NCBI GenBank assembly: GCA_031266915.1 | Contig: JAISAB010000001.1 | Location: forward strand, 1-37,993 | Origin: Rickettsiales bacterium | GTDB lineage: Bacteria > Pseudomonadota > Alphaproteobacteria > Rs-D84 | Direction of reading: 5' to 3' | DNA: 37,993 nucleotides | Part shown: positions 1-37,993 of the stretch, in pieces | How the letters are laid out: the number at the start of each line of letters is the position of its first letter | How positions within the stretch are numbered: position 1 is the first letter of the stretch | The notes under the pieces: generated by a model | Told to the model about the DNA's origin: nothing | The model's database searches: none | The model's input: only the letters and a program-made list of their open reading frames with translations | Translations under genes and position numbers: made by a program

Positions 1-65
1 TTCGTCGAATTTACCGGCCTTCCACGCCAGACAAATCCTTCTCGCAATGACACAGTGGTGATAAT

Positions 66-106
66 GTTATTTATTCTCTATTCTTTATTATTTATTCTTT
101 AATATT
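66..106. repeat. TATTCTY heptamer repeat tract
   Basis: Degenerate tandem copies of TATTCTT/TATTCTC lie in the left-edge intergenic spacer. The same family recurs near 14385-14408, at 22814-22848 (inverted) and inside the surA-like signal peptide at 22906-22931. Bases 43-55 also carry the inverted form of the GTGTCATTGCGAG repeat seen near 14293. Confidence 0.75.
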
Positions 107-136
107 TGTTATCTGTGCTCTGTTAATTGGTAACTG

Positions 137-168
137 TTAAAAAAACCGGCTTTCGCCGGTTTTTTTTA
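137..168 (-). terminator. Intrinsic terminator of the rsmE-rluB-TPR operon
   Basis: Stem ACCGGC (145-150) / GCCGGT (155-160) with loop TTTC is flanked by an A-run on the left and a T-run on the right. It overlaps the TPR-gene stop codon (166-168) and could work in both directions. Confidence 0.85.
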
Positions 169-1170
169 TTGGATTTCCCTGATTAATCCAGACAGCCTTT
201 CGACCGTTTCCACATCGTCCAGTGCGGCCGCAATCGTATAGGCAGATTCCAAATCCGTCCGGGCGGATTCGATATTGCCCATATTCAAGTTCAACGCAGC
301 GGACTTTTCAAAATATTCCAACGCACGACGCGACAGGCTTTCACGCGCATCCGATGTCGCCGCGCCTTGAATCTGTTCCGATATAACGCGAATCGCGGAC
401 ATATAATCGTTCACCGCGTCTTGGAATCGGCTCAGGGCTATATAGGCCTCGGCGCGTTCCGCATACACTATTGGGTTCACGACGCCTTCGGGCCGTGCCA
501 GCGAGTTCGTATAATCGGCGACCGCGCCGTCCCAATTCTTCAGCCACAGATTCAGCTGGCCGCGTCTGGCATAAATATCACGCAACTGCAGAACATCGTT
601 CGGACGAACTGCGCGCGCAGCCAGCGCACTGTTTATATCCGCCAGGGCGGCCGAATAGTCTTCCAGTCTGGTGTACAGCAGCGCGCGGTCATAAAACGCG
701 ACCGAATTCAAGTTATCCATTTCGATGGCCGTGTTGAAATCTTCCAGCGCAGACGGATAATTGCCGGATTGCATAAAAGCCTCGCCGCGCAGAATATACG
801 CGTCCGTCGACATCGCATCAGTATCAATGGCGACCGTAAAGTCTGCAATCGCGTCGTCGATGCTGCCCGACAATAATTTTGCCTTGCCCGAATCCAGGTA
901 ATCGTTCGCCTGCATCAGGACTTCTTCTGTTATCTCGACATTGTTCGCAACCGGGTGCAGAATGCCGTGGCTGCGACCCAGAATATAGAACGTCGCGGAA
1001 ATAAAGAACAGAATGATAATCCAATAAACGTAGATGGACAACGACCAGGCGTTGAATTTTGGCGCGGTCGCCGAAGCCTTTGAAGCGGCCGGTTTTTTAC
1101 CAGCGGCTATCCTGGCCGGTATGATTCTGCGTGGGTCCAACTTGTTCAAAGTTGTTTTTTTCTTTTTCAT
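166..1170 (-). CDS. Membrane-anchored TPR-repeat protein
   Basis: The 334-aa protein has a basic N-terminus, one hydrophobic segment around residues 42-65 (a signal anchor) and then a long helical region of TPR-like repeats. Those near residues 85-190 are the clearest, with phrases such as AYILRGEAFMQSGNYPSALE. This suggests a periplasm-facing scaffold or protein-interaction role; no enzyme motif is visible. The start follows a good ribosome-binding site (AAGGGAG, 9 nt spacing). It is the third gene of a minus-strand operon after rluB (36-bp gap) and ends in an intrinsic terminator. The specific function is unknown. The TPR assignment rests on repeat spacing and the alternating A/G/Y/F pattern. 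Confidence 0.8.
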   Translation of the reverse strand: MKKKKTTLNKLDPRRIIPARIAAGKKPAASKASATAPKFNAWSLSIYVYWIIILFFISATFYILGRSHGILHPVANNVEITEEVLMQANDYLDSGKAKLLSGSIDDAIADFTVAIDTDAMSTDAYILRGEAFMQSGNYPSALEDFNTAIEMDNLNSVAFYDRALLYTRLEDYSAALADINSALAARAVRPNDVLQLRDIYARRGQLNLWLKNWDGAVADYTNSLARPEGVVNPIVYAERAEAYIALSRFQDAVNDYMSAIRVISEQIQGAATSDARESLSRRALEYFEKSAALNLNMGNIESARTDLESAYTIAAALDDVETVERLSGLIREIQ

Positions 1171-1206
1171 TTAAACTCTCCCTTCCTACAGGTATATGTT
1201 TTAAGT

Positions 1207-1923
1207 TTAGAAAGATTTCAACCCCAGGTCAATGCTTTTCTGCTTGATTTGTCGAATTTGTCCCGCCGGCAGATTTCCCAATTCTATCGGGCCGTATGAA
1301 ACGCGGTGTAATTTCTTGACCGGCAGGCCCGCAGCCGCCAGAACAATGCGGACTTCGTTCTTTTTGCCCTCGGTGACGGTAACCTCCAAATCTACACTGT
1401 TCCTTGTTCCTGGGCCTTGTTCCTTTATCAGCATCGGTCGATACTTGACGCCATCGATGGTCATGCCACGGCGCGCTTCGTCCAGTCTTGAAAAATCATT
1501 TCCCGAAACCGTCGCGATATAGACGCGCGGGATATTCGACGAAGGCAAAGTCAACCTCCGCGCCAAATCACCGTCGTTGGTCAGCAATAATAATCCCGTC
1601 GTCTTGTAGTCCAGCCGGCCGACGTATTTCAGATTTTTATATCGCGCGGGTAGGACGTCATAAATCGTCCGGCGGCCCATCGGGTCGTGCGCCGTCGTCA
1701 TCGTATCGATTGGCTTGTGAAAGGCATAGAGCAACGTCGTGAGCCGGTTTCCGATTGTCGCGCCGTTGACTTTTATTTCCTCGATGCCGTCGACGAAAAA
1801 GACAGGCGTCGTGATTTTGACGCCGTTAACGGTAACCGCGCCTGATTCGATCAGGCGTTCAGCCGTTCGCCGGGACGCGATGCCCATGTCCGATAAAAAT
1901 TTCGCAATGCGAATCCCATTCAT
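1207..1923 (-). CDS. rluB: 23S rRNA pseudouridine synthase, RluB/RsuA family
   Basis: The 238-aa protein has an N-terminal S4 RNA-binding domain (about 1-60) and a RsuA-type catalytic domain with the signature GRLDYKTTGLLLLTNDG (102-118). Asp105 is the expected nucleophile. The C-terminal part EGKKNEVRIVL matches the family's conserved closing strand. Family members isomerise a specific uridine in rRNA; RluB (23S) is preferred over RsuA or RluE on general similarity, so the exact site is inferred. Residues 168-175 (KEQGPGTR) are encoded by a GGAACAA-type heptamer tract (about 1396-1424), an in-frame linker expansion. The start codon lies 2 nt after the rsmE stop, so the two genes are probably translationally coupled. 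Confidence 0.88.
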   Translation of the reverse strand: MNGIRIAKFLSDMGIASRRTAERLIESGAVTVNGVKITTPVFFVDGIEEIKVNGATIGNRLTTLLYAFHKPIDTMTTAHDPMGRRTIYDVLPARYKNLKYVGRLDYKTTGLLLLTNDGDLARRLTLPSSNIPRVYIATVSGNDFSRLDEARRGMTIDGVKYRPMLIKEQGPGTRNSVDLEVTVTEGKKNEVRIVLAAAGLPVKKLHRVSYGPIELGNLPAGQIRQIKQKSIDLGLKSF

Positions 1924-1925
1924 TC

Positions 1926-2624
1926 TTAATTCTTAATTATCAGTTGCGCCATCGCGGCGACGGCGGCAGTCTCGGCACGCAGGATTGTTTTGCCCAAGGA
2001 TATTCCGATGGCGCCCACCGCGTCCAGCGCGGCGAATTCGGCGTCCGAAAATCCGCCTTCGGGACCGATAAAAACAGCGCAGCTGTTTTTATCGTGATTT
2101 GTGACTCGTGATTCGTAATTCGAATTGTGCGCCGCGCGTTCATCTGCAAATACTAATTCCTGATTCCTTAGAACTGATTCCTGCAAAAACTCTTTGAATG
2201 TCTTCGGCGGCAGCAGTTCGGGCACGCTGTTGCGGTTTGATTGCTCGGCCGCTTCGACGATAATCTTTTCCATTCGCGACCAATTTACGTGATGCGCGAC
2301 GGTTCGGTCGGTCAGCACGGGCTGCAGCCGCGTCACGCCCATCTGGGTCGCCATGTTCAGCATATCGTCCGTCTTTTTAATCGGCGCGAAGCAGAATGTG
2401 ATGTCGTTGCCCGGGTCAGGATGATTCGTGACACGTGATACGTAACACGTGACACGATTTTTCTCTGTCGTCAATTTCGCCACGTATTCCACACCGTTGT
2501 TAAAGACCAGACATTTGTCGGTCCGCATGACCTTGGTCAGATAGTGCGCCTGGGCGTCATCCAGCGCAAAAGTCTTTCCGACTTCAAGTTTTTTATCAAT
2601 ATACACGCGTGGAATATTTTTCAT
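1926..2624 (-). CDS. rsmE: 16S rRNA m3U1498 methyltransferase RsmE
   Basis: The 232-aa SPOUT methyltransferase has the family hallmarks IGPEGGFS (187-194) and LGKTILRAETA (210-220), which form the SAM-binding trefoil knot, after an N-terminal PUA-like domain. It methylates N3 of U1498 in 16S rRNA. The start at 2624 gives a protein beginning MKNIPRVYI, as expected; a longer frame to 2837 would translate a GC-rich hairpin repeat and is rejected. Two in-frame insertions of the TCGTGAY heptamer repeat are visible at residues 57-68 and about 167-177, both containing SRVTNH. The last residues (IIKN) and the stop codon come from an ATTCTTA repeat. First gene of the rsmE-rluB-TPR operon. Confidence 0.9.
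   Translation of the reverse strand: MKNIPRVYIDKKLEVGKTFALDDAQAHYLTKVMRTDKCLVFNNGVEYVAKLTTEKNRVTCYVSRVTNHPDPGNDITFCFAPIKKTDDMLNMATQMGVTRLQPVLTDRTVAHHVNWSRMEKIIVEAAEQSNRNSVPELLPPKTFKEFLQESVLRNQELVFADERAAHNSNYESRVTNHDKNSCAVFIGPEGGFSDAEFAALDAVGAIGISLGKTILRAETAAVAAMAQLIIKN
2091..2126 (-). repeat. TCGTGAY heptamer repeat inside rsmE (second insertion)
   Basis: Tandem degenerate TCGTGAC/TCGTGAT/TCGTAAT units are read in frame as residues about 167-178. They interrupt the linker just before the IGPEGGFS motif. Confidence 0.8.
2415..2456 (-). repeat. TCGTGAY-type heptamer repeat inside rsmE (first insertion)
   Basis: Units such as CGTGACA, CGTGATA and CGTAACA are read in frame as residues 57-70. 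The insertion lies in the loop between the N-terminal PUA-like strands and the SPOUT domain. Confidence 0.75.
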
Positions 2625-2686
2625 TTTTACCCATTTAATATTAATAATTTCACAGACAGACATTGCCTTATAAGGCTCGTTTTTGT

Positions 2687-2781
2687 CTCCCCCCTCTTGG
2701 GGGGGAGTACCCGCGGAGCGGGGGAGGGGGAGCTCCCCACAGTCTCGCTTTGCGAGACAGCCCCCCTCAAGAAGGGGGGCA
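2687..2781. repeat. GC-rich palindromic intergenic element
   Basis: Nested inverted repeats: a C-run/G-run pair at 2689-2705, TCTCGC-TTT-GCGAGA at about 2743-2757, and GCCCCCCT/AAGGGGGGC at 2760-2780. The element separates rsmE from the VirD4 promoter. Related hairpins recur at 15038-15059, 15307-15326 and 34827-34842. Confidence 0.7.
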
Positions 2782-2833
2782 AATAGAACGCGGCTTAATC
2801 TGTCTGCGAATTGCTTGACTTGCCCAATTCTCG

Positions 2834-2926
2834 TCATTGCGGGAATCCCCTGTATCTATTATTTTTCATTTTAATTGAAAATATGGTATAATCAAGAAAA
2901 ACAAATACAGGGGATTCCCGCAATGG
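2834..2926. repeat. 21-bp inverted repeat flanking the VirD4 promoter
   Basis: CATTGCGGGAATCCCCTGTA at about 2835 is matched exactly in inverse by the sequence ending at the virD4 start codon (2905-2925). The pair brackets an AT-rich segment holding the -10 box. The right arm supplies both the AGGGG ribosome-binding site and the ATG. Confidence 0.8.
2887..2892 (+). promoter_or_regulatory. -10 box (TATAAT) of the VirD4-like gene
   Basis: A perfect TATAAT lies 30 nt upstream of the ATG at 2923. No good -35 is visible at 17 nt spacing. The upstream in-frame ATG at 2875 precedes this box, which supports 2923 as the start. Confidence 0.5.
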
Positions 2927-5133
2927 CGGACAAATTCAAAATCTTATCGGCGGGCGGTGATTCCAAGGGCTTGAACATTTTCAAGTCATCATCTTATAAA
3001 GAGCATTTGCAAAAGCCCATGGCGGCGCTGTTCTGGAAAATCAGATGGGCGGCAGGCATTTGGCTGGCCGGCGCGCTGGCGTTCGGAATATCCTTTATTA
3101 TCGAGCATATATGGCGCTATGGCTGGTCGCCCGCGACGGCGCACTGGACGTCGATTTATTTGAAGAACATGTTTTTTTCGGGCGGCTTGTCCGTATTGGC
3201 GGAAATCCCGGACTGGTTTATGCGCACAATCATGCGCACCGACATCATGTGCCTGACGCCGCTGATCCCGGTTCTGACATATCATCTGCTGGCGGATGCG
3301 ACGCTGGTCGGCGAATTCAATCCGCACGGCAAGGACAAGTTCGACGAGAAATCGTCCAACAAGGCGACCAAGGAAGACATCGAAAAGATGGGCCTGTTCA
3401 AGGGCTTTATGATGGTGCTGGGGTATTTCAAGAAAAAGCCTTTGATGATGAACGAATGCTTGTCGACATTGTGCGTGGCGCCCCCGGGAACAGGTAAATC
3501 CCAAGGCGTCGTGTTTCCGACAATCTTCGAATGCAACAACGTATCCATGATTATCAACGACCCCAAGCCGGAATTGAAACAAAAATCGTCCGCGTACCGC
3601 GCGACGGTCGGCCCGGTGTTTATTATGAACTGGGCGGGCCAGGACGACCCGGCCAGCGGCATTTATTACCCGTCTTGGAATCCTTTGTCGCCGGAACATG
3701 TTCCCTTTAATACCGAGGACCGAGACCTGTATGTCGACGTCATCTGCGACGTGCTGATTGCCGAAAAGGCGTCCAGTTCCGCCGATCCGCACTGGACGAT
3801 TTCCGGCCGTTCGGCACTGAGCGGCCTGATTCAGTTTATGGTATCTAAAATCGAACGCGCCAAGGCCGACGATTATTTCTATGGCCGCGTTTCCGCCGGC
3901 ACGTTTGACAAGGAAGACGCCATCGTTCTGGGCGATTATTACACATCCATGATTAACGACCCGAACGCCTATTCGGCGACATCCACGCTGATGTCGGGAC
4001 AATTGAACGCGATGAATTACGTCCACATCGGCACATGGGCCGGCATTCCTGACGCGTGGCGAGGAAAAGAGGCGTCGCTGTCCATGTTGCTGGACTGGCT
4101 GAACTTCAATCAGATTCGCATTGCCGAAGAACTGGAAAACCGCCGTCGCCAGGGCGACCAGATGGTCATGATGGCCGACCCGATGAAGGATTTGTTCCTG
4201 GACGCCGTACGCGAGGCGCGACAGTACTCCTACGCCCACCGCAGCATATTGGAACTGACGCAATTGGCCAATACGCCCGACAAAGAGCGCGGCAGTATCC
4301 TGTCCACCGTTATGGCGGGTCTGGGCATTTTCCGAAACGCCGCGGTGCGCAACCGCACCAGCCATTCGGATTTCCACTTCAGCGATTTGCGCGGCCTGAA
4401 AGACCCGCGCGACGGCAAAATCAAACCGGTGTCGGTTTACTTGTCAATCAATATGGTCAATGCCGAGGCGCTGAATCCAATCACCGGCATTTTTATCGAA
4501 CTGATGTCCAAGTTCCTGCTGGCGAACGCGCCGGGCGCCATTCACGCCGGGGAAAAGCTGGGAACATTCCCGGTATTGTTTGTTCTGGACGAAATGCCGA
4601 AGATGCAAAAGCTGCAGGCTGTTATTCAAGGACCGGACCTAGGGCGCGGACAACAGATTTCATATCTGATAATCGGCCAGGATATTGCGCAGATTCGCGA
4701 AAAGTACGGCGCGGACGCCGCACAAACGATTATTTCCACCACCGCGGCCAAAATCGTATTGCGACAAAACGACCCCGAAACGGCCAAGCGCTTTTCCGAC
4801 ATGATGGGCCATAAAATGAAAATCAAGGAAACCAAGGACGACAAAGGAAAAGTTACCGAAACACCAGGCGAAGAATTGCTGTACAGCCCGATGGATATTA
4901 TGAAACTATCCGATAAAAAACAGTTGGTTATTTTCCAGGGCTATTACAACCGCCCAATCGAGGCTGATAAACAAATGGCCTATAAAGACGACAGGTTGAA
5001 AGGCTATATGGACATGGGCGAGGCGTCGCCATTGCCCGAATTTCTGATACCGCACCATCATGCCGCGATGGGATACGGCGGCGTGCCCAAGGTCCAGAAC
5101 CCTATGACCAAGGAAATAAAAATAATTAGTTAA
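2923..5133 (+). CDS. VirD4/TraG-family type IV secretion coupling ATPase
   Basis: The 736-aa protein has two hydrophobic segments near the N-terminus (about 43-62 and 105-125), Walker A APPGTGKS (186-193) and Walker B LFVLDEMPKM (about 552-561). The motifs IINDPKPELKQ and YPSWNPLSP are typical of VirD4/TraG (T4SS-DNA_transf). Such proteins are hexameric inner-membrane ATPases that recruit DNA or effector substrates to a type IV secretion channel. The start at 2923 has AGGGG at 9 nt spacing. No other T4SS or relaxase gene is in the window, so the partner machinery must be elsewhere or absent. The 3' end runs into a TAGTNNN repeat that supplies three successive in-frame stop codons (TAA TAG TGA). 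IcmO/DotL-type assignment cannot be excluded. Confidence 0.88.
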   Translation: MADKFKILSAGGDSKGLNIFKSSSYKEHLQKPMAALFWKIRWAAGIWLAGALAFGISFIIEHIWRYGWSPATAHWTSIYLKNMFFSGGLSVLAEIPDWFMRTIMRTDIMCLTPLIPVLTYHLLADATLVGEFNPHGKDKFDEKSSNKATKEDIEKMGLFKGFMMVLGYFKKKPLMMNECLSTLCVAPPGTGKSQGVVFPTIFECNNVSMIINDPKPELKQKSSAYRATVGPVFIMNWAGQDDPASGIYYPSWNPLSPEHVPFNTEDRDLYVDVICDVLIAEKASSSADPHWTISGRSALSGLIQFMVSKIERAKADDYFYGRVSAGTFDKEDAIVLGDYYTSMINDPNAYSATSTLMSGQLNAMNYVHIGTWAGIPDAWRGKEASLSMLLDWLNFNQIRIAEELENRRRQGDQMVMMADPMKDLFLDAVREARQYSYAHRSILELTQLANTPDKERGSILSTVMAGLGIFRNAAVRNRTSHSDFHFSDLRGLKDPRDGKIKPVSVYLSINMVNAEALNPITGIFIELMSKFLLANAPGAIHAGEKLGTFPVLFVLDEMPKMQKLQAVIQGPDLGRGQQISYLIIGQDIAQIREKYGADAAQTIISTTAAKIVLRQNDPETAKRFSDMMGHKMKIKETKDDKGKVTETPGEELLYSPMDIMKLSDKKQLVIFQGYYNRPIEADKQMAYKDDRLKGYMDMGEASPLPEFLIPHHHAAMGYGGVPKVQNPMTKEIKIIS

Positions 5134-5212
5134 TAGTGATTAGTGTTTAGTTTATAGTGCATAGTTAACTATTTTACTAATCACTAAGCACTATTAACTA
5201 TAAACTACTTAT
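5125..5212. repeat. Palindromic TAGTNNN heptamer tract
   Basis: Tandem TAGTTAA, TAGTGAT, TAGTGTT, TAGTTTA, TAGTGCA units are followed by their inverse, giving an 80-bp imperfect hairpin. It starts in the virD4 stop codon and reaches to within 3 nt of the next start codon. Confidence 0.85.
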
Positions 5213-5213
5213 T

Positions 5214-6479
5214 ATGAAACATTTGTCTTCTATTCTTTGCACTTTGTTTCTTCTGTCCGCCTGCGCGGGCAGCATGGAGCGTCGTTTGGATGATGTGCGC
5301 ACCGCGTACCGCGATGGTGATTATGTGGCGGCTGCGCAACAGTTCGCCCCGCGTTCAGATGTTTCCAAGCTGGATAATCTTGAATTGCTGATTACCGCCG
5401 ACGCGCTGTTTCATGCGAACGATTTCGGCGCCAGCGACGCCGCGTACGAAGAATTCAATCATCGCAACCTGAACCTGACCGACGGCGACCTGGGGCGCGA
5501 GGCCGGCGTCCTGCTGGGCGGCAATATGGCGAACAGCTATCGCCCGTTCATGATGGACGCGCTGTTCGTATCGTACTATCAGATTTGGGACGCGCTGGTC
5601 ATGGACAGAACGGCCGACGCGCGCGTGATTATCAACCAGTCGTATGACCGTCAGCAGAACATGTCCCGAGAATACGAGCGCCTGGTCCAGGAAACGAGTG
5701 AGGCCGCCGCGGAAAATCCAGACGCGGCGAATCGGGTGGCGGTTGAAAATTCCCAGTGGCATGCATTCCGCGATATTATGAATCCGGCGCTGACGTATTT
5801 GTCAGGGATTTACTTTTTAAATTCCGGGCATTTCGGCGACGCGAAAACGTATCTGAAGCGTGCGAACGGCATGATGCCCGGCAATGAATTTATCAAGGCC
5901 GATTTGAATTCGGCCGCCGCCGGACAGGCTCCGTCCGGTGTCGCCTGGATTTTCATTGAATCAGGATTCGCGCCCAAATTGCGCGAAAAACGGATGGATA
6001 TGCCCATGCCTGTCGGGAATTCGTTCACGATGGTGTCGCTGGCAGTTTCGGAACCTGTGTTTGCCGAATCCGGCCCGCACGTGGACGGCGCGCAATTGCT
6101 GACAGACGTCGACGCGCTGTTCATGACCGAATACGGCGAATATCGGATTAACGAAACCATTCGCGCATTGACGTCCGCGGTTTCCAAGGTCGCGCTGCAA
6201 TCCGGCCTGTATAATTCCAGCAGCCCGTACGCAGGCCTGATGGGGCTGGCGGCGACCGCCTATTCCATGGCCAGCACATCGGCCGAAGTCCGAACCTGGG
6301 CGACACTGCCGAAATATATTTATCTGCTGCGCGTCAAAAAAGACAAAAGCGGCTTGATTGAATTGAAATCGGGTGGTAATGTTATTGCGACAGTAAATGC
6401 CTCGCAGTCCGGCAACGATTTAATTTATCTCAGACTTGGCGCGGGCGCCTATGACGCGAAAGTCATAAAAATAAAATAG
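5214..6479 (+). CDS. COG3014-like lipoprotein with TPR-like region
   Basis: The 421-aa protein has a lipoprotein signal peptide with lipobox LLSAC and Cys17 as the lipidation site. The following region (residues about 20-220) has TPR-like helical pairs such as VRTAYRDGDYVAAAQQF. The C-terminal half is beta-rich, with FIESGFAPKLREKR and EYGEYRINETIRALTSAV resembling COG3014 lipoproteins. It is followed 17 bp downstream by an LpoB-like lipoprotein. This pairing suggests a role in the outer-membrane/peptidoglycan interface, which is inferred. No ribosome-binding site is visible: the upstream 80 bp is heptamer repeat right up to the start codon. Confidence 0.75.
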   Translation: MKHLSSILCTLFLLSACAGSMERRLDDVRTAYRDGDYVAAAQQFAPRSDVSKLDNLELLITADALFHANDFGASDAAYEEFNHRNLNLTDGDLGREAGVLLGGNMANSYRPFMMDALFVSYYQIWDALVMDRTADARVIINQSYDRQQNMSREYERLVQETSEAAAENPDAANRVAVENSQWHAFRDIMNPALTYLSGIYFLNSGHFGDAKTYLKRANGMMPGNEFIKADLNSAAAGQAPSGVAWIFIESGFAPKLREKRMDMPMPVGNSFTMVSLAVSEPVFAESGPHVDGAQLLTDVDALFMTEYGEYRINETIRALTSAVSKVALQSGLYNSSSPYAGLMGLAATAYSMASTSAEVRTWATLPKYIYLLRVKKDKSGLIELKSGGNVIATVNASQSGNDLIYLRLGAGAYDAKVIKIK

Positions 6480-6496
6480 AACAAAAGGAGAACCGA

Positions 6497-7240
6497 ATGA
6501 AAAAATTACTAATGCTGGCGGCGGCGTTTGCGCTGGTCGCGGGATGCGGCGAAACGCGCGTCGTCGATTTGGATAATTCCAAGGACGTGGACGCCATGCA
6601 GCAGGTTATGGAACTGGAATACCGCGACTGGAACAAGACGGCCGAATCCATGACGTCGTCGATGCTGAAAAGCGGCGCCTTCGCCCAGGTCAAGAATCCG
6701 ATCATCGCCATCGCGAACGTCGAAAACGACACCATGCAGCGCTTTGACACCGATATATTGGTCAAGAAAATCCGCACGACCCTGGTCAATTCCGGCCAGG
6801 CGAAGATTTCCACGGGATTCCAAAACAAGACCACGACGGCCAAGGGATTTATTCCTGTATCGGCCGAGGTCAAGGCCCTGGCGCGGGACCGTCACGGCAC
6901 GTCCACGCTGAACGCCAAGGCCGAAGGCTATGCCGAGGTCGAATATGAAAAGCAAATTGCCGAGGACGAAACCACGCACCAAATGCGCGACACGCGCGGC
7001 AACGACGAATACGACCAATCCACGTTCGCACAAAAGGGCACGCTGGTCGCGCCGAACATGTCGCTGTCCGGAAAAATGCTGCAACGCAATCTGAAACTGC
7101 AGTCCGGCCTGTTCAGCAGCGTCGACACGCGCGTCGAATATTATCTGCAGCTGACGCTGACGGATTTAAAGACGGGCCTGTCGGTGTGGGAGGACGAACA
7201 GCCCATTGTCAAAGAAGGCGACCACGCGCCGACATGGTAA
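6497..7240 (+). CDS. LpoB-like lipoprotein (penicillin-binding-protein activator family)
   Basis: The 247-aa protein has a signal peptide with lipobox LVAGC (Cys17). The region NPIIAIANVENDTMQRFDTD (about 72-91), followed by KIRTTLVNSGQAKI, is the typical LpoB/COG3417 fold: a conserved strand ending N-T-D and a helix ending in SG. LpoB proteins are outer-membrane lipoproteins that stimulate peptidoglycan synthases. A strong ribosome-binding site AAAAGGAG lies 8 nt before the ATG. The gene shares an operon with the COG3014-like lipoprotein and ends at an intrinsic terminator. The central Gln/Thr/Asp-rich segment (about 150-180) is not in E. coli LpoB. Confidence 0.75.
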   Translation: MKKLLMLAAAFALVAGCGETRVVDLDNSKDVDAMQQVMELEYRDWNKTAESMTSSMLKSGAFAQVKNPIIAIANVENDTMQRFDTDILVKKIRTTLVNSGQAKISTGFQNKTTTAKGFIPVSAEVKALARDRHGTSTLNAKAEGYAEVEYEKQIAEDETTHQMRDTRGNDEYDQSTFAQKGTLVAPNMSLSGKMLQRNLKLQSGLFSSVDTRVEYYLQLTLTDLKTGLSVWEDEQPIVKEGDHAPTW

Positions 7241-7265
7241 AAAACGGCCCGTCGGGCCGTTTTTT
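7239..7265 (+). terminator. Intrinsic terminator after the lipoprotein operon
   Basis: ACGGCCC (7244-7250) / GGGCCGT (7254-7260) with a GTC loop, a preceding A-run and a T-run after. Confidence 0.9.
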
Positions 7266-7282
7266 AAGTTATAAGTTATCCT

Positions 7283-7927
7283 TTAAAATTTTACAAAAAA
7301 TCCAAATGTTGCGAAAGTACTCAGATTATACTTGCCGGCCGTATCTGGTGTGGTCCCGCGTATTTGCGGAATCATGTCTACGAATTTAAAGTTGAAATTA
7401 ATACCAAACGGCGCCAGCAATGTGCCGCGAAATGGCGTAAACGAGTTACCGACCATAAATGTGAATCCGCCGCGTGTGGAATCCATTTCAAATTCATCCG
7501 GCGAAAACAAACCGCCGTATGAAAACGCATATCCGGCCGATATATAGAACTTTGTCACATCGGCAAAATTCGCATACAAAACACCGCCAAGATATGTTGT
7601 GCCGAACATAAAATCTTCGCCGCCAACAGCGCCCCAGCCAACATCCTGACCAATCCATGGACCAAAACTTATCCCGCGGTCGCCACTATACAAGAACGGA
7701 AACGCCGTGAAATAATCCGCGCTGATGGCATTAACCGAATAACGAATGCAATTGCCGGGCTTGTCGCATCCGATTTTCCCAGCCTTGTGATATTTGCCGG
7801 AATCCGAACCGTAATTGACAACCATGCCCAGCGAATGCAGCTGATACCACGACCTGTCGGTTGCCGCATATGAATCAAATCCCACGACCAGCGCGGCAAA
7901 AGTAATTGCCAGGTAACGATATTTCAT
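7283..7927 (-). CDS. Small outer-membrane beta-barrel protein, unknown function
   Basis: The 214-aa protein has a signal peptide (about 1-21, cleavage after DSYA) and a body of alternating amphipathic strands rich in Gly, Tyr and Phe (for example FYISAGYAFSYGGLF). It ends in FGFFVKF with the C-terminal Phe favoured by BAM substrates. The size fits an 8-stranded barrel. Two Cys (GCDKPGNC) could form a disulfide in an external loop. The ATG follows the der stop by 2 nt, with GGAGA at the end of der as ribosome-binding site, so it is co-transcribed with der. No specific family recognised. Confidence 0.7.
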   Translation of the reverse strand: MKYRYLAITFAALVVGFDSYAATDRSWYQLHSLGMVVNYGSDSGKYHKAGKIGCDKPGNCIRYSVNAISADYFTAFPFLYSGDRGISFGPWIGQDVGWGAVGGEDFMFGTTYLGGVLYANFADVTKFYISAGYAFSYGGLFSPDEFEMDSTRGGFTFMVGNSFTPFRGTLLAPFGINFNFKFVDMIPQIRGTTPDTAGKYNLSTFATFGFFVKF

Positions 7928-7929
7928 AA

Positions 7930-9258
7930 TTAATCTCCGAATGGGTTGTCTGATTTCTTGTATTCGATGACGATGGGCAGGGCCTCCCAGTGCAACACCT
8001 TGGCAAGGCCGCGACGCAGATAGCGCGTATAGCTTTCCGGAATATCGGACGCGCCGCCGACGTTGATGGTAATGCGCATCGGATGCTTTCCCGTCTGCGA
8101 GGCGAATTTGATTCTCATCGGCCGTTTCAGACGCGACATTGGCGGCTGGCGCGCGGCCATCAATTTTTCCAGTGTGCGGTTGATTAGACTGGTCGGCGCA
8201 TGTGCATTGGACAAATCGAACTGTTCATATACGCGCTTGAACATATTTCGAACGCCCGTGCCATTTTCGGCGGATATTGCCAGTATCAGCGGCTTGATAA
8301 TCTGATGGAACGAATTGTTGAACTGATGCTTCAGCTTTAACAGTTTCGCCTCTTGCTCGTCCTTTTCAACCAAGTCCCATTTGTTCAGCGCGACGCACAG
8401 AATCTTGCCCTGTTCATAAACACGGGCGGCAATCCCCAGCGCCTGGTTCTCGATATTCTTCGTGGCATCCACCACCAGGATGACGACATCGGACCGCTCG
8501 ATTGCATCCAGGGACTTCAGCGCCGCCAAAGTCTCCACATCGTCAGTGACGCCCGCCTTGCGCCGCAGGCCGGCCGTATCCATCAGAACGACATCGCGGC
8601 CGTAGAATGTCGCGGGAATCTTCACCGTGTCGCGCGTGATTCCTGGCTCGTCCTTGACAATCTGTCGGGTTTCGCCCAAGATCTTGTTCACCAGCGTGGA
8701 CTTTCCGACGTTCGGCTGACCCAGGATGGCAATCCGCAGACGCTGTTCGATGGATGATGGATGATGGATGACGGATGATGGGACCTGTTCCAGGAATTCG
8801 AAAATCTTGTCAAAGCCGGTTTTATGCTCGGCTGATACCATAACAGGCTCGCCCAAACCCAATTTGTAAAAGTCATGGATATTGCCTAAGCGCGACGATG
8901 ATTCCGATTTGTTCACCAGCAGCAGGACCCTGGCCTTGTTCTTTCTTTTGACGGCGCGCGCCCAGTCAAGGTCTTCGGGCATCAGGCCCGCGCGCCCGTC
9001 GACTACGAACAAGATCGCGTCGGCTTGTTCGATTGCGGCCATGGCCATATTCGTGGAATCCGACGCTATGCCGGTTTTGGCCTTTTCCAAACCGGCGGTA
9101 TCGGACAGCTGCCAATCGGTATTTTTGATTGTTCCACGTACTACATCGCGGGTCACGCCCGGCCGGTCGTGAACCAGCGCGTCGCGTGTCCCCGTCAGTC
9201 CGTTGAACAACGTGGATTTTCCGGTATTGGGCCGGCCGGCAATTGTGACTTTAATCAT
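7930..9258 (-). CDS. der: Ribosome biogenesis GTPase Der (EngA)
   Basis: The 442-aa protein has two tandem GTPase domains and a C-terminal KH-like domain. G1 of domain 1 is GRPNTGKS (8-15), with DTAGLEK and NKSE (the D-to-E form of G4). G1 of domain 2 is GQPNVGKS (180-187), with DTAGLRRK and LNKWD. Der assists 50S subunit maturation. The start at 9258 gives the expected MIKVTIAGRPN; the longer frame to 9339 has no support. The linker between the two G domains contains SSVIHHPSS, encoded by a GGATGAT heptamer tract (8748-8781). In E. coli der sits next to yfgM and bamB; similar genes occur here about 3.4 kb away. Confidence 0.95.
   Translation of the reverse strand: MIKVTIAGRPNTGKSTLFNGLTGTRDALVHDRPGVTRDVVRGTIKNTDWQLSDTAGLEKAKTGIASDSTNMAMAAIEQADAILFVVDGRAGLMPEDLDWARAVKRKNKARVLLLVNKSESSSRLGNIHDFYKLGLGEPVMVSAEHKTGFDKIFEFLEQVPSSVIHHPSSIEQRLRIAILGQPNVGKSTLVNKILGETRQIVKDEPGITRDTVKIPATFYGRDVVLMDTAGLRRKAGVTDDVETLAALKSLDAIERSDVVILVVDATKNIENQALGIAARVYEQGKILCVALNKWDLVEKDEQEAKLLKLKHQFNNSFHQIIKPLILAISAENGTGVRNMFKRVYEQFDLSNAHAPTSLINRTLEKLMAARQPPMSRLKRPMRIKFASQTGKHPMRITINVGGASDIPESYTRYLRRGLAKVLHWEALPIVIEYKKSDNPFGD
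8748..8781 (-). repeat. GGATGAT heptamer repeat inside der
   Basis: Four to five tandem GGATGAT/GGATGAC units are read in frame as the interdomain linker of Der. The same family is found at 13442-13470 in the BamB-like signal region. Confidence 0.85.
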
Positions 9259-9354
9259 AACATTTTTCCATTGTATTTTTATCGGACAACCTTTACACTT
9301 GTATTTAAGGATTATAAAGCAAAATATACGGATATGCAACGGGGGGTCGTAAAA

Positions 9355-9951
9355 ATGAAAAAAAATTTAGCAAAGTGGGCCAAGCACGTTTGGACCGTTC
9401 TGACCAAGCCGAAGCGCTATTTTACAAAAATCGTGGCCGACGGCAATCTTGAAGAATCCATGCTGCGCGCGTTTATGTACGGTCTGCTGGGCGGCGGTCT
9501 GGTGCTGGCGCTGCGTCTGGTCGGCGGGGCGACGATTACCATCGGTTCGGTCTTTACGGCGATTGTCATCGTGCCGGTGTTGGCGGTGGCGCTGCTGTTT
9601 ATCCTGTCAGGATTGCTGATGCTGGTTTCTGAAATCACCAGCGGCGAGCGCGATTGGGAAATCGCGGTCAAGGGTCTGGCGTCGGTGTTCTTCATATATC
9701 CGGCGATTCTGGTCTTGAACGCGTTGGCGTTCAATTGCACGTCAATGTGGGTTATCAGCATCATCGTCGACGCGTACGTGCTGTTTCTGTTCTATAATAT
9801 CAGCCTGTATTGCATGAAAGGCAAAAAGCCCAACGTCATGGTTGTCATCGGCATTCTGGCGCTGTTCATGACAATGGTGTACGTGACCAATTATCGCATA
9901 GGATGGTTTATGCTGAAAAACACCAGCGCGACATTGGCGTGCCTGCTGTAA
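9355..9951 (+). CDS. Yip1-like multi-span membrane protein
   Basis: The 198-aa protein has a basic N-terminus (KKNLAKWAKHVWTVLTKPKRYF), then about five hydrophobic segments covering residues 38-195. The pattern of a short cytoplasmic PKxxF/W segment before several helices resembles Yip1-domain (PF04893) proteins. Function unknown. The ATG at 9355 is preceded by a GGGGGG box 8 nt upstream; an ATG at 9333 is less likely. The gene is divergent from der and ends in a strong intrinsic terminator. Confidence 0.65.
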   Translation: MKKNLAKWAKHVWTVLTKPKRYFTKIVADGNLEESMLRAFMYGLLGGGLVLALRLVGGATITIGSVFTAIVIVPVLAVALLFILSGLLMLVSEITSGERDWEIAVKGLASVFFIYPAILVLNALAFNCTSMWVISIIVDAYVLFLFYNISLYCMKGKKPNVMVVIGILALFMTMVYVTNYRIGWFMLKNTSATLACLL

Positions 9952-9976
9952 AAAACCGCCCGATGGGCGGTTTTTT
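9951..9976 (+). terminator. Intrinsic terminator after the Yip1-like gene
   Basis: ACCGCCC (9955-9961) / GGGCGGT (9965-9971) with a GAT loop, an A-run before and T6 after. Confidence 0.9.
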
Positions 9977-9977
9977 A

Positions 9978-10077
9978 CGTGAATCGTAATTCGTGACTCG
10001 TGATTCGTAAAAAAATATTAGTCTTTAGTCGATAGTCAATAGTAATACTATAAACTGAACATTAATGACTAATATTT
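9978..10077. repeat. Mixed TCGTGAY and TAGTNNN heptamer tract
   Basis: TCGTAAT/TCGTGAC/TCGTGAT units at 9983-10008 are followed by TAGTCTT/TAGTCGA/TAGTCAA/TAGTAAT units and their inverse. The tract fills the gap between the Yip1-like terminator and structured RNA A. Confidence 0.85.
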
Positions 10078-10103
10078 TTTATAGATTTATCAAAATATTT
10101 TGA

Positions 10104-10109
10104 TACAAT
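10104..10109 (+). promoter_or_regulatory. -10 box (TACAAT) of structured RNA A
   Basis: TACAAT lies 7 nt upstream of the first helix of RNA A, the same placement as the perfect TATAAT boxes of copies B and C. No clear -35. Confidence 0.5.
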
Positions 10110-10115
10110 GCGTCC

Positions 10116-10293
10116 TGTGGTGGTGTATTGCCATCACACGGGGCTAGTAACCCTAACACAAAGCGTCCGAAGGACGTAAAACCTCCAAGCCATGGTTGGA
10201 GGGCAATGCCATAAGGACCTGTCCGAAAACATTGCGCTATTCTTTGTGATAGTTACTACCTCCAACCGCCTTTATATTTAAATGCGGTTTTTT
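10116..10293 (+). ncRNA. Structured RNA, copy A (unrecognised family)
   Basis: Predicted by eye from comparison with copies B (14641-14828) and C (34457-34644). Helices: P0 10116-10123/10131-10138; closing helix P1 GGGGCTAGTAAC (10140-10151) / GTTACTACCTCC (10252-10263); P2 CACAAAG (10157-10163) / CTTTGTG (10242-10248); hairpin P3 CGTCC-GAA-GGACG (10164-10176); hairpin P4 CCTCCAA/TTGGAGG (10182-10202); P5 GCAATG/CATTGC (10203-10235) enclosing GGAC-CT-GTCC. It ends in terminator stem AACCGC/GCGGTT plus T-run. P1, P2 and P3 covary between copies. GGTTGGAGG (10194-10202) can also pair with CCTCCAACC (10259-10267), which would block the terminator stem. Unlike B and C there is no HTH gene downstream. 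It does not match my knowledge of 6S RNA, tmRNA, RNase P RNA or SRP RNA. Confidence 0.8.
10264..10293 (+). terminator. Intrinsic terminator of RNA A
   Basis: AACCGC (10264-10269) / GCGGTT (10284-10289), extended by TTTA pairing inside the loop, followed by a T-run. Confidence 0.85.
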
Positions 10294-10295
10294 CG

Positions 10296-10382
10296 TGGGG
10301 CACGTGATTATTTTTCTCTCCTCCAGTTAAAAAGGGTCTGCGCCCCACCCATAGGTTTATTTGCGGCAATCCAGTAAGACAC
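10296..10382 (+). other. Unassigned spacer with a GTGGGGC...GCCCCAC inverted repeat
   Basis: GTGGGGC near 10297 pairs with GCCCCAC near 10342 around a loop of about 40 nt that contains CTCTCCTCC. No open reading frame. It directly follows the RNA A terminator and may be a second small RNA or a processing or regulatory hairpin. Confidence 0.35.
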
Positions 10383-10536
10383 TAGCAGATAGTCATTAGT
10401 CTATAGTCTTTAGTGAGTAGTGATTAGCGCATAGTTTACAGTATGATAACTAAATCACTATACACTATTGACTAAAGACTACAGACTAATGACTATTTGT
10501 TATACGCTATTTGCTATCTGCTATACGCTAGTGGTT
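10383..10536. repeat. TAGTNNN palindrome joined to a TTTGCTA-family tract
   Basis: TAGTCAT/TAGTCTA/TAGTCTT units are followed by their inverse (to about 10495). TATACGCTA and TTTGCTATCTGCTA units of a second heptamer family then run to the porin stop codon. Confidence 0.85.
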
Positions 10537-10539
10537 CAT

Positions 10540-11598
10540 TTAAAATGTTGCGCGCAGGCCGGCACCCAGAAACGGCAATCCCGCGGATATGCCCAGCGAC
10601 ATCCAGCCATCCACGTTTTCGCTGTATTTGTATCGAAACGACGCCATACCCGTATGCGCCAGATAGTCTTCCGCATTGTCGTCCCAGACGCCAGTGTCCG
10701 ACAACAGGTATGACGCCGACAGGCTGTATTTCAAGAAATCATAGCTGACGCCCGCGCCGACTGCGAATCCGTCCGATGCAACAACCGGATTCTCGTCATA
10801 AACGACGCGGCCGGACAACCCAAAAATCCAGCTGTTGTACTGCAGGTTTAATCCCGCGGACACCTGGGCGCGCCAATCGGCCGTGACACGCGGCGCGAAT
10901 ATATCCGTCTGAAAATTATCGGGCGAATCGATAAACGACGCGCCGAACGAAAACGCAGTTTTGGTCTTGCCGTCCGGGTCGCGATACTTGACGCCGATGT
11001 CGACCGCATATTCATAGTCGGGCGATAATCCGGCGACCGAAACGCCGTACTGCAGTGGCCTGGTCGGAACGGACACGACATTCGCGCGCAGGTCGTACCG
11101 GCCGCTGGTCAGCGTAGTGTTGGAAATAACAGGGCCGCCCAAATCTATCTCTTTGTAAAACAATGGATTGTCGTTCACGCGCAACGCGCCGACATCGGGC
11201 AATCCGACGCCCAGTTTTGTTGCGATGGAATCGGTGTATCCGACCTCGGCCCGGCCCAGCGACGCGTCTTCGAAAAACAGGAATGCGTCGCGCTGCCATT
11301 TATCCTGATAGACAGCCAGTTCGTCAATCGCATAGACCGCGCCGATTGTCCGCCGCGCGCCAAGCGAATAATTGAACTGACCGCGCACGCGCCAGTCGTC
11401 GACAAATGCTGGCGCGTCGAAATCCGGTTCGATAACGCCGATTGTGCCATAGCCGTTTAATCTGAAGCCGTATCCGCCGTGGTTGTATTCAAGGGCGGAG
11501 GCCACAAAAGGCAGAAGGCAAAAGGCAGAAGTCAGAAGGCAGAAGGAACGCAATCTGCGGATGCAATTTTTTAGTAAAAATTTGTTTGCAAAAATCAT
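10540..11598 (-). CDS. Porin-like outer-membrane protein
   Basis: The 352-aa protein has a long signal peptide (about 1-35, ending FVASA) and then an all-beta body. Glycine- and aromatic-rich strands (YGFRLNGYGTIGV, YAVDIGVKYRDPDG, YNSWIFGLSGRVVY) and a C-terminal Phe suggest a 16-strand-like general porin. The conserved-looking start LEYNHGGYGFRLNGYGTIGV resembles Gram-negative porins. The hydrophobic core of the signal peptide (CLLTSAFCLLPF) is encoded by an AAGGCAG heptamer tract. Its ATG overlaps the rpoH stop codon (ATGA), so translation may be coupled to rpoH. Substrate unknown. Confidence 0.75.
   Translation of the reverse strand: MIFANKFLLKNCIRRLRSFCLLTSAFCLLPFVASALEYNHGGYGFRLNGYGTIGVIEPDFDAPAFVDDWRVRGQFNYSLGARRTIGAVYAIDELAVYQDKWQRDAFLFFEDASLGRAEVGYTDSIATKLGVGLPDVGALRVNDNPLFYKEIDLGGPVISNTTLTSGRYDLRANVVSVPTRPLQYGVSVAGLSPDYEYAVDIGVKYRDPDGKTKTAFSFGASFIDSPDNFQTDIFAPRVTADWRAQVSAGLNLQYNSWIFGLSGRVVYDENPVVASDGFAVGAGVSYDFLKYSLSASYLLSDTGVWDDNAEDYLAHTGMASFRYKYSENVDGWMSLGISAGLPFLGAGLRATF
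11507..11549 (-). repeat. AAGGCAG heptamer repeat encoding the porin signal peptide
   Basis: Six degenerate units (AAGGCAG, AAGGCAA, AAGTCAG) run through the h-region of the signal peptide. The same family is intergenic at 36478-36557, 37108-37142 and 37214-37232. Confidence 0.85.
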
Positions 11599-12596
11599 AA
11601 GTCCCCCGTTCCTGTTCCTTGTTCCCGCTTGCCCACCGTAGCCTTGGCGAAGGCGGGTTCCTTGTTCCTGTTCCCGCTTTCGACCAGAATCGCGTCGCGC
11701 AGTTTCGCATAGGCGCGTTCTTCGATTTGGCGGACGCGCTCGCGCGAGATTCCGTATTTCTGGGCCAGTGCCTCCAGCGTAACCACCGGGTCGGACAGGC
11801 GGCGCGCGCGCAGAATTTCCCGGTCGCGCGGCGGCAAATCCGCCAGATGCCGGCGCAGCAAATCATATCCGCGGCGGCGGAATTCCAACCGCTCGGCCAT
11901 GTCTTCGATGCTGTCGCGGTTGTCCTCCAGATTGGACAGCGCGTCTTTGGAATCGTCCGCGCGCGATATGGGCGCGTTCAGCGAAACGTCGCGCGCGCCC
12001 ACGCGCGTCGCCATGCGCGTCACGTCGTGCTCGGGCACCTGCAGGAATTCCGCGACCTGTTTCGTCTGCTGGTCCGACAGATTGCTGTCCATAATCCCCA
12101 GCGCCTTTTTTGCGCGCGACAGGTTGAAGAAAACGCGCTTTTGATTCGCGGACGTGCCGATTTTCACAATCGACCAGTTGTTCAGAATATTTTCATAAAT
12201 CTCGGCCTTAATCCAGAACATGGCATAGGTGGAAAAGCGGAATCCGCGCTCGGGCTCGAATTTCTGCAGCGCCTGCATCAGCCCCAGATTCCCGCTGGCA
12301 ATCAAATCGGCCACGGGAATCCCGTAATTGCGGAAATCATAGGCGACCGACACCACCAGCCGCAGATGGCTGGCCACCAGTTTTTCAGCGGCAATCTGGT
12401 CATGGCCTGTCCGCCATTGGACGGCGTATTCGTATTCCTGCTGGGCTGTCAGAATGGGGAATTTTTGAATGGTCTGGATATACTGTTCCAGGCCCGATTC
12501 GTCCGACACGCCGCGCGCCGCCATCAGGCTGGTGTTTTCAGACCCCGCGCCGCCGCCGGGTCTTGCCGTTAAAGCGTTCTTGATTTGCTTTTTCAT
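11595..12596 (-). CDS. rpoH: RNA polymerase sigma-32 factor RpoH
   Basis: The 333-aa protein has sigma region 2 (LIASGNLGLMQALQKFEP ... FSTYAMFWIKAEI, about 100-135), the RpoH-box-like NQKRVFFNL that separates RpoH from other sigma-70 factors, and region 4 helix-turn-helix LEALAQKYGISRERVRQIEE. It directs heat-shock transcription. The start has AGAGG as ribosome-binding site. The last 26 residues, after AILVES, are atypical: they are translated from GGAACAA heptamers plus a PAFAKATVGK-encoding repeat. The stop overlaps the porin start by ATGA. It is divergent from the YfgM-like gene across a short AT-rich spacer. Confidence 0.93.
   Translation of the reverse strand: MKKQIKNALTARPGGGAGSENTSLMAARGVSDESGLEQYIQTIQKFPILTAQQEYEYAVQWRTGHDQIAAEKLVASHLRLVVSVAYDFRNYGIPVADLIASGNLGLMQALQKFEPERGFRFSTYAMFWIKAEIYENILNNWSIVKIGTSANQKRVFFNLSRAKKALGIMDSNLSDQQTKQVAEFLQVPEHDVTRMATRVGARDVSLNAPISRADDSKDALSNLEDNRDSIEDMAERLEFRRRGYDLLRRHLADLPPRDREILRARRLSDPVVTLEALAQKYGISRERVRQIEERAYAKLRDAILVESGNRNKEPAFAKATVGKREQGTGTGDL
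11600..11675 (-). repeat. GGAACAA heptamers and CTTGGCGAAGG element forming the RpoH tail
   Basis: Two blocks of GTTCCTT/GTTCCTG units flank a palindromic segment (CCACCGTAGCCTTGGCGAAG) related to 15428-15452. All are read in frame as the extra C-terminus of RpoH. Confidence 0.8.
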
Positions 12597-12650
12597 AACC
12601 TCTATAGTATAACCGGCATTATAAAAATTGCAACTGCAGGAGAATTTTCT

Positions 12651-13301
12651 ATGGCGACGATTTTAGAGAGGAATAAAAACCTGAAACCGAATAAAAAAAC
12701 AACGGAAGAATACGCGGAAGACGCCCTGTACCGCGAGGTATGGGAAGACGTGAACAACGAAAAGACCCAGCGCTTTTTGAAAAAATATTCACGTTATTTG
12801 ATTGCGGGCGCCCTGGCCGTTATGATTGCGGTGACCGCGATTCAGATGCTGCGGCATCATAATCAAGCGTCCCGGGTGGCGGCCGCGACCGCGTACGAGA
12901 CGGCAATCGATGGCGTCGACGCCGGGGCTTTGGCGTCGCTGGGTCGGAATTCATCCGGCGCGACGGCGGATTTGGCATTGTTCCAATCGTGGATGCTGAC
13001 CGAAGACACGGCGACGCTGGAAAAGCTGGCGCGCGACGGCCATACGCGCGATTTCCGCGACTTAGCGAAATTGCATCTGGCCGCGGTCAATGGCGACGCG
13101 ATGGACGCGAAAGCCTTTGAAAATTCCCTGTCGGATTTGAATACGAGATCGTCCCCTTATTATTACAGCGCGATGCTGCTGATTGCGCAAAAGTATCTGG
13201 CGTCTGGCGACCGCGCAACTGCCGATGTCTGGCTGGATAAAATCATCAATGACCAGGCCGCGCCGTTAATTGTCGCCGCGAATGCACAGACGCTGCGCTA
13301 G
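12651..13301 (+). CDS. YfgM-like membrane-anchored TPR protein
   Basis: The 216-aa protein has an N-terminal cytoplasmic segment with EDALYREVWEDVNNEKTQRFLKKY, one transmembrane helix (about 50-68, LIAGALAVMIAVTAIQML) and a periplasmic helical domain of TPR_21/YfgM type (for example FQSWMLTEDTATLEKLA, LLIAQKYLASGDRATADVWL). YfgM works with SecYEG and periplasmic chaperones. The start at 12651 has AGGAGA 7 nt upstream; the reading frame is open further 5' without support. The following gene is BamB-like, matching the yfgM-bamB order known in other proteobacteria. Confidence 0.8.
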   Translation: MATILERNKNLKPNKKTTEEYAEDALYREVWEDVNNEKTQRFLKKYSRYLIAGALAVMIAVTAIQMLRHHNQASRVAAATAYETAIDGVDAGALASLGRNSSGATADLALFQSWMLTEDTATLEKLARDGHTRDFRDLAKLHLAAVNGDAMDAKAFENSLSDLNTRSSPYYYSAMLLIAQKYLASGDRATADVWLDKIINDQAAPLIVAANAQTLR

Positions 13302-13304
13302 CAG

Positions 13305-13345
13305 TTAACAGATAGTAGATAGGAGATACGAGATAGGAGATATAA
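13305..13345 (+). repeat. AGATAGG heptamer tract carrying a ribosome-binding site
   Basis: AGATAGT, AGATAGG, AGATACG, AGATAGG, AGATATA units fill the 48-bp gap. The last AGGAGA (about 13335-13340) sits 9-10 nt before the GTG start of the BamB-like gene. Confidence 0.8.
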
Positions 13346-13349
13346 ATAA

Positions 13350-14219
13350 GTGAAATGGATAAGTGATTTTTTTAGGAACAAAATATTGAACAGTTCAAAA
13401 TCTGTTACCTGTGCTCTATGCTCTGTTCACTGCTCATCATACCTTATCCATCATCCATCATCCATCATCTATTACCTGCGCTCTTCGCTCTTCGCTCTTC
13501 GCTCTATCGTTCTGTGCTCTGTGCTCTGTGTTGCCTGTTCCAAAAACGACCCTGTTTTGCCTGGAACGCGAGAGGCTATATTTCCAGGCTCGGCATTGAC
13601 GGCGACCGGCGCGCCGGTTCCGAACCTACCCGACAACGCGCCAGCGCGCGCGGCCACGGATTGCCCGTATACCCAGGATTCTTCGAACACCGTCTGGAAC
13701 GGCGCGAAAAAGATATTCAGCGGGTACCCGACCAGCAACTCGGTCACCAGCGCGCAAAAACCGACCTGTGGCGGCAAGTTTGTATATGCGGGCCTGACAA
13801 CAGGTGAATTGGTTAAAATCAACGGCGCAAACCGGAATATCGAATGGATTGCGGACATTTATCGCCAGAGCAATCTGACCGGCGGCGCGACCATGTCTGA
13901 TATATTGGCGCCCGTGGTTATGGACGGCAGCAATGTGTACGCCGGCGGTTTGGGCGACGCGTTTTGCAAACTGCGGGCGTCCGACGGGAAAAAGATATGG
14001 TGTTTGGACATCGGCGTGGCCGCGCCTTTTTTGATTATTGACCGGGCCGCGTTCGTTGTCGGCACAGACAATACATTGTACGCGATTAATACCGACAAGG
14101 GCGACATTTATTGGGCGACGCCCGTGAAATTGCAAACGGCGCCGGAATACGCGAAAAAGACGCTGACGCTGGGCCGGGAAAAGATTGACGCCGTCACCGG
14201 ATTGTTAATTAAGAATTAA
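13350..14219 (+). CDS. bamB: Short BamB-like PQQ-repeat lipoprotein
   Basis: The 289-aa protein reads from GTG. Residues about 15-60 are hydrophobic/Cys-rich, entirely encoded by heptamer repeats, and end in VLCVACSKND, a plausible but non-ideal lipobox. The mature part has two to three PQQ/quinoprotein blades (GKFVYAGLTTGELVKING, NVYAGGLGDAFCKLRASDGK, TLYAINTDKGDIYW). BamB is the propeller lipoprotein of the outer-membrane BAM complex and normally has eight blades in about 390 aa. This copy is short, so it is a reduced or decayed form. It follows the YfgM-like gene, which supports the identification. The terminal LLIKN and stop come from an ATTCTTA-type repeat. Confidence 0.6.
   Translation: MKWISDFFRNKILNSSKSVTCALCSVHCSSYLIHHPSSIIYYLRSSLFALRSIVLCSVLCVACSKNDPVLPGTREAIFPGSALTATGAPVPNLPDNAPARAATDCPYTQDSSNTVWNGAKKIFSGYPTSNSVTSAQKPTCGGKFVYAGLTTGELVKINGANRNIEWIADIYRQSNLTGGATMSDILAPVVMDGSNVYAGGLGDAFCKLRASDGKKIWCLDIGVAAPFLIIDRAAFVVGTDNTLYAINTDKGDIYWATPVKLQTAPEYAKKTLTLGREKIDAVTGLLIKN
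13384..13545 (+). repeat. Heptamer repeats encoding the BamB-like N-terminus
   Basis: GCTCTGT/GCTCTAT units (13395-13435), CCATCAT units (13442-13470, the inverse of GGATGAT) and CTCTTCG/CTCTGTG units (13478-13540) are all read in frame as the N-terminal segment. Confidence 0.85.
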
Positions 14220-14400
14220 AAATTATGAATTAAGAATTGCGGCTAACCGCTTTGCGGAAGATTTATTCTTAATTCTTAATTACCCACCACCGTGTCATTG
14301 CGAGCGCAGCGAAGCAATCCAGTAACACCATCCCGTCACTTCGTGCCACCCCTCCACCGGAGGGGAACTTAGATCGAGCACATCATTTATTCTTTATTCT
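14203..14400. repeat. Repeat-rich spacer after the BamB-like gene
   Basis: ATTAAGA heptamers (14203-14240) and their inverse (14262-14282) form a hairpin that could end the transcript. A GTCATTGCGAGCGCAGCGAA element follows near 14293, then a CCCCTC/GAGGGG hairpin (14346-14365), then TATTCTY heptamers to the HTH stop codon. Confidence 0.7.
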
Positions 14401-14619
14401 CTATTCTTTGTTTTGCTCCAAATATTTTATGCCGGCGGCGAACAGCCGGGTGGCTGTCTGCTGCGATAGAACGTCCCGGCCGTGTTCAAAACGAACGATT
14501 TCTTTTCTATCCAGCCCCAAATATTTTGCCAAGCGCCGCCGCCCGACCTTGGTTTCCAATCGCGCGACACGCAGCGCGCATCCCAGATAAGACATTCTCA
14601 TCATCCTTATGCTTTTCAT
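14401..14619 (-). CDS. Small XRE-like helix-turn-helix protein (module B)
   Basis: The 72-aa protein is essentially one Cro/CI-type HTH: RLAKYLGLDRKEIVRFEHGR (about 29-48) gives helices 2 and 3, followed by ATRLFAAGIKYLE. Its central part is nearly identical to the protein at 34213-34434 while the first 15 residues differ. It has a strong ribosome-binding site (AAGGAGGAT, 6 nt). The gene starts 21 nt after the terminator of structured RNA B, so it is expressed by readthrough of the RNA or from the same promoter. No effector domain or toxin motif is present. A DNA- or RNA-binding regulator of the RNA module is inferred. Confidence 0.8.
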   Translation of the reverse strand: MKSIRMMRMSYLGCALRVARLETKVGRRRLAKYLGLDRKEIVRFEHGRDVLSQQTATRLFAAGIKYLEQNKE

Positions 14620-14640
14620 GACATCCTCCTTTTTTGGTTC

Positions 14641-14669
14641 AAAAAAACCGCGCTTTTAAAAAGGCGGTT
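14641..14669 (-). terminator. Terminator between RNA B and its HTH gene
   Basis: GGCGGTT (14663-14669) with AACCGC (14646-14651) read on the minus strand, followed by T7. It lies 21 nt before the HTH start codon. Confidence 0.85.
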
Positions 14670-14828
14670 GGAGGTGATTACTACAACAAGTATAGCATGC
14701 TTATTCGGTAAACCTTATTCGCATCCTCCAACCAATGGTTGCGGATGCATAGGCTTTTACAGTTCCGCATGCCTGCGGAATAACTTGTTCAGAGGTAATC
14801 AGCCCCATGGCGGCAACACGCCGCCACG
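14641..14828 (-). ncRNA. Structured RNA, copy B, leader of an HTH gene
   Basis: Runs from just after a perfect TATAAT (minus strand, 14835-14840). P0 TGGCGGC/GCCGCCA (14820-14826/14808-14814); P1 GGGGCTGATTAC (14795-14806) / GTAATCACCTCC (14670-14681); P2 AACAAGT/ACTTGTT; P3 TTCCGCA-GGCA-TGCGGAA; P4 GCATCC..CAACC/GGTTG..GGATGC; terminator AACCGC/GCGGTT with T7 (14641-14651 and 14664-14669). About 188 nt. Compared with copy C almost all sequence is identical except P1, where three positions changed on both strands so that pairing is kept. GGTTGGAGG in P4 can alternatively pair with CCTCCAACC at the terminator, a possible antiterminator. It could be a cis-acting leader, a free small RNA, or both. 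Confidence 0.85.
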
Positions 14829-14834
14829 ATTGGT

Positions 14835-14840
14835 ATTATA
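14835..14840 (-). promoter_or_regulatory. Perfect -10 box (TATAAT) of RNA B
   Basis: TATAAT on the minus strand, conserved with flanking GTGTATAAT in copy C. Expected transcription start about 7 nt downstream, just ahead of P0. No clear -35. Confidence 0.7.
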
Positions 14841-14872
14841 CACGAATTTATTTGGATAATCTACAAATAATC

Positions 14873-14992
14873 GATAGTCATTAGTCTATAGTCTTTAGTG
14901 AGTAGTGCTTAGTTTATATTGATTAATGCATAGTTAAACACCTAACTATAAAACTAAGCACTAATCACTATGCACTATTCACTACTGATTAC
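14873..14992. repeat. TAGTNNN heptamer palindrome upstream of RNA B
   Basis: TAGTCAT/TAGTCTA/TAGTCTT/TAGTGAG units and then their inverse. The same arrangement is found upstream of RNA C (34687-34770). Confidence 0.85.
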
Positions 14993-15006
14993 CCCCCCAT
15001 CCCCCA

Positions 15007-15059
15007 AGTTTTTGTAACGCTGACGCTAACAAAAACTGTCCCCCTTTATCAAGGGGGAC
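15007..15059. repeat. Two adjacent hairpins shared by both HTH/RNA modules
   Basis: AGTTTTTGT/ACAAAAACT (15007-15037) and GTCCCCCTT-TATC-AAGGGGGAC (15038-15059). The same pair occurs at 34789-34842. Confidence 0.85.
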
Positions 15060-15184
15060 AAGAGCTAAACCAAAGTTGAAAAGAGCTGAACCAAGAAGGA
15101 TAATGACTGAAGCAAGAGGATAAGAGCTGAAACAATGGGGAAAAGTGCCAAAACAATGGTGATAAGATCCGAACCAAAGGTGGC
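15060..15184. repeat. 21-bp tandem repeat, six copies
   Basis: Units begin at 15060, 15081, 15102 (20 bp), 15122, 15143 and 15164, with consensus near AAGAGCTGAACCAAGRNGGA. The array ends at AAGTGTCAAGTC. The homologous array at 34844-34883 has two units, so copy number varies between modules. Confidence 0.85.
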
Positions 15185-15489
15185 AAGTGTCAAGTCTTGT
15201 GTCGGTGAAATGTTCTAGGCTGCTGCCCCTTTCATTTCACGCCCATTCCTAGCAACCTGGCGCCAGCCACTCTTGTTTCATACTTGTTCCTAGAACTTGA
15301 CACTGGCCCCTCTTGTTAAAGAGGGGAGAATTTTCCGGCAACTTGTTGCCGATGAAAATTCGGGGAGATTGCTGGTTAATCAATAGTCAGTAGTCGTTAG
15401 TCATTAGTGAACGTGTCGCGCAACCTGTCCACCGGAGCCTTGGCGAAGGTGGAAGCGCGACGGCTTTATTAACTATTGACTAATGATTA
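15185..15489. repeat. Shared hairpin block and heptamers between module B and infB
   Basis: No gene. AAGTGTCAAGTCTTGTG and several CTTGTTCCTAG-like units (15185-15300) are followed by hairpin CCCCTC/GAGGGG (15307-15326) and a long hairpin GAATTTTC+CGGCAAC / GTTGCCG+GAAAATTC (15328-15361). TAGTNNN units and a CTTGGCGAAGG element (15428-15452) follow. The hairpin pair is repeated at 35005-35061. Confidence 0.8.
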
Positions 15490-17853
15490 TTATAGTTTTG
15501 CTTTGATTTCTTCGACTTCATAGCACTCGACACGGTCGCCCTCTTTCAAGTCATTGTACTTGTCGAAACTCATGCCGAATTCGGTGCCGACGGTCACTTC
15601 CTTGACCTCGTTCTTTTCGCGTTTCAGCATGCCGATTTTTCCGTCATAGACGACGACGTTGTCGCGCAGCAGGCGCACGAACGCGTCTTTTTTGACGACG
15701 CCTTCGGTCACGCGGCAACCAGCGACCTTGACGCCCTTGCCGACCGTGAACAGCGCGATGACGTCCGCATAGCCGATAAAGTTCTCGCGACGTTCAGGGG
15801 CCAATTTGCCCGACAGGATTTCTTTCAGCTCGTCCGTGATTCGGTAAACGACGCTATGGTATCTGATGTCAACGCCGTTTGTCCGGGCCATATCGCGCAC
15901 TGCGGCGTCGCCGCGGACGTTGAACGCGACAATCACGGCGCCAGACGCAGTGGCCAGGCGGATGTCGCCCTCGGTAATCTGGCCGACGCCCATGGACAGG
16001 ATTTCAATTCCGGCCTTGTCGGATTCGACATCTTTCAGCATGTCGGAAATCGCCTCGACCGAGCCCTGCACGTCCGCGCGCAGAATAATCGGCAGCATCA
16101 ATTTGCGGTTCACGTCGCGCTTGGCGAACAGTTCTTCCAACGACGAGCGTTTCGCGACGTTCGCCTTGTCCTTGGTCCTTTGCGCGCGATAGGCCGCAAC
16201 TTCGCGCGTTTGCGCTTCGTTTTCCAACACGCGGAAATCGTCGCCCGCGGACGGGACCGATTCCAATCCCAAAACCATCGCGGGCTGGGCCGGGCCGACG
16301 GACTTTACACGCTCGCCGAAAGAATTGACCAGGCCGCGCACGCGGCCGAATGTCTCGCCGACGACGAACACATCGCCGATTTTCAAGGTGCCCTGGCGCA
16401 TCAGAACGGTCGCGACGGAACCCAGGCCTTTTTCCATCTTCGCCTCGACTACGGTGGCGACGGCCGGCATGTCGGCGTCCGCCGTCAGATTCATCATTTC
16501 AGCCTGCAACAGAATGGCTTCTTCCAGTTTGTCCAGATTGGTTTTCTTGGTCGCGGAAATCGGCACGGCCTGAATGTCGCCGCCAAAGTCTTCGACCTGG
16601 ACCTCGTGCTGCAGCAGGTCCGTTTTTACTTTTTCCACATTCGCTTCGGGCAAATCGATTTTGTTGATGGCGACGATAAACGGAACGTTCGCGGCGCGGA
16701 TGTGATTAATCGCCTCGATAGTCTGGGGCATAATCGAATCGTTCGCGGCCACCACCAGCACGACGATGTCGGCGATTTGGGCGCCGCGCGCGCGCATAGC
16801 GGTGAATGTCTCGTGTCCCGGCGTGTCCAGGAACGTAATCATCTGTCCGGATTTTGCTTTGACTTCATAGCTGGATATATGCTGCGTGATGCCGCCGGCC
16901 TCGCCCGCCACTACGTTCGAATCGCGGAATGCGTCCAGCAGCGACGTCTTGCCGTGATCGACGTGTCCGACGACCGTCACGACCGGCGCGCGCGGCCGCA
17001 TGTTTTCAAAGTTCGGTTCGCGTTCCAGCAATTGCGCAAAGGGCTTGACATCGACGCGTTTGACCGTGGCGCCGAATTCGGCGGCCACCAATTCGGCCGT
17101 GTCGGCGTCGATGGACTGGTTCATTGTGACCAGCATTCCCATTTCCATCAGTTTTTTGATAACGTTGCCGACCTTTTCTGCCATCATTGCCGCCAGGTCT
17201 TTCACCGTAATCGAATCACCCAGGGTGACGACATGCTCGACCTTTTGCGGCGCGGCGAACATCGCGCGGGCCTTTTCGCGGAAACGGCGCAAGGACGCCT
17301 CGCTGCGGCGGCGGTTTGCGCCGCGGATGGCGATTTCGCCCTCTTCTGAATCGCCACCGATAACGATGTCGTTCAACGATATTTTACCGCTTTTGCGGAA
17401 GTCTTTTTGATTTCTGGCGGATTTCGGACGCGCGTCGTCGTCGTCCGACGGAACCCGGCGCGGCGGCGCGGCGGCGACAAAGGTTTTCTTGTGACTTTGC
17501 TCTGTTTTTTCTTCCGTACCGGACGCGGCGGTTTCGCGCGCGGCCAGCTGTTCTTTGACTTGCTCGTACTCGCCCCGCTCGCGCTGGATTTCAGCCTCGC
17601 GTGCGGCGCGCGCGGCCTCTTCTTCGGCCTCGCGGGCGCGGCGTTCCTCGTCGCGGGCCTTGGCGGCTTCCAGCACCGCGCGCAGTTTTTCATCCGTCGC
17701 GTTGCGCGCGGACGACGGCGTTTTCGGTTCGTCGCGCATTTCGTTGCTGCCGGGCGCGATGACGCGGCGGCGGCGTTCGACAAAAACGGCGTCGCCCTTT
17801 TTGCTGTGAACCGCGTCGATTGTTACTGATTTGCCAAGTGTCAAAGTTGCCAT
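15490..17853 (-). CDS. infB: Translation initiation factor IF-2
   Basis: The 787-aa protein has a charged, coiled-coil N-terminus rich in Arg/Glu/Ala (about 30-120), an IF2_N-type segment (about 210-270) and the G domain with G1 GHVDHGKT (296-303), DTPGHE and NKID. Beta-barrel and C-terminal initiator-tRNA-binding domains follow. It brings fMet-tRNA to the 30S subunit. The N-terminal region is shorter than E. coli IF-2 (890 aa). It lies downstream of nusA, as in most bacteria, but ylxR is missing; the 85-bp gap is largely a GGAACAA palindrome. The stop codon abuts a TAGTNNN tract. Confidence 0.96.
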
Positions 17854-17879
17854 TCAATTTGCTCCATTCTGTCGCAATA

Positions 17880-17938
17880 TTAGGAACAGGAACAAGGAAC
17901 GAGAACAGGGGAACTTTCCTTGTTCCCGTTCCTTGTTC
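17880..17938. repeat. GGAACAA heptamer palindrome between nusA and infB
   Basis: AGGAACAAGGAACG units are followed by the inverse TTGTTCCCGTTCC, forming a hairpin of about 57 nt. The nusA stop TAG merges into the first unit. Confidence 0.85.
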
Positions 17939-19483
17939 CTACTCTTCGTCCTGCGTGATGTTGTACGCCAATTCGCGGGCCTTCATGATGACGCGCGCGG
18001 ACAGGCGCTCGCTCATGGTTTCCTCGCCCAGAATTTCAACCAGCTCGTCGGACGCCAAATCGGCCAAATCTTCCAAAGAACGGATTCCGGCATGGCCCAG
18101 TTTCATTATAATCGGACGTTTGATAAAGTCAAAGTTTAACAAGTCGTCATTCATGCCCAATTTGTGTCCTTCGGATTTGTAATCTTCCTCGACCTTGGCC
18201 AGGTAATTTTTGGCACGCGTCTGCAGTTCCGCCGCCAGTTCTTCGCTGAATCCCTGGACCTGGGTAAGTTCGGCGGCCGGGACAAAGGCGATTTCCTCGA
18301 TAGTGCGGAATCCCTCGGTAATCAGCAGGTGCGCAATCATTTCGTCGACGTCCAGACCGCGGATGAACAATTCGGTCTTTTCCTTGAATTCTTTGGCGCG
18401 GCGTTCCTGCTCTTCGGTTTCGTTCATGACGTCGATGTTCCAGCCGGTCAGCTGGGACGCCAGGCGCACGTTCTGGCCGCGGCGGCCGATGGCCAGGGAT
18501 TGCTGGTCCTCGTTGACGACGACAGCGGCCGTACGGGTGTCCTCGTCGACGATGATTTTTGCGACCTTGGCCGGCTGCATGGCGTTGACGATGAACACAG
18601 CCGGGTCTTCGGAGTGCAGAATTACGTCGATTTTTTCACCGTGGCATTCATTGATGACGGGCTGGATGCGGGTTCCCTTGATACCGACCGTCATGCCGAC
18701 CGCGTCGATGGACGGGTCCTGGGTTTCCACGGCGATTTTCGCGTGCGAGCCCGGCGCGCGCGCGACGGATTTGATTTTGATGACACCTTCGTAGATTTCG
18801 GGAACCTCTTGGACGAACAGTTTTTCCATAAACATCGGATGGGTGCGCGTCAAGAAAATCTGAGGGCCCGAATTCGACCGCGCGACGTCCATGACCAGCG
18901 CGCGCACGCGGTCGCCGGCGGCCAGGCGTTCGCCCGGAATCAGTTCGGTTCCCTTGATATATCCCTCGGCCTTGCCGTTGATGTCGACGAAGACGTTTCC
19001 GAATTCGATGCGTTTGACGACGCCGCTGACGATGTCGCCGATATTGTCTTTGAATTCTTCGTACTGGCGGCCCTTTTCGGCGTCGCGAACGCGCGCGGTC
19101 ATAATCTGCTTGGCGGTCTGGAACGCCATGCGTCCGAATTCAGGTTCCGGCAATTGGTCTTCCACAACGTCGCCGACCTTGGCGTCTTTGCTGTATTTCT
19201 TCGCTTGTTCCACGGTCAGCATGGTGTTTGCGTCGTATTCGACATCCTCGGGCAGCTTGTCTGCGGATTCGATGACGTCGAACAGGCGCTTGACATGAAT
19301 CGTGCCGTTTTTGCGGTCGATTTCCGCGACGATGTTGAATTCTTCGCCGAACTTGTGCTTGGCGATTTTGGCGATGGCGGCCTCAAGGCTTTCGATGACT
19401 ATATCGCGTTCAATCTGCTTTTCAGCGGCCAGGGAATCTATCGCCAGCAGCAAATCCTGTCTGGGCATGGAAACGAAAGACAT
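17939..19483 (-). CDS. nusA: Transcription termination/antitermination factor NusA
   Basis: The 514-aa protein has the NusA N-terminal RNA-polymerase-binding domain (about 1-130), an S1 domain (about 135-200, GDIVSGVVKRIEFGNVFVDI), two KH domains (about 230-370, with VGIKGTRIQ and IGRRGQNVRLA) and C-terminal helix-hairpin-helix/acidic repeats as in proteobacterial NusA. It modulates pausing, Rho-dependent termination and antitermination. The start at 19483 has AGAGGAG 6 nt upstream. rimP, usually first in this operon, is absent: nusA is the first gene and is divergent from lptF. Confidence 0.96.
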   Translation of the reverse strand: MSFVSMPRQDLLLAIDSLAAEKQIERDIVIESLEAAIAKIAKHKFGEEFNIVAEIDRKNGTIHVKRLFDVIESADKLPEDVEYDANTMLTVEQAKKYSKDAKVGDVVEDQLPEPEFGRMAFQTAKQIMTARVRDAEKGRQYEEFKDNIGDIVSGVVKRIEFGNVFVDINGKAEGYIKGTELIPGERLAAGDRVRALVMDVARSNSGPQIFLTRTHPMFMEKLFVQEVPEIYEGVIKIKSVARAPGSHAKIAVETQDPSIDAVGMTVGIKGTRIQPVINECHGEKIDVILHSEDPAVFIVNAMQPAKVAKIIVDEDTRTAAVVVNEDQQSLAIGRRGQNVRLASQLTGWNIDVMNETEEQERRAKEFKEKTELFIRGLDVDEMIAHLLITEGFRTIEEIAFVPAAELTQVQGFSEELAAELQTRAKNYLAKVEEDYKSEGHKLGMNDDLLNFDFIKRPIIMKLGHAGIRSLEDLADLASDELVEILGEETMSERLSARVIMKARELAYNITQDEE

Positions 19484-19509
19484 ATTTTCTCCTCTTTTTT
19501 ACTAAGAGA

Positions 19510-19529
19510 GCGGGCTTTCTCAAGCCCGC
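19510..19529 (-). promoter_or_regulatory. Hairpin in the nusA leader
   Basis: GCGGGCTT-TCTC-AAGCCCGC lies about 27 nt upstream of the nusA start codon, inside the presumed leader. No T-run follows in the nusA direction, so it may be an RNA-stability or regulatory element rather than a terminator. Confidence 0.5.
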
Positions 19530-19557
19530 CCTCAAAAATTTATTTAAGAACATGTGT

Positions 19558-19586
19558 ATTATGCACACCGAATCGCGCGATTGCAA
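19558..19586 (-). promoter_or_regulatory. Sigma-70-type promoter for nusA-infB
   Basis: On the minus strand TTGCAA (19581-19586) and CATAAT (19558-19563) are separated by 17 bp, giving a leader of about 70 nt. Confidence 0.55.
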
Positions 19587-19590
19587 GCAA

Positions 19591-19724
19591 AATCGTAATT
19601 CGTGACTCGTGACTTGTGATTCGCAGGATAGCGATTTTTATTTGTTTTTCTTATTTTATACTCTATTATGGCCTTGGCTTTTACCATCGTGCAAGTCACG
19701 AATTACGAATTACGAGTCACGAAT
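19591..19724. repeat. Inverted TCGTGAY heptamer tracts before lptF
   Basis: TCGTAAT/TCGTGAC/TTGTGAT units (19591-19624) and the inverse orientation (19692-19724) enclose about 70 bp. The second tract ends 3 nt before the lptF ATG. Confidence 0.85.
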
Positions 19725-19726
19725 AT

Positions 19727-20785
19727 ATGAAAATAATCAGTCGATATTTTAGAAAGCAACTGGTCGCGGTGTTTATTATGCTGCTGCTGGTTTTGACGGG
19801 GCTGGCGTGGATGCTGCAGATTATGTCCATGATGAAATTCCTGTTGAATTACGGCGTGGACATCACCAGTTTCATGGGCCTGACGTCCCTGATGATTCCG
19901 TTCATCGTTTCGATTATCATTCCGTTCGTCACGTTTATCGCGATTATCTTTGTTTACAACAAATTGATTGCAGACAACGAAGTCACGGTTTTGGCGGCCA
20001 GCGGCCTGTCGCCGCGGCAAATCGCGGGACCCGCGCTGAGCCTGGCGGCGCTGATGACCGCCATCAATCTGATTGTGAATGTTTGGATTGTCCCGTCAAC
20101 CCAGGCGAAATTCTATGACACCCAGTGGGAATTGCGATACGGCCTGGCCCATATGAAATTGCAAGAGGCCGCATTTACCGAAATCGTCGGCGGGCTGGTG
20201 GTTTACGTGGACAAAGTGTCCGGTCACGACTTGTCCCAGGTAATGCTGACCGATGACCGCAATCCAAAATCCGAAATGACCATATTCGCCGAAAAGGGCA
20301 AACTGGTCGCAACCGCGCGCGGCCTGTCCATCGTCATGACCAACGGTTCGCTGCAGTCCAAAAATGAGAATCTGACCGTCGGGACGTTCGACACGTTCGA
20401 CATGGATTTGAACGTCGCGGACAAATTAGGCGAATCCGTGTTCAAGGTCCGCCGCATTCCGACATGGGATTTGCTGGTGTCAGTCACGCACCAGGAATCG
20501 CAGAAACAGCATAAACTGGCGCTGGCGGAAATCTGCACGCGTTTGCTGAGTCCTATGATGAATTTGATTCTGGCGGCGCTGTGCGCGACGATTCTGCTGC
20601 GCTCGTCCCTGCTGCGCCGTCGCGCCAGCCTGGCGCCGGCGGCGGCGGTCGCCGCGATGGCCGCCGCGATGGCACTGTTTATGACGGCGTCCAACACGAT
20701 AACCAGCCTGACTGAACTGGGCGCTGTGGCGCTGGCCCAGTGCCTGGCGCTGGCGGGAATACTGTACGCGCTGTTCAAGAAATAA
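19727..20785 (+). CDS. lptF: LPS export permease LptF/LptG family
   Basis: The 352-aa protein has three N-terminal transmembrane helices (about 13-35, 50-80 and 98-122), a periplasmic beta-jellyroll (about 130-260, including GGLVVYVDKVSGHDLSQV) and three C-terminal helices. This is the LptF/LptG permease fold that extracts LPS from the inner membrane with LptB. LptF is chosen by position before lptD. lptG, usually adjacent, is missing from the window. The start at 19727 gives MKIISRYFRKQL, the expected N-terminus; the longer frame to 19616 only adds heptamer-encoded residues. No clear ribosome-binding site: the 30 bases upstream are TCGTGAY repeat. Confidence 0.88.
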   Translation: MKIISRYFRKQLVAVFIMLLLVLTGLAWMLQIMSMMKFLLNYGVDITSFMGLTSLMIPFIVSIIIPFVTFIAIIFVYNKLIADNEVTVLAASGLSPRQIAGPALSLAALMTAINLIVNVWIVPSTQAKFYDTQWELRYGLAHMKLQEAAFTEIVGGLVVYVDKVSGHDLSQVMLTDDRNPKSEMTIFAEKGKLVATARGLSIVMTNGSLQSKNENLTVGTFDTFDMDLNVADKLGESVFKVRRIPTWDLLVSVTHQESQKQHKLALAEICTRLLSPMMNLILAALCATILLRSSLLRRRASLAPAAAVAAMAAAMALFMTASNTITSLTELGAVALAQCLALAGILYALFKK

Positions 20786-20787
20786 CG

Positions 20788-22815
20788 ATGAAACATTTGC
20801 TATTTGCTATTTGCTATTTGCTATTTGCCGGCGCGGCCGGCGCGGCCGGCGCGGCCAGCCTGAACATGGACGCGCCAAAGACAATCACCGCGCCGAAAAT
20901 CGAATACAACATCAAATCGTCGGCAATCAAGACAACCGGCAAGACCGAGATTTCAAACGCATCCGGTCAGAAAATCACATTGGTCGATTCTTATATCGCG
21001 AACAAGGGCGCCGATGCGTCCGGCCGGGATATTCAGCTTTGGCTGGGCCAGAACGTGCATGTGACCGCCCAAACTGTAGAACGCCGTGCTGAATCCACCG
21101 TATCGACGCATGCAGTTTTCACCGCTTGCTATGGCTGTGACGATTACGGCAACGCGTGGGAGATTTCAACATCCGCTATAAAGTACGACATGGATGACCA
21201 TATGATGGAATTCTATAACCCGGTGTTCTGGGCTTATGGCGTTCCCGTTCTTTGGTTTCCGTTCCTGGAAATGCCCGACCCGTCGGTCAAGCACAAAAGC
21301 GGCCTGTTGCTGCCGAATTTCAATTCCACGAACAATATGGGCGCGCAGTTCAACCTGCCGGTTTACATCGCGTTAAGCGACGCTCACGACATGACCGCGA
21401 CGTGGTCGTACCTGACGCAAGAAAACCCGCTGTTCCAGATCGAGCATCGCCTGAACGCGCCCCATTCCGAATTCAGGACCAACGGGTCGTTCACGCGCAA
21501 CCGCGAGGGCGAAAACCGCTGGCATATTTTCAACAGCGACGTCGTCGAAATGGGCGAAAACATTCGCACGACGATTTATTTGGAACGTTCGTCCGACAAG
21601 ACTTATCTGCAGAAATACGGATTCTATAACGACCAGCCGTATCTGGATTCCGGCGCCAAGGTCGAATTGTTCGGCGAATCCGGCTATGCCGTCGCCGACG
21701 CGCATATCTTTCAGGAATTGCGCAGCAACCGCCGCCAGCAGCAGGTCGCCGTCCCCAGCGGCGACATACTGCCGAACATTCGCGGCGTTTATCAGACCCG
21801 GCCGCTGTACGGTGAAACCTATCTGTCCCTGAACGCCGATGTTCTGGGAATATCGGGCAGCGCCGCCGCCAGCCAGCGCGTCATCGGCGAATCCAGAATC
21901 ATATCCCCGTGGACTCTGCGGGGGGGAAACCGCGTGACGGCCTCTCTTTCCGCGCGGTACGATATTTATAATTTCGAGAATACGGAAATGCTGGACGGCG
22001 CCGTCGAATCCGGATTGCGGTCGCGCTTTTTGCCCAGCGGGTATTTGGAATGGTCGCTGCCGATGATGAAAGGTGGTGGAAAATGGACGCAGATTGTCGA
22101 ACCGCGCGCCCGGATGACCGTCATGCAGGATTCGTCCGACGCGGCGTACGCGTTGAACAATGATTCGGTCGGCGCGCTGCTGTCCGACGCGACGCTGTTT
22201 TCGAACAATCGTTTTTCCGGATTGGATTTGTGGGAAAACGGAACGTTCGCCGATTACGGCGTCCGCTGGGCCGCGTTCGACGGCGACAGCCATAATGTCG
22301 AGGTCTTTCTGGGCCAGTCCTATGATTTCGCCAATCGCCCGGACACCGACCCAAACAGCGGATTTCACAACGGCGCGTCCGATTACGTCGGGCGCATCGG
22401 ATACGAAAACGACAGGTGGATGGCGCTGGGGACGCGGTTCCGATTCGCGGAAAATAATCTGTCGCTGCGCCATTTGGAAACTGCAGCGAAAATCGGCACA
22501 AGCCGGAATTATTTCAGCTTTGGCCACATCTGGGCGGCGCAGTTTACCGACGCCGAGACCTTGGGCGACGACATCAACGAACTGACGGCGGGAACGAACA
22601 TTTATCTGACAGGGCGCTTTGGAATAAAGTTCAATGCGATTTACAATATAACTGACGAAAAATTCCAAAGGCATACTGGCGGCGTGTTTTATAATCATCC
22701 GTGCTATTTCCTGTCGCTGGAATACCGGCGCGACAACACGCACAAGGAAGACTATGTCGGAAACACGACTTTCCAGTTCCGCTTCGGCATGGCCATCAAC
22801 GGCGTCAAACAATGA
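20788..22815 (+). CDS. lptD: LPS-assembly outer-membrane protein LptD
   Basis: The 675-aa protein has a signal peptide, an N-terminal LptA-like beta-jellyroll (about 28-130) and the conserved region PVFWAYGVPVLWFPFLEMPD, which precedes the LptD barrel. A long C-terminal barrel ends in FQFRFGMAING. It inserts LPS into the outer leaflet. It lacks much of the spacer seen in larger LptD proteins. The start is 2 nt after the lptF stop, implying coupling. The signal peptide is encoded by four to five TTTGCTA heptamers followed by three tandem 9-mers GGCGCGGCC (GAA x3). A Cys pair (CYGC) occurs at about residue 110. Confidence 0.9.
   Translation: MKHLLFAICYLLFAGAAGAAGAASLNMDAPKTITAPKIEYNIKSSAIKTTGKTEISNASGQKITLVDSYIANKGADASGRDIQLWLGQNVHVTAQTVERRAESTVSTHAVFTACYGCDDYGNAWEISTSAIKYDMDDHMMEFYNPVFWAYGVPVLWFPFLEMPDPSVKHKSGLLLPNFNSTNNMGAQFNLPVYIALSDAHDMTATWSYLTQENPLFQIEHRLNAPHSEFRTNGSFTRNREGENRWHIFNSDVVEMGENIRTTIYLERSSDKTYLQKYGFYNDQPYLDSGAKVELFGESGYAVADAHIFQELRSNRRQQQVAVPSGDILPNIRGVYQTRPLYGETYLSLNADVLGISGSAAASQRVIGESRIISPWTLRGGNRVTASLSARYDIYNFENTEMLDGAVESGLRSRFLPSGYLEWSLPMMKGGGKWTQIVEPRARMTVMQDSSDAAYALNNDSVGALLSDATLFSNNRFSGLDLWENGTFADYGVRWAAFDGDSHNVEVFLGQSYDFANRPDTDPNSGFHNGASDYVGRIGYENDRWMALGTRFRFAENNLSLRHLETAAKIGTSRNYFSFGHIWAAQFTDAETLGDDINELTAGTNIYLTGRFGIKFNAIYNITDEKFQRHTGGVFYNHPCYFLSLEYRRDNTHKEDYVGNTTFQFRFGMAINGVKQ
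20795..20856 (+). repeat. TTTGCTA heptamers and GGCGCGGCC 9-mers encoding the LptD signal peptide
   Basis: Heptamers at 20795-20828 encode LLFAICYLLFA. Three perfect 9-mers (20830-20856) encode GAAGAAGAA before the mature part. Confidence 0.9.
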
Positions 22816-22848
22816 AAGAATAAATAATAGAGAATAAAGAATAAATGA
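22814..22848. repeat. TATTCTY heptamer tract between lptD and the surA-like gene
   Basis: Inverse units GAATAAA/GAATAAT/GAATAAG follow the lptD stop codon. With the same family in the next signal peptide (22906-22931) they form an inverted pair around the ribosome-binding site. Confidence 0.8.
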
Positions 22849-22881
22849 TTTATAATCACTTTTAGTCGGAGAAATTTTACC

Positions 22882-23718
22882 ATGAAAACACTTTTCAAAC
22901 CTTTACTCTTTATTCTTTATTCTTTATTTATTTGCATCGGCGCCGCCGATGCCGCCAGCGTCGTTGCAACAGTGGCCGGCCGGCCGGTTACCGACGCCGA
23001 CATCACGGCGCGCGCGGCGCTGATGAACAAGCAGGGCGACGTGTCCACGGACAACCGCAAGCGGGCGCTGCAGAACATTATCGACGACCAGATTAAAACT
23101 GATTACGCCGCAAACTTCAAGGTCACTGTAACCGACGCCGACATCGACAAGGAATTACAGGCCATGAATCTGGGTGAATTGTCTGCGACCCAGCGCGCGA
23201 TGGCGAAAACCGCCGTGGCCGCGAACATCGCCTGGCAGATTGTGATCGCCCGCACGATTATCCCGACAATCAAGGTATCCGACGAAGAAATAGCCGAAGA
23301 AAAACACGACCTGGAACGCGCGCGCGGCCTGCCGATTGAAATGACGATTGTGCGCCTGATTGACATCCCAGAATCCGCGGCCACCAAGCTGACCAAACCC
23401 AAATCATGCGACGACGCCATGGAACAGGTGCAGCGGCTGGGCGGCCAGCCGCAGAAATTCACCGCTGCGCAGTACGAATTGTCCGCCGATATTCGCGAAC
23501 GCGTCATCGGCCTGCCGAAACTGACCTGGTCGGCGCGGCGGGATGACTCGGTCCTTTTGGTGTGCTCGGAAAAAAAGACAGCCGAGTACGGCAAGCTGGA
23601 CGAGGTCATCAAACAAAACGCCGTTTACAAAAAAGCCATGTTTATGGCCGACCAGCAACTGAAACAACTGCGCCGCAAGGCCGTCGTCGTCGTCCACGAC
23701 AGCAGATACAAACAGTAG
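22882..23718 (+). CDS. surA: SurA-like periplasmic chaperone lacking a clear PPIase domain
   Basis: The 278-aa protein has a signal peptide (about 1-25, cleaved after ADAA) and a SurA N-terminal domain (VVATVAGRPVTDADITARAALM, IDDQIKTDYA). A degenerate region follows where the parvulin PPIase domains normally lie; no intact parvulin signature is seen and it is much shorter than E. coli SurA (428 aa). SurA escorts barrel proteins such as LptD. The position after lptD matches the usual order lptD-surA-pdxA-rsmA, but pdxA and rsmA are missing. GGAG lies 11 nt before the ATG. The signal-peptide core FILYSLFI is encoded by TTTATTC heptamers. Confidence 0.75.
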   Translation: MKTLFKPLLFILYSLFICIGAADAASVVATVAGRPVTDADITARAALMNKQGDVSTDNRKRALQNIIDDQIKTDYAANFKVTVTDADIDKELQAMNLGELSATQRAMAKTAVAANIAWQIVIARTIIPTIKVSDEEIAEEKHDLERARGLPIEMTIVRLIDIPESAATKLTKPKSCDDAMEQVQRLGGQPQKFTAAQYELSADIRERVIGLPKLTWSARRDDSVLLVCSEKKTAEYGKLDEVIKQNAVYKKAMFMADQQLKQLRRKAVVVVHDSRYKQ

Positions 23719-23803
23719 TAGCTAGTCATTAGTATTTAGTAGCTAGTCGTTATATCTAGCTACTAGTTACTAACGACTAGCTACTAAATACTAATGACTG
23801 AAA
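23717..23803. repeat. TAGCTAGTCATTAGT palindrome containing the rlmN start codon
   Basis: Units of TAGTCAT, TAGTATT, TAGTAGC and the inverse arms form a hairpin. The surA-like stop TAG is its first base triplet and the rlmN ATG lies in the last TAATGAC unit. Confidence 0.85.
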
Positions 23804-25035
23804 TACTATTTAATCTTACATCCGCCGAATTGGAAAAGTTCATCACAGATATGGGCCAGCCGCGCTTTCGCGCGAAACAGATTTCCGAATGGCTGAACCG
23901 CGGCGCGCCTGATTTCGCGTCGATGAAGAATCTGCCGGAATCATTGCGCGAACAGCTGGACGCAACGGCGCGCACCCTGCCTGTCAGAATCGTCCAAAAA
24001 TTGAATTCATCCGACGGTCAGACAACCAAGTTTCTATTGGAATTAAACGATGGCCAGCGCATAGAATGCGTCCTGATGCGCACCAGTTACGGCAACAGCG
24101 TATGCGTTTCGTCCCAGGCCGGCTGCGCGATGGGCTGCAAATTCTGCGCCAGCACGCTGCTGGGGCTGAAACGCAATCTGACTGCTGGTGAAATGTACGC
24201 CCAGCTTTTGGTCGCCAATTGGGAGCTTCGATCCAAAGTCGAATGTATTAATGATAATGAACCACCTTCGCTCTGCGCTCTGCGACCTTCGACCTATAGC
24301 GAAGCAACCTCGCATGTGGTCGTTATGGGCACGGGCGAGCCTTTGCAGAACACTGAAAACCTGTTCGGGTTTCTGGAACGCGCGAACCGGGATTTGGGAA
24401 TCGGATGGCGGCGGCTGACCGTGTCCACCTGCGGAATCGTGCCGGGCATTCGGAAATTGACCGAATGGGGCCGACCGATCAATTTGGCAATATCACTACA
24501 CGCGCCGAACGACGAATTGCGCAGCGAAATCATGCCGATAAACAACAAGTATAAAATATCTGATGTTCTGGACGCCGCCTTTGAAAACGCGGATGCGCAT
24601 AATCGCCAATTGATGATTGAATATATTTTACTGGAGGTTGAAGAGCGAAGAGCGCAGAGTGCAAGCTCCGCCGCTTCGCGGCAGAGCGTAGAGCGCAGGT
24701 TGCAGGTGGAAGATATTGATAATAACGAACCACCTTCGCTCTGCGCTCTACGACCTTCCACCTGCCGCAAAGCGGCAACGCGCTCTTCCACCTCTAATTG
24801 CACCCCGGCGCAGGCCGAAGAATTGTCAGCGCTACTGGCGGGCCGGAATTGCATGGTAAATCTGATTCCTTGGAACGCGGTGGACGAGCGTGACTTTGCC
24901 CCCCCCTCAGGCAACACCGTGCATCGCTTTCAAGACATTTTGATTAAGAACGGAATTCACACCCGTATTCGCCGCGAGCGCGGCACCGACATCGGCAGCG
25001 CCTGCGGCCAGCTGCGCCTGCGGCAGGATATATGA
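23794..25035 (+). CDS. rlmN: Dual-specificity RNA methyltransferase RlmN with repeat-encoded insertions
   Basis: The 413-aa radical-SAM enzyme methylates C2 of A2503 in 23S rRNA (and A37 of some tRNAs). It has the cluster motif CAMGCKFC (Cys111/115/118), GTGEPLQN, and the methyl-carrying Cys404 in GSACGQLR. Two in-frame insertions are seen, residues 144-172 and 281-336. Both contain NEPPSLCALRPST and are encoded by GCTCTGC-type heptamer palindromes. They sit in loops between core elements, so the enzyme may remain active; it is longer than E. coli RlmN (384 aa). The start codon lies within a TAGTNNN repeat and has no visible ribosome-binding site. Confidence 0.92.
   Translation: MTEILFNLTSAELEKFITDMGQPRFRAKQISEWLNRGAPDFASMKNLPESLREQLDATARTLPVRIVQKLNSSDGQTTKFLLELNDGQRIECVLMRTSYGNSVCVSSQAGCAMGCKFCASTLLGLKRNLTAGEMYAQLLVANWELRSKVECINDNEPPSLCALRPSTYSEATSHVVVMGTGEPLQNTENLFGFLERANRDLGIGWRRLTVSTCGIVPGIRKLTEWGRPINLAISLHAPNDELRSEIMPINNKYKISDVLDAAFENADAHNRQLMIEYILLEVEERRAQSASSAASRQSVERRLQVEDIDNNEPPSLCALRPSTCRKAATRSSTSNCTPAQAEELSALLAGRNCMVNLIPWNAVDERDFAPPSGNTVHRFQDILIKNGIHTRIRRERGTDIGSACGQLRLRQDI
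24223..24309 (+). repeat. Palindromic heptamer insertion 1 in rlmN
   Basis: About 87 bp in frame. The ends pair (GCTTCG/CGAAGC, GTCGAA/TTCGAC) and the core holds CTCTGCG units. The core CCACCTTCGCTCTGCGCTCT is shared with insertion 2. Confidence 0.85.
24634..24801 (+). repeat. Palindromic heptamer insertion 2 in rlmN
   Basis: About 168 bp in frame. GAAGAGC/GAAGAGC/GCAGAGT units are on the left and the inverse on the right, with internal hairpins CCGCTTCGCGG and TGCCGCAAAGCGGCA. It encodes the 56-residue loop before TPAQAEEL. Confidence 0.85.
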
Positions 25036-25148
25036 AACGTGCTTCATATCTCATCGTCCGGCGTCAAGGACTGAACTAATTTCGAACCAATAACTTCTAC
25101 GATTTTCAAAGGCTGGCTGATCAAACCCAAGCAGCTAATTAGAAACGA
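25029..25148. other. Spacer between rlmN and the HAD gene
   Basis: ATATGAA/TTCATAT hairpin (about 25031-25050) overlaps the rlmN stop and may end its transcript. The rest (25051-25148) shows no gene or clear repeat. The composition turns AT-rich here. Confidence 0.4.
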
Positions 25149-25781
25149 TTACCTTGCCAGAATAGATTTTAACTCTGTGGCTGTTTTAACATAAAAATCC
25201 GCATATTGCTTTAATGCTTTTTTATCCGAATCATATCCCCAATCAACCGCGATTGTTTTAATGCCGGCATTTTTGCCTGCAACTATATCCGCCATTCCGT
25301 CACCAATCATTACGGTTTCGCTCAATGGTAATTTATATTGCGTTACCAAGTCGGCCACCATTTGATTTTTTGACATCTGCGCGCCTTTATAATCGGACGT
25401 ACGAATATCATTAAAAATATCTATATCCAACATTTTTAATGTCATATCGATAATCGGCGTAAAATTATTGGTTGCTATGAATAGTTGTTTTCCATTTTTC
25501 AGGTCGTTCAATAATTTTTTGATTCCCGGGTAAAGATACGTACCTTCGGTGTTCTGCATGCGTATTTGAATAAAACGTTTAAATATGGCGCGCACATCGC
25601 CGGAAACTTTTAACGTCGCGATTATTTCATCTGTCGACATAACCATTAAATCAGCATTCAATTTTGATGCATCATAGTTTGCTTTGGATTCGACAAGTGC
25701 TGTTTTCATGCTATTCAGCGACGGCGCGACAGTATCGCCCAATGTCCCGTCAAAATCAAAAATTATATTCTTCATGCGCAT
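25149..25781 (-). CDS. HAD-superfamily phosphatase (phosphoglycolate-phosphatase-like)
   Basis: The 210-aa protein has HAD motif I DFDGT (9-13, with Asp9 and Asp11), motif II ATNN, motif III Lys in KNQM and motif IV GDGMAD, plus a helical cap between motifs I and II (about 18-90). It most resembles subfamily IA phosphatases acting on small phosphorylated metabolites; the substrate cannot be given. An alternative start two codons later (MKNIIFDFDG) is equally possible, and no strong ribosome-binding site is seen. It is markedly AT-rich compared with genes up to 25.0 kb, suggesting acquisition. Confidence 0.82.
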   Translation of the reverse strand: MRMKNIIFDFDGTLGDTVAPSLNSMKTALVESKANYDASKLNADLMVMSTDEIIATLKVSGDVRAIFKRFIQIRMQNTEGTYLYPGIKKLLNDLKNGKQLFIATNNFTPIIDMTLKMLDIDIFNDIRTSDYKGAQMSKNQMVADLVTQYKLPLSETVMIGDGMADIVAGKNAGIKTIAVDWGYDSDKKALKQYADFYVKTATELKSILAR

Positions 25782-26024
25782 ATATTAAATCAAATTTTAT
25801 AATTGTCATTAAAAAATAATATGGTTCTTTTACACGGTGCTAATTCTCCCCTCACTTGGAGGGGGTTATTAAAGACCAAATTGTTTAACAGAGTGAAATA
25901 AAAATCTCAACCGACAAGAATGTATCTTATTCATACGGCCCTGACTACGCCGAGATTCAGGCTACGGCAGGCACTAGATTTTTTAAGATTGGCAAAGCAA
26001 ATCCAAGCCTTCAAGCAAAAACGA
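25782..26024. other. AT-rich spacer with a MITE-end-like sequence
   Basis: No gene seen. CTCCCCTCACTTGGAGGGGG (25845-25865) forms a hairpin. 25908-25930 (CTCAACCGACAAGAATGTAT) resembles the terminal inverted repeat of the palindrome at 26401-26521. Confidence 0.45.
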
Positions 26025-26315
26025 TTATCTGCTAATGCTTGATTTCCATTTACAATTTATACAATATGGCGAAACTGTTTGCGGGGTGCAACCTGGTATA
26101 AAGCCATTCTGAGCAGACTTTAAATTAAAACATATCGGCGGATCAAAAGCATTATATTCATTACTGCGTGTCTCTAATCCTTTGCAACTGCGGGCATATC
26201 TTCCTGCTTTGCTGTTATATGGCGCGACACATCTATCTTTGCCGGGACAAATCCTTATTTGCTCATTTGTAATACTTTCTATCGGCTGTTCACAAGAGAA
26301 TGTAGTGTTATTCAT
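26025..26315 (-). CDS. Small cysteine-rich protein, unknown
   Basis: The 96-aa protein has eight Cys (in SCEQ, ICPG, RCVA, SCKG, ICFN, GCTP, and YCINC) spread over its length. This suggests disulfides or metal binding. No signal peptide or membrane segment is evident. A weak AAGG ribosome-binding site lies before the ATG. AT-rich, in the same orientation as the island's other genes, and no family recognised. It could be a non-coding open frame, but its regular Cys content and island position favour a real gene. Confidence 0.5.
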   Translation of the reverse strand: MNNTTFSCEQPIESITNEQIRICPGKDRCVAPYNSKAGRYARSCKGLETRSNEYNAFDPPICFNLKSAQNGFIPGCTPQTVSPYCINCKWKSSISR

Positions 26316-26400
26316 TTTTTATTACCTTTATCTATACCTACAAAAATCTCTCTTGGAGGAAGATTAACACAAAAATTTTGACTTGCATTAAAAAATAACT

Positions 26401-26521
26401 CTCAACTGACATCGAATGTACATTTTTGGTCCCAAAAACTCAAGACTCGTCATACCGGCGAAGGCTGGTATGACGCCAAGAGAGAAGAATGTCGAAAAAT
26501 GTACATTCGATGTCAGTTGAG
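26401..26521. mobile_element. MITE-like palindrome with 27-bp perfect inverted repeats
   Basis: Outer arms 26401-26427 and 26495-26521 are exact inverse copies beginning CTCAACTGACATCGAATGTA. An inner hairpin GTCATACC/GGTATGAC lies at about 26449-26474. It carries no coding capacity and no obvious target duplication. Degenerate relatives lie at 25908-25930 and about 31786-31965. Non-autonomous element or structured repeat. Confidence 0.75.
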
Positions 26522-26546
26522 CGATATATTTTATAAATTCGTCCAA

Positions 26547-27557
<1,011 letters not shown>

Positions 27558-27666
27558 TATACCATATTTTATAGTATTATTTCAATGTTTTATCGGGTCA
27601 TGACCAATACGAAGATTGGTCTGTCAAATATAAGAAAACAGCTGGATATTATCCAGCTGTAATAAG

Positions 27667-27685
27667 TGGTGGGTGATGAGGGACT
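27667..27685. repeat. 19-bp copy of the tRNA-Val 3' end (possible att site)
   Basis: TGGTGGGTGATGAGGGACT is identical to the 3' end of tRNA-Val including CCA (28019-28037). Such duplications are typical of integrase attachment sites in tRNA genes. No integrase is present in the window. Confidence 0.65.
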
Positions 27686-28018
27686 GCTTGCCCGCCGCGC
27701 TTCGGCAAATACTTTGCAAAAGAAAGCGATATATATAAATCTTTTCGATAATCGTAAATTTGCTAAAAACCATAGCAAATGCGAAAAACATGTATCAAAA
27801 AACATTATTTGCTTTCATCTGATGCAAAGCTGCACGCAATTTCACAAAATACGTCACTCAGCCAATTATCTTCATTGCACACGCATTTTGCTGGCCCAGT
27901 CCATACTGGGTCCGTTGGATTCGTGCATGCACATAAGGATAAAGATAAAATGATTATAAACTTTTTCATATTTATATCTTATCAAAAGACCCGCAAATTA
28001 GCGGGTTTTCTATGTAAT
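27686..28018. other. Gene-free segment between the two tRNA-Val 3' copies
   Basis: AT-rich, with no convincing gene. It has short inverted repeats (for example GACCCAGTATGGACTGGG read on the minus strand near 27896-27912) and a terminator at its right end. It may be the remnant of an excised element. Confidence 0.4.
27989..28009 (-). terminator. Terminator after tRNA-Val
   Basis: ACCCGC (27989-27994) / GCGGGT (28001-28006). On the minus strand it is followed by TCTTTT. Confidence 0.7.
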
Positions 28019-28095
28019 TGGTGGGTGATGAGGGACTCGAACCCCCGACCCTCTCGGTGTAAACGAGATGCTCTAGCCAACTGAGCTAATCACCC
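28019..28095 (-). tRNA. tRNA-Val (anticodon TAC)
   Basis: On the minus strand the acceptor GGGTGAT pairs with ATCACCC. D arm GCTC..GAGC, anticodon stem TCTCG/CGAGA with loop TTTACAC (anticodon TAC), and T arm GGGGGTTCGAGTCCC. The CCA is encoded (28019-28021). All cloverleaf elements are present. Confidence 0.96.
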
Positions 28096-28290
28096 GAATC
28101 CAATGCGCTGCGCATGGTAATTTAAGACCTTTCAAATTACAAGTTGTTTTTTATAAACCATGACAAACACCAAAAACAAAACATCTGCCGCAAAATAGGG
28201 ATTAGCAAAATAATTTTTCTGTATTGCGCCGACTGCGGTTGTTTTTGACCGCGTAGCGTCGTGAACCTGCATGAGCCAGCGTGGTCTAAG
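28096..28290. other. Spacer between tRNA-Val and ebfC
   Basis: No supported gene. A 65-codon minus-strand frame (28132-28329) runs through an inverted repeat and has no ribosome-binding site, so it is not called. Confidence 0.4.
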
Positions 28291-28394
28291 AAATTGAATT
28301 ATGCGAGGGGAATGCGACGTTTTAACCAAAGGGGAGTGTACAAAACGTACATGACCCGGCGGTTAAAACAAGCAGTCCTCCGCAGAATTCAATT
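28291..28394 (-). repeat. 104-bp imperfect palindrome downstream of ebfC
   Basis: Outer arms AAATTGAATT/AATTCAATTT, then TGCGAGG/CCTCCGCA, then GTTTTAACC (28319-28327) / GGTTAAAAC (28361-28369), and inner GTAC/GTAC. It begins 5 nt after the ebfC stop and may be its terminator or a small structured RNA. Confidence 0.7.
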
Positions 28395-28398
28395 TATT

Positions 28399-28698
28399 TT
28401 ATTCTGGCAATGGCATGCCGGCCGTGGCCTCGCCCATAACCTTGTCGATGACCGCGTCAGCCTTGGCCTTGGCGTCACGAAACGCGTCGGTGACGGCCGC
28501 AGTCAATCTTTCCACACCGCGTTCCAGCAGAACCGGCGCGATGGTCAATTTTATCAGGTCATATTTGCCGGACATATCGACAATCGCCTCGCCGTTTTCG
28601 GCGATTCCCTTGACGCTGGTGTGCGCCAAGACATCCTGGGCGGCGGACACCTTGTCCTGCAGCTGTTTCGCCTGGGCCATCAAATCTTGCATTTCCAT
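28399..28698 (-). CDS. ebfC: Nucleoid-associated protein YbaB/EbfC
   Basis: The 99-aa protein starts MEMQDLMAQAKQLQDKVSAAQ and has the family pattern of an N-terminal helix, a three-stranded sheet with GEAIVDMSGKYDLIKLTI, and a long C-terminal helix AAVTDAFRDAKAKADAVIDKVMGE. EbfC is a homodimeric DNA-binding protein. The ATG at 28698 has AAAGGAG 8 nt upstream. A GTG at 28707 would overlap that site and is rejected. dnaX and recR, common neighbours, are absent. pnp lies upstream on the same strand, separated by a 120-bp repeat-rich gap. Confidence 0.9.
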   Translation of the reverse strand: MEMQDLMAQAKQLQDKVSAAQDVLAHTSVKGIAENGEAIVDMSGKYDLIKLTIAPVLLERGVERLTAAVTDAFRDAKAKADAVIDKVMGEATAGMPLPE

Positions 28699-28721
28699 TT
28701 CACTCACTCCTTTCAGTCGTT

Positions 28722-28806
28722 CGCAGAGTTAAGATTTCGCTTTGCGAAATCAGAGTCATAGAGTTGGAGAGTTCAAAATTCTTACCACTCTCCAACTCTG
28801 CCGGCA
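28722..28806. repeat. Palindromic repeats between pnp and ebfC
   Basis: TTCGCTTTGCGAA hairpin, then AGAGTTGGAGAG with its inverse CTCTCCAACTCT, then GCCGGCAAAGCCGGC hairpin. No gene. Confidence 0.7.
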
Positions 28807-28818
28807 AAGCCGGCTACT

Positions 28819-30987
28819 CTAACCCTTTACCTCTTGGCCCGTCTTCTGGTCGATGCCGACCATGGACATGCGGGTTTTGCCGCGCTTGTCGGCGCCCATG
28901 TATTTGACGAATACCTTGTCGCCTTCCTTCAGATTGGCGTCTTCGATTTTGGCTATGCGTTCGCCCGTGATTTCGGATATGTGGACCAAAGCCTCGAACC
29001 CGTTCATAATTTTGACGAACAGGCCGAAATCCTTGACGCCCGACACGACGCCCTGGTAAATCAGGCCGACTTCTGGTTCGGCGACAATTGCCTTGATACG
29101 GCTGATGGCGTCGTCAGCCTCTTCCTTGGTGGTGGCCATGATTTTCACAGTGCCGTCATCTGACAGGTCGATAATCGTGTTCGTCTCGCGCGTCATGGCC
29201 TGAATGACACTGCCGCCTTTGCCGATAACTTCGCGGATTTTGTCAGGATTGATTTTCATCGTATAGACCTGAGGCGCGAATTCGGACACCTGCTTGCGTG
29301 GAACCTTGATGGCCTTTTCCATTTTGCCCAGAATATGGATGCGGCCGTCTTTGGCCTGGGCCAGCGCCTTTTCCATGATTTCGAACGTGATGGAGGTGAT
29401 TTTAATATCCATCTGCAGGGCCGTAATGCCGTCGGCGGTACCGGTTACCTTAAAGTCCATGTCGCCCAGGTGGTCTTCGTCGCCCAAGATGTCGGTCAGA
29501 ACGGCGTAGTCGTCGCCCTCTTTAATCAATCCCATCGCGATTCCTGCGACCGGACGCTTGACTGGAACGCCGCCGTCCATCATTGCCAGGCATCCGCCAC
29601 ACGTCGTCGCCATCGACGACGAGCCGTTGGATTCCAAAATATCGGACACGATGCGCACGACATAGTCGAATTCGGCGCGCGACGGCATCATCGGGTTCAG
29701 CGCGCGGTACGCCAGATTGCCGTGGCCGATTTCGCGGCGGCCCGGCGCGCGCATGGGCTTCGCCTCGCCCACGGAATATCCCGGGAAATTATAGTTCAAG
29801 AACCAGTCTTTTTCTTCGGACCCGTCCATCGTTTCGATTGGCAAAGCATCCTTGCCGCCGCCCAGCGTCAGGGAAACCAACGCCTGGGTTTCGCCGCGCG
29901 TGAACAGCGCGGAACCATGCGCCCGCGGCAGAATGCCCAGCTCGATTTCAATCGGGCGAACGGTTTTGTTGTCGCGGCCGTCGATACGCGGCTTGCCGGC
30001 CAGGATGTTGCCGCGCATGATGCGAGCGGTCAGCCCGTCGATGATTTCATAACGCCAGGCCTGCAGCGTCGACGACGCCGTCGCGGATTCCGGCAACAGC
30101 TCGGCTACACGGGCCTTGGCCTTGTCCTGAATCGCGGACAGGGTTTCCAAACGCTCCAGCTTTTCCTTGATACCCAGCGCGGATTCAATTTCGGGGGCGT
30201 ATTGCTCGAAATCCTTTTGCATGGCTTTGTATTCGTCGGAAAGTTCTTGCACGTCCCAGGCTTCCTTGCCGGCTTTTTCCTTTAATTCGTTAATCGCGGC
30301 TATAACGGCCTGCTGCGCGTCGAAACCGAATTTCACAGCGCCCAAGGTCGTCTTTTCGTCCAGTTCGCCGATTTCGGATTCGACCATCAGAACGCCGTCT
30401 TTGGTCGCGGCGACAATCAGGTCCATTTCGGATTCTTCGACATCTTTGCGGGACGGATTCAGAACATAATGTCCGTCGGCATAGCCCACGCGCGCGGCGC
30501 CGATTGGCCCCAGGAACGGAACGCCTGACAATGCCAGCGCAGCGGACGAGGCAATCATGGCCAGCACGTCCGGCTGGTTCTTGCGATCATACGAGAATAC
30601 CTGGGCGATAACCTGGACTTTGTTTTTAAAGGTTTCCGGAAACAGCGGGCGAATCGGGCGGTCAATTAAGCGCGCCGTCAGCGTTTCGGCCGTCGATGCG
30701 CGTCCTTCGCGGCGATCGCGGGAACCGGGAATGCGTCCGGTCGATGCGTATTTTTCCTGGTAGTCGACCGTCAGCGGGAAAAAGTCCTGGCCTTCGACCG
30801 CGGATTTTTCGGCGACTGCGGTGGCCAGAACCATCGTTCCGCCCATCGTCGCCATGACCGCGCCGCCCGCCTGCTTGGCAAAGCGGCCGGTTTCCAGGCG
30901 CAGCGTTTCGTCGCCGTATTTGATTTCGACCGCGACTGGATTGTTCAGCCCGGCCTGTTCGTCTTTTTTAAACATGCCAAATAACAT
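28819..30987 (-). CDS. pnp: Polyribonucleotide nucleotidyltransferase (PNPase)
   Basis: The 722-aa protein has two RNase PH domains (about 15-145 and 310-540) around a helical domain, then a KH domain (IREVIGKGGSVIQAMTRET, about 565-590) and an S1 domain (GVVSGVKDFGLFVKIMNGFE, about 630-700). It degrades RNA 3' to 5' by phosphorolysis and is part of the RNA degradosome. The ATG at 30987 has GGAG 9 nt upstream. rpsO, the usual neighbour, is not found upstream. The following gene on the strand is ebfC. Confidence 0.97.
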   Translation of the reverse strand: MLFGMFKKDEQAGLNNPVAVEIKYGDETLRLETGRFAKQAGGAVMATMGGTMVLATAVAEKSAVEGQDFFPLTVDYQEKYASTGRIPGSRDRREGRASTAETLTARLIDRPIRPLFPETFKNKVQVIAQVFSYDRKNQPDVLAMIASSAALALSGVPFLGPIGAARVGYADGHYVLNPSRKDVEESEMDLIVAATKDGVLMVESEIGELDEKTTLGAVKFGFDAQQAVIAAINELKEKAGKEAWDVQELSDEYKAMQKDFEQYAPEIESALGIKEKLERLETLSAIQDKAKARVAELLPESATASSTLQAWRYEIIDGLTARIMRGNILAGKPRIDGRDNKTVRPIEIELGILPRAHGSALFTRGETQALVSLTLGGGKDALPIETMDGSEEKDWFLNYNFPGYSVGEAKPMRAPGRREIGHGNLAYRALNPMMPSRAEFDYVVRIVSDILESNGSSSMATTCGGCLAMMDGGVPVKRPVAGIAMGLIKEGDDYAVLTDILGDEDHLGDMDFKVTGTADGITALQMDIKITSITFEIMEKALAQAKDGRIHILGKMEKAIKVPRKQVSEFAPQVYTMKINPDKIREVIGKGGSVIQAMTRETNTIIDLSDDGTVKIMATTKEEADDAISRIKAIVAEPEVGLIYQGVVSGVKDFGLFVKIMNGFEALVHISEITGERIAKIEDANLKEGDKVFVKYMGADKRGKTRMSMVGIDQKTGQEVKG

Positions 30988-31220
30988 AATTTTTTCTCCA
31001 TTTGTTATTTATATCACTCACAGAACAGCCGCGTGGCCGTTCATATTCATGCAGGAGAAAAATTATTCGTCCTTGTGCTCCGGCCCGCAGGCGATAAACA
31101 CAAAAAAGAACAATCTTCTCTCCGGCCCCACGAGTATAAGCCCATATTTGCAATATTGCAAATAAAAATTAGCAGTTAGTCAATTGTCATTAATGTTTTT
31201 ACGAATTACAATTCACGAAT

Positions 31221-31246
31221 AAAAAACCGCCGGACGGCGGTTTTTT
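31221..31246 (-). terminator. Intrinsic terminator after the 118-aa gene
   Basis: ACCGCC (31226-31231) / GGCGGT (31236-31241), with A6 and T6 on the two sides. It lies 19 nt beyond the stop codon on the minus strand. Confidence 0.85.
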
Positions 31247-31264
31247 ACTTGCGCGGACCAGTTC

Positions 31265-31621
31265 TTACTTTTTCTGCACGGTTTCGGCTTTTTGGCGCGC
31301 TTCCATTATTTTCAAAGTTTTACTCAACGCAAAAACATTTCCAAGCAAGGAATCCGCCCGGGCGGTTTGCCCCGTTGCCTTCGCGGCGCGAGCTTGGTCA
31401 AGCGCATCGTTCCGCGCGGCCGTCAGCGCAGAAAAATCCATGTGATAACAGGATTCTGTCATCTGCGAATTATTGCCCGGCAAATTGGACACGTTGACTG
31501 TTTTTGATTTTACTTCTTCCTTCACTTCTGAGTACTTTACGGACAATATAAGTAAAAAAGCGGTGACACTAGTCCCCAAAAAAAAGTACATCAAACCATC
31601 ATGGTTATTATAATTACACAT
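31265..31621 (-). CDS. Small single-span membrane protein, unknown
   Basis: The 118-aa protein has one transmembrane segment (about 10-27, LMYFFLGTSVTAFLLILSV), then a Lys/Glu/Val-rich stretch and an Ala-rich helix (about 64-118) that looks coiled-coil. AAGGA precedes the ATG at 31621. It stands alone, with its own terminator. No family recognised. A later start (MYFFLG) would still keep the membrane segment. Confidence 0.6.
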   Translation of the reverse strand: MCNYNNHDGLMYFFLGTSVTAFLLILSVKYSEVKEEVKSKTVNVSNLPGNNSQMTESCYHMDFSALTAARNDALDQARAAKATGQTARADSLLGNVFALSKTLKIMEARQKAETVQKK

Positions 31622-31785
31622 ACCTAATCCTTTTCATTTGTATATTTTAATACGTTATTCTGAACGCGTCCATTTTGTGACGCCATACTTGCTGAATATA
31701 TTAATACAAAAATACGTATTGTCAATAAATATTATGATTTAAGATTAAGATTTATTCCGACTAAATCTTATATCTTAAGGCACAA
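31622..31785. repeat. Spacer with an AAGATTT hairpin
   Basis: No gene. TTAAGATTAAGATTTA (about 31738-31755) pairs with TAAATCTTATATCTTAA (31763-31779); the arms are built from AAGATTT-type heptamers. Confidence 0.6.
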
Positions 31786-31965
31786 TTTACAGTTATGTAC
31801 CTTTTAAAACACGTACGTCAAGACTCGTCATACCGGTGAAGGCCGGTATACATTGTATTCAAGATGTGAACAATACCCGTATGATAAACACATTGGACCC
31901 CGTCCTGCGACGGGGTGACGCAAAATGAGAAGAATGTCGAAAAAGGTACATTCCTGTCAGTTGAG
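31786..31965. mobile_element. Degenerate MITE-like palindrome
   Basis: The right end (31936-31965, ending CTGTCAGTTGAG) and the GAGAAGAATGTCGAAAAA motif match the element at 26401-26521. The left arm (about 31786-31806) is degraded. The centre has an inserted GACCCCGTCCTGCGACGGGG hairpin and a CATACCGG/CCGGTAT repeat. Confidence 0.6.
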
Positions 31966-32009
31966 TTTAGCATTACAGCCAGACCGCCATATGTTAATAT
32001 TTCAACGTC

Positions 32010-32054
32010 GGTTCACGTGTTACGTATCACGAGTCACGAATTACGAATCACGAA
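32010..32054. repeat. TCGTGAY heptamer tract
   Basis: Inverse-orientation units (ACGAGTC, ACGAATT, ACGAATC) next to the infC terminator. Confidence 0.8.
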
Positions 32055-32080
32055 ATAACCGCCCAGCGGGCGGTTTTTTA
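32053..32080 (-). terminator. Intrinsic terminator of infC
   Basis: AACCGCCC (32057-32064) / GGGCGGTT (32068-32075) starts directly after the infC stop codon. The usual rpmI-rplT genes do not follow. Confidence 0.85.
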
Positions 32081-32635
32081 TTTCGCGGTTTTTTGCGGCG
32101 CGACGATGATGGATTTGGTTCGTTCGTCGGGCTTGGATTTCGATTCCAATGTACCCTTGTCGCCGATGGCGGCGACAATCCTGGCAAACAGTTCGGGAAC
32201 AACGTCCTTGCCGCGCGCCAAAACTTTTTTGGAACCTTTGGTCATAACGGAAATCTTGACCTTGTCGCTGTCGGCCAGAAACTCGAACACCTTTTTCATT
32301 TTGATGTTAAAGTCGTTTTCTTCGATGAACGGCTTGACCCAGACTTCCCTCAGCTCTGTATTTTTTTGATTTTTACGCGCCTCGCTGGCTTTCTTTTTCT
32401 GGTCGTATTTGAACTTGCCGTAATCCATAATCTTCACGATTGGCACCGCGCTGGTCGCGTTGATTTCAACCAGGTCCATCCCGGCGTCGACGGCCGTCTG
32501 CAAGGCCTGCGGCGTGGGCATCACGCCCAGATTGGCACCATTTGCGTCGATTACCTGGACGCTTTTGGCGAAGATTCTGTTGTTCATGCGCGGCCCCAAG
32601 TCGCGGCGATTGTCACGATTGAATGTCGGTCTGAT
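32078..32635 (-). CDS. infC: Translation initiation factor IF-3, probable AUC start
   Basis: The 185-aa protein has the IF-3 N-terminal domain (RPTFNRDNRRDLGPRMNNRIFA ... VDLVEI-like MDLVEINATSAVPIVKIMDYGKF), the Lys-rich linker (FKYDQKKKASEARKNQ) and the C-terminal domain (REVWVKPFIEENDF, KGSKKVLARG). No ATG/GTG/TTG is well placed. A perfect AAAGGAG (32642-32648) sits 6 nt before an ATC at 32633-32635. IF-3 genes are known to use rare AUU/AUC/AUA starts for autoregulation. The internal ATG at 32587 would drop the conserved N-terminal segment. Monocistronic. Confidence 0.88.
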   Translation of the reverse strand: MRPTFNRDNRRDLGPRMNNRIFAKSVQVIDANGANLGVMPTPQALQTAVDAGMDLVEINATSAVPIVKIMDYGKFKYDQKKKASEARKNQKNTELREVWVKPFIEENDFNIKMKKVFEFLADSDKVKISVMTKGSKKVLARGKDVVPELFARIVAAIGDKGTLESKSKPDERTKSIIVAPQKTAK

Positions 32636-32641
32636 GATAGG

Positions 32642-32648
32642 CTCCTTT
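32642..32648 (-). promoter_or_regulatory. Ribosome-binding site deciding the infC start
   Basis: AAAGGAG is 6 nt from the ATC codon at 32635 and 3 nt from the preceding ATC at 32638. No standard start codon is within reach. Confidence 0.7.
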
Positions 32649-32667
32649 ATTATAGTCCATGAACATA

Positions 32668-33459
32668 TTATAACGATTCCTGGGGATTTTTCAACAGTTT
32701 TTGCAATTCTTGCAACGCTGACCAAACATCCTTTTTGACGTCCGGTTTCAGCATCAGATAATTCGGGTGGTAAATCGGAAAGACCGGAATTCCGCCGGCC
32801 GTTTCAAATCGGTTGCCGTGGTCTTTCGGCAATTTCGCGTTCGCGACTTCGGCGGCCGTCAAAATTCCCAGGGTTAGAATGGCTTTTGGTTTCAGCAGCG
32901 CCGCCGCACGGTCGACAAACGGTCTGGCCAAATCCAATTCTTCGCGCGACGGGGCGCGACCGCCCGGCGTGCGCCAAAACACCAGCGGAACGATGGAAAC
33001 CTGGGCGCGGGACATTCCGATTGCGGCCAGCATTTTGTCCATCAGCCCGCCCGCGGCGCCGGTTAGTATTTGGCCGCTGTCATCATCGTCGCCTGACGGC
33101 GCGTCGGTGATAATCAGCAAATCCCCGTCGGCGAAATGCGGCGCGACTGTGTTTTTTACGAATTGTTTAAGCGGATGTTCGAATTTTACAATCGCGTCGC
33201 GCAGCGCCGGCAAGTCGCACGCGCCGCGCGCCGCATCATCCGCGCAGGACAAGGTCACTGGTCGGGCCGCCGGTATCACGGCGACCGGTGGCGCCATGAC
33301 GCCAGTTGCCGCCGCCGTCGGGGACGCTGACCTGACAGCGGATTCAGTCGGCGCCGCCGCGACCGCGGGCTTCTTGGGCCGTCCCATTGCCGCCGGGGTT
33401 TCTGACAGCTCCCATTTGACGCCCGACAATTCCAAATCGCGCAGTGAATACAATCCCAT
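32668..33459 (-). CDS. Family-4-like uracil-DNA glycosylase lacking most Fe-S cysteines
   Basis: The 263-aa protein has an Ala/Pro-rich N-terminus (about 20-68) then a UDG fold. It shows DAPSGDDDDSG (119-129) in place of the GEAPG motif, GGLMDKMLAAIG, FWRTPGGRAP and HPNY (231-234). This resembles family-4 glycosylases, which remove uracil from DNA. Only Cys72 and Cys81 are present, so the four-Cys iron-sulfur site usual in the family cannot form. It may be inactive or use another stabilisation. The ATG at 33459 has AAGGA 8 nt upstream; an in-frame ATG at 33486 lacks a ribosome-binding site. Divergent from pal. Confidence 0.75.
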   Translation of the reverse strand: MGLYSLRDLELSGVKWELSETPAAMGRPKKPAVAAAPTESAVRSASPTAAATGVMAPPVAVIPAARPVTLSCADDAARGACDLPALRDAIVKFEHPLKQFVKNTVAPHFADGDLLIITDAPSGDDDDSGQILTGAAGGLMDKMLAAIGMSRAQVSIVPLVFWRTPGGRAPSREELDLARPFVDRAAALLKPKAILTLGILTAAEVANAKLPKDHGNRFETAGGIPVFPIYHPNYLMLKPDVKKDVWSALQELQKLLKNPQESL

Positions 33460-33535
33460 TGCCTTTTTCCTTGATTTTGCAAACATTTTGATATAGACTA
33501 ATCGACGGACAACAAAAATACAAGGGAGTATTTTC

Positions 33536-33952
33536 ATGAAAATTAAAAATTTTGCTATGTTGGCCGGTATCGCGGGATTGTTGGCCGCATGCGGCGGTTC
33601 AAGCATCGTTGAACCGGCTGATATGAATGGCCAGAAAGTTTTCTTCGCGTTTGATTCGTCAAACATTTCCGAAGAAGCGAAAAACAACTTGTTGGGCCAG
33701 TCTTTGTATATGAAGAACCACAAGGATACGAAAATCCAAATCGCGGGCAACTGCGACGAGCGTGGTTCGACCGAATACAACTTGGCGCTGGGCGCCCGCC
33801 GCGCAAGCGCGGCCAAGGCCGTGTTGGTCAAAGACGGCGTGGAATCAAAGCGCGTATCCACCATTTCTTATGGCAAGGAACGTCCATCGGTCAAGGGCAC
33901 GGGCGAAAAAGTCTGGGCCGCCAACCGCAATGCCACGACGTCTGTCAAATAA
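33536..33952 (+). CDS. pal: Peptidoglycan-associated lipoprotein Pal
   Basis: The 138-aa protein has a lipoprotein signal peptide (LLAAC, Cys19) and an OmpA-like peptidoglycan-binding domain with VFFAFDSSNI and the signature GNCDERGSTEYNLALGARRA. Pal links the outer membrane to peptidoglycan and to TolB. A ribosome-binding site AAGGGAG lies 8 nt before the ATG. The tol genes are not adjacent. Ends in a strong terminator. Confidence 0.93.
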   Translation: MKIKNFAMLAGIAGLLAACGGSSIVEPADMNGQKVFFAFDSSNISEEAKNNLLGQSLYMKNHKDTKIQIAGNCDERGSTEYNLALGARRASAAKAVLVKDGVESKRVSTISYGKERPSVKGTGEKVWAANRNATTSVK

Positions 33953-33978
33953 CGCACCGACGTGTTGTTGTAAGAAAA

Positions 33979-34006
33979 TTAAACCCGCTGTTCGGCGGGT
34001 TTTTTC
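33979..34006 (+). terminator. Intrinsic terminator of pal
   Basis: ACCCGC (33983-33988) / GCGGGT (33995-34000) followed by T6. Confidence 0.9.
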
Positions 34007-34007
34007 G

Positions 34008-34190
34008 TGAGTCGTAATTCGTGACTCGTGACTCGTAAAAAAACATTAGTGAATAGTGCTTAGTTTATAGTGTATAGTTAAATAGTTTACTAATAACTAA
34101 ACACTATGCACTAATCACTATTCACTACTTGTTATTCGTTATGCACTAGTGTTTTTATGAATCACGAGTCACGAATTACGAATCACGAAA
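34008..34190. repeat. TCGTGAY and TAGTNNN heptamer palindrome before module C
   Basis: TCGTAAT/TCGTGAC units (34009-34040), TAGTGAA/TAGTGCT/TAGTTTA units and their inverse (34046-34130), then inverse TCGTGAY (34158-34190). The two families are nested as one large inverted repeat. Confidence 0.85.
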
Positions 34191-34214
34191 AACCGCCCCG
34201 GTCGGGGCGGTTTT
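34188..34214 (-). terminator. Terminator of the module C HTH gene
   Basis: AACCGCCCC (34191-34199) / GGGGCGGTT (34204-34212), loop GGTC, with A/T runs on both sides. Confidence 0.88.
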
Positions 34215-34434
34215 ATTCCGCTTTGTTTTGTTCCAAATATTTTATGCCCGCGATGAACAGTTTGGTGGCCGTCCGTTGCGATATGACGCCCCGACCGCGT
34301 TCAAAACGGATGATTTCTTTTCTATCCAGTCCCAAATATTTTGCCAAGCGACGCCGCCCGACCTTGGTTTCCAGTCGCGCGATGTGAATCGCGTATCCAA
34401 AATAAACCGTTTCTATTGTTTTTACACGTTTCAT
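34213..34434 (-). CDS. Small XRE-like helix-turn-helix protein (module C)
   Basis: The 73-aa protein is a paralogue of the protein at 14401-14619: ARLETKVGRRRLAKYLGLDR is identical, followed by IRFERGRGVISQRTATKLF. The first 18 residues differ. HTH of Cro/CI type, no effector domain. The ATG at 34434 has AAAGGAGG 6 nt upstream; a start at 34458 would translate the ribosome-binding site. The gene begins 22 nt after the terminator of structured RNA C. Together RNA and protein form a repeated unit whose role is unknown. Confidence 0.8.
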   Translation of the reverse strand: MKRVKTIETVYFGYAIHIARLETKVGRRRLAKYLGLDRKEIIRFERGRGVISQRTATKLFIAGIKYLEQNKAE

Positions 34435-34456
34435 AATATCCTCCTTTCTTAAGTTC

Positions 34457-34487
34457 AAAAAAACCGCGCTTTTAAAAAAAGGCGGTT
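34457..34487 (-). terminator. Terminator between RNA C and its HTH gene
   Basis: GGCGGTT (34481-34487) and AACCGC (34462-34467) read on the minus strand, then T7 (34457-34463). Confidence 0.85.
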
Positions 34488-34644
34488 GGAGGTAAACACT
34501 ACAACAAGTATAGCATGCTTATTTGGCAAGCCTTATTCGCATCCTCCAACCAATGGTTGTGGATGCATAAGTTTTTACAGTTCCGCATGCCTGCGGAATA
34601 ACTTGTCCGGGTGTTTAGCCCCATGGCGGCAACACGCCGCCACA
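34457..34644 (-). ncRNA. Structured RNA, copy C, leader of an HTH gene
   Basis: Same layout as copy B: TATAAT at 34651-34656, P0 34636-34642/34624-34630, P1 GGGGCTAAACAC (34611-34622) / GTGTTTACCTCC (34488-34499), P2 ACAAGT/ACTTGT, P3 TTCCGCA/TGCGGAA, P4, a GGC-TT-GCC mini-hairpin, terminator AACCGC/GCGGTT with T7. Relative to B, P1 differs at three base pairs with both partners changed, direct evidence for the helix. The GGTTGGAGG/CCTCCAACC alternative pairing is kept. Confidence 0.85.
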
Positions 34645-34650
34645 ATTGAT

Positions 34651-34656
34651 ATTATA
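34651..34656 (-). promoter_or_regulatory. Perfect -10 box (TATAAT) of RNA C
   Basis: Conserved position and flanks with RNA B. Transcription is expected to start near 34644. Confidence 0.7.
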
Positions 34657-34686
34657 CACGAATTTATTTGGATAATCTACAAATAA

Positions 34687-35111
34687 TCGATAGTCATTAG
34701 TGAATAGTGCTTAGTTTATAGTGCATAGTTAATAGTTCACTAATCACTATGCACTATTCACTAGTGATTAAAAAAACCGCCATCCCCCAAGTTTTTGTAA
34801 CGCTGACGCTAACAAAAACTTTCCCCCTTTATCAAGGGGGACTAGTGCCAAACCAAGATGAACAAGAGCTGAACCAAGTGGACAAGTGTCAAGTCTTGTG
34901 CCAATGATCTGTTCTGGGCTATCGCCCATCTTGTTTTATGCTCGTTCCCTGTATCTGACACCTGCCCCTCTTGTTTCACGCTTGTTCCTAACACTTGACG
35001 CTGGCCCCTCTTGTTAAAGAGGGGAGAATTTTCCGGCAACTTGTTGCCGATGAAAATTCGGGGAGATTACTGGTTAGTCAATAGTCATCTGCCTATGGTC
35101 AGTAGTGTTTT
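34687..35111. repeat. Module C flank: heptamers, hairpins and 21-bp repeats
   Basis: No gene. TAGTNNN palindrome (34687-34770); AGTTTTTGT/ACAAAAACT hairpin and the CCCCCTT/AAGGGGG hairpin (34789-34842); two 20- to 21-bp units (34844-34883); AAGTGTCAAGTCTTGTG; CCCCTC/GAGGGG and GAATTTTC..GAAAATTC hairpins (35005-35061). Same order as 14873-15370, shorter. Confidence 0.85.
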
Positions 35112-36467
35112 TTACTTGTCCGATTCTTCTTTCAAAAACGTTTCCAGCCAATGGTTGTCGAACGCCAGATGCCGGACATCTTTGCTGCGCAGCAATTTCT
35201 GCTGCAGCGGAACCGTAGTCTTGACGCCGTCGATGACGAATTCATCTAGCGCGCGCGCGCTGCGCATAATGCAGGCCGGGCGATTCGGCGCGTGCACAAT
35301 TAATTTAGCAATCATCGAATCGTACGTCGGCGGAATCGTGTATCCGGCGTATACGGCCGAATCTACGCGCACGCCCAGACCGCCCGCCGGCGAATACCGT
35401 GTGATTTTTCCGGGATTGGGGACGAATGTTTCCGGGTCCTCGGCATTTATGCGGAATTCAATTGCGTGGCCGTTCGGCACCAGGTTCGCCTGGGAATACC
35501 CCAATTCCTCGCCATCGGCGATACGAATCTGTTCGCGAACCAAATCGACGCCGTACACCATTTCGGTGACGGGATGTTCCACCTGCAGGCGGGTGTTCAT
35601 TTCCAGAAAGTAGAATTTTCCGTCCTCGAACATGAATTCGAATGTGCCGGCATTGGTGTACCCCATTTTCTTGGCGGCGGTCTTGCATATTTCTATCATA
35701 TCGTCGCGCTGTTTTTGGGTCAGGGCGGCGGCGGGACATTCCTCCATCACTTTTTGATTTTTGCGTTGCAAAGAACAATCGCGTTCGCCGAAAATAACGA
35801 CATTGCCATGCTTGTCGCCCAGAACCTGGAATTCGATATGGCGCGGATGCAGCAGCAATTTTTCCATATACAGCGTATCGTCGCCGAATCCGGCATTGGC
35901 CTCGCGCTTGGTCATTTGAAAGGCCTCGGGCATTTCGTCGGCACTCATAATCGGTCGCATGCCTTTGCCGCCGCCGCCGGCGGACGCCTTCAGCATAACC
36001 GGATAGCCGATTTTTTCGCCCCAGGCCAGCGCATCGTCCAAATCGGCCACCGCGCCGTCGGAACCCGGCACCACCGGCAGACCGCATTCCACAGCCGTGC
36101 GTTTGGCGTTGACCTTGTCGCCCATCTTCACAATCATGGCGGCGGTCGGCCCGACCCAAATCAGGCCGTGCCGCTCTACCTTTTCCACAAAGTCCGCGCG
36201 TTCGGACAAGAATCCGTATCCCGGATGAATGGCGTCGGAATTTGTCAGCAGCGCTGCGGTCAAAATCGCGGATTCGTTCAAGTATGAATCTTTGGATGGG
36301 CCCGGTCCGATGCAGACCGATTCGTCGGCCAGCTGGACATGCAGCGCGCTGCGGTCGACGGTCGAATGAACCGCCACGGTTCGGATGCCCATGTCGCGGC
36401 ACGCGCGGATAATGCGCAGCGCGATTTCGCCGCGGTTGGCGATAAGAACTTTTTTTATTCGTGACAT
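35112..36467 (-). CDS. accC: Acetyl-CoA carboxylase, biotin carboxylase subunit
   Basis: The 451-aa ATP-grasp enzyme starts MSRIKKVLIANRGEIALRII (typical N-terminus), has the ATP-binding loop KASAGGGGKGM (about 159-169) and the EMNTRLQVEHPVTE signature. It carboxylates biotin on AccB using ATP and bicarbonate for malonyl-CoA synthesis. It lies downstream of accB on the same strand, with a repeat palindrome in the 90-bp gap. Confidence 0.96.
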   Translation of the reverse strand: MSRIKKVLIANRGEIALRIIRACRDMGIRTVAVHSTVDRSALHVQLADESVCIGPGPSKDSYLNESAILTAALLTNSDAIHPGYGFLSERADFVEKVERHGLIWVGPTAAMIVKMGDKVNAKRTAVECGLPVVPGSDGAVADLDDALAWGEKIGYPVMLKASAGGGGKGMRPIMSADEMPEAFQMTKREANAGFGDDTLYMEKLLLHPRHIEFQVLGDKHGNVVIFGERDCSLQRKNQKVMEECPAAALTQKQRDDMIEICKTAAKKMGYTNAGTFEFMFEDGKFYFLEMNTRLQVEHPVTEMVYGVDLVREQIRIADGEELGYSQANLVPNGHAIEFRINAEDPETFVPNPGKITRYSPAGGLGVRVDSAVYAGYTIPPTYDSMIAKLIVHAPNRPACIMRSARALDEFVIDGVKTTVPLQQKLLRSKDVRHLAFDNHWLETFLKEESDK

Positions 36468-36474
36468 AAATATT

Positions 36475-36557
36475 AAAGGCAGAGGGCAAAAGTCAGAAGG
36501 CAGAAGTAGTAAACGAGAACCCTTCTACCTTTTGCCTTCCGCCTTTTGCCTTTCTCC
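36475..36557. repeat. AAGGCAG heptamer palindrome between accB and accC
   Basis: AAGGCAG/AAAGTCAG units on the left and CTTCTACCTTTTGCCTTCCG on the right form an imperfect hairpin of about 80 nt inside the operon. Confidence 0.85.
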
Positions 36558-37010
36558 TTATTCGATAACAATCAGCGGCTGGTCGAACTCGACGGCTTGT
36601 CCGTCGGTTACCAGGATTTCTTTCACAACGCCGCCGCGGTCGGCCTTGACGGGGTTAAAGGTCTTCATCGCCTCGATTAAAATCACGGTGTCGCCGGCCT
36701 TAATCTGGGCGCCGACCGCGGTAAAGGGTTTCGCACCGGGCTCGGCCGACAAATAGGCCACGCCGACCATCGGGGACTTTAATGTCTGGCCGCTGTTGTC
36801 CGCGGCGGTCGCGGCCGGTTCGGCGTTTGCTTTTTTAAATTCCGACGCTGTTGAAAAACTGGGCACCGCGGCGGCGATGGTCTGTTGTTTTGACAGATGA
36901 ATGTGCTTGCGGTAAACGCCGAACAAGAACTGGCGTTCTAAATCCAATTCGGTTATTCCCATTTCATCCATTATTTTCGACATGGATTCAACGGTTGAAC
37001 GAAATGACAT
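36558..37010 (-). CDS. accB: Biotin carboxyl carrier protein of acetyl-CoA carboxylase
   Basis: The 150-aa protein has an N-terminal helix region (1-45), an Ala/Pro-containing linker (about 46-75) and a C-terminal biotinyl domain with the thumb and IEAMKTFNP, where Lys116 is the biotinylation site. It carries carboxybiotin between AccC and the carboxyltransferase. Start MSFRSTVESMSKIMDEM fits alphaproteobacterial AccB. First gene of accB-accC. Confidence 0.95.
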   Translation of the reverse strand: MSFRSTVESMSKIMDEMGITELDLERQFLFGVYRKHIHLSKQQTIAAAVPSFSTASEFKKANAEPAATAADNSGQTLKSPMVGVAYLSAEPGAKPFTAVGAQIKAGDTVILIEAMKTFNPVKADRGGVVKEILVTDGQAVEFDQPLIVIE

Positions 37011-37105
37011 ATCGTATCCTTTGCTAGTATTACACAGGCGCGGCCCAATTTGGTCGCAGCAGGATAAATTTTAGCATAACGTGAAAGGAAGTCAACAACA
37101 AGTGA

Positions 37106-37232
37106 CATAAAGGCAGAAGTCAGAAGGCAAAAGGCAGAAGTAAATTTCTGATTTGGGATATTTTCGGATTGTTAGCCCTTATTTGCTATTTGATATTTGC
37201 TAATTGCTATTTATTACTTCTGACTTCTGCCT
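37106..37232. repeat. AAGGCAG and TTTGCTA heptamers between accB and yidD
   Basis: AAGGCAG/AAGTCAG units (37108-37142), TTTGCTA/TTTGATA/ATTGCTA units (37180-37212) and the inverse CTTCTGACTTCTGCCTT (37214-37232). Confidence 0.85.
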
Positions 37233-37447
37233 TACTTTACCGGGTCATATCCGAATCCGCCGCCGGGCCGGCAACGCGACATACGCTTGAGCCCCATCCA
37301 AGTCCCGCAGATGAAACCGTATTTTTCAATTGCTTGACGAGCGTATTCGCTGCAGGTCGGCGTAAAGCGGCACACGGCCCGCCCGCCCGTCAAGGGCGAT
37401 ACGGCCAGCTGGTATAGTCTGATAAAGAGGATGGCGATATGTTTCAT
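37232..37447 (-). CDS. yidD: Membrane protein insertion efficiency factor YidD
   Basis: The 71-aa protein has all YidD landmarks: IRLYQLAVSPLTGGRAVCRF (about 9-28), PTCSEYARQAIEKYG, and CRPGGGFGYDPV at the C-terminus. It is a small inner-membrane-associated protein aiding YidC-dependent insertion. It is downstream of rnpA on the same strand, the usual rpmH-rnpA-yidD-yidC order, with a 100-bp TAGTNNN palindrome between. yidC would be expected next but accB is found instead. Confidence 0.94.
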   Translation of the reverse strand: MKHIAILFIRLYQLAVSPLTGGRAVCRFTPTCSEYARQAIEKYGFICGTWMGLKRMSRCRPGGGFGYDPVK

Positions 37448-37562
37448 ATCAGTAAATAGTCATTAGTCAGTAGTCTATAGTCAATAGTTAATAGTTAATA
37501 GAGCCGTCGGCTTCGCCGACACATTCACTAATGACTAACGACTATAGACTAATGACTATTGG
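37448..37562. repeat. TAGTNNN palindrome between rnpA and yidD
   Basis: TAGTCAT/TAGTCAG/TAGTCTA/TAGTCAA units, a GCCGTCGGCTTCGCCGAC hairpin and the inverse units. The tract encodes the last residues (NSH) and stop codon of RnpA. Confidence 0.85.
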
Positions 37563-37881
37563 CTAATTCCTTCAGCGCCTTGGCCATTTTTTTTACCCCG
37601 GCCGGCTTGGTCGCATCCAGAATCAGGCGCCGGGCGATAAAGATATAATCTGTATCGGGCCGCATCATAGGTTCGTTTTTGTGAATCCAAACGCGCAGCA
37701 GGCGCTTGGCGCGGTTGCGGTCGACAGCCAATTTGAACGTCCGTTTGGTTGCTATCAGGCCATAGCGCGCGTCGTTCGGAAAAATGGTCGGGCGCGCCTT
37801 GGCGATAAAATATCGTCCGATGACAATCGGCGCGCTGTCGTCGGTCGCAAAGTCCTTGTGTTTTTTTATTGTGTTTCTCAT
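37549..37881 (-). CDS. rnpA: Ribonuclease P protein component
   Basis: The 110-aa basic protein contains the RNR-like signature KLAVDRNRAKRLLR (about 51-64), between a beta-strand with RYGLIATKRTF and DYIFIARRLI. It binds the RNase P RNA for tRNA 5' maturation. The ATG at 37881 gives the expected length. rpmH, normally just upstream, is not in the 110 bp remaining. The C-terminal ANSH and stop derive from a TAGTCAT repeat. Confidence 0.93.
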   Translation of the reverse strand: MRNTIKKHKDFATDDSAPIVIGRYFIAKARPTIFPNDARYGLIATKRTFKLAVDRNRAKRLLRVWIHKNEPMMRPDTDYIFIARRLILDATKPAGVKKMAKALKELANSH

Positions 37882-37993
37882 GGCGCCTATAATAACATAT
37901 CTGGGCCGGATGCAAGCAAAAAAGAGAATTTTGCGCCCCAAGGCCTTGCTTTTTTTAATTGCAGGCTTTATAGTGCAGACGAAATTCAGTATA

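Follow-up and report, generated by a model that had tools for sequence, protein, structure and literature searches.

The C4 RNAs of phages P1 and P7 (RF01695; targets c4-a1b1, RF03163) are antisense RNAs whose loci follow a recognizable plan. In phage P1, the annotated order is a1, b1, C4, a2, b2, icd and ant, and the Rfam C4 model located the immI region of this phage. Published work on C4 (PMC5320573) describes the a1/a' pair of P1 and P7 as specificity-determining and phage C4 maturation as an RNase P cut at GG. The same paper reports C4-like group 1 sRNAs in Acinetobacter baumannii, present in 21 chromosomal copies with a variable a' loop. Two further families bear on the comparison. sRNA-Xcc1 (RF02221) has been regarded as a trans-acting sRNA with targets that are predicted only (PMC2996969, PMC12189769), and its position upstream of symE has been noted (PMC12444791). 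IsrK of Salmonella Gifsy-1 (RF01394) is an intrinsic-terminator RNA with partial read-through into an antirepressor operon (PMC4825925), and its model overlaps the a1b1 part of phage P1 c4.

The window analyzed here, a stretch of 37,993 nucleotides from a Rickettsiales bacterium, contains three copies (A, B and C) of a structured RNA of about 180 nt. By ancestry, this RNA is very probably of C4 type, as a derived member of the superfamily. It is probable, with rather less assurance, that a C4-type antisense RNA locus (phage P1 c4 / sRNA-Xcc1) was amplified and remodelled into a cis-acting leader. The C4 homology is well supported, whereas the switching mechanism is one that we infer. The features of the window are as follows.

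10104..10109, forward strand: -10-like hexamer TACAAT of copy A, a candidate promoter by position (TATAAT here in homologous copies)
10116..10138, forward strand: P0, the 5' hairpin of copy A, from the fold
10145..10151, forward strand: a1 of copy A (5' strand of P1), TAGTAAC, within the loop of local hairpin P1a, from covariation
10157..10163, forward strand: b1 of copy A, CACAAAG, from covariation (second long-range helix)
10164..10176, forward strand: P2 hairpin of copy A, at the position of the internal terminator of C4 loci, from covariation analysis and position
10182..10189, forward strand: segment 1 of copy A, partner of segment 2 (helix P3), from pairing and covariation
before 10194, forward strand: predicted RNase P cleavage immediately 5' of segment 2 of copy A, by analogy with P1 C4
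10194..10202, forward strand: segment 2 of copy A, GGTTGGAGG, 5' strand of the C4-type closing stem, from pairing and the RF02221 match
10203..10235, forward strand: P4 hairpin of copy A with internal loop ATAAGG / GAAAA, from covariation
10242..10248, forward strand: b' of copy A, CTTTGTG, in the P5 loop, from covariation
10252..10258, forward strand: a' of copy A (3' strand of P1), GTTACTA, from covariation
10259..10267, forward strand: segment 3 of copy A, CCTCCAACC, from pairing and covariation
10264..10293, forward strand: intrinsic terminator of copy A, AACCGC...GCGGTTTTTT, from sequence; no co-directional gene follows this solo copy
14641..14828, reverse strand: copy B, whole RNA, from fold and position
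14795-14801, 14725-14733 and 14685-14691, reverse strand: a1, segment 2 and b' of copy B, by position
14675-14681, 14666-14674 and down to 14641, reverse strand: a', segment 3 and terminator of copy B, by position
14401..14619, reverse strand: 72-aa Xre-like HTH ORF after copy B, with Shine-Dalgarno (SD) sequence AAAGGAGG at 14625-14632
34457..34644, reverse strand: copy C, whole RNA, from fold and position
34611-34617, 34543-34551 and 34503-34509, reverse strand: a1, segment 2 and b' of copy C, by position
34493-34499, 34484-34492 and down to 34457, reverse strand: a', segment 3 and terminator of copy C, by position
34213..34434, reverse strand: 73-aa Xre-like HTH ORF after copy C, with SD AAAGGAGG at 34440-34447
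10395-10500, 14880-14990, 34690-34780 and 37534-37559, both strands: runs of the repeat TAGTGATTAGTGCATAG...

The preliminary description had located the three copies at 10116-10293 (+), 14641-14828 (-) and 34457-34644 (-), with helices P0 to P4 in common and P1 strands reading TAGTAAC/GTTACTA in A, TGATTAC/GTAATCA in B and TAAACAC/GTGTTTA in C. Positions, strands and P1 pairs were confirmed, and the folds bear out the shared helices. All three copies fold better than dinucleotide shuffles by 4.8-5.4 standard deviations (z -4.8 to -5.4). The reported near-identity of B and C outside P1 also holds, as 13 of 176 positions differ elsewhere and 6 of 14 within P1. These two copies share the RNA, its upstream flank and the HTH gene (window 14401-14990 and 34213-34800) and hence look like a segmental duplication with coordinated changes in a1 and a'. 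Their proteins match HTH models, with scores below the curated cut-off only. The next sizeable ORF after copy A is convergent. The short degenerate repeat TAGTGATTAGTGCATAG... occurs in intergenic runs flanking many copies, on both strands.

The earlier count of three copies proved to be an undercount of more than 20-fold. A covariance model (R1) was built from seven copies of the source genome, with A, B and C left out, and at a loose threshold it marked 50 places in that genome. Fifty-six copies were taken forward from the 1.09 Mb genome assembled out of pieces. With 14 copies of a sister type, this small gut-type alphaproteobacterium carries at least 70 C4-type copies, at least 56 of them belonging to the RNA of about 180 nt. 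R1 matched 40 of 60 genomes searched, with up to 32 copies in a relative. Since only 9 of 240 Alphaproteobacteria drawn contained a match, R1 is specific. In a motif scan of named genomes, all the matches listed were metagenome-assembled genomes (MAGs) labelled Alphaproteobacteria, proteobacterium, Rickettsiales and, once, bacterium; many were titled as ruminant or other gut samples. The source genome shows the highest per-genome amplification of a C4-type RNA found, set against one published count, the 21 copies given in PMC5320573.

Base-pairing across the source genome supports a structured family with selected covariation in P1, as first proposed. Across 55 copies, pairing is seen in 93.3% of cells; covariation scores 0.571, against 0.173 after shuffling and about 0.06 when partners are slid. 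Compensatory changes affect 6 of 7 P1 pairs and 5 of 5 pairs of a second long-range helix (b1:b'), and most compensatory change falls in these two helices. The local hairpin GGRG/CYCC displays such changes at all three outer pairs. An outer GGGG/CTCC extension of P1, paired in the minimum free energy (MFE) structure, was rejected after showing zero compensatory change in these copies.

A mutually exclusive second fold is also supported, in which segment 2 (GGTTGGAGG) pairs with segment 3 (CCTCCAACC) around P4 and hairpin P5. Segment 1 is a further partner of segment 2 (helix P3), and segment 3 shares bases with the stem of the terminator. The pairings 1:2, 2:3 and 3:4 are stronger within copies than between copies, with permutation values that are not strict probabilities because the copies are mutually related. 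Five pairings (a1:a', b1:b', 1:2, 2:3 and 3:4) form and covary, so two folds compete; the three-way competition could come from one strong repeat unit. The MFE structure is the terminating fold (a1:a', b1:b', 1:2, 3:4), and the forced C4 fold is weaker by 9.2 (A), 9.9 (B) and 18.3 (C) kcal/mol. In copy A, P1a, P2, P4 and P5 are distinct helices within the forced C4 fold. The 1:2, 2:3 and 3:4 pairings exclude one another and lead up to a U-run, which is the arrangement of a transcription attenuator. The terminal intrinsic terminator noted earlier, recognized by the T-run that follows segment 3, is present in 53 of 56 copies.

The preliminary description could not assign the RNA to a known family; it is a derived variant within the C4/sRNA-Xcc1 superfamily. 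Its proposed Rfam check gave a mixed answer, since nothing matched at curated thresholds (the single match over the window at gathering thresholds is a tRNA), whereas the 3' half resembles sRNA-Xcc1 (RF02221) at permissive thresholds. RF02221 matched in 27 of the 38 relatives searched, whereas 14 control genomes gave no match. Its 23 matches in the source genome comprise 9 on R1 copies and 14 on the sister type, which has the same plan. Scores there reach at most 46 bits (E 2.4e-7 per genome); one copy of the same family elsewhere scores 58 bits, above the curated cut-off of 53 bits. The C4 model RF01695 gave zero matches in the source genome and no credible match in its relatives. R1 searched against sRNA-Xcc1 loci and P1 c4 gave no convincing match, which on the sRNA-Xcc1 loci reflects the narrowness of the model. 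Part of the sRNA-Xcc1 consensus, searched against plasmids, found no match.

The architecture is that of C4. The part order is the annotated phage P1 c4 layout of a1, b1, a closing stem with two hairpins, b' and a'. Covariation of 2:3, P4 and P5 and the forced fold of copy A show that the closing stem encloses two hairpins and that b' occupies a loop and a' adjoins the stem. Nearly all copies have GG at segment 2, whose opening GGT resembles the phage RNase P site. With sRNA-Xcc1, the RNA shares the closing stem, an AATA-containing hairpin, a second hairpin and the upstream a1/b1. An integron attC origin was considered and rejected, as the terminal boxes do not fit the attC consensus and every copy comes with its own promoter-like site and terminator.

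sRNA-Xcc1 loci in other Pseudomonadota display the same upstream hairpin and P1-like pairing beyond the bounds of the Rfam model. The a1/b1 pairing lies outside that model and is present in both families alike. In 40 sRNA-Xcc1 loci, the guide (b' plus a') matched sequence of its own locus both upstream (14.9 versus 10.9) and in the 70 nt downstream that span the next start codon (12.0 versus 9.5); none of 3000 permutations attained either value. In the same loci, a control region lying further downstream was null. The a2/b2 of these loci lies at the ribosome-binding site (RBS) of the next gene, and the genes that follow include a BRO-N antirepressor and SymE. These findings lead us to class sRNA-Xcc1 as a C4-type antisense RNA, with a1/b1 upstream and a2/b2 at the next RBS as in the phage P1 layout. 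This assignment is absent from Rfam clans (no clan is assigned) and from the literature found. In three of the loci, BRO-N antirepressor-like ORFs start about 110-120 nt downstream, and an extra start codon at the a2/b2 site precedes them, comparable to icd before ant in P1.

Downstream of the RNA, a gene of at least 60 codons with an SD begins about 45 nt away in 38 of 56 copies of the source genome. In the named gut Alphaproteobacteria MAGs, the C4 domain is followed by a start codon at a median distance of 46 nt (quartiles 43-48 nt; 64 of 77 copies). The proteins are mostly short, with starts that resemble signal peptides by eye, and often cysteine-rich, alongside an Xre-like HTH set. An antirepressor operon, the target expected for C4, was not found among these genes of the source genome, which are of secreted type or encode Xre-like HTH proteins. 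A Pfam search with two secreted-type proteins returned no match. Paralogous secreted-type families occur near the RNAs (MKKSTI... of about 180 aa; cysteine-rich of about 170-250 aa), apparently duplicated along with the RNA leader. The remaining 18 of 56 copies, copy A among them, are solo copies with no downstream gene, so not every copy can work by attenuation. In one solo group, GGGG...CCCC hairpin elements (e.g., CTTTGGGGGTTGTCTCTCC...CCCCCAAAG) replace the gene just after the RNA; in another, GGGGGGCCTCATCAACCCCCC follows the RNA and is complementary to that group's own 5' GATGAGGCC.

P1 had been likened to a specificity tag. In substance, this reading is supported because P1 corresponds to the C4 a1/a' pair, which determines specificity in phages P1/P7 according to PMC5320573. 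Individual copies do not all have tags of their own: six copies share the eight-base a' window GTTCTTAA. The upstream a1/b1 is complementary to a'/b', with a cognate common run of 7.7 versus 5.1 (unreached in 5000 permutations), and upstream tags match in sister-type copies as well. A second tag copy (a2/b2) was sought at the gene downstream of source-genome copies and not detected.

The RNA comprises a 5' domain with a1 and b1 and a 3' C4 domain (closing stem 2:3, hairpins P4 and P5) with b' and a', and a tentative mechanism can be proposed. In one fold (a1:a', b1:b', 1:2), segment 3 would be free to form the terminator and only a short RNA would result. In the C4 fold, segment 2 would capture segment 3, weaken the terminator and let the polymerase reach the gene about 45 nt on; RNase P could also cut 5' of segment 2 and release a C4-like RNA. 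Occupancy of a1/b1, for example by a same-tag C4-like RNA from another copy, would favor the C4 fold, and the gap of 9-18 kcal/mol may be bridged by co-transcriptional folding or a partner RNA. Cis attenuation with the C4 fold as antiterminator has, in our estimate, somewhat short of an even chance of being the main mode of action.

Alternatively, the RNA may act in trans as C4 does in P1/P7 (PMC5320573): an RNA of about 85 nt freed by RNase P would repress other mRNAs at their RBS through b' and a', with a1/b1 as a decoy and the downstream gene incidental. The GGT opening of segment 2, the solo copies and the retention of a2/b2 in sRNA-Xcc1 loci are consistent with such action. However, a2/b2 is missing at the adjacent gene in the source genome, a terminator stands between RNA and gene, and bipartite matches at gene starts show no excess (605 versus 575-719 for shuffled guides, in a scan of low power); we consider this reading unlikely. 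Segment 3 (CCTCC) might instead sequester the GGAGG further down, either within the read-through mRNA or by acting in trans. This is a real alternative because CTCCTG segments accompany CAGGAG leaders (Fisher p = 2e-6, 97 copies), although common descent of copies and genes inflates the association, the source-genome subset alone is non-significant (p = 0.14) and GGAGG is a usual SD, which leaves it unlikely.

A metabolite or protein riboswitch, with one ligand for every copy and the conserved P4 GAATA/GAATA loop as sensor, would account for that conservation, the terminator and the recurrence of the RNA ahead of genes from a single broad class, those for secreted proteins. Yet the downstream genes have no evident common pathway, the tags vary, and a similar loop motif occurs in sRNA-Xcc1 antisense loci with specific RBS targets; such a switch is improbable. 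We give as little credence to a selfish, SINE-like transcribed repeat structured for its own propagation: high copy number and the common 3' flanking hairpins of two solo-copy groups would fit it, but the spacing to the gene start is tightly kept (quartiles 43-48 nt).

The RNA resembles its known relatives in part and departs from them in several respects. Like the P1/P7 locus, it has the same ordered parts, GG at the 5' end of the closing stem and a downstream gene. On the other hand, its sequence lies below detection by the C4 model, a terminator directly follows the C4 domain without a2/b2, and secreted proteins and Xre-like regulators stand in place of icd and ant, in at least 70 copies per genome. 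sRNA-Xcc1 loci retain a2/b2 at the gene that follows, for example one for a BRO-N antirepressor or SymE, whereas source-genome copies do not. The multi-copy group 1 RNAs of A. baumannii are fewer, and the available part of PMC5320573 does not describe a leader, terminator and gene arrangement. IsrK likewise ends in an intrinsic terminator ahead of genes but stops before the C4-like part; such an internal terminator is obvious in 6 of 56 type I copies and lacking in most.

As far as the literature was checked, there is no earlier description of the amplification, of a2/b2 loss, of the way the terminator is placed or of a connection between sRNA-Xcc1 and C4. The findings tie an Rfam orphan, sRNA-Xcc1, studied so far as a trans-acting RNA linked to virulence with targets only predicted, to an antisense mechanism that is well understood, and they predict the RBS of the next gene as its target. 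It is an unlikely though conceivable extension that a gut lineage of small-genome Alphaproteobacteria turned a phage antisense RNA into genome-wide addressable switches on dozens of surface- or secreted-protein genes, with copies of matching a/b tags toggling each other by RNA exchange. Overall, a phage regulatory RNA appears to have been converted to a widely used gene switch, which suggests that a phage immunity RNA may become a leader controlling chromosomal genes in reduced-genome bacteria.

Follow-up and report, generated by a model that had tools for sequence, protein, structure and literature searches.

Numerous copies of a probable C4/sRNA-Xcc1-type antisense RNA leader with private target codes and an overlapping terminator in a Rickettsiales genome

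C4 is the kind of self-targeting antisense RNA that phage P1 uses to stay dormant. The order of elements in P1 is promoter, a1, b1, C4 and then a2/b2 at icd, this second target pair, located at the ribosome-binding site, being the carrier of repression. Other RNAs with related features are sRNA-Xcc1, which is annotated as a virulence-linked trans-acting sRNA, the trp-type attenuators, which use a 1:2 + 3:4 versus 2:3 pairing logic, and the cuckoo-type anti-Shine-Dalgarno sRNAs, which expose a CCUCC motif in loops. The C4 RNAs of P1 and P7 are cut by RNase P at a GGW sequence and act through their a' and b' elements (PMC5320573). Most known C4 antisense RNAs are single switches of phages; the one report of many copies in a bacterium concerns the Group 1 C4-like sRNAs of Acinetobacter baumannii, of which one genome contains 21 (PMC5320573).

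The window analyzed here (the whole stretch of 37,993 nucleotides from contig JAISAB010000001.1 of a Rickettsiales bacterium, assembly GCA_031266915.1) contains three copies of an element that is very probably an antisense RNA leader of the C4/sRNA-Xcc1 type. This assignment is based on its architecture and on detectable homology, despite Rfam scores below the cut-offs and the missing a2/b2 pair. The elements of copy 1, and the other two copies with their genes, are the following:

10104-10109, plus strand: -10 box TACAAT of the RNA's own promoter, from aligned upstream sequences (TATAAT-like at a similar distance in most copies)
10116-10138, plus strand: 5' hairpin P0, corresponding to hairpin 1 of c4-a1b1, from the sequence and a weak RF03163 match at this place in sister copies
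10140-10153, plus strand: target hairpin with loop element a, TAGTAAC (10145-10151), from a GGRG/CYYC stem that covaries between copies and from a:a' pairing
10157-10163, plus strand: target element b, CACAAAG, from pairing with b' at 10242-10248
10164-10176, plus strand: spacer hairpin P3, CGTCCGAAGGACG, from a helix of covariance model R1 and the alignment
10182-10191, plus strand: competitor strand 1, the 5' arm of P4, from covariation with 10194-10202
10194-10202, plus strand: strand 2, GGTTGGAGG, shared by P4 (as its 3' arm) and the closing helix (as its 5' strand), from covariation and folds
10203-10235, plus strand: hairpin 1 of the C4 domain, stem GCAATG/CATTGC, from the RNAalifold consensus and the single-sequence fold
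10236-10252, plus strand: hairpin 2 of the C4 domain, its loop holding b', CTTTGTG (10242-10248), from covariation (CTAT/ATAG to CAAT/ATTG) and b:b' pairing
10252-10258, plus strand: a', GTTACTA, copy-specific complement of a
10259-10267, plus strand: strand 3, CCTCCAACC, 3' strand of the closing helix, its AACC doubling as terminator base, from covariation
10268-10270, plus strand: GCC tail (RCC, as at the 3' ends of C4 and tRNA), unpaired in the fold
10264-10293, plus strand: intrinsic terminator AACCGC..GCGGTT with U-run, fold of -9.8 kcal/mol, z -4.4
10294-10351, plus strand: second conserved hairpin, its internal loop containing UUUCUCUCC, present after gene-less copies
14642-14846, minus strand: copy 2 (C4 domain 14733-14663), leading an HTH gene
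14401-14619, minus strand: gene for a 72-aa HTH protein behind copy 2 (Pfam HTH_31, E=2.6e-4, below cut-off)
34458-34663, minus strand: copy 3 (C4 domain 34551-34481), leading an HTH gene
34213-34434, minus strand: gene for a 73-aa HTH protein behind copy 3 (Pfam HTH_3, E=4.6e-4, below cut-off)
10194-10202 with 10259-10267, plus strand: exactly matching pairing strands of copy 1
14733-14725 with 14674-14666, minus strand: exactly matching pairing strands of copy 2
34551-34543 with 34492-34484, minus strand: exactly matching pairing strands of copy 3

A consensus scanner found no full sigma-70 match at 10104-10109. Copies 2 and 3 lie in a duplicated block of about 1 kb (14406-15410 and 34221-35107, 73-90% identical) that comprises the HTH gene, the RNA leader and upstream repeats. 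Intergenic TAGT/ACTA repeats with a 14-nt period are found at 10010-10060, 10374-10535, 34010-34150 and 37440-37570, forming long imperfect inverted repeats, many of which adjoin RNA copies.

The complementarity between GGTTGGAGG and CCTCCAACC, which had been proposed in a preliminary description, is exact in all three window copies. A perfect complement of at least 9 nt was also reached in 13 of 300 dinucleotide shuffles of 10112-10296, so that a 9-nt complement is not rare in a single sequence and a comparative test, based on conservation and covariation, was needed. For this, 69 elements were aligned with MAFFT without structure, the pairing between GGTTGGAGG and CCTCCAACC not being used. 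In this set 98.9% of the cells of the 9-bp closing helix are paired, and 46 cells, spread over six of the nine pairs, carry two-sided changes, against a mean of 8 cells in shuffles and at most 8 in slid registers. Its covariation score is 0.273, versus 0.088 in shuffled (none of 500 as high) and 0.015-0.128 in slid controls, and the duplex energy is -17.3 kcal/mol within the own copy and about -14.3 kcal/mol across copies (none of 20,000 permutations as low). The variants found among copies include GGTCAGGAGG:CCTCCTGACC, GGCAGGAGG:CCTCCTGCC, GGCCGGAGG:CCTCCGGCC and GGTTGGGAG:CTCCCAACC; judged by this comparative sequence evidence, the closing pairing is a helix under selection. The position originally given to CCTCCAACC has to be amended in two respects. 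It was said to span the 3' strand of hairpin P1, but the strand making the long-range pairing is GTTACTA (10252-10258), which lies immediately 5' of CCTCC and has as its partner the loop of a 5' hairpin; the GGRG/CYYC stem of that hairpin pairs locally. Its overlap with the first terminator arm holds, but just for its last 3-4 nt (AACC), shared with the arm AACCGC.

Folded alone, 10194-10270 forms the closing helix and two hairpins with the RCC tail unpaired (-28.5 kcal/mol, z -3.7), in agreement with the RNAalifold consensus, which consists of a nine-pair closing helix and two hairpins; the fold of copy 3 is less clean than the others. The closing stem with its two hairpins measures 67-80 nt here, against about 77 nt expected of a C4 RNA. 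The aligned copies begin with GG and most end in an RCC or RCT tail, the tail being GCC or ACC in 74 of 100. Copy 1 has no relevant Rfam match at gathering score or E<10, and the relationship emerged only through divergent sister copies. Among these, sRNA-Xcc1 (RF02221) matches with 40 bits (E=6e-6), its model positions 1-87 being aligned in full and its outer helix coinciding with the closing helix. A search of the genome gave 27 sRNA-Xcc1 matches with E<=0.03, the best with 46 bits (E=2.4e-7), below the gathering score of 53 bits. The c4-a1b1 model (RF03163) gave 17 weak matches, of which at least nine lie at the 5' ends of copies, its best score of 24.1 bits not reaching the gathering score of 46.7 bits; the C4 model itself (RF01695) matched none of the copies in the genome search, its best hit (19.9 bits) being elsewhere in the genome.

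The arrangement is shared with P1/P7 C4 (RF01695 and c4-a1b1, RF03163), in which promoter, hairpin, a1 loop, b1 and C4 domain follow in the same order. Also common to both are a closing stem that starts with GGU and ends with CC-RCC, two hairpins, and the location of b' in the loop of the second hairpin and of a' just 5' of the 3' closing strand. Strand 2 (10194-10202) begins with GGU, like the RNase P site of C4 (PMC5320573). However, the closing helix has 9-10 bp instead of about 17, the a2/b2 pair known at the start site in P1 is absent here as a rule, and the terminator follows the C4 domain and shares a strand with it, whereas in P1 a terminator-like hairpin is located between b1 and C4. 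With sRNA-Xcc1 (RF02221) the copies share outer helix, hairpins and length, but they differ in the terminator overlap and in their neighbours, since sRNA-Xcc1 is linked to symE (PMC12444791) or antirepressor-like genes and the copies described here to exported proteins and HTH regulators. The A. baumannii Group 1 RNAs are likewise present in many copies per genome with a variable a' region, although here at least 72 are found in 1.09 Mb, they have their own a/b target in cis and most are fused to a terminator and a gene. At ten sRNA-Xcc1 loci of other Proteobacteria (L242-L251), an upstream a1 with 7-10 nt of complementarity is present in nine, and a2/b2 often lies near the start of the next gene, as in phage P1. 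For these reasons sRNA-Xcc1 itself looks C4-type, which suggests that it could be a C4-type element with a1/b1 targets of its own; in the literature searched no published statement to this effect was found. In addition, the P1 c4 leader (L241, 3231-3312) scores 35 bits with Rfam isrK, suggesting that isrK may be related to c4-a1b1 leaders.

The two parts of the antisense code are private to each copy. The mean run of complementarity is 6.7 nt for a' with its own a and 3.2 nt across copies, and 6.1 versus 2.8 nt for b' with b. The (a',b') combinations are distinct in 54 of 55 tested copies. Only two of 2970 ordered comparisons, which represent one recently duplicated pair, match across copies in both parts, and because of this trans-regulation between copies was rejected as main role. 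The target of copy 1, TAGTAAC..CACAAAG, occurs once in the genome, in its own leader (the antisense itself aside), and no trans target was found in the genome apart from that leader. Second targets (a2/b2) by the start codons are not above the cross-copy level (within 60 nt; p = 0.20 and 0.31).

The closing strand GGTTGGAGG covaries with two partners, the 5' arm of P4 and CCTCCAACC (0/20,000 permutations each), its energy with the P4 arm being -13.7 kcal/mol in the own copy and -11.2 kcal/mol across copies. Because GGTTGGAGG also pairs with the upstream arm, a competition of 1:2 + 3:4 against 2:3 is supported structurally. The closing helix is stronger than the P4 pairing in 81 of 99 elements, and all 100 distinct elements retain, beside the U-run, a GGY to which the closing strand can base-pair by its end. 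Calculated energies (pseudoknots excluded) favour P4 + terminator by a mean of 6 +/- 3.7 kcal/mol, which would be compatible with a default-off leader; in copy 1 the two states are close (-46.4 vs -47.2 kcal/mol, calculated in the same way). The pairing logic is that of trp-type attenuators, although no leader peptide is seen here and the 2:3 helix serves to close an antisense RNA.

The antiterminator switch suggested in the preliminary description is supported as far as its anatomy goes, the pairings 1:2, 2:3 and 3:4 being mutually exclusive and conserved. It does not apply to the element at 10194 itself, which has no downstream gene to control, and it was incomplete, since it did not foresee that the helix first of all closes a C4-type antisense RNA. 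In the proposed mechanism, for which the chances appear about even on the sequence evidence, strand 2 lying on the upstream P4 arm would leave strand 3 free for the terminator and transcription would stop (1:2 + 3:4), while formation of the closing helix (2:3) would block the terminator base and RNA polymerase would read on into the gene. In this 2:3 state RNase P could release a C4-like RNA at GGU, a cleavage of the leaders that we infer just from the GGU and RCC sequences. The released or nascent antisense would use its two-part code to pair with a/b in the transcript to which it belongs, so that each copy would be a self-addressed feedback switch; the gene-less copy 1 would act solely as a free RNA. 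Taken as a whole, a C4-type leader with switch and self-addressed feedback is the reading that we consider likely.

Subfamily 1 includes 34 copies with an ORF and ribosome-binding site shortly 3' of the terminator. The start codon of gene-linked copies is mostly 23-37 nt past the terminator, leaving no obvious room for a second promoter. Signal-peptide-like starts, called by a simple hydrophobicity rule, are present in 24 of the 34 downstream proteins, compared with seven of 40 long ORFs of the window; the remaining proteins of this subfamily are mostly small HTH proteins, and some Xre-type regulators are among the downstream genes. About 11 copies, copy 1 (10194-10267) among them, have no convincing gene and are followed by the second conserved hairpin instead. 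This hairpin, found behind copy 1 and about ten other gene-less copies, carries UUUCUCUCC, which is complementary to GGAGAGAAA start sites, for example in L016.

A different explanation for the competing strands would be a ligand-binding riboswitch, in which the conserved junction is the aptamer, the closing helix its antiterminator, and no antisense action takes place. The terminator and competing strands directly ahead of genes, the AATA-type bases that are conserved and unpaired in the first hairpin, and the very high copy number would agree with it. Nevertheless, almost every copy has its own version of a/a' and b/b', with complementarity preserved, which an aptamer would not need, and this, together with the sRNA-Xcc1 homology, the P1 c4 layout and the existence of gene-less copies, makes a riboswitch improbable, with roughly one chance in its favour for many against. 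We also regard as unlikely, if a shade less so, that CCUCC is an exposed anti-Shine-Dalgarno sequence repressing translation of the downstream gene or of other mRNAs, like a cuckoo-type sRNA. Of this earlier suggestion a weak copy-specific signal persists, since a'-CCUCC pairs with the start region at -11.5 kcal/mol in the own copy versus -10.7 kcal/mol across copies (p about 0.002), with 11 contiguous pairs in copy L096, but CCUCC:GGAGG pairing is generic. The own/cross effect is small and driven by few copies, CTCCC or ACTCC replaces CCUCC in some subclasses, copy 1 has no gene, and the predicted C4 fold places CCUCC within the closing helix and not in an exposed loop as in cuckoo-type sRNAs.

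The abundance of the copies (54 to 72 per Mb), the truncation of one of them by another repeat (L101:1886) and the richness of the genome in other repeats could also indicate selfish or decaying REP-like terminator repeats with no regulatory function. We judge this very improbable given the compensatory changes in helices, the private codes, the fixed distance to genes and the occurrence in every one of the 13 genera of the family.

The C4-type leader, the preferred reading, is one of a large set in this genome. Its copies number 12 by BLAST, 54 by the covariance model R1 (in 1.09 Mb) and 56 confident ones by R2, a second model of the 3' domain, which on eight further genomes of the family gave 1 to 49 copies each. 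Another 16-17 copies, detectable only with Rfam sRNA-Xcc1 and mostly of a second subfamily (GGTCGGGG:CCCCGACC), raise the total to at least 72 leaders of two subfamilies in the 1.09-Mb genome. Of 183 genomes of the family, 171 have R1 matches, and such matches also occur in several further families of the order. Among the named records that carry the motif are Candidatus Enterousia, other gut MAGs and 'Rickettsiales' MAGs.

One tentative interpretation, to which we give slightly less than an even chance, is the genome-wide domestication of an antisense module of the phage lysogeny type as about 70 private-code leaders, each independently switching one exported-protein or regulator gene by antisense-domain folding versus termination. 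This uncultured, reduced-genome gut lineage (the family of Candidatus Enterousia) appears to control a sizeable part of its exported proteins via dozens of non-cross-reacting leaders. These would provide many natural RNA pairs that are orthogonal to each other, would allow the evolution of antisense specificity to be tested and are a candidate mechanism for one-by-one control of surface proteins.

A phage location was also considered and rejected, because the only IMG/VR match (L240) is on a contig that looks bacterial, where the copy precedes a transporter-like gene. Pattern matches in MAGs named Roseomonas, Proteobacteria and Phyllobacteriaceae (L190, L192 and L205) may be due to chance or misbinning. 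Members of the second C4-type subfamily (L252-L268, GGTCGGGG:CCCCGACC) are terminator-fused and mostly ahead of signal-peptide proteins. In L101 (1886-2036) the 5' half of the copy is replaced by a TAGT-type repeat, as in a decaying element. Finally, six short copies lack P3 (L121, L123, L124, L118, L108) and continue with a CTTCC..GGAAG hairpin and a GGGGG..CCCCC terminator, two of them preceding GyrA/ParC-like and phosphofructokinase-like ORFs.

Follow-up and report, generated by a model that had tools for sequence, protein, structure and literature searches.

Short tandem arrays of heptanucleotides, many of them arranged as inverted-complement pairs, are dispersed through the genomes of several genera within one family of Alphaproteobacteria that have small genomes and come mostly from guts, are strongly enriched in the leader codons of exported proteins, recur there in different genera and are read predominantly on a hydrophobic strand in leaders and as hydrophilic peptides in protein loops. 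The best reading of these observations, and probably the correct one, is that heptamer-armed palindromes are invasive, are tolerated at permissive codons and are filtered there by hydrophobicity. The pattern points to invasion and tolerance rather than to adaptation. The window, that is, the whole stretch of 37,993 nucleotides that was analysed, covers the initial 38 kb of contig 3 in G000, a draft genome of 1.09 Mb.

The initial annotation had placed heptamer arrays in the leaders of an LptD, a SurA-like protein, a porin and a BamB-like protein, and TRF locates all of them at the positions it named. The gene starts, which are homology-guided guesses, are ATG at 20788 for LptD, ATG at 22882 for the SurA-like gene, ATG at 11598 on the minus strand for the porin and GTG at 13350 for the BamB-like gene. 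The main features of the window are the following.

11494-11598, minus strand: predicted signal peptide of the porin (Porin_4-like), MIFANKFLLKNCIRRLRSFCLLTSAFCLLPFVASA
11508-11546, minus strand: array of 5.6 AAGGCAG units (TRF; the gene reads CTGCCTT), coding the LPSAFCL-type repeats of the porin core
13310-13342, plus strand: AGATAGG array upstream of the BamB-like start codon, within the 5' UTR; it belongs to a dispersed cassette of UTR, GTG and leader
13350-13538, plus strand: BamB-like lipoprotein leader, from GTG to the lipobox Cys (LCVAC); PQQ_2, E=1.6e-11
13435-13530, plus strand: three successive arrays in the BamB-like leader, CATCATC (13435-13469), CGCTCTT (13479-13505) and TCTGTGC (13511-13530), all by TRF
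20788-20859, plus strand: predicted LptD signal peptide, MKHLLFAICYLLFAGAAGAAGAAS; LptD CDS 20788-22815, PF04453, E=1.3e-36
20795-20828, plus strand: perfect array (ATTTGCT)4.9 (100% match, TRF), coding the LptD hydrophobic core
20827-20856, plus strand: 9-mer array (GCCGGCGCG)3.3 (TRF), coding AGAAGAAGA, the c-region of the LptD signal
22815-22845, plus strand: 5' arm, AAAGAAT array directly 3' of lptD, in the surA 5' UTR
22882-22953, plus strand: predicted SurA-like signal peptide, MKTLFKPLLFILYSLFICIGAADA
22901-22928, plus strand: 3' arm, array of 4.0 CTTTATT units (TRF), coding the SurA-like hydrophobic core
34690-34763, no strand assigned: heptamer arrays ATAGTGA and TTCACTA, an instance of an inverted pair between genes

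The lptD gene starts two bases past the end of a gene of the LptF/LptG family (19616-20785), and its leader array has no inverted partner within 200 nt. The AAAGAAT array at 22815-22845 is the inverted complement of the SurA-like leader array (partner score 26, -67 to -36 from the start). The SD sequence (GGAG) and the start codon of the SurA-like gene sit in the loop between these two arms, and the region that contains them folds with z=-3.5. The name SurA-like is tentative, as it leans on gene order, the gene being placed behind lptD, and on a weak profile match (Pfam SurA_N_3, E=0.0018) that lies below the curated cut-off. The further claim that the hydrophobic cores of the four leaders are translated from heptamer families stands for the LptD, SurA-like, porin and BamB-like proteins, with one part of the BamB-like leader removed from it. 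There the core (LFALRSIVLCSVLCVAC/SK) is coded only by the last two families, CGCTCTT and TCTGTGC, and the CATCATC stretch codes an SSIIHHP-like, non-hydrophobic sequence. The initial picture was also incomplete, as arrays are found genome-wide, in protein loops and as inverted pairs.

The period of seven is specific. Across 389 kb of G000, exact runs of at least 12 matches number 48, 59 and 25 at lags 7, 14 and 21, with hardly any at other lags, and 777 kb of the same genome contain 216 lag-7 arrays against 0-5 at the other lags between 5 and 13. The relatives, found through LptD, are drafts labelled Alphaproteobacteria or Rickettsiales, many with host-gut isolate names. Two other genera are rich in arrays, with 116 in 382 kb of G004 and 43 in 154 kb of G013, and the relative G010 has none at lag 7 in 364 kb. 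The array-rich samples comprise approximately 777, 776 and 154 kb of draft genomes, one per species. Arrays are short and impure, the longest perfect tract having a median of 3.1 and a maximum of 4.9 units, and their arms fall into 68 and 53 families in two genomes. Coding density as called is 74% in array-rich G000 and 91% in array-free G010, and spacers seem expanded where arrays abound. Loss of mismatch repair was considered as the cause of the arrays and rejected, since mutS is present in G000 and G004, although the MutS of G000 itself carries heptamer inserts.

The proposed overlap of signal peptides with period-7 DNA beyond chance is borne out. The exported class was set by orthologues in array-free G010, and is hence non-circular, with homology-guided starts and alternative reference starts. 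The gene caller trims repeat-rich starts and was not used for leaders without homology. An array lies in the first 40 codons of 24/133 exported genes and of 6/334 other genes (odds ratio 12, p=1.9e-9). The enrichment is seen in each of three genomes (p=1e-3, 2e-4 and 4e-4) and at every score threshold tried, and the same test at seven other lags yields 0-2 of 133. An earlier ortholog test was weak (p=0.07, 0.19 and 0.02), having counted 5' UTR arrays as coding and classed exported genes with trimmed starts as cytosolic. In the 150 bases upstream of the start, arrays are present in 30/133 exported and 62/334 other genes (p=0.37). Similarly, the fraction of bases in arrays at -90 to -1 is about 0.05-0.08 in both classes; over codons 1-30 it is 0.04-0.09 in exported genes and below 0.01 in the others, a roughly tenfold drop at the start codon.

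Three of the six non-exported exceptions are, by sequence, a lipoprotein, a secreted protein and a prepilin-like protein, and the arrays of the other three are non-hydrophobic. The idea that the repeats provide a route for new export signals, understood as new targeting, thus finds no example among these six. The process is turnover of existing export signals, and no gain of export by a cytosolic protein was found. The 24 cases and two re-assigned genes represent 19 distinct reference genes, the exported reference genes seen being 82. None of these 26 array-bearing exported genes has a later start, beyond the array, from which a signal peptide would still be made, which goes against the alternative that the start codons lie downstream of the repeats. 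Among prepilin-like leaders, 4/7 contain arrays, and the peptides there need not be hydrophobic.

The leaders also differ from other locations in which strand is read. A stop-free, hydrophobic consensus peptide (KD of at least 0.5) is encoded by 21/26 signal-peptide arrays and by 19% of intergenic arrays, the latter read on either strand (p=2e-11). Upstream of genes, arrays of the hydrophobic type divide 34:26 between the two orientations, with no clear strand preference. In contrast with signal peptides, the 89 gene-internal arrays with homology on both sides are hydrophilic, with a median KD of -0.8 versus 2.2 (p=7e-14). The AGAGCGC family illustrates the two outcomes, as it encodes a RAQSAER-type peptide in TruB and other loops and ALCALRS in leaders. 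Signal peptides were judged by a home-made rule that considers n-region charge, the hydrophobic core and a cleavage motif or lipobox. Their predicted length is 23 residues with arrays, 24 without and 23 in G010, and the rule-based n/h/c test is passed by 21/24 array leaders versus 75/109 array-free ones. LptD has an essential role. The array leaders are putatively functional in export, judging from their design, from the essentiality of LptD and from the absence of an alternative start.

A probable mechanism connects these observations. Short heptamer arrays number in the hundreds in several lineages of the family, many of them in inverted-complement pairs, and would pile up in tolerant DNA: spacers, 5' UTRs, protein loops and, in genes for exported proteins, the leader codons. 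Signal peptides are nearly as permissive as spacers, since no more than a positive n-region, some 7-15 hydrophobic residues and a cleavage site is required and the peptide is then removed. As 7 and 3 are coprime, a heptamer array encodes the same heptapeptide in every frame, and a stop-free, pyrimidine-rich array can therefore give a hydrophobic core in any register. TTTGCTA is read as AICYLLF, TTTATTC as ILYSLFF, TTTTGCC as AFCLLPF and CTGTGCT as ALCSVLC, and arrays of these units give hydrophobic cores of a suitable length. Purifying selection would then retain mostly hydrophobic, stop-free strands in leaders and hydrophilic strands in protein loops. The palindrome often spans the start codon, with an arm in the UTR followed by a loop that contains the SD sequence, the start and the n-region, and then by the arm that encodes the core.

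Comparison with relatives supports the view that the repeats replaced ancestral signal sequences, as had been suggested from the window. LptD and SurA-like signal peptides are ordinary and free of repeats both in the congener G001 and in the near relative G007 (MKFFTFIFAAFLIPPALHAAG, MKFFKIILAALLLPSALCAVG; MKSLGLKTLPAVVASVLSLQSLFA, MKIFGLKTCAIVATCIALAQPSFG), and the porin leader of G001 is likewise ordinary. The DNA flanking the leader aligns between G000 and the relatives without arrays. Together these two observations indicate that the arrays most likely entered after the split, and the leader arrays of G000 are thus most likely recent replacements of ordinary signal peptides. Leaders of the same proteins contain arrays in other genera, built from TGCCTTT, TTTATTC, TTGTTAA and ACTTTTT in SurA, TGCCTTT, TCGTGTT and TTGTTAA in porins, TGCCTTT, TTTGCTC, ATTTGCT and ACTTCCT in BamB and TTCTTCC in LptD. 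On a maximum-likelihood tree built from mature SurA-like sequences, seven changes of the array state of the leader are required, each at a single tip. One of these changes, AAGAAAC in G022, is not a core but extends the N-terminus with hydrophilic residues. The TTTATTC array in surA is shared by G000, G004 and G005, which are distant genera. The occurrence of the same heptamer in the same gene of distant genera is unpredicted by pure neutrality, although the hydrophobic filter narrows the choice. The genes that are hit differ between genera.

The arrays are often organised in inverted pairs. A partner of the same heptamer family in inverted-complement orientation lies within 150 nt of 83/216, 133/207 and 23/43 arrays in the three genomes, compared with only 5, 2 and 1 direct partners and with 0, 1 and 0 matches in the unrelated-family control. 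Pairs are placed between genes, inside genes or with one arm in a gene, and loop lengths fall mainly into two groups, of about 7-25 and 50-80 bases. Plain replication slippage of low-constraint DNA, by which signal peptides would gather any microsatellite with no element involved, is an unlikely source of the arrays. In many bacteria, heptanucleotides are more common than any other long simple repeat (PMC4679880, PMC4692102), SSRs are enriched near bacterial N-termini according to Lin and Kussell, as cited in PMC4692102, and single-arm arrays do occur. Slippage, however, yields direct neighbours, and here inverted partners exceed direct ones by about 30 to 1. Whole arm-core-arm insertions within proteins and the presence of mutS in G000 and G004 also argue against it. 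Mirror copying of one arm from the other was tried as a source of the pairs and rejected, the similarity of an arm to its own partner being 0.79 versus 0.80 for same-family partners (p=0.2).

In the leaders, the partner arm lies upstream in about 13/31 arrays, nearly always before the start codon, and downstream in none of the 31. With the partner upstream of the start codon, the SD sequence, the start codon and the n-region come to lie in the loop, and the leader repeat is the 3' arm. This asymmetry, together with the fold of the surA region, would suit selected regulatory hairpins, in which translation is controlled by an mRNA stem made of the two arms that enclose the start codon, the leader arm being a by-product of selection for pairing. 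Such an explanation is nevertheless rather improbable: pairs are common between genes and some are wholly intragenic, paired arms match no better than other arms of the family, and close relatives possess the same genes without arrays. In addition, most array leaders, including that of LptD, have no detectable partner arm, and pairing may therefore not explain how those arrays arose.

It is very unlikely that the arrays act as phase-variation switches, with copy changes of 7 bases shifting the frame of the leader and thereby toggling the production of envelope proteins in the manner of Neisseria opa. Envelope genes do have arrays at their 5' ends, and each gain or loss of a unit that is not a multiple of three shifts the frame, as the CTCTT repeats of the opa signal peptide do (PMC4534519, PMC3899988). 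However, the arrays are short and impure and lack long pure tracts, are equally frequent upstream of cytosolic genes, affect core assembly genes (lptD, surA-like and bamB-like) and occupy a gene set that is not conserved between genera. In H. influenzae most phase-variable heptanucleotide tracts contain 6-38 units (PMC2651432). The likeness to opa is nonetheless real, as LptD, the porin and others have a non-3n tandem unit in the 5' coding region, and in opa such a repeat is likewise translated within the signal peptide of an outer-membrane protein (PMC4534519, PMC3899988). The opa system consists of one pentamer in one gene family, with variable copy number and a phase switch. In contrast, the arrays described here comprise many heptamer families in many unrelated envelope genes, recur between genera, are dispersed genome-wide and often form inverted pairs. 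Some Helicobacter outer-membrane protein genes also carry CT repeats.

Rickettsia palindromic elements (RPE) are palindromes of about 150 bp scattered in a small alphaproteobacterial genome and inserted in frame inside unrelated genes (PMC10969869). A dispersed inverted-repeat structure and in-frame insertion into unrelated protein genes, features that are RPE- or MITE-like, are found here also. However, RPE families have a conserved sequence and peptide, whereas here dozens of arm families are present per genome, the core is mostly unconserved and, unlike RPE, the arrays enter leaders as well as loops. The absence of long pure tracts thus separates these arrays from phase-variation loci and the absence of a conserved sequence separates them from RPE. 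Heptanucleotide repeats between genes are known as cyanobacterial heptamers, as TAACTGA in Beggiatoaceae and as GGGNATC in Xanthomonas and Nostoc (PMC4679880, PMC4692102). They resemble the present arrays in being short, genome-wide, mostly intergenic and near start codons, but consist of one or few motifs per genome, and no report of signal-peptide use or general inverted pairing was found for them. Borg tandem repeats arise independently in coding DNA and are enriched in extracellular proteins (PMC9879509); in contrast to heptamers, their in-gene units are multiples of three and lie mostly in disordered regions rather than in signal-peptide cores. The open-access papers searched contain no description of inverted heptamer pairs throughout a genome, nor of signal peptides repeatedly replaced by such pairs. 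Heptamer-armed palindromes are apparently a class not yet described.

Invasion of tolerant DNA by heptamer-armed palindromes is also consistent with what is found inside genes. There, 29/89 gene-internal arrays lie in insertions relative to a reference, which include in-frame arm-core-arm units of 37 aa in a UvrC-like protein (G004) and 36 aa in TruB (G000) and a 26 aa in-frame insert in MutS. A more specific proposal is that the palindromes constitute a distinct element with interchangeable arms, which spreads and repeatedly lands around start codons, its 3' arm serving as the export signal and hydropathy picking the arm family and strand. This remains tentative and is somewhat doubtful at present. 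If it were true, the DNA concerned would be mobile or would extend itself, and its period of 7, being coprime with 3, would allow it to be read in every frame. Loops mostly do not cluster, the core families among 106 loops having only 14, 7 and 4 members. A conserved core was rejected as the signature of an element, since only these small clusters exist and the G004 core TGTCC-N8-GGACA is without arrays on both sides in 15/30 copies.

These genomes offer a replicated natural experiment on the minimal information of a signal peptide, in which low-complexity DNA has overwritten the core in envelope-assembly proteins many times, with seven changes at surA, and has apparently left the signals usable, while length is conserved and the strand is chosen by hydropathy. 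They also present repeat invasion of coding DNA filtered differently by location, the same family contributing a hydrophobic strand to signal peptides and a hydrophilic strand to loops.

Several individual loci display further detail. The G000 gene for MutS (L033 1793-4582, on contig 3 to the right of the window) has two in-frame heptamer inserts, SSNHESRVTSH and SEFKVQGSKFKYSG, the latter within the MutS_V domain, and the neighbouring TruB gene (L033 4575-5594) contains the 36-residue palindromic insert. In G004, heptamer arms belonging to various families enclose copies of a palindromic core, TGTCCATTATAATGGACA, for example at L176 15680-15744, L179 14980 and L183 13969, with arrays on both sides in 15/30 copies. 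In G000, a 65-bp loop between heptamer arms, of the AGATAGG family where looked at, occurs in seven copies (L031 6075, L032 10793, L034 144 and 19263, L035 152, L046 695 and L049 624), several of them near contig ends, and is a candidate conserved element. A cassette of about 140 bp in the same genome, composed of an AGATAGG arm, a GTG start, a VKWISNFFKNK... leader and further arrays, stands ahead of several genes for exported or prepilin-like proteins that are not related to one another, the BamB-like gene included. Its copies lie at 13301-13440 of the window, L039 12533-12669, 8311-8185 and 13912-14037, L154 11530-11449 and L034 1640-1564, and the longer ones are 80-82% identical. The window also contains, at 27466-27500, a perfect (TG)17.5 dinucleotide tract, which is much purer than the heptamer arrays and represents another kind of simple repeat.

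Follow-up and report, generated by a model that had tools for sequence, protein, structure and literature searches.

Two in-frame inserts in RlmN as probable copies of a dispersed palindromic repeat built of 7-nt units in an alphaproteobacterium

The rlmN gene and its two inserts

The stretch of DNA analysed here (37,993 nucleotides, hereafter the window) comes from a small alphaproteobacterium that is kin to gut symbionts, and it carries an rlmN gene with two in-frame inserts (Table 1). The encoded protein matched the RlmN family model TIGR00048 with an E-value of 1.8e-95, which is over the curated cut-off, and the top Foldseek matches obtained with its predicted fold were all RlmN structures. 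The cysteines C111, C115 and C118 (cluster) as well as C104 and C404 (catalytic-type) were invariant in an alignment of 35 sequences, confirming the preliminary description of this locus, in which the catalytic cysteine and the cluster motifs were considered to be retained. The same description assigned the peptide NEPPSLCALRPST to both inserts, and the translated ORF indeed contains it in each of them. At the DNA level the two inserts have a direct repeat of 68 nt in common, with 82% identity (24238-24305 versus 24706-24773).

Both regions had been called insertions, and in an alignment with the RlmN sequences of 29 relatives and PDB 6fz6 they were indeed found to differ or to have no counterpart. 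The RlmN of a congener (G001, 'Rickettsiales bacterium isolate Cc175_bin31', locus L071; assembly 69% complete) has neither insert. AlphaFold2, run on the 35-sequence alignment, gave pLDDT values <50 for two segments, residues 150-169 and 284-332; the model places both inserts as low-confidence loops outside a predicted intact RlmN fold.

Insert 1 is located in a linker between WELR and SHVVVMG that is variable across all relatives. The net gain compared to the congener is only 6 residues in this already variable linker, which indicates that native sequence was partly replaced. Insert 2 is extra sequence between a strand ending in MIEYILL and a helix that starts from NCTPAQAEEL. Of the earlier claim that both inserts are palindromic, the part concerning insert 2 stands (predicted hairpin with an MFE of -89.6 kcal/mol, z -9.8), but the part concerning insert 1 does not, as this insert folds no better than shuffled sequences (-20.7 kcal/mol, z -0.9). 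Insert 1, with only the loop and the right arm left and such a weak z-score, is therefore most readily understood as a copy of the element that has decayed and no longer folds into a hairpin.

Table 1. Position of rlmN, of the parts of its two inserts and of other heptamer arrays within the window.
Feature	Position	Strand	Evidence
TAGTNNN/ACTANNN palindrome (other class) just upstream of rlmN, includes the rlmN start codon	23717..23799		MFE -47.5, z -9.1
rlmN with two in-frame inserts, 413 aa	23794..25035	+	NCBIfam TIGR00048; Foldseek
Insert 1, residues 145-172; loop and right arm of the element kept	24226..24309	+	alignment, hairpin z, pLDDT
Insert 1, heptamer array CTTCGCT CTGCGCT CTGCGAC CTTCGAC CT	24266..24295	+	lag-7 scan
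Insert 2, residues 281-334; full palindromic element	24634..24795	+	alignment, hairpin z, pLDDT
Insert 2, left outer arm GAGGTTGAAGAGCG...	24634..24669	+	inverted repeats I1, I7; fold
Insert 2, mini-hairpin module GCCGCTTCGCGGC, common to many copies	24670..24682	+	alignment of copies
Insert 2, inner left arm, heptamers AGAGCGT AGAGCGC AGGTTGC AGGTGGA ...	24683..24715	+	inverted repeats; copy alignment; fold
Insert 2, non-periodic loop TTGATAATAACGAACC, read D-N-N-E-P	24716..24731	+	conserved among most copies
Insert 2, right arm ACCTTCGCTCTGCGCTCTACGACCTTCCACCT, read PSLCALRPST	24732..24763	+	inverted repeats; copy alignment
Insert 2, inverted mini-hairpin GCCGCAAAGCGGCA and right outer arm	24764..24795	+	inverted repeat I7; fold
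Signal-peptide heptamer arrays	20784-20830; 22882-22930; 11490-11598 (-); 13402-13540		

Copies of the element in other genes

The genome is available as a metagenome-type assembly (26 contigs, 95% complete), of which about 435 kb of the 1.09 Mb (40%) was read base by base. The 68-nt unit had 41 matches across the genome, and a profile of this rlmN class identified about 20 copies within ORFs, full or partial, with E-values down to 1e-36. On the basis of Pfam and NCBIfam the host proteins were UvrB, UvrA and RuvB (at the N-terminus), AddA and AddB, a XerC/D recombinase, RarA, TruB, QueH and RlmE, IleRS, CysS and ArgS, LepA, PFOR/NifJ, a D-Ala-D-Ala carboxypeptidase and a phage TerL; one further copy was found just upstream of mnmG. 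In full copies the left arm is followed by the mini-hairpin GCCGCTTCGCGGC, then by the inner left arm, the loop TTGATAATAACGAACC and the right arm, and the copies have the peptide ERRAQSEG..SVERRSQVEGVDNNEPPSLCALRPST conserved. For copies of about 80-170 nt the hairpin z-score was between -3.6 and -10.2 in 12 out of 14 cases. The ends differ between copies, the length varies from about 40 to 165 nt, and shorter, partial copies are also present. At two intergenic places (L013 and L151:19641-19800) the rlmN class is combined with an AAAGTTC-like array into a composite copy, and the two composites are arranged similarly.

The two rlmN inserts are separate copies of this dispersed element, and there is nothing special to rlmN. 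Copy 1 matches the CysS and LepA copies at 88% and copy 2 at 86%. An origin of the second rlmN copy by duplication within the gene is disfavoured, as copy 1 resembles the copies in cysS and lepA at least as closely as it resembles copy 2. A double hit is also unremarkable by number: with about 20 insertions in about 1000 genes, the chance of a double somewhere is estimated at about 0.2.

Absence from orthologues and from other genomes

Like RlmN, the LepA, AddB and IleRS proteins of the congener lack the element, as do TruB, QueH, CysS and AddA of other relatives. The case of LepA is a clean insertion of 29 residues: the congener has GDTITDARATVETLPGF, and the protein studied here has GDTITDAKAMV, the 29 residues and then EPLPGF. 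In several hosts, among them UvrB and RlmN (site 1), native loop sequence was partly replaced by the insert; for UvrB, the element is absent from the PDB protein. The preliminary description had considered that all relatives might carry the inserts; the comparison went the other way, with relatives that are free of them. We found no match to the rlmN-class element in plasmids, and among the other Alphaproteobacteria only a match to the mini-hairpin (35 nt) in 1 of the 289 genomes of the class. Five viral contigs with an 18-nt core were rejected as relatives of the element, as the contexts contain no heptamers and look like chance.

In the RlmN of another genus (G013, locus L046), site 1 (1930-2030) is occupied by a hairpin of octamers, (AAGGACAA)n, and site 2 (2371-2430) by AGAGCGA heptamers. 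The presence of unrelated arrays at both loops indicates that these are permissive sites, which were hit independently. At the AddB loop that is occupied by the element in the genome studied here, the G013 protein has extra sequence of another kind (L168 and L188 being the AddB loci of G001 and G013).

Heptamer arrays across the genome and the family

A scan for self-matches at lag 7 yielded 39 arrays in the window and 0 in a codon-phase shuffle. Over the 435 kb, 198 arrays with period 7 were found versus 0 in shuffles, and the other periods from 3 to 13 gave 6 or fewer each. An initial guess for the array pattern, GGAGGGGCTTCGCC, had no match. The arrays fall into at least a dozen unit classes (TAGTNNN/ACTANNN, CGTGATT, GGTAATC, TACCCAG, TATTTGC, AAGGCAG, GAGATAG, AATTAAG, AAAGAAT, TAACAGA, ATGGATG, AAAGTTC, CGCAGAG and others), and for 59% of them an inverted partner lies no more than 160 bp away, compared to 4.6% for random places. 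Within the TAGTNNN class, identical neighbouring units occurred 4 times versus 16.9 expected, and the unit-order statistic was 1111 versus 581 +/- 26 in 1000 shuffles. The same array architecture, with other units, was observed in several other genera of the family (G004, G008, G009, G013 and G028), of which G013 additionally has a class of 8-nt units. In the genus Enterousia (g10) neither of the two patterns searched was found, and the 40 kb that was read contained no period-7 arrays.

Arrays of other classes are also found in coding regions of the window. RsmE (1926-2837, minus strand) contains two in-frame inserts of the CGTGATT class, read YVSRVTNHP and YESRVTNHD, and is the second double-hit gene within the window. 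Heptamer arrays make up the signal peptides (e.g. LLFAICYLLFAG and SFCLLTSAFCLLPF) of LptD, a SurA-like protein, an outer-membrane protein and a BamB-like lipoprotein; in the congener, the signal peptide of the SurA-like protein is different and of an ordinary kind. In Der, an ATCCATC array (8749-8781, minus strand), read SSVIHHPSSI, forms the linker that joins the two GTPase domains.

Reading frame and translation

None of the 49 arrays that are closed in all six frames was located within a long ORF (partly by definition), and 24 of the 28 arrays that are open in five or six frames were located in ORFs, the in-ORF fraction of the genome being 0.81. The rlmN-class consensus is open in one forward frame and in three reverse frames. 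The sense orientation was found for 13 of the 14 in-ORF copies that could be oriented (two-sided binomial about 0.002). Although a sample of 14 copies is small, we take this bias to suggest that the translated product is under selection. In the forward frame the loop is read as a hydrophilic turn, DNNEPP, and in the reverse frames as less hydrophilic stretches. The host frame was open across every in-gene copy examined. We infer that the inserts would be translated, neutral padding in mostly housekeeping proteins.

Origin and spread of the element

Taken together, the rlmN inserts are probably two copies of a non-autonomous, dispersed and lineage-specific hairpin repeat made of degenerate 7-nt units, which is tolerated in frame as translated, disordered padding. 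The element would have been copied, its units staying in the same order, into many genomic places. The CTCTGCG/CGCAGAG unit is nearly free of stop codons in all frames, and this is probably why rlmN-class copies survive inside proteins. The survivors would be those copies that landed in permissive surface loops, kept the frame and are read through as a hydrophilic D-N-N-E-P-P loop; unit classes that bear stops (TAGTNNN) would survive only between genes. As to the copying itself, we tentatively favour hairpin-primed template switching or ectopic copying in replication or repair, with no dedicated transposase, because none of the four transposase families searched for was found, the ends are variable and no clear target duplication was seen. 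The latter holds for the empty site in LepA. With differing ends and no clear target-site duplication, no insertion reaction can be read from the copies.

Two alternatives concern what becomes of the inserts in the cell. Strong hairpins within a coding sequence might suggest that the inserts stay untranslated, either by removal at the RNA level, as the preliminary description had allowed, or by ribosomal skipping. That the reading frames are uniformly open speaks against this, the sense bias and the hydrophilic frame of the loop are expected only if the inserts are read, and apart from one tRNA no Rfam RNA was found in the window; we consider such an escape from translation exceedingly improbable. 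The 13:1 sense bias, the single main peptide and the small number of intergenic rlmN-class copies would also fit an element that is kept for a useful peptide or hairpin (regulation, stability or an interaction motif). We give this explanation little credence, as the inserts are lineage-specific, variable in length and situated in predicted disorder, and as unrelated arrays occupy the same RlmN sites in G013; moreover, in-gene copies are harder to delete precisely, which by itself would favour retention.

The other two alternatives concern the way of dispersal. A MITE- or REP-like palindrome moved in trans, by an IS200/RAYT or DDE transposase that recognises the hairpin or the ends, would be in line with palindromic, dispersed copies that have a conserved core in common and that are inserted in genes and in a phage TerL, as is seen for MITEs and REPs. 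However, none of Y1_Tnp (PF01797, IS200/RAYT), DDE_Tnp_1 (IS4), rve (IS3) and Transposase_mut (IS256) was found in the 95%-complete genome (a past transposase could be lost), and the variable ends and length and the lack of a clear target duplication do not fit either, which makes movement in trans unlikely. In-place expansion of 7-nt units by local polymerase slippage, with the similarity between sites due to convergence on a favoured unit length, would agree with an exact 7-nt period over many unrelated units and genomes, which suggests a mutational preference, and slippage has been proposed for heptameric simple sequence repeats (PMC4692102). Against it, different copies have the non-periodic loop TTGATAATAACGAACC and the mini-hairpin in common, and in the TAGTNNN class identical neighbours are depleted and the unit order is conserved. 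The ordered units, the depletion of identical neighbours and the shared non-periodic loop point to the copying of whole ordered units; simple slippage was rejected for the dispersal and expansion in place is very improbable, although slippage may have been the origin of the first array in each class.

A reverse transcriptase was also considered as the engine and rejected: two RVT_1 genes are present here and none was found in the array-rich G028 (88% complete), so there is no correlation. The two reverse transcriptase genes are located at L153:9817-10830 (minus strand) and G000:C25:31235-31840; the former encodes a GNLCSQ motif, which we take to be the motif seen in diversity-generating retroelements.

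More generally, the family may possibly harbour transposase-free, 'heptad-modular' palindromes, with several genera each having 7-nt hairpin sets of their own per genome and with the stop-free class giving rise to new protein segments (loops, signal peptides). We know of no established mechanism for the spread of the protein-coding palindromes of Rickettsia and Wolbachia. As array-rich genera occur beside the array-free Enterousia, a comparison within the family could address the copying agent, the reason for the 7-nt unit and how often repeats supply new protein segments. Annotators should be aware of the repeat origin of loops such as NEPPSLCALRPST.

Comparison with known systems

The element differs from a simple sequence repeat in that runs of identical neighbours are depleted and the unit order is conserved (TAGTNNN class). 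Like REP and MITE sequences it is a short dispersed palindrome without genes of its own, but the RAYT transposase (Y1_Tnp) that accompanies REPs was not found in this genome, and compared to MITEs it has no fixed ends and no clear target-site duplication, with all four transposase families searched not found. Heptameric repeats have been described with the units GGGAATC in Xanthomonas, GGGGA(T/C)T in Nostoc and TAACTGA in Beggiatoaceae (PMC4692102, PMC4679880). These are also abundant 7-nt arrays that are patchy among lineages, and some are inverted repeats; however, they have one main unit type per genome and are mostly intergenic, whereas here at least a dozen unit classes are present, usually hairpin-paired, with one class mainly in genes.

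The palindromic elements of Rickettsia and Wolbachia are dispersed, have a length of about 100-150 bp, belong to several families per genome and are found in frame in housekeeping proteins (PMC10969869, PMC2229807, PMC3767692). The parallel with the Rickettsia elements drawn in the preliminary description extends further, to about 20 host proteins with one main frame and to absence from orthologues. In both cases a dispersed palindrome with a long stem-loop (here in copies of about 80-170 nt) is located in frame in unrelated conserved proteins and encodes a conserved peptide. The differences are that the host here is neither Rickettsia nor Wolbachia, its relatives being Alphaproteobacteria incertae sedis and Candidatus Enterousia, that the element has a strict internal 7-nt period and variable ends and length, and that insertion sites are not shared with the congener, while those of Rickettsia elements are often shared among species. 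Likened by description, the element behaves as a Rickettsia palindromic element does and is a candidate member of those families. It is plausible that its sequence type differs, as it had no match in plasmids and, apart from the 35-nt match to the mini-hairpin, is confined to this genome among the 289 genomes of the class. The combination of periodic 7-nt units and in-frame protein palindromes was not found in the open-licence literature. The element connects another alphaproteobacterial lineage to the protein-coding palindromes, with a different, periodic architecture.
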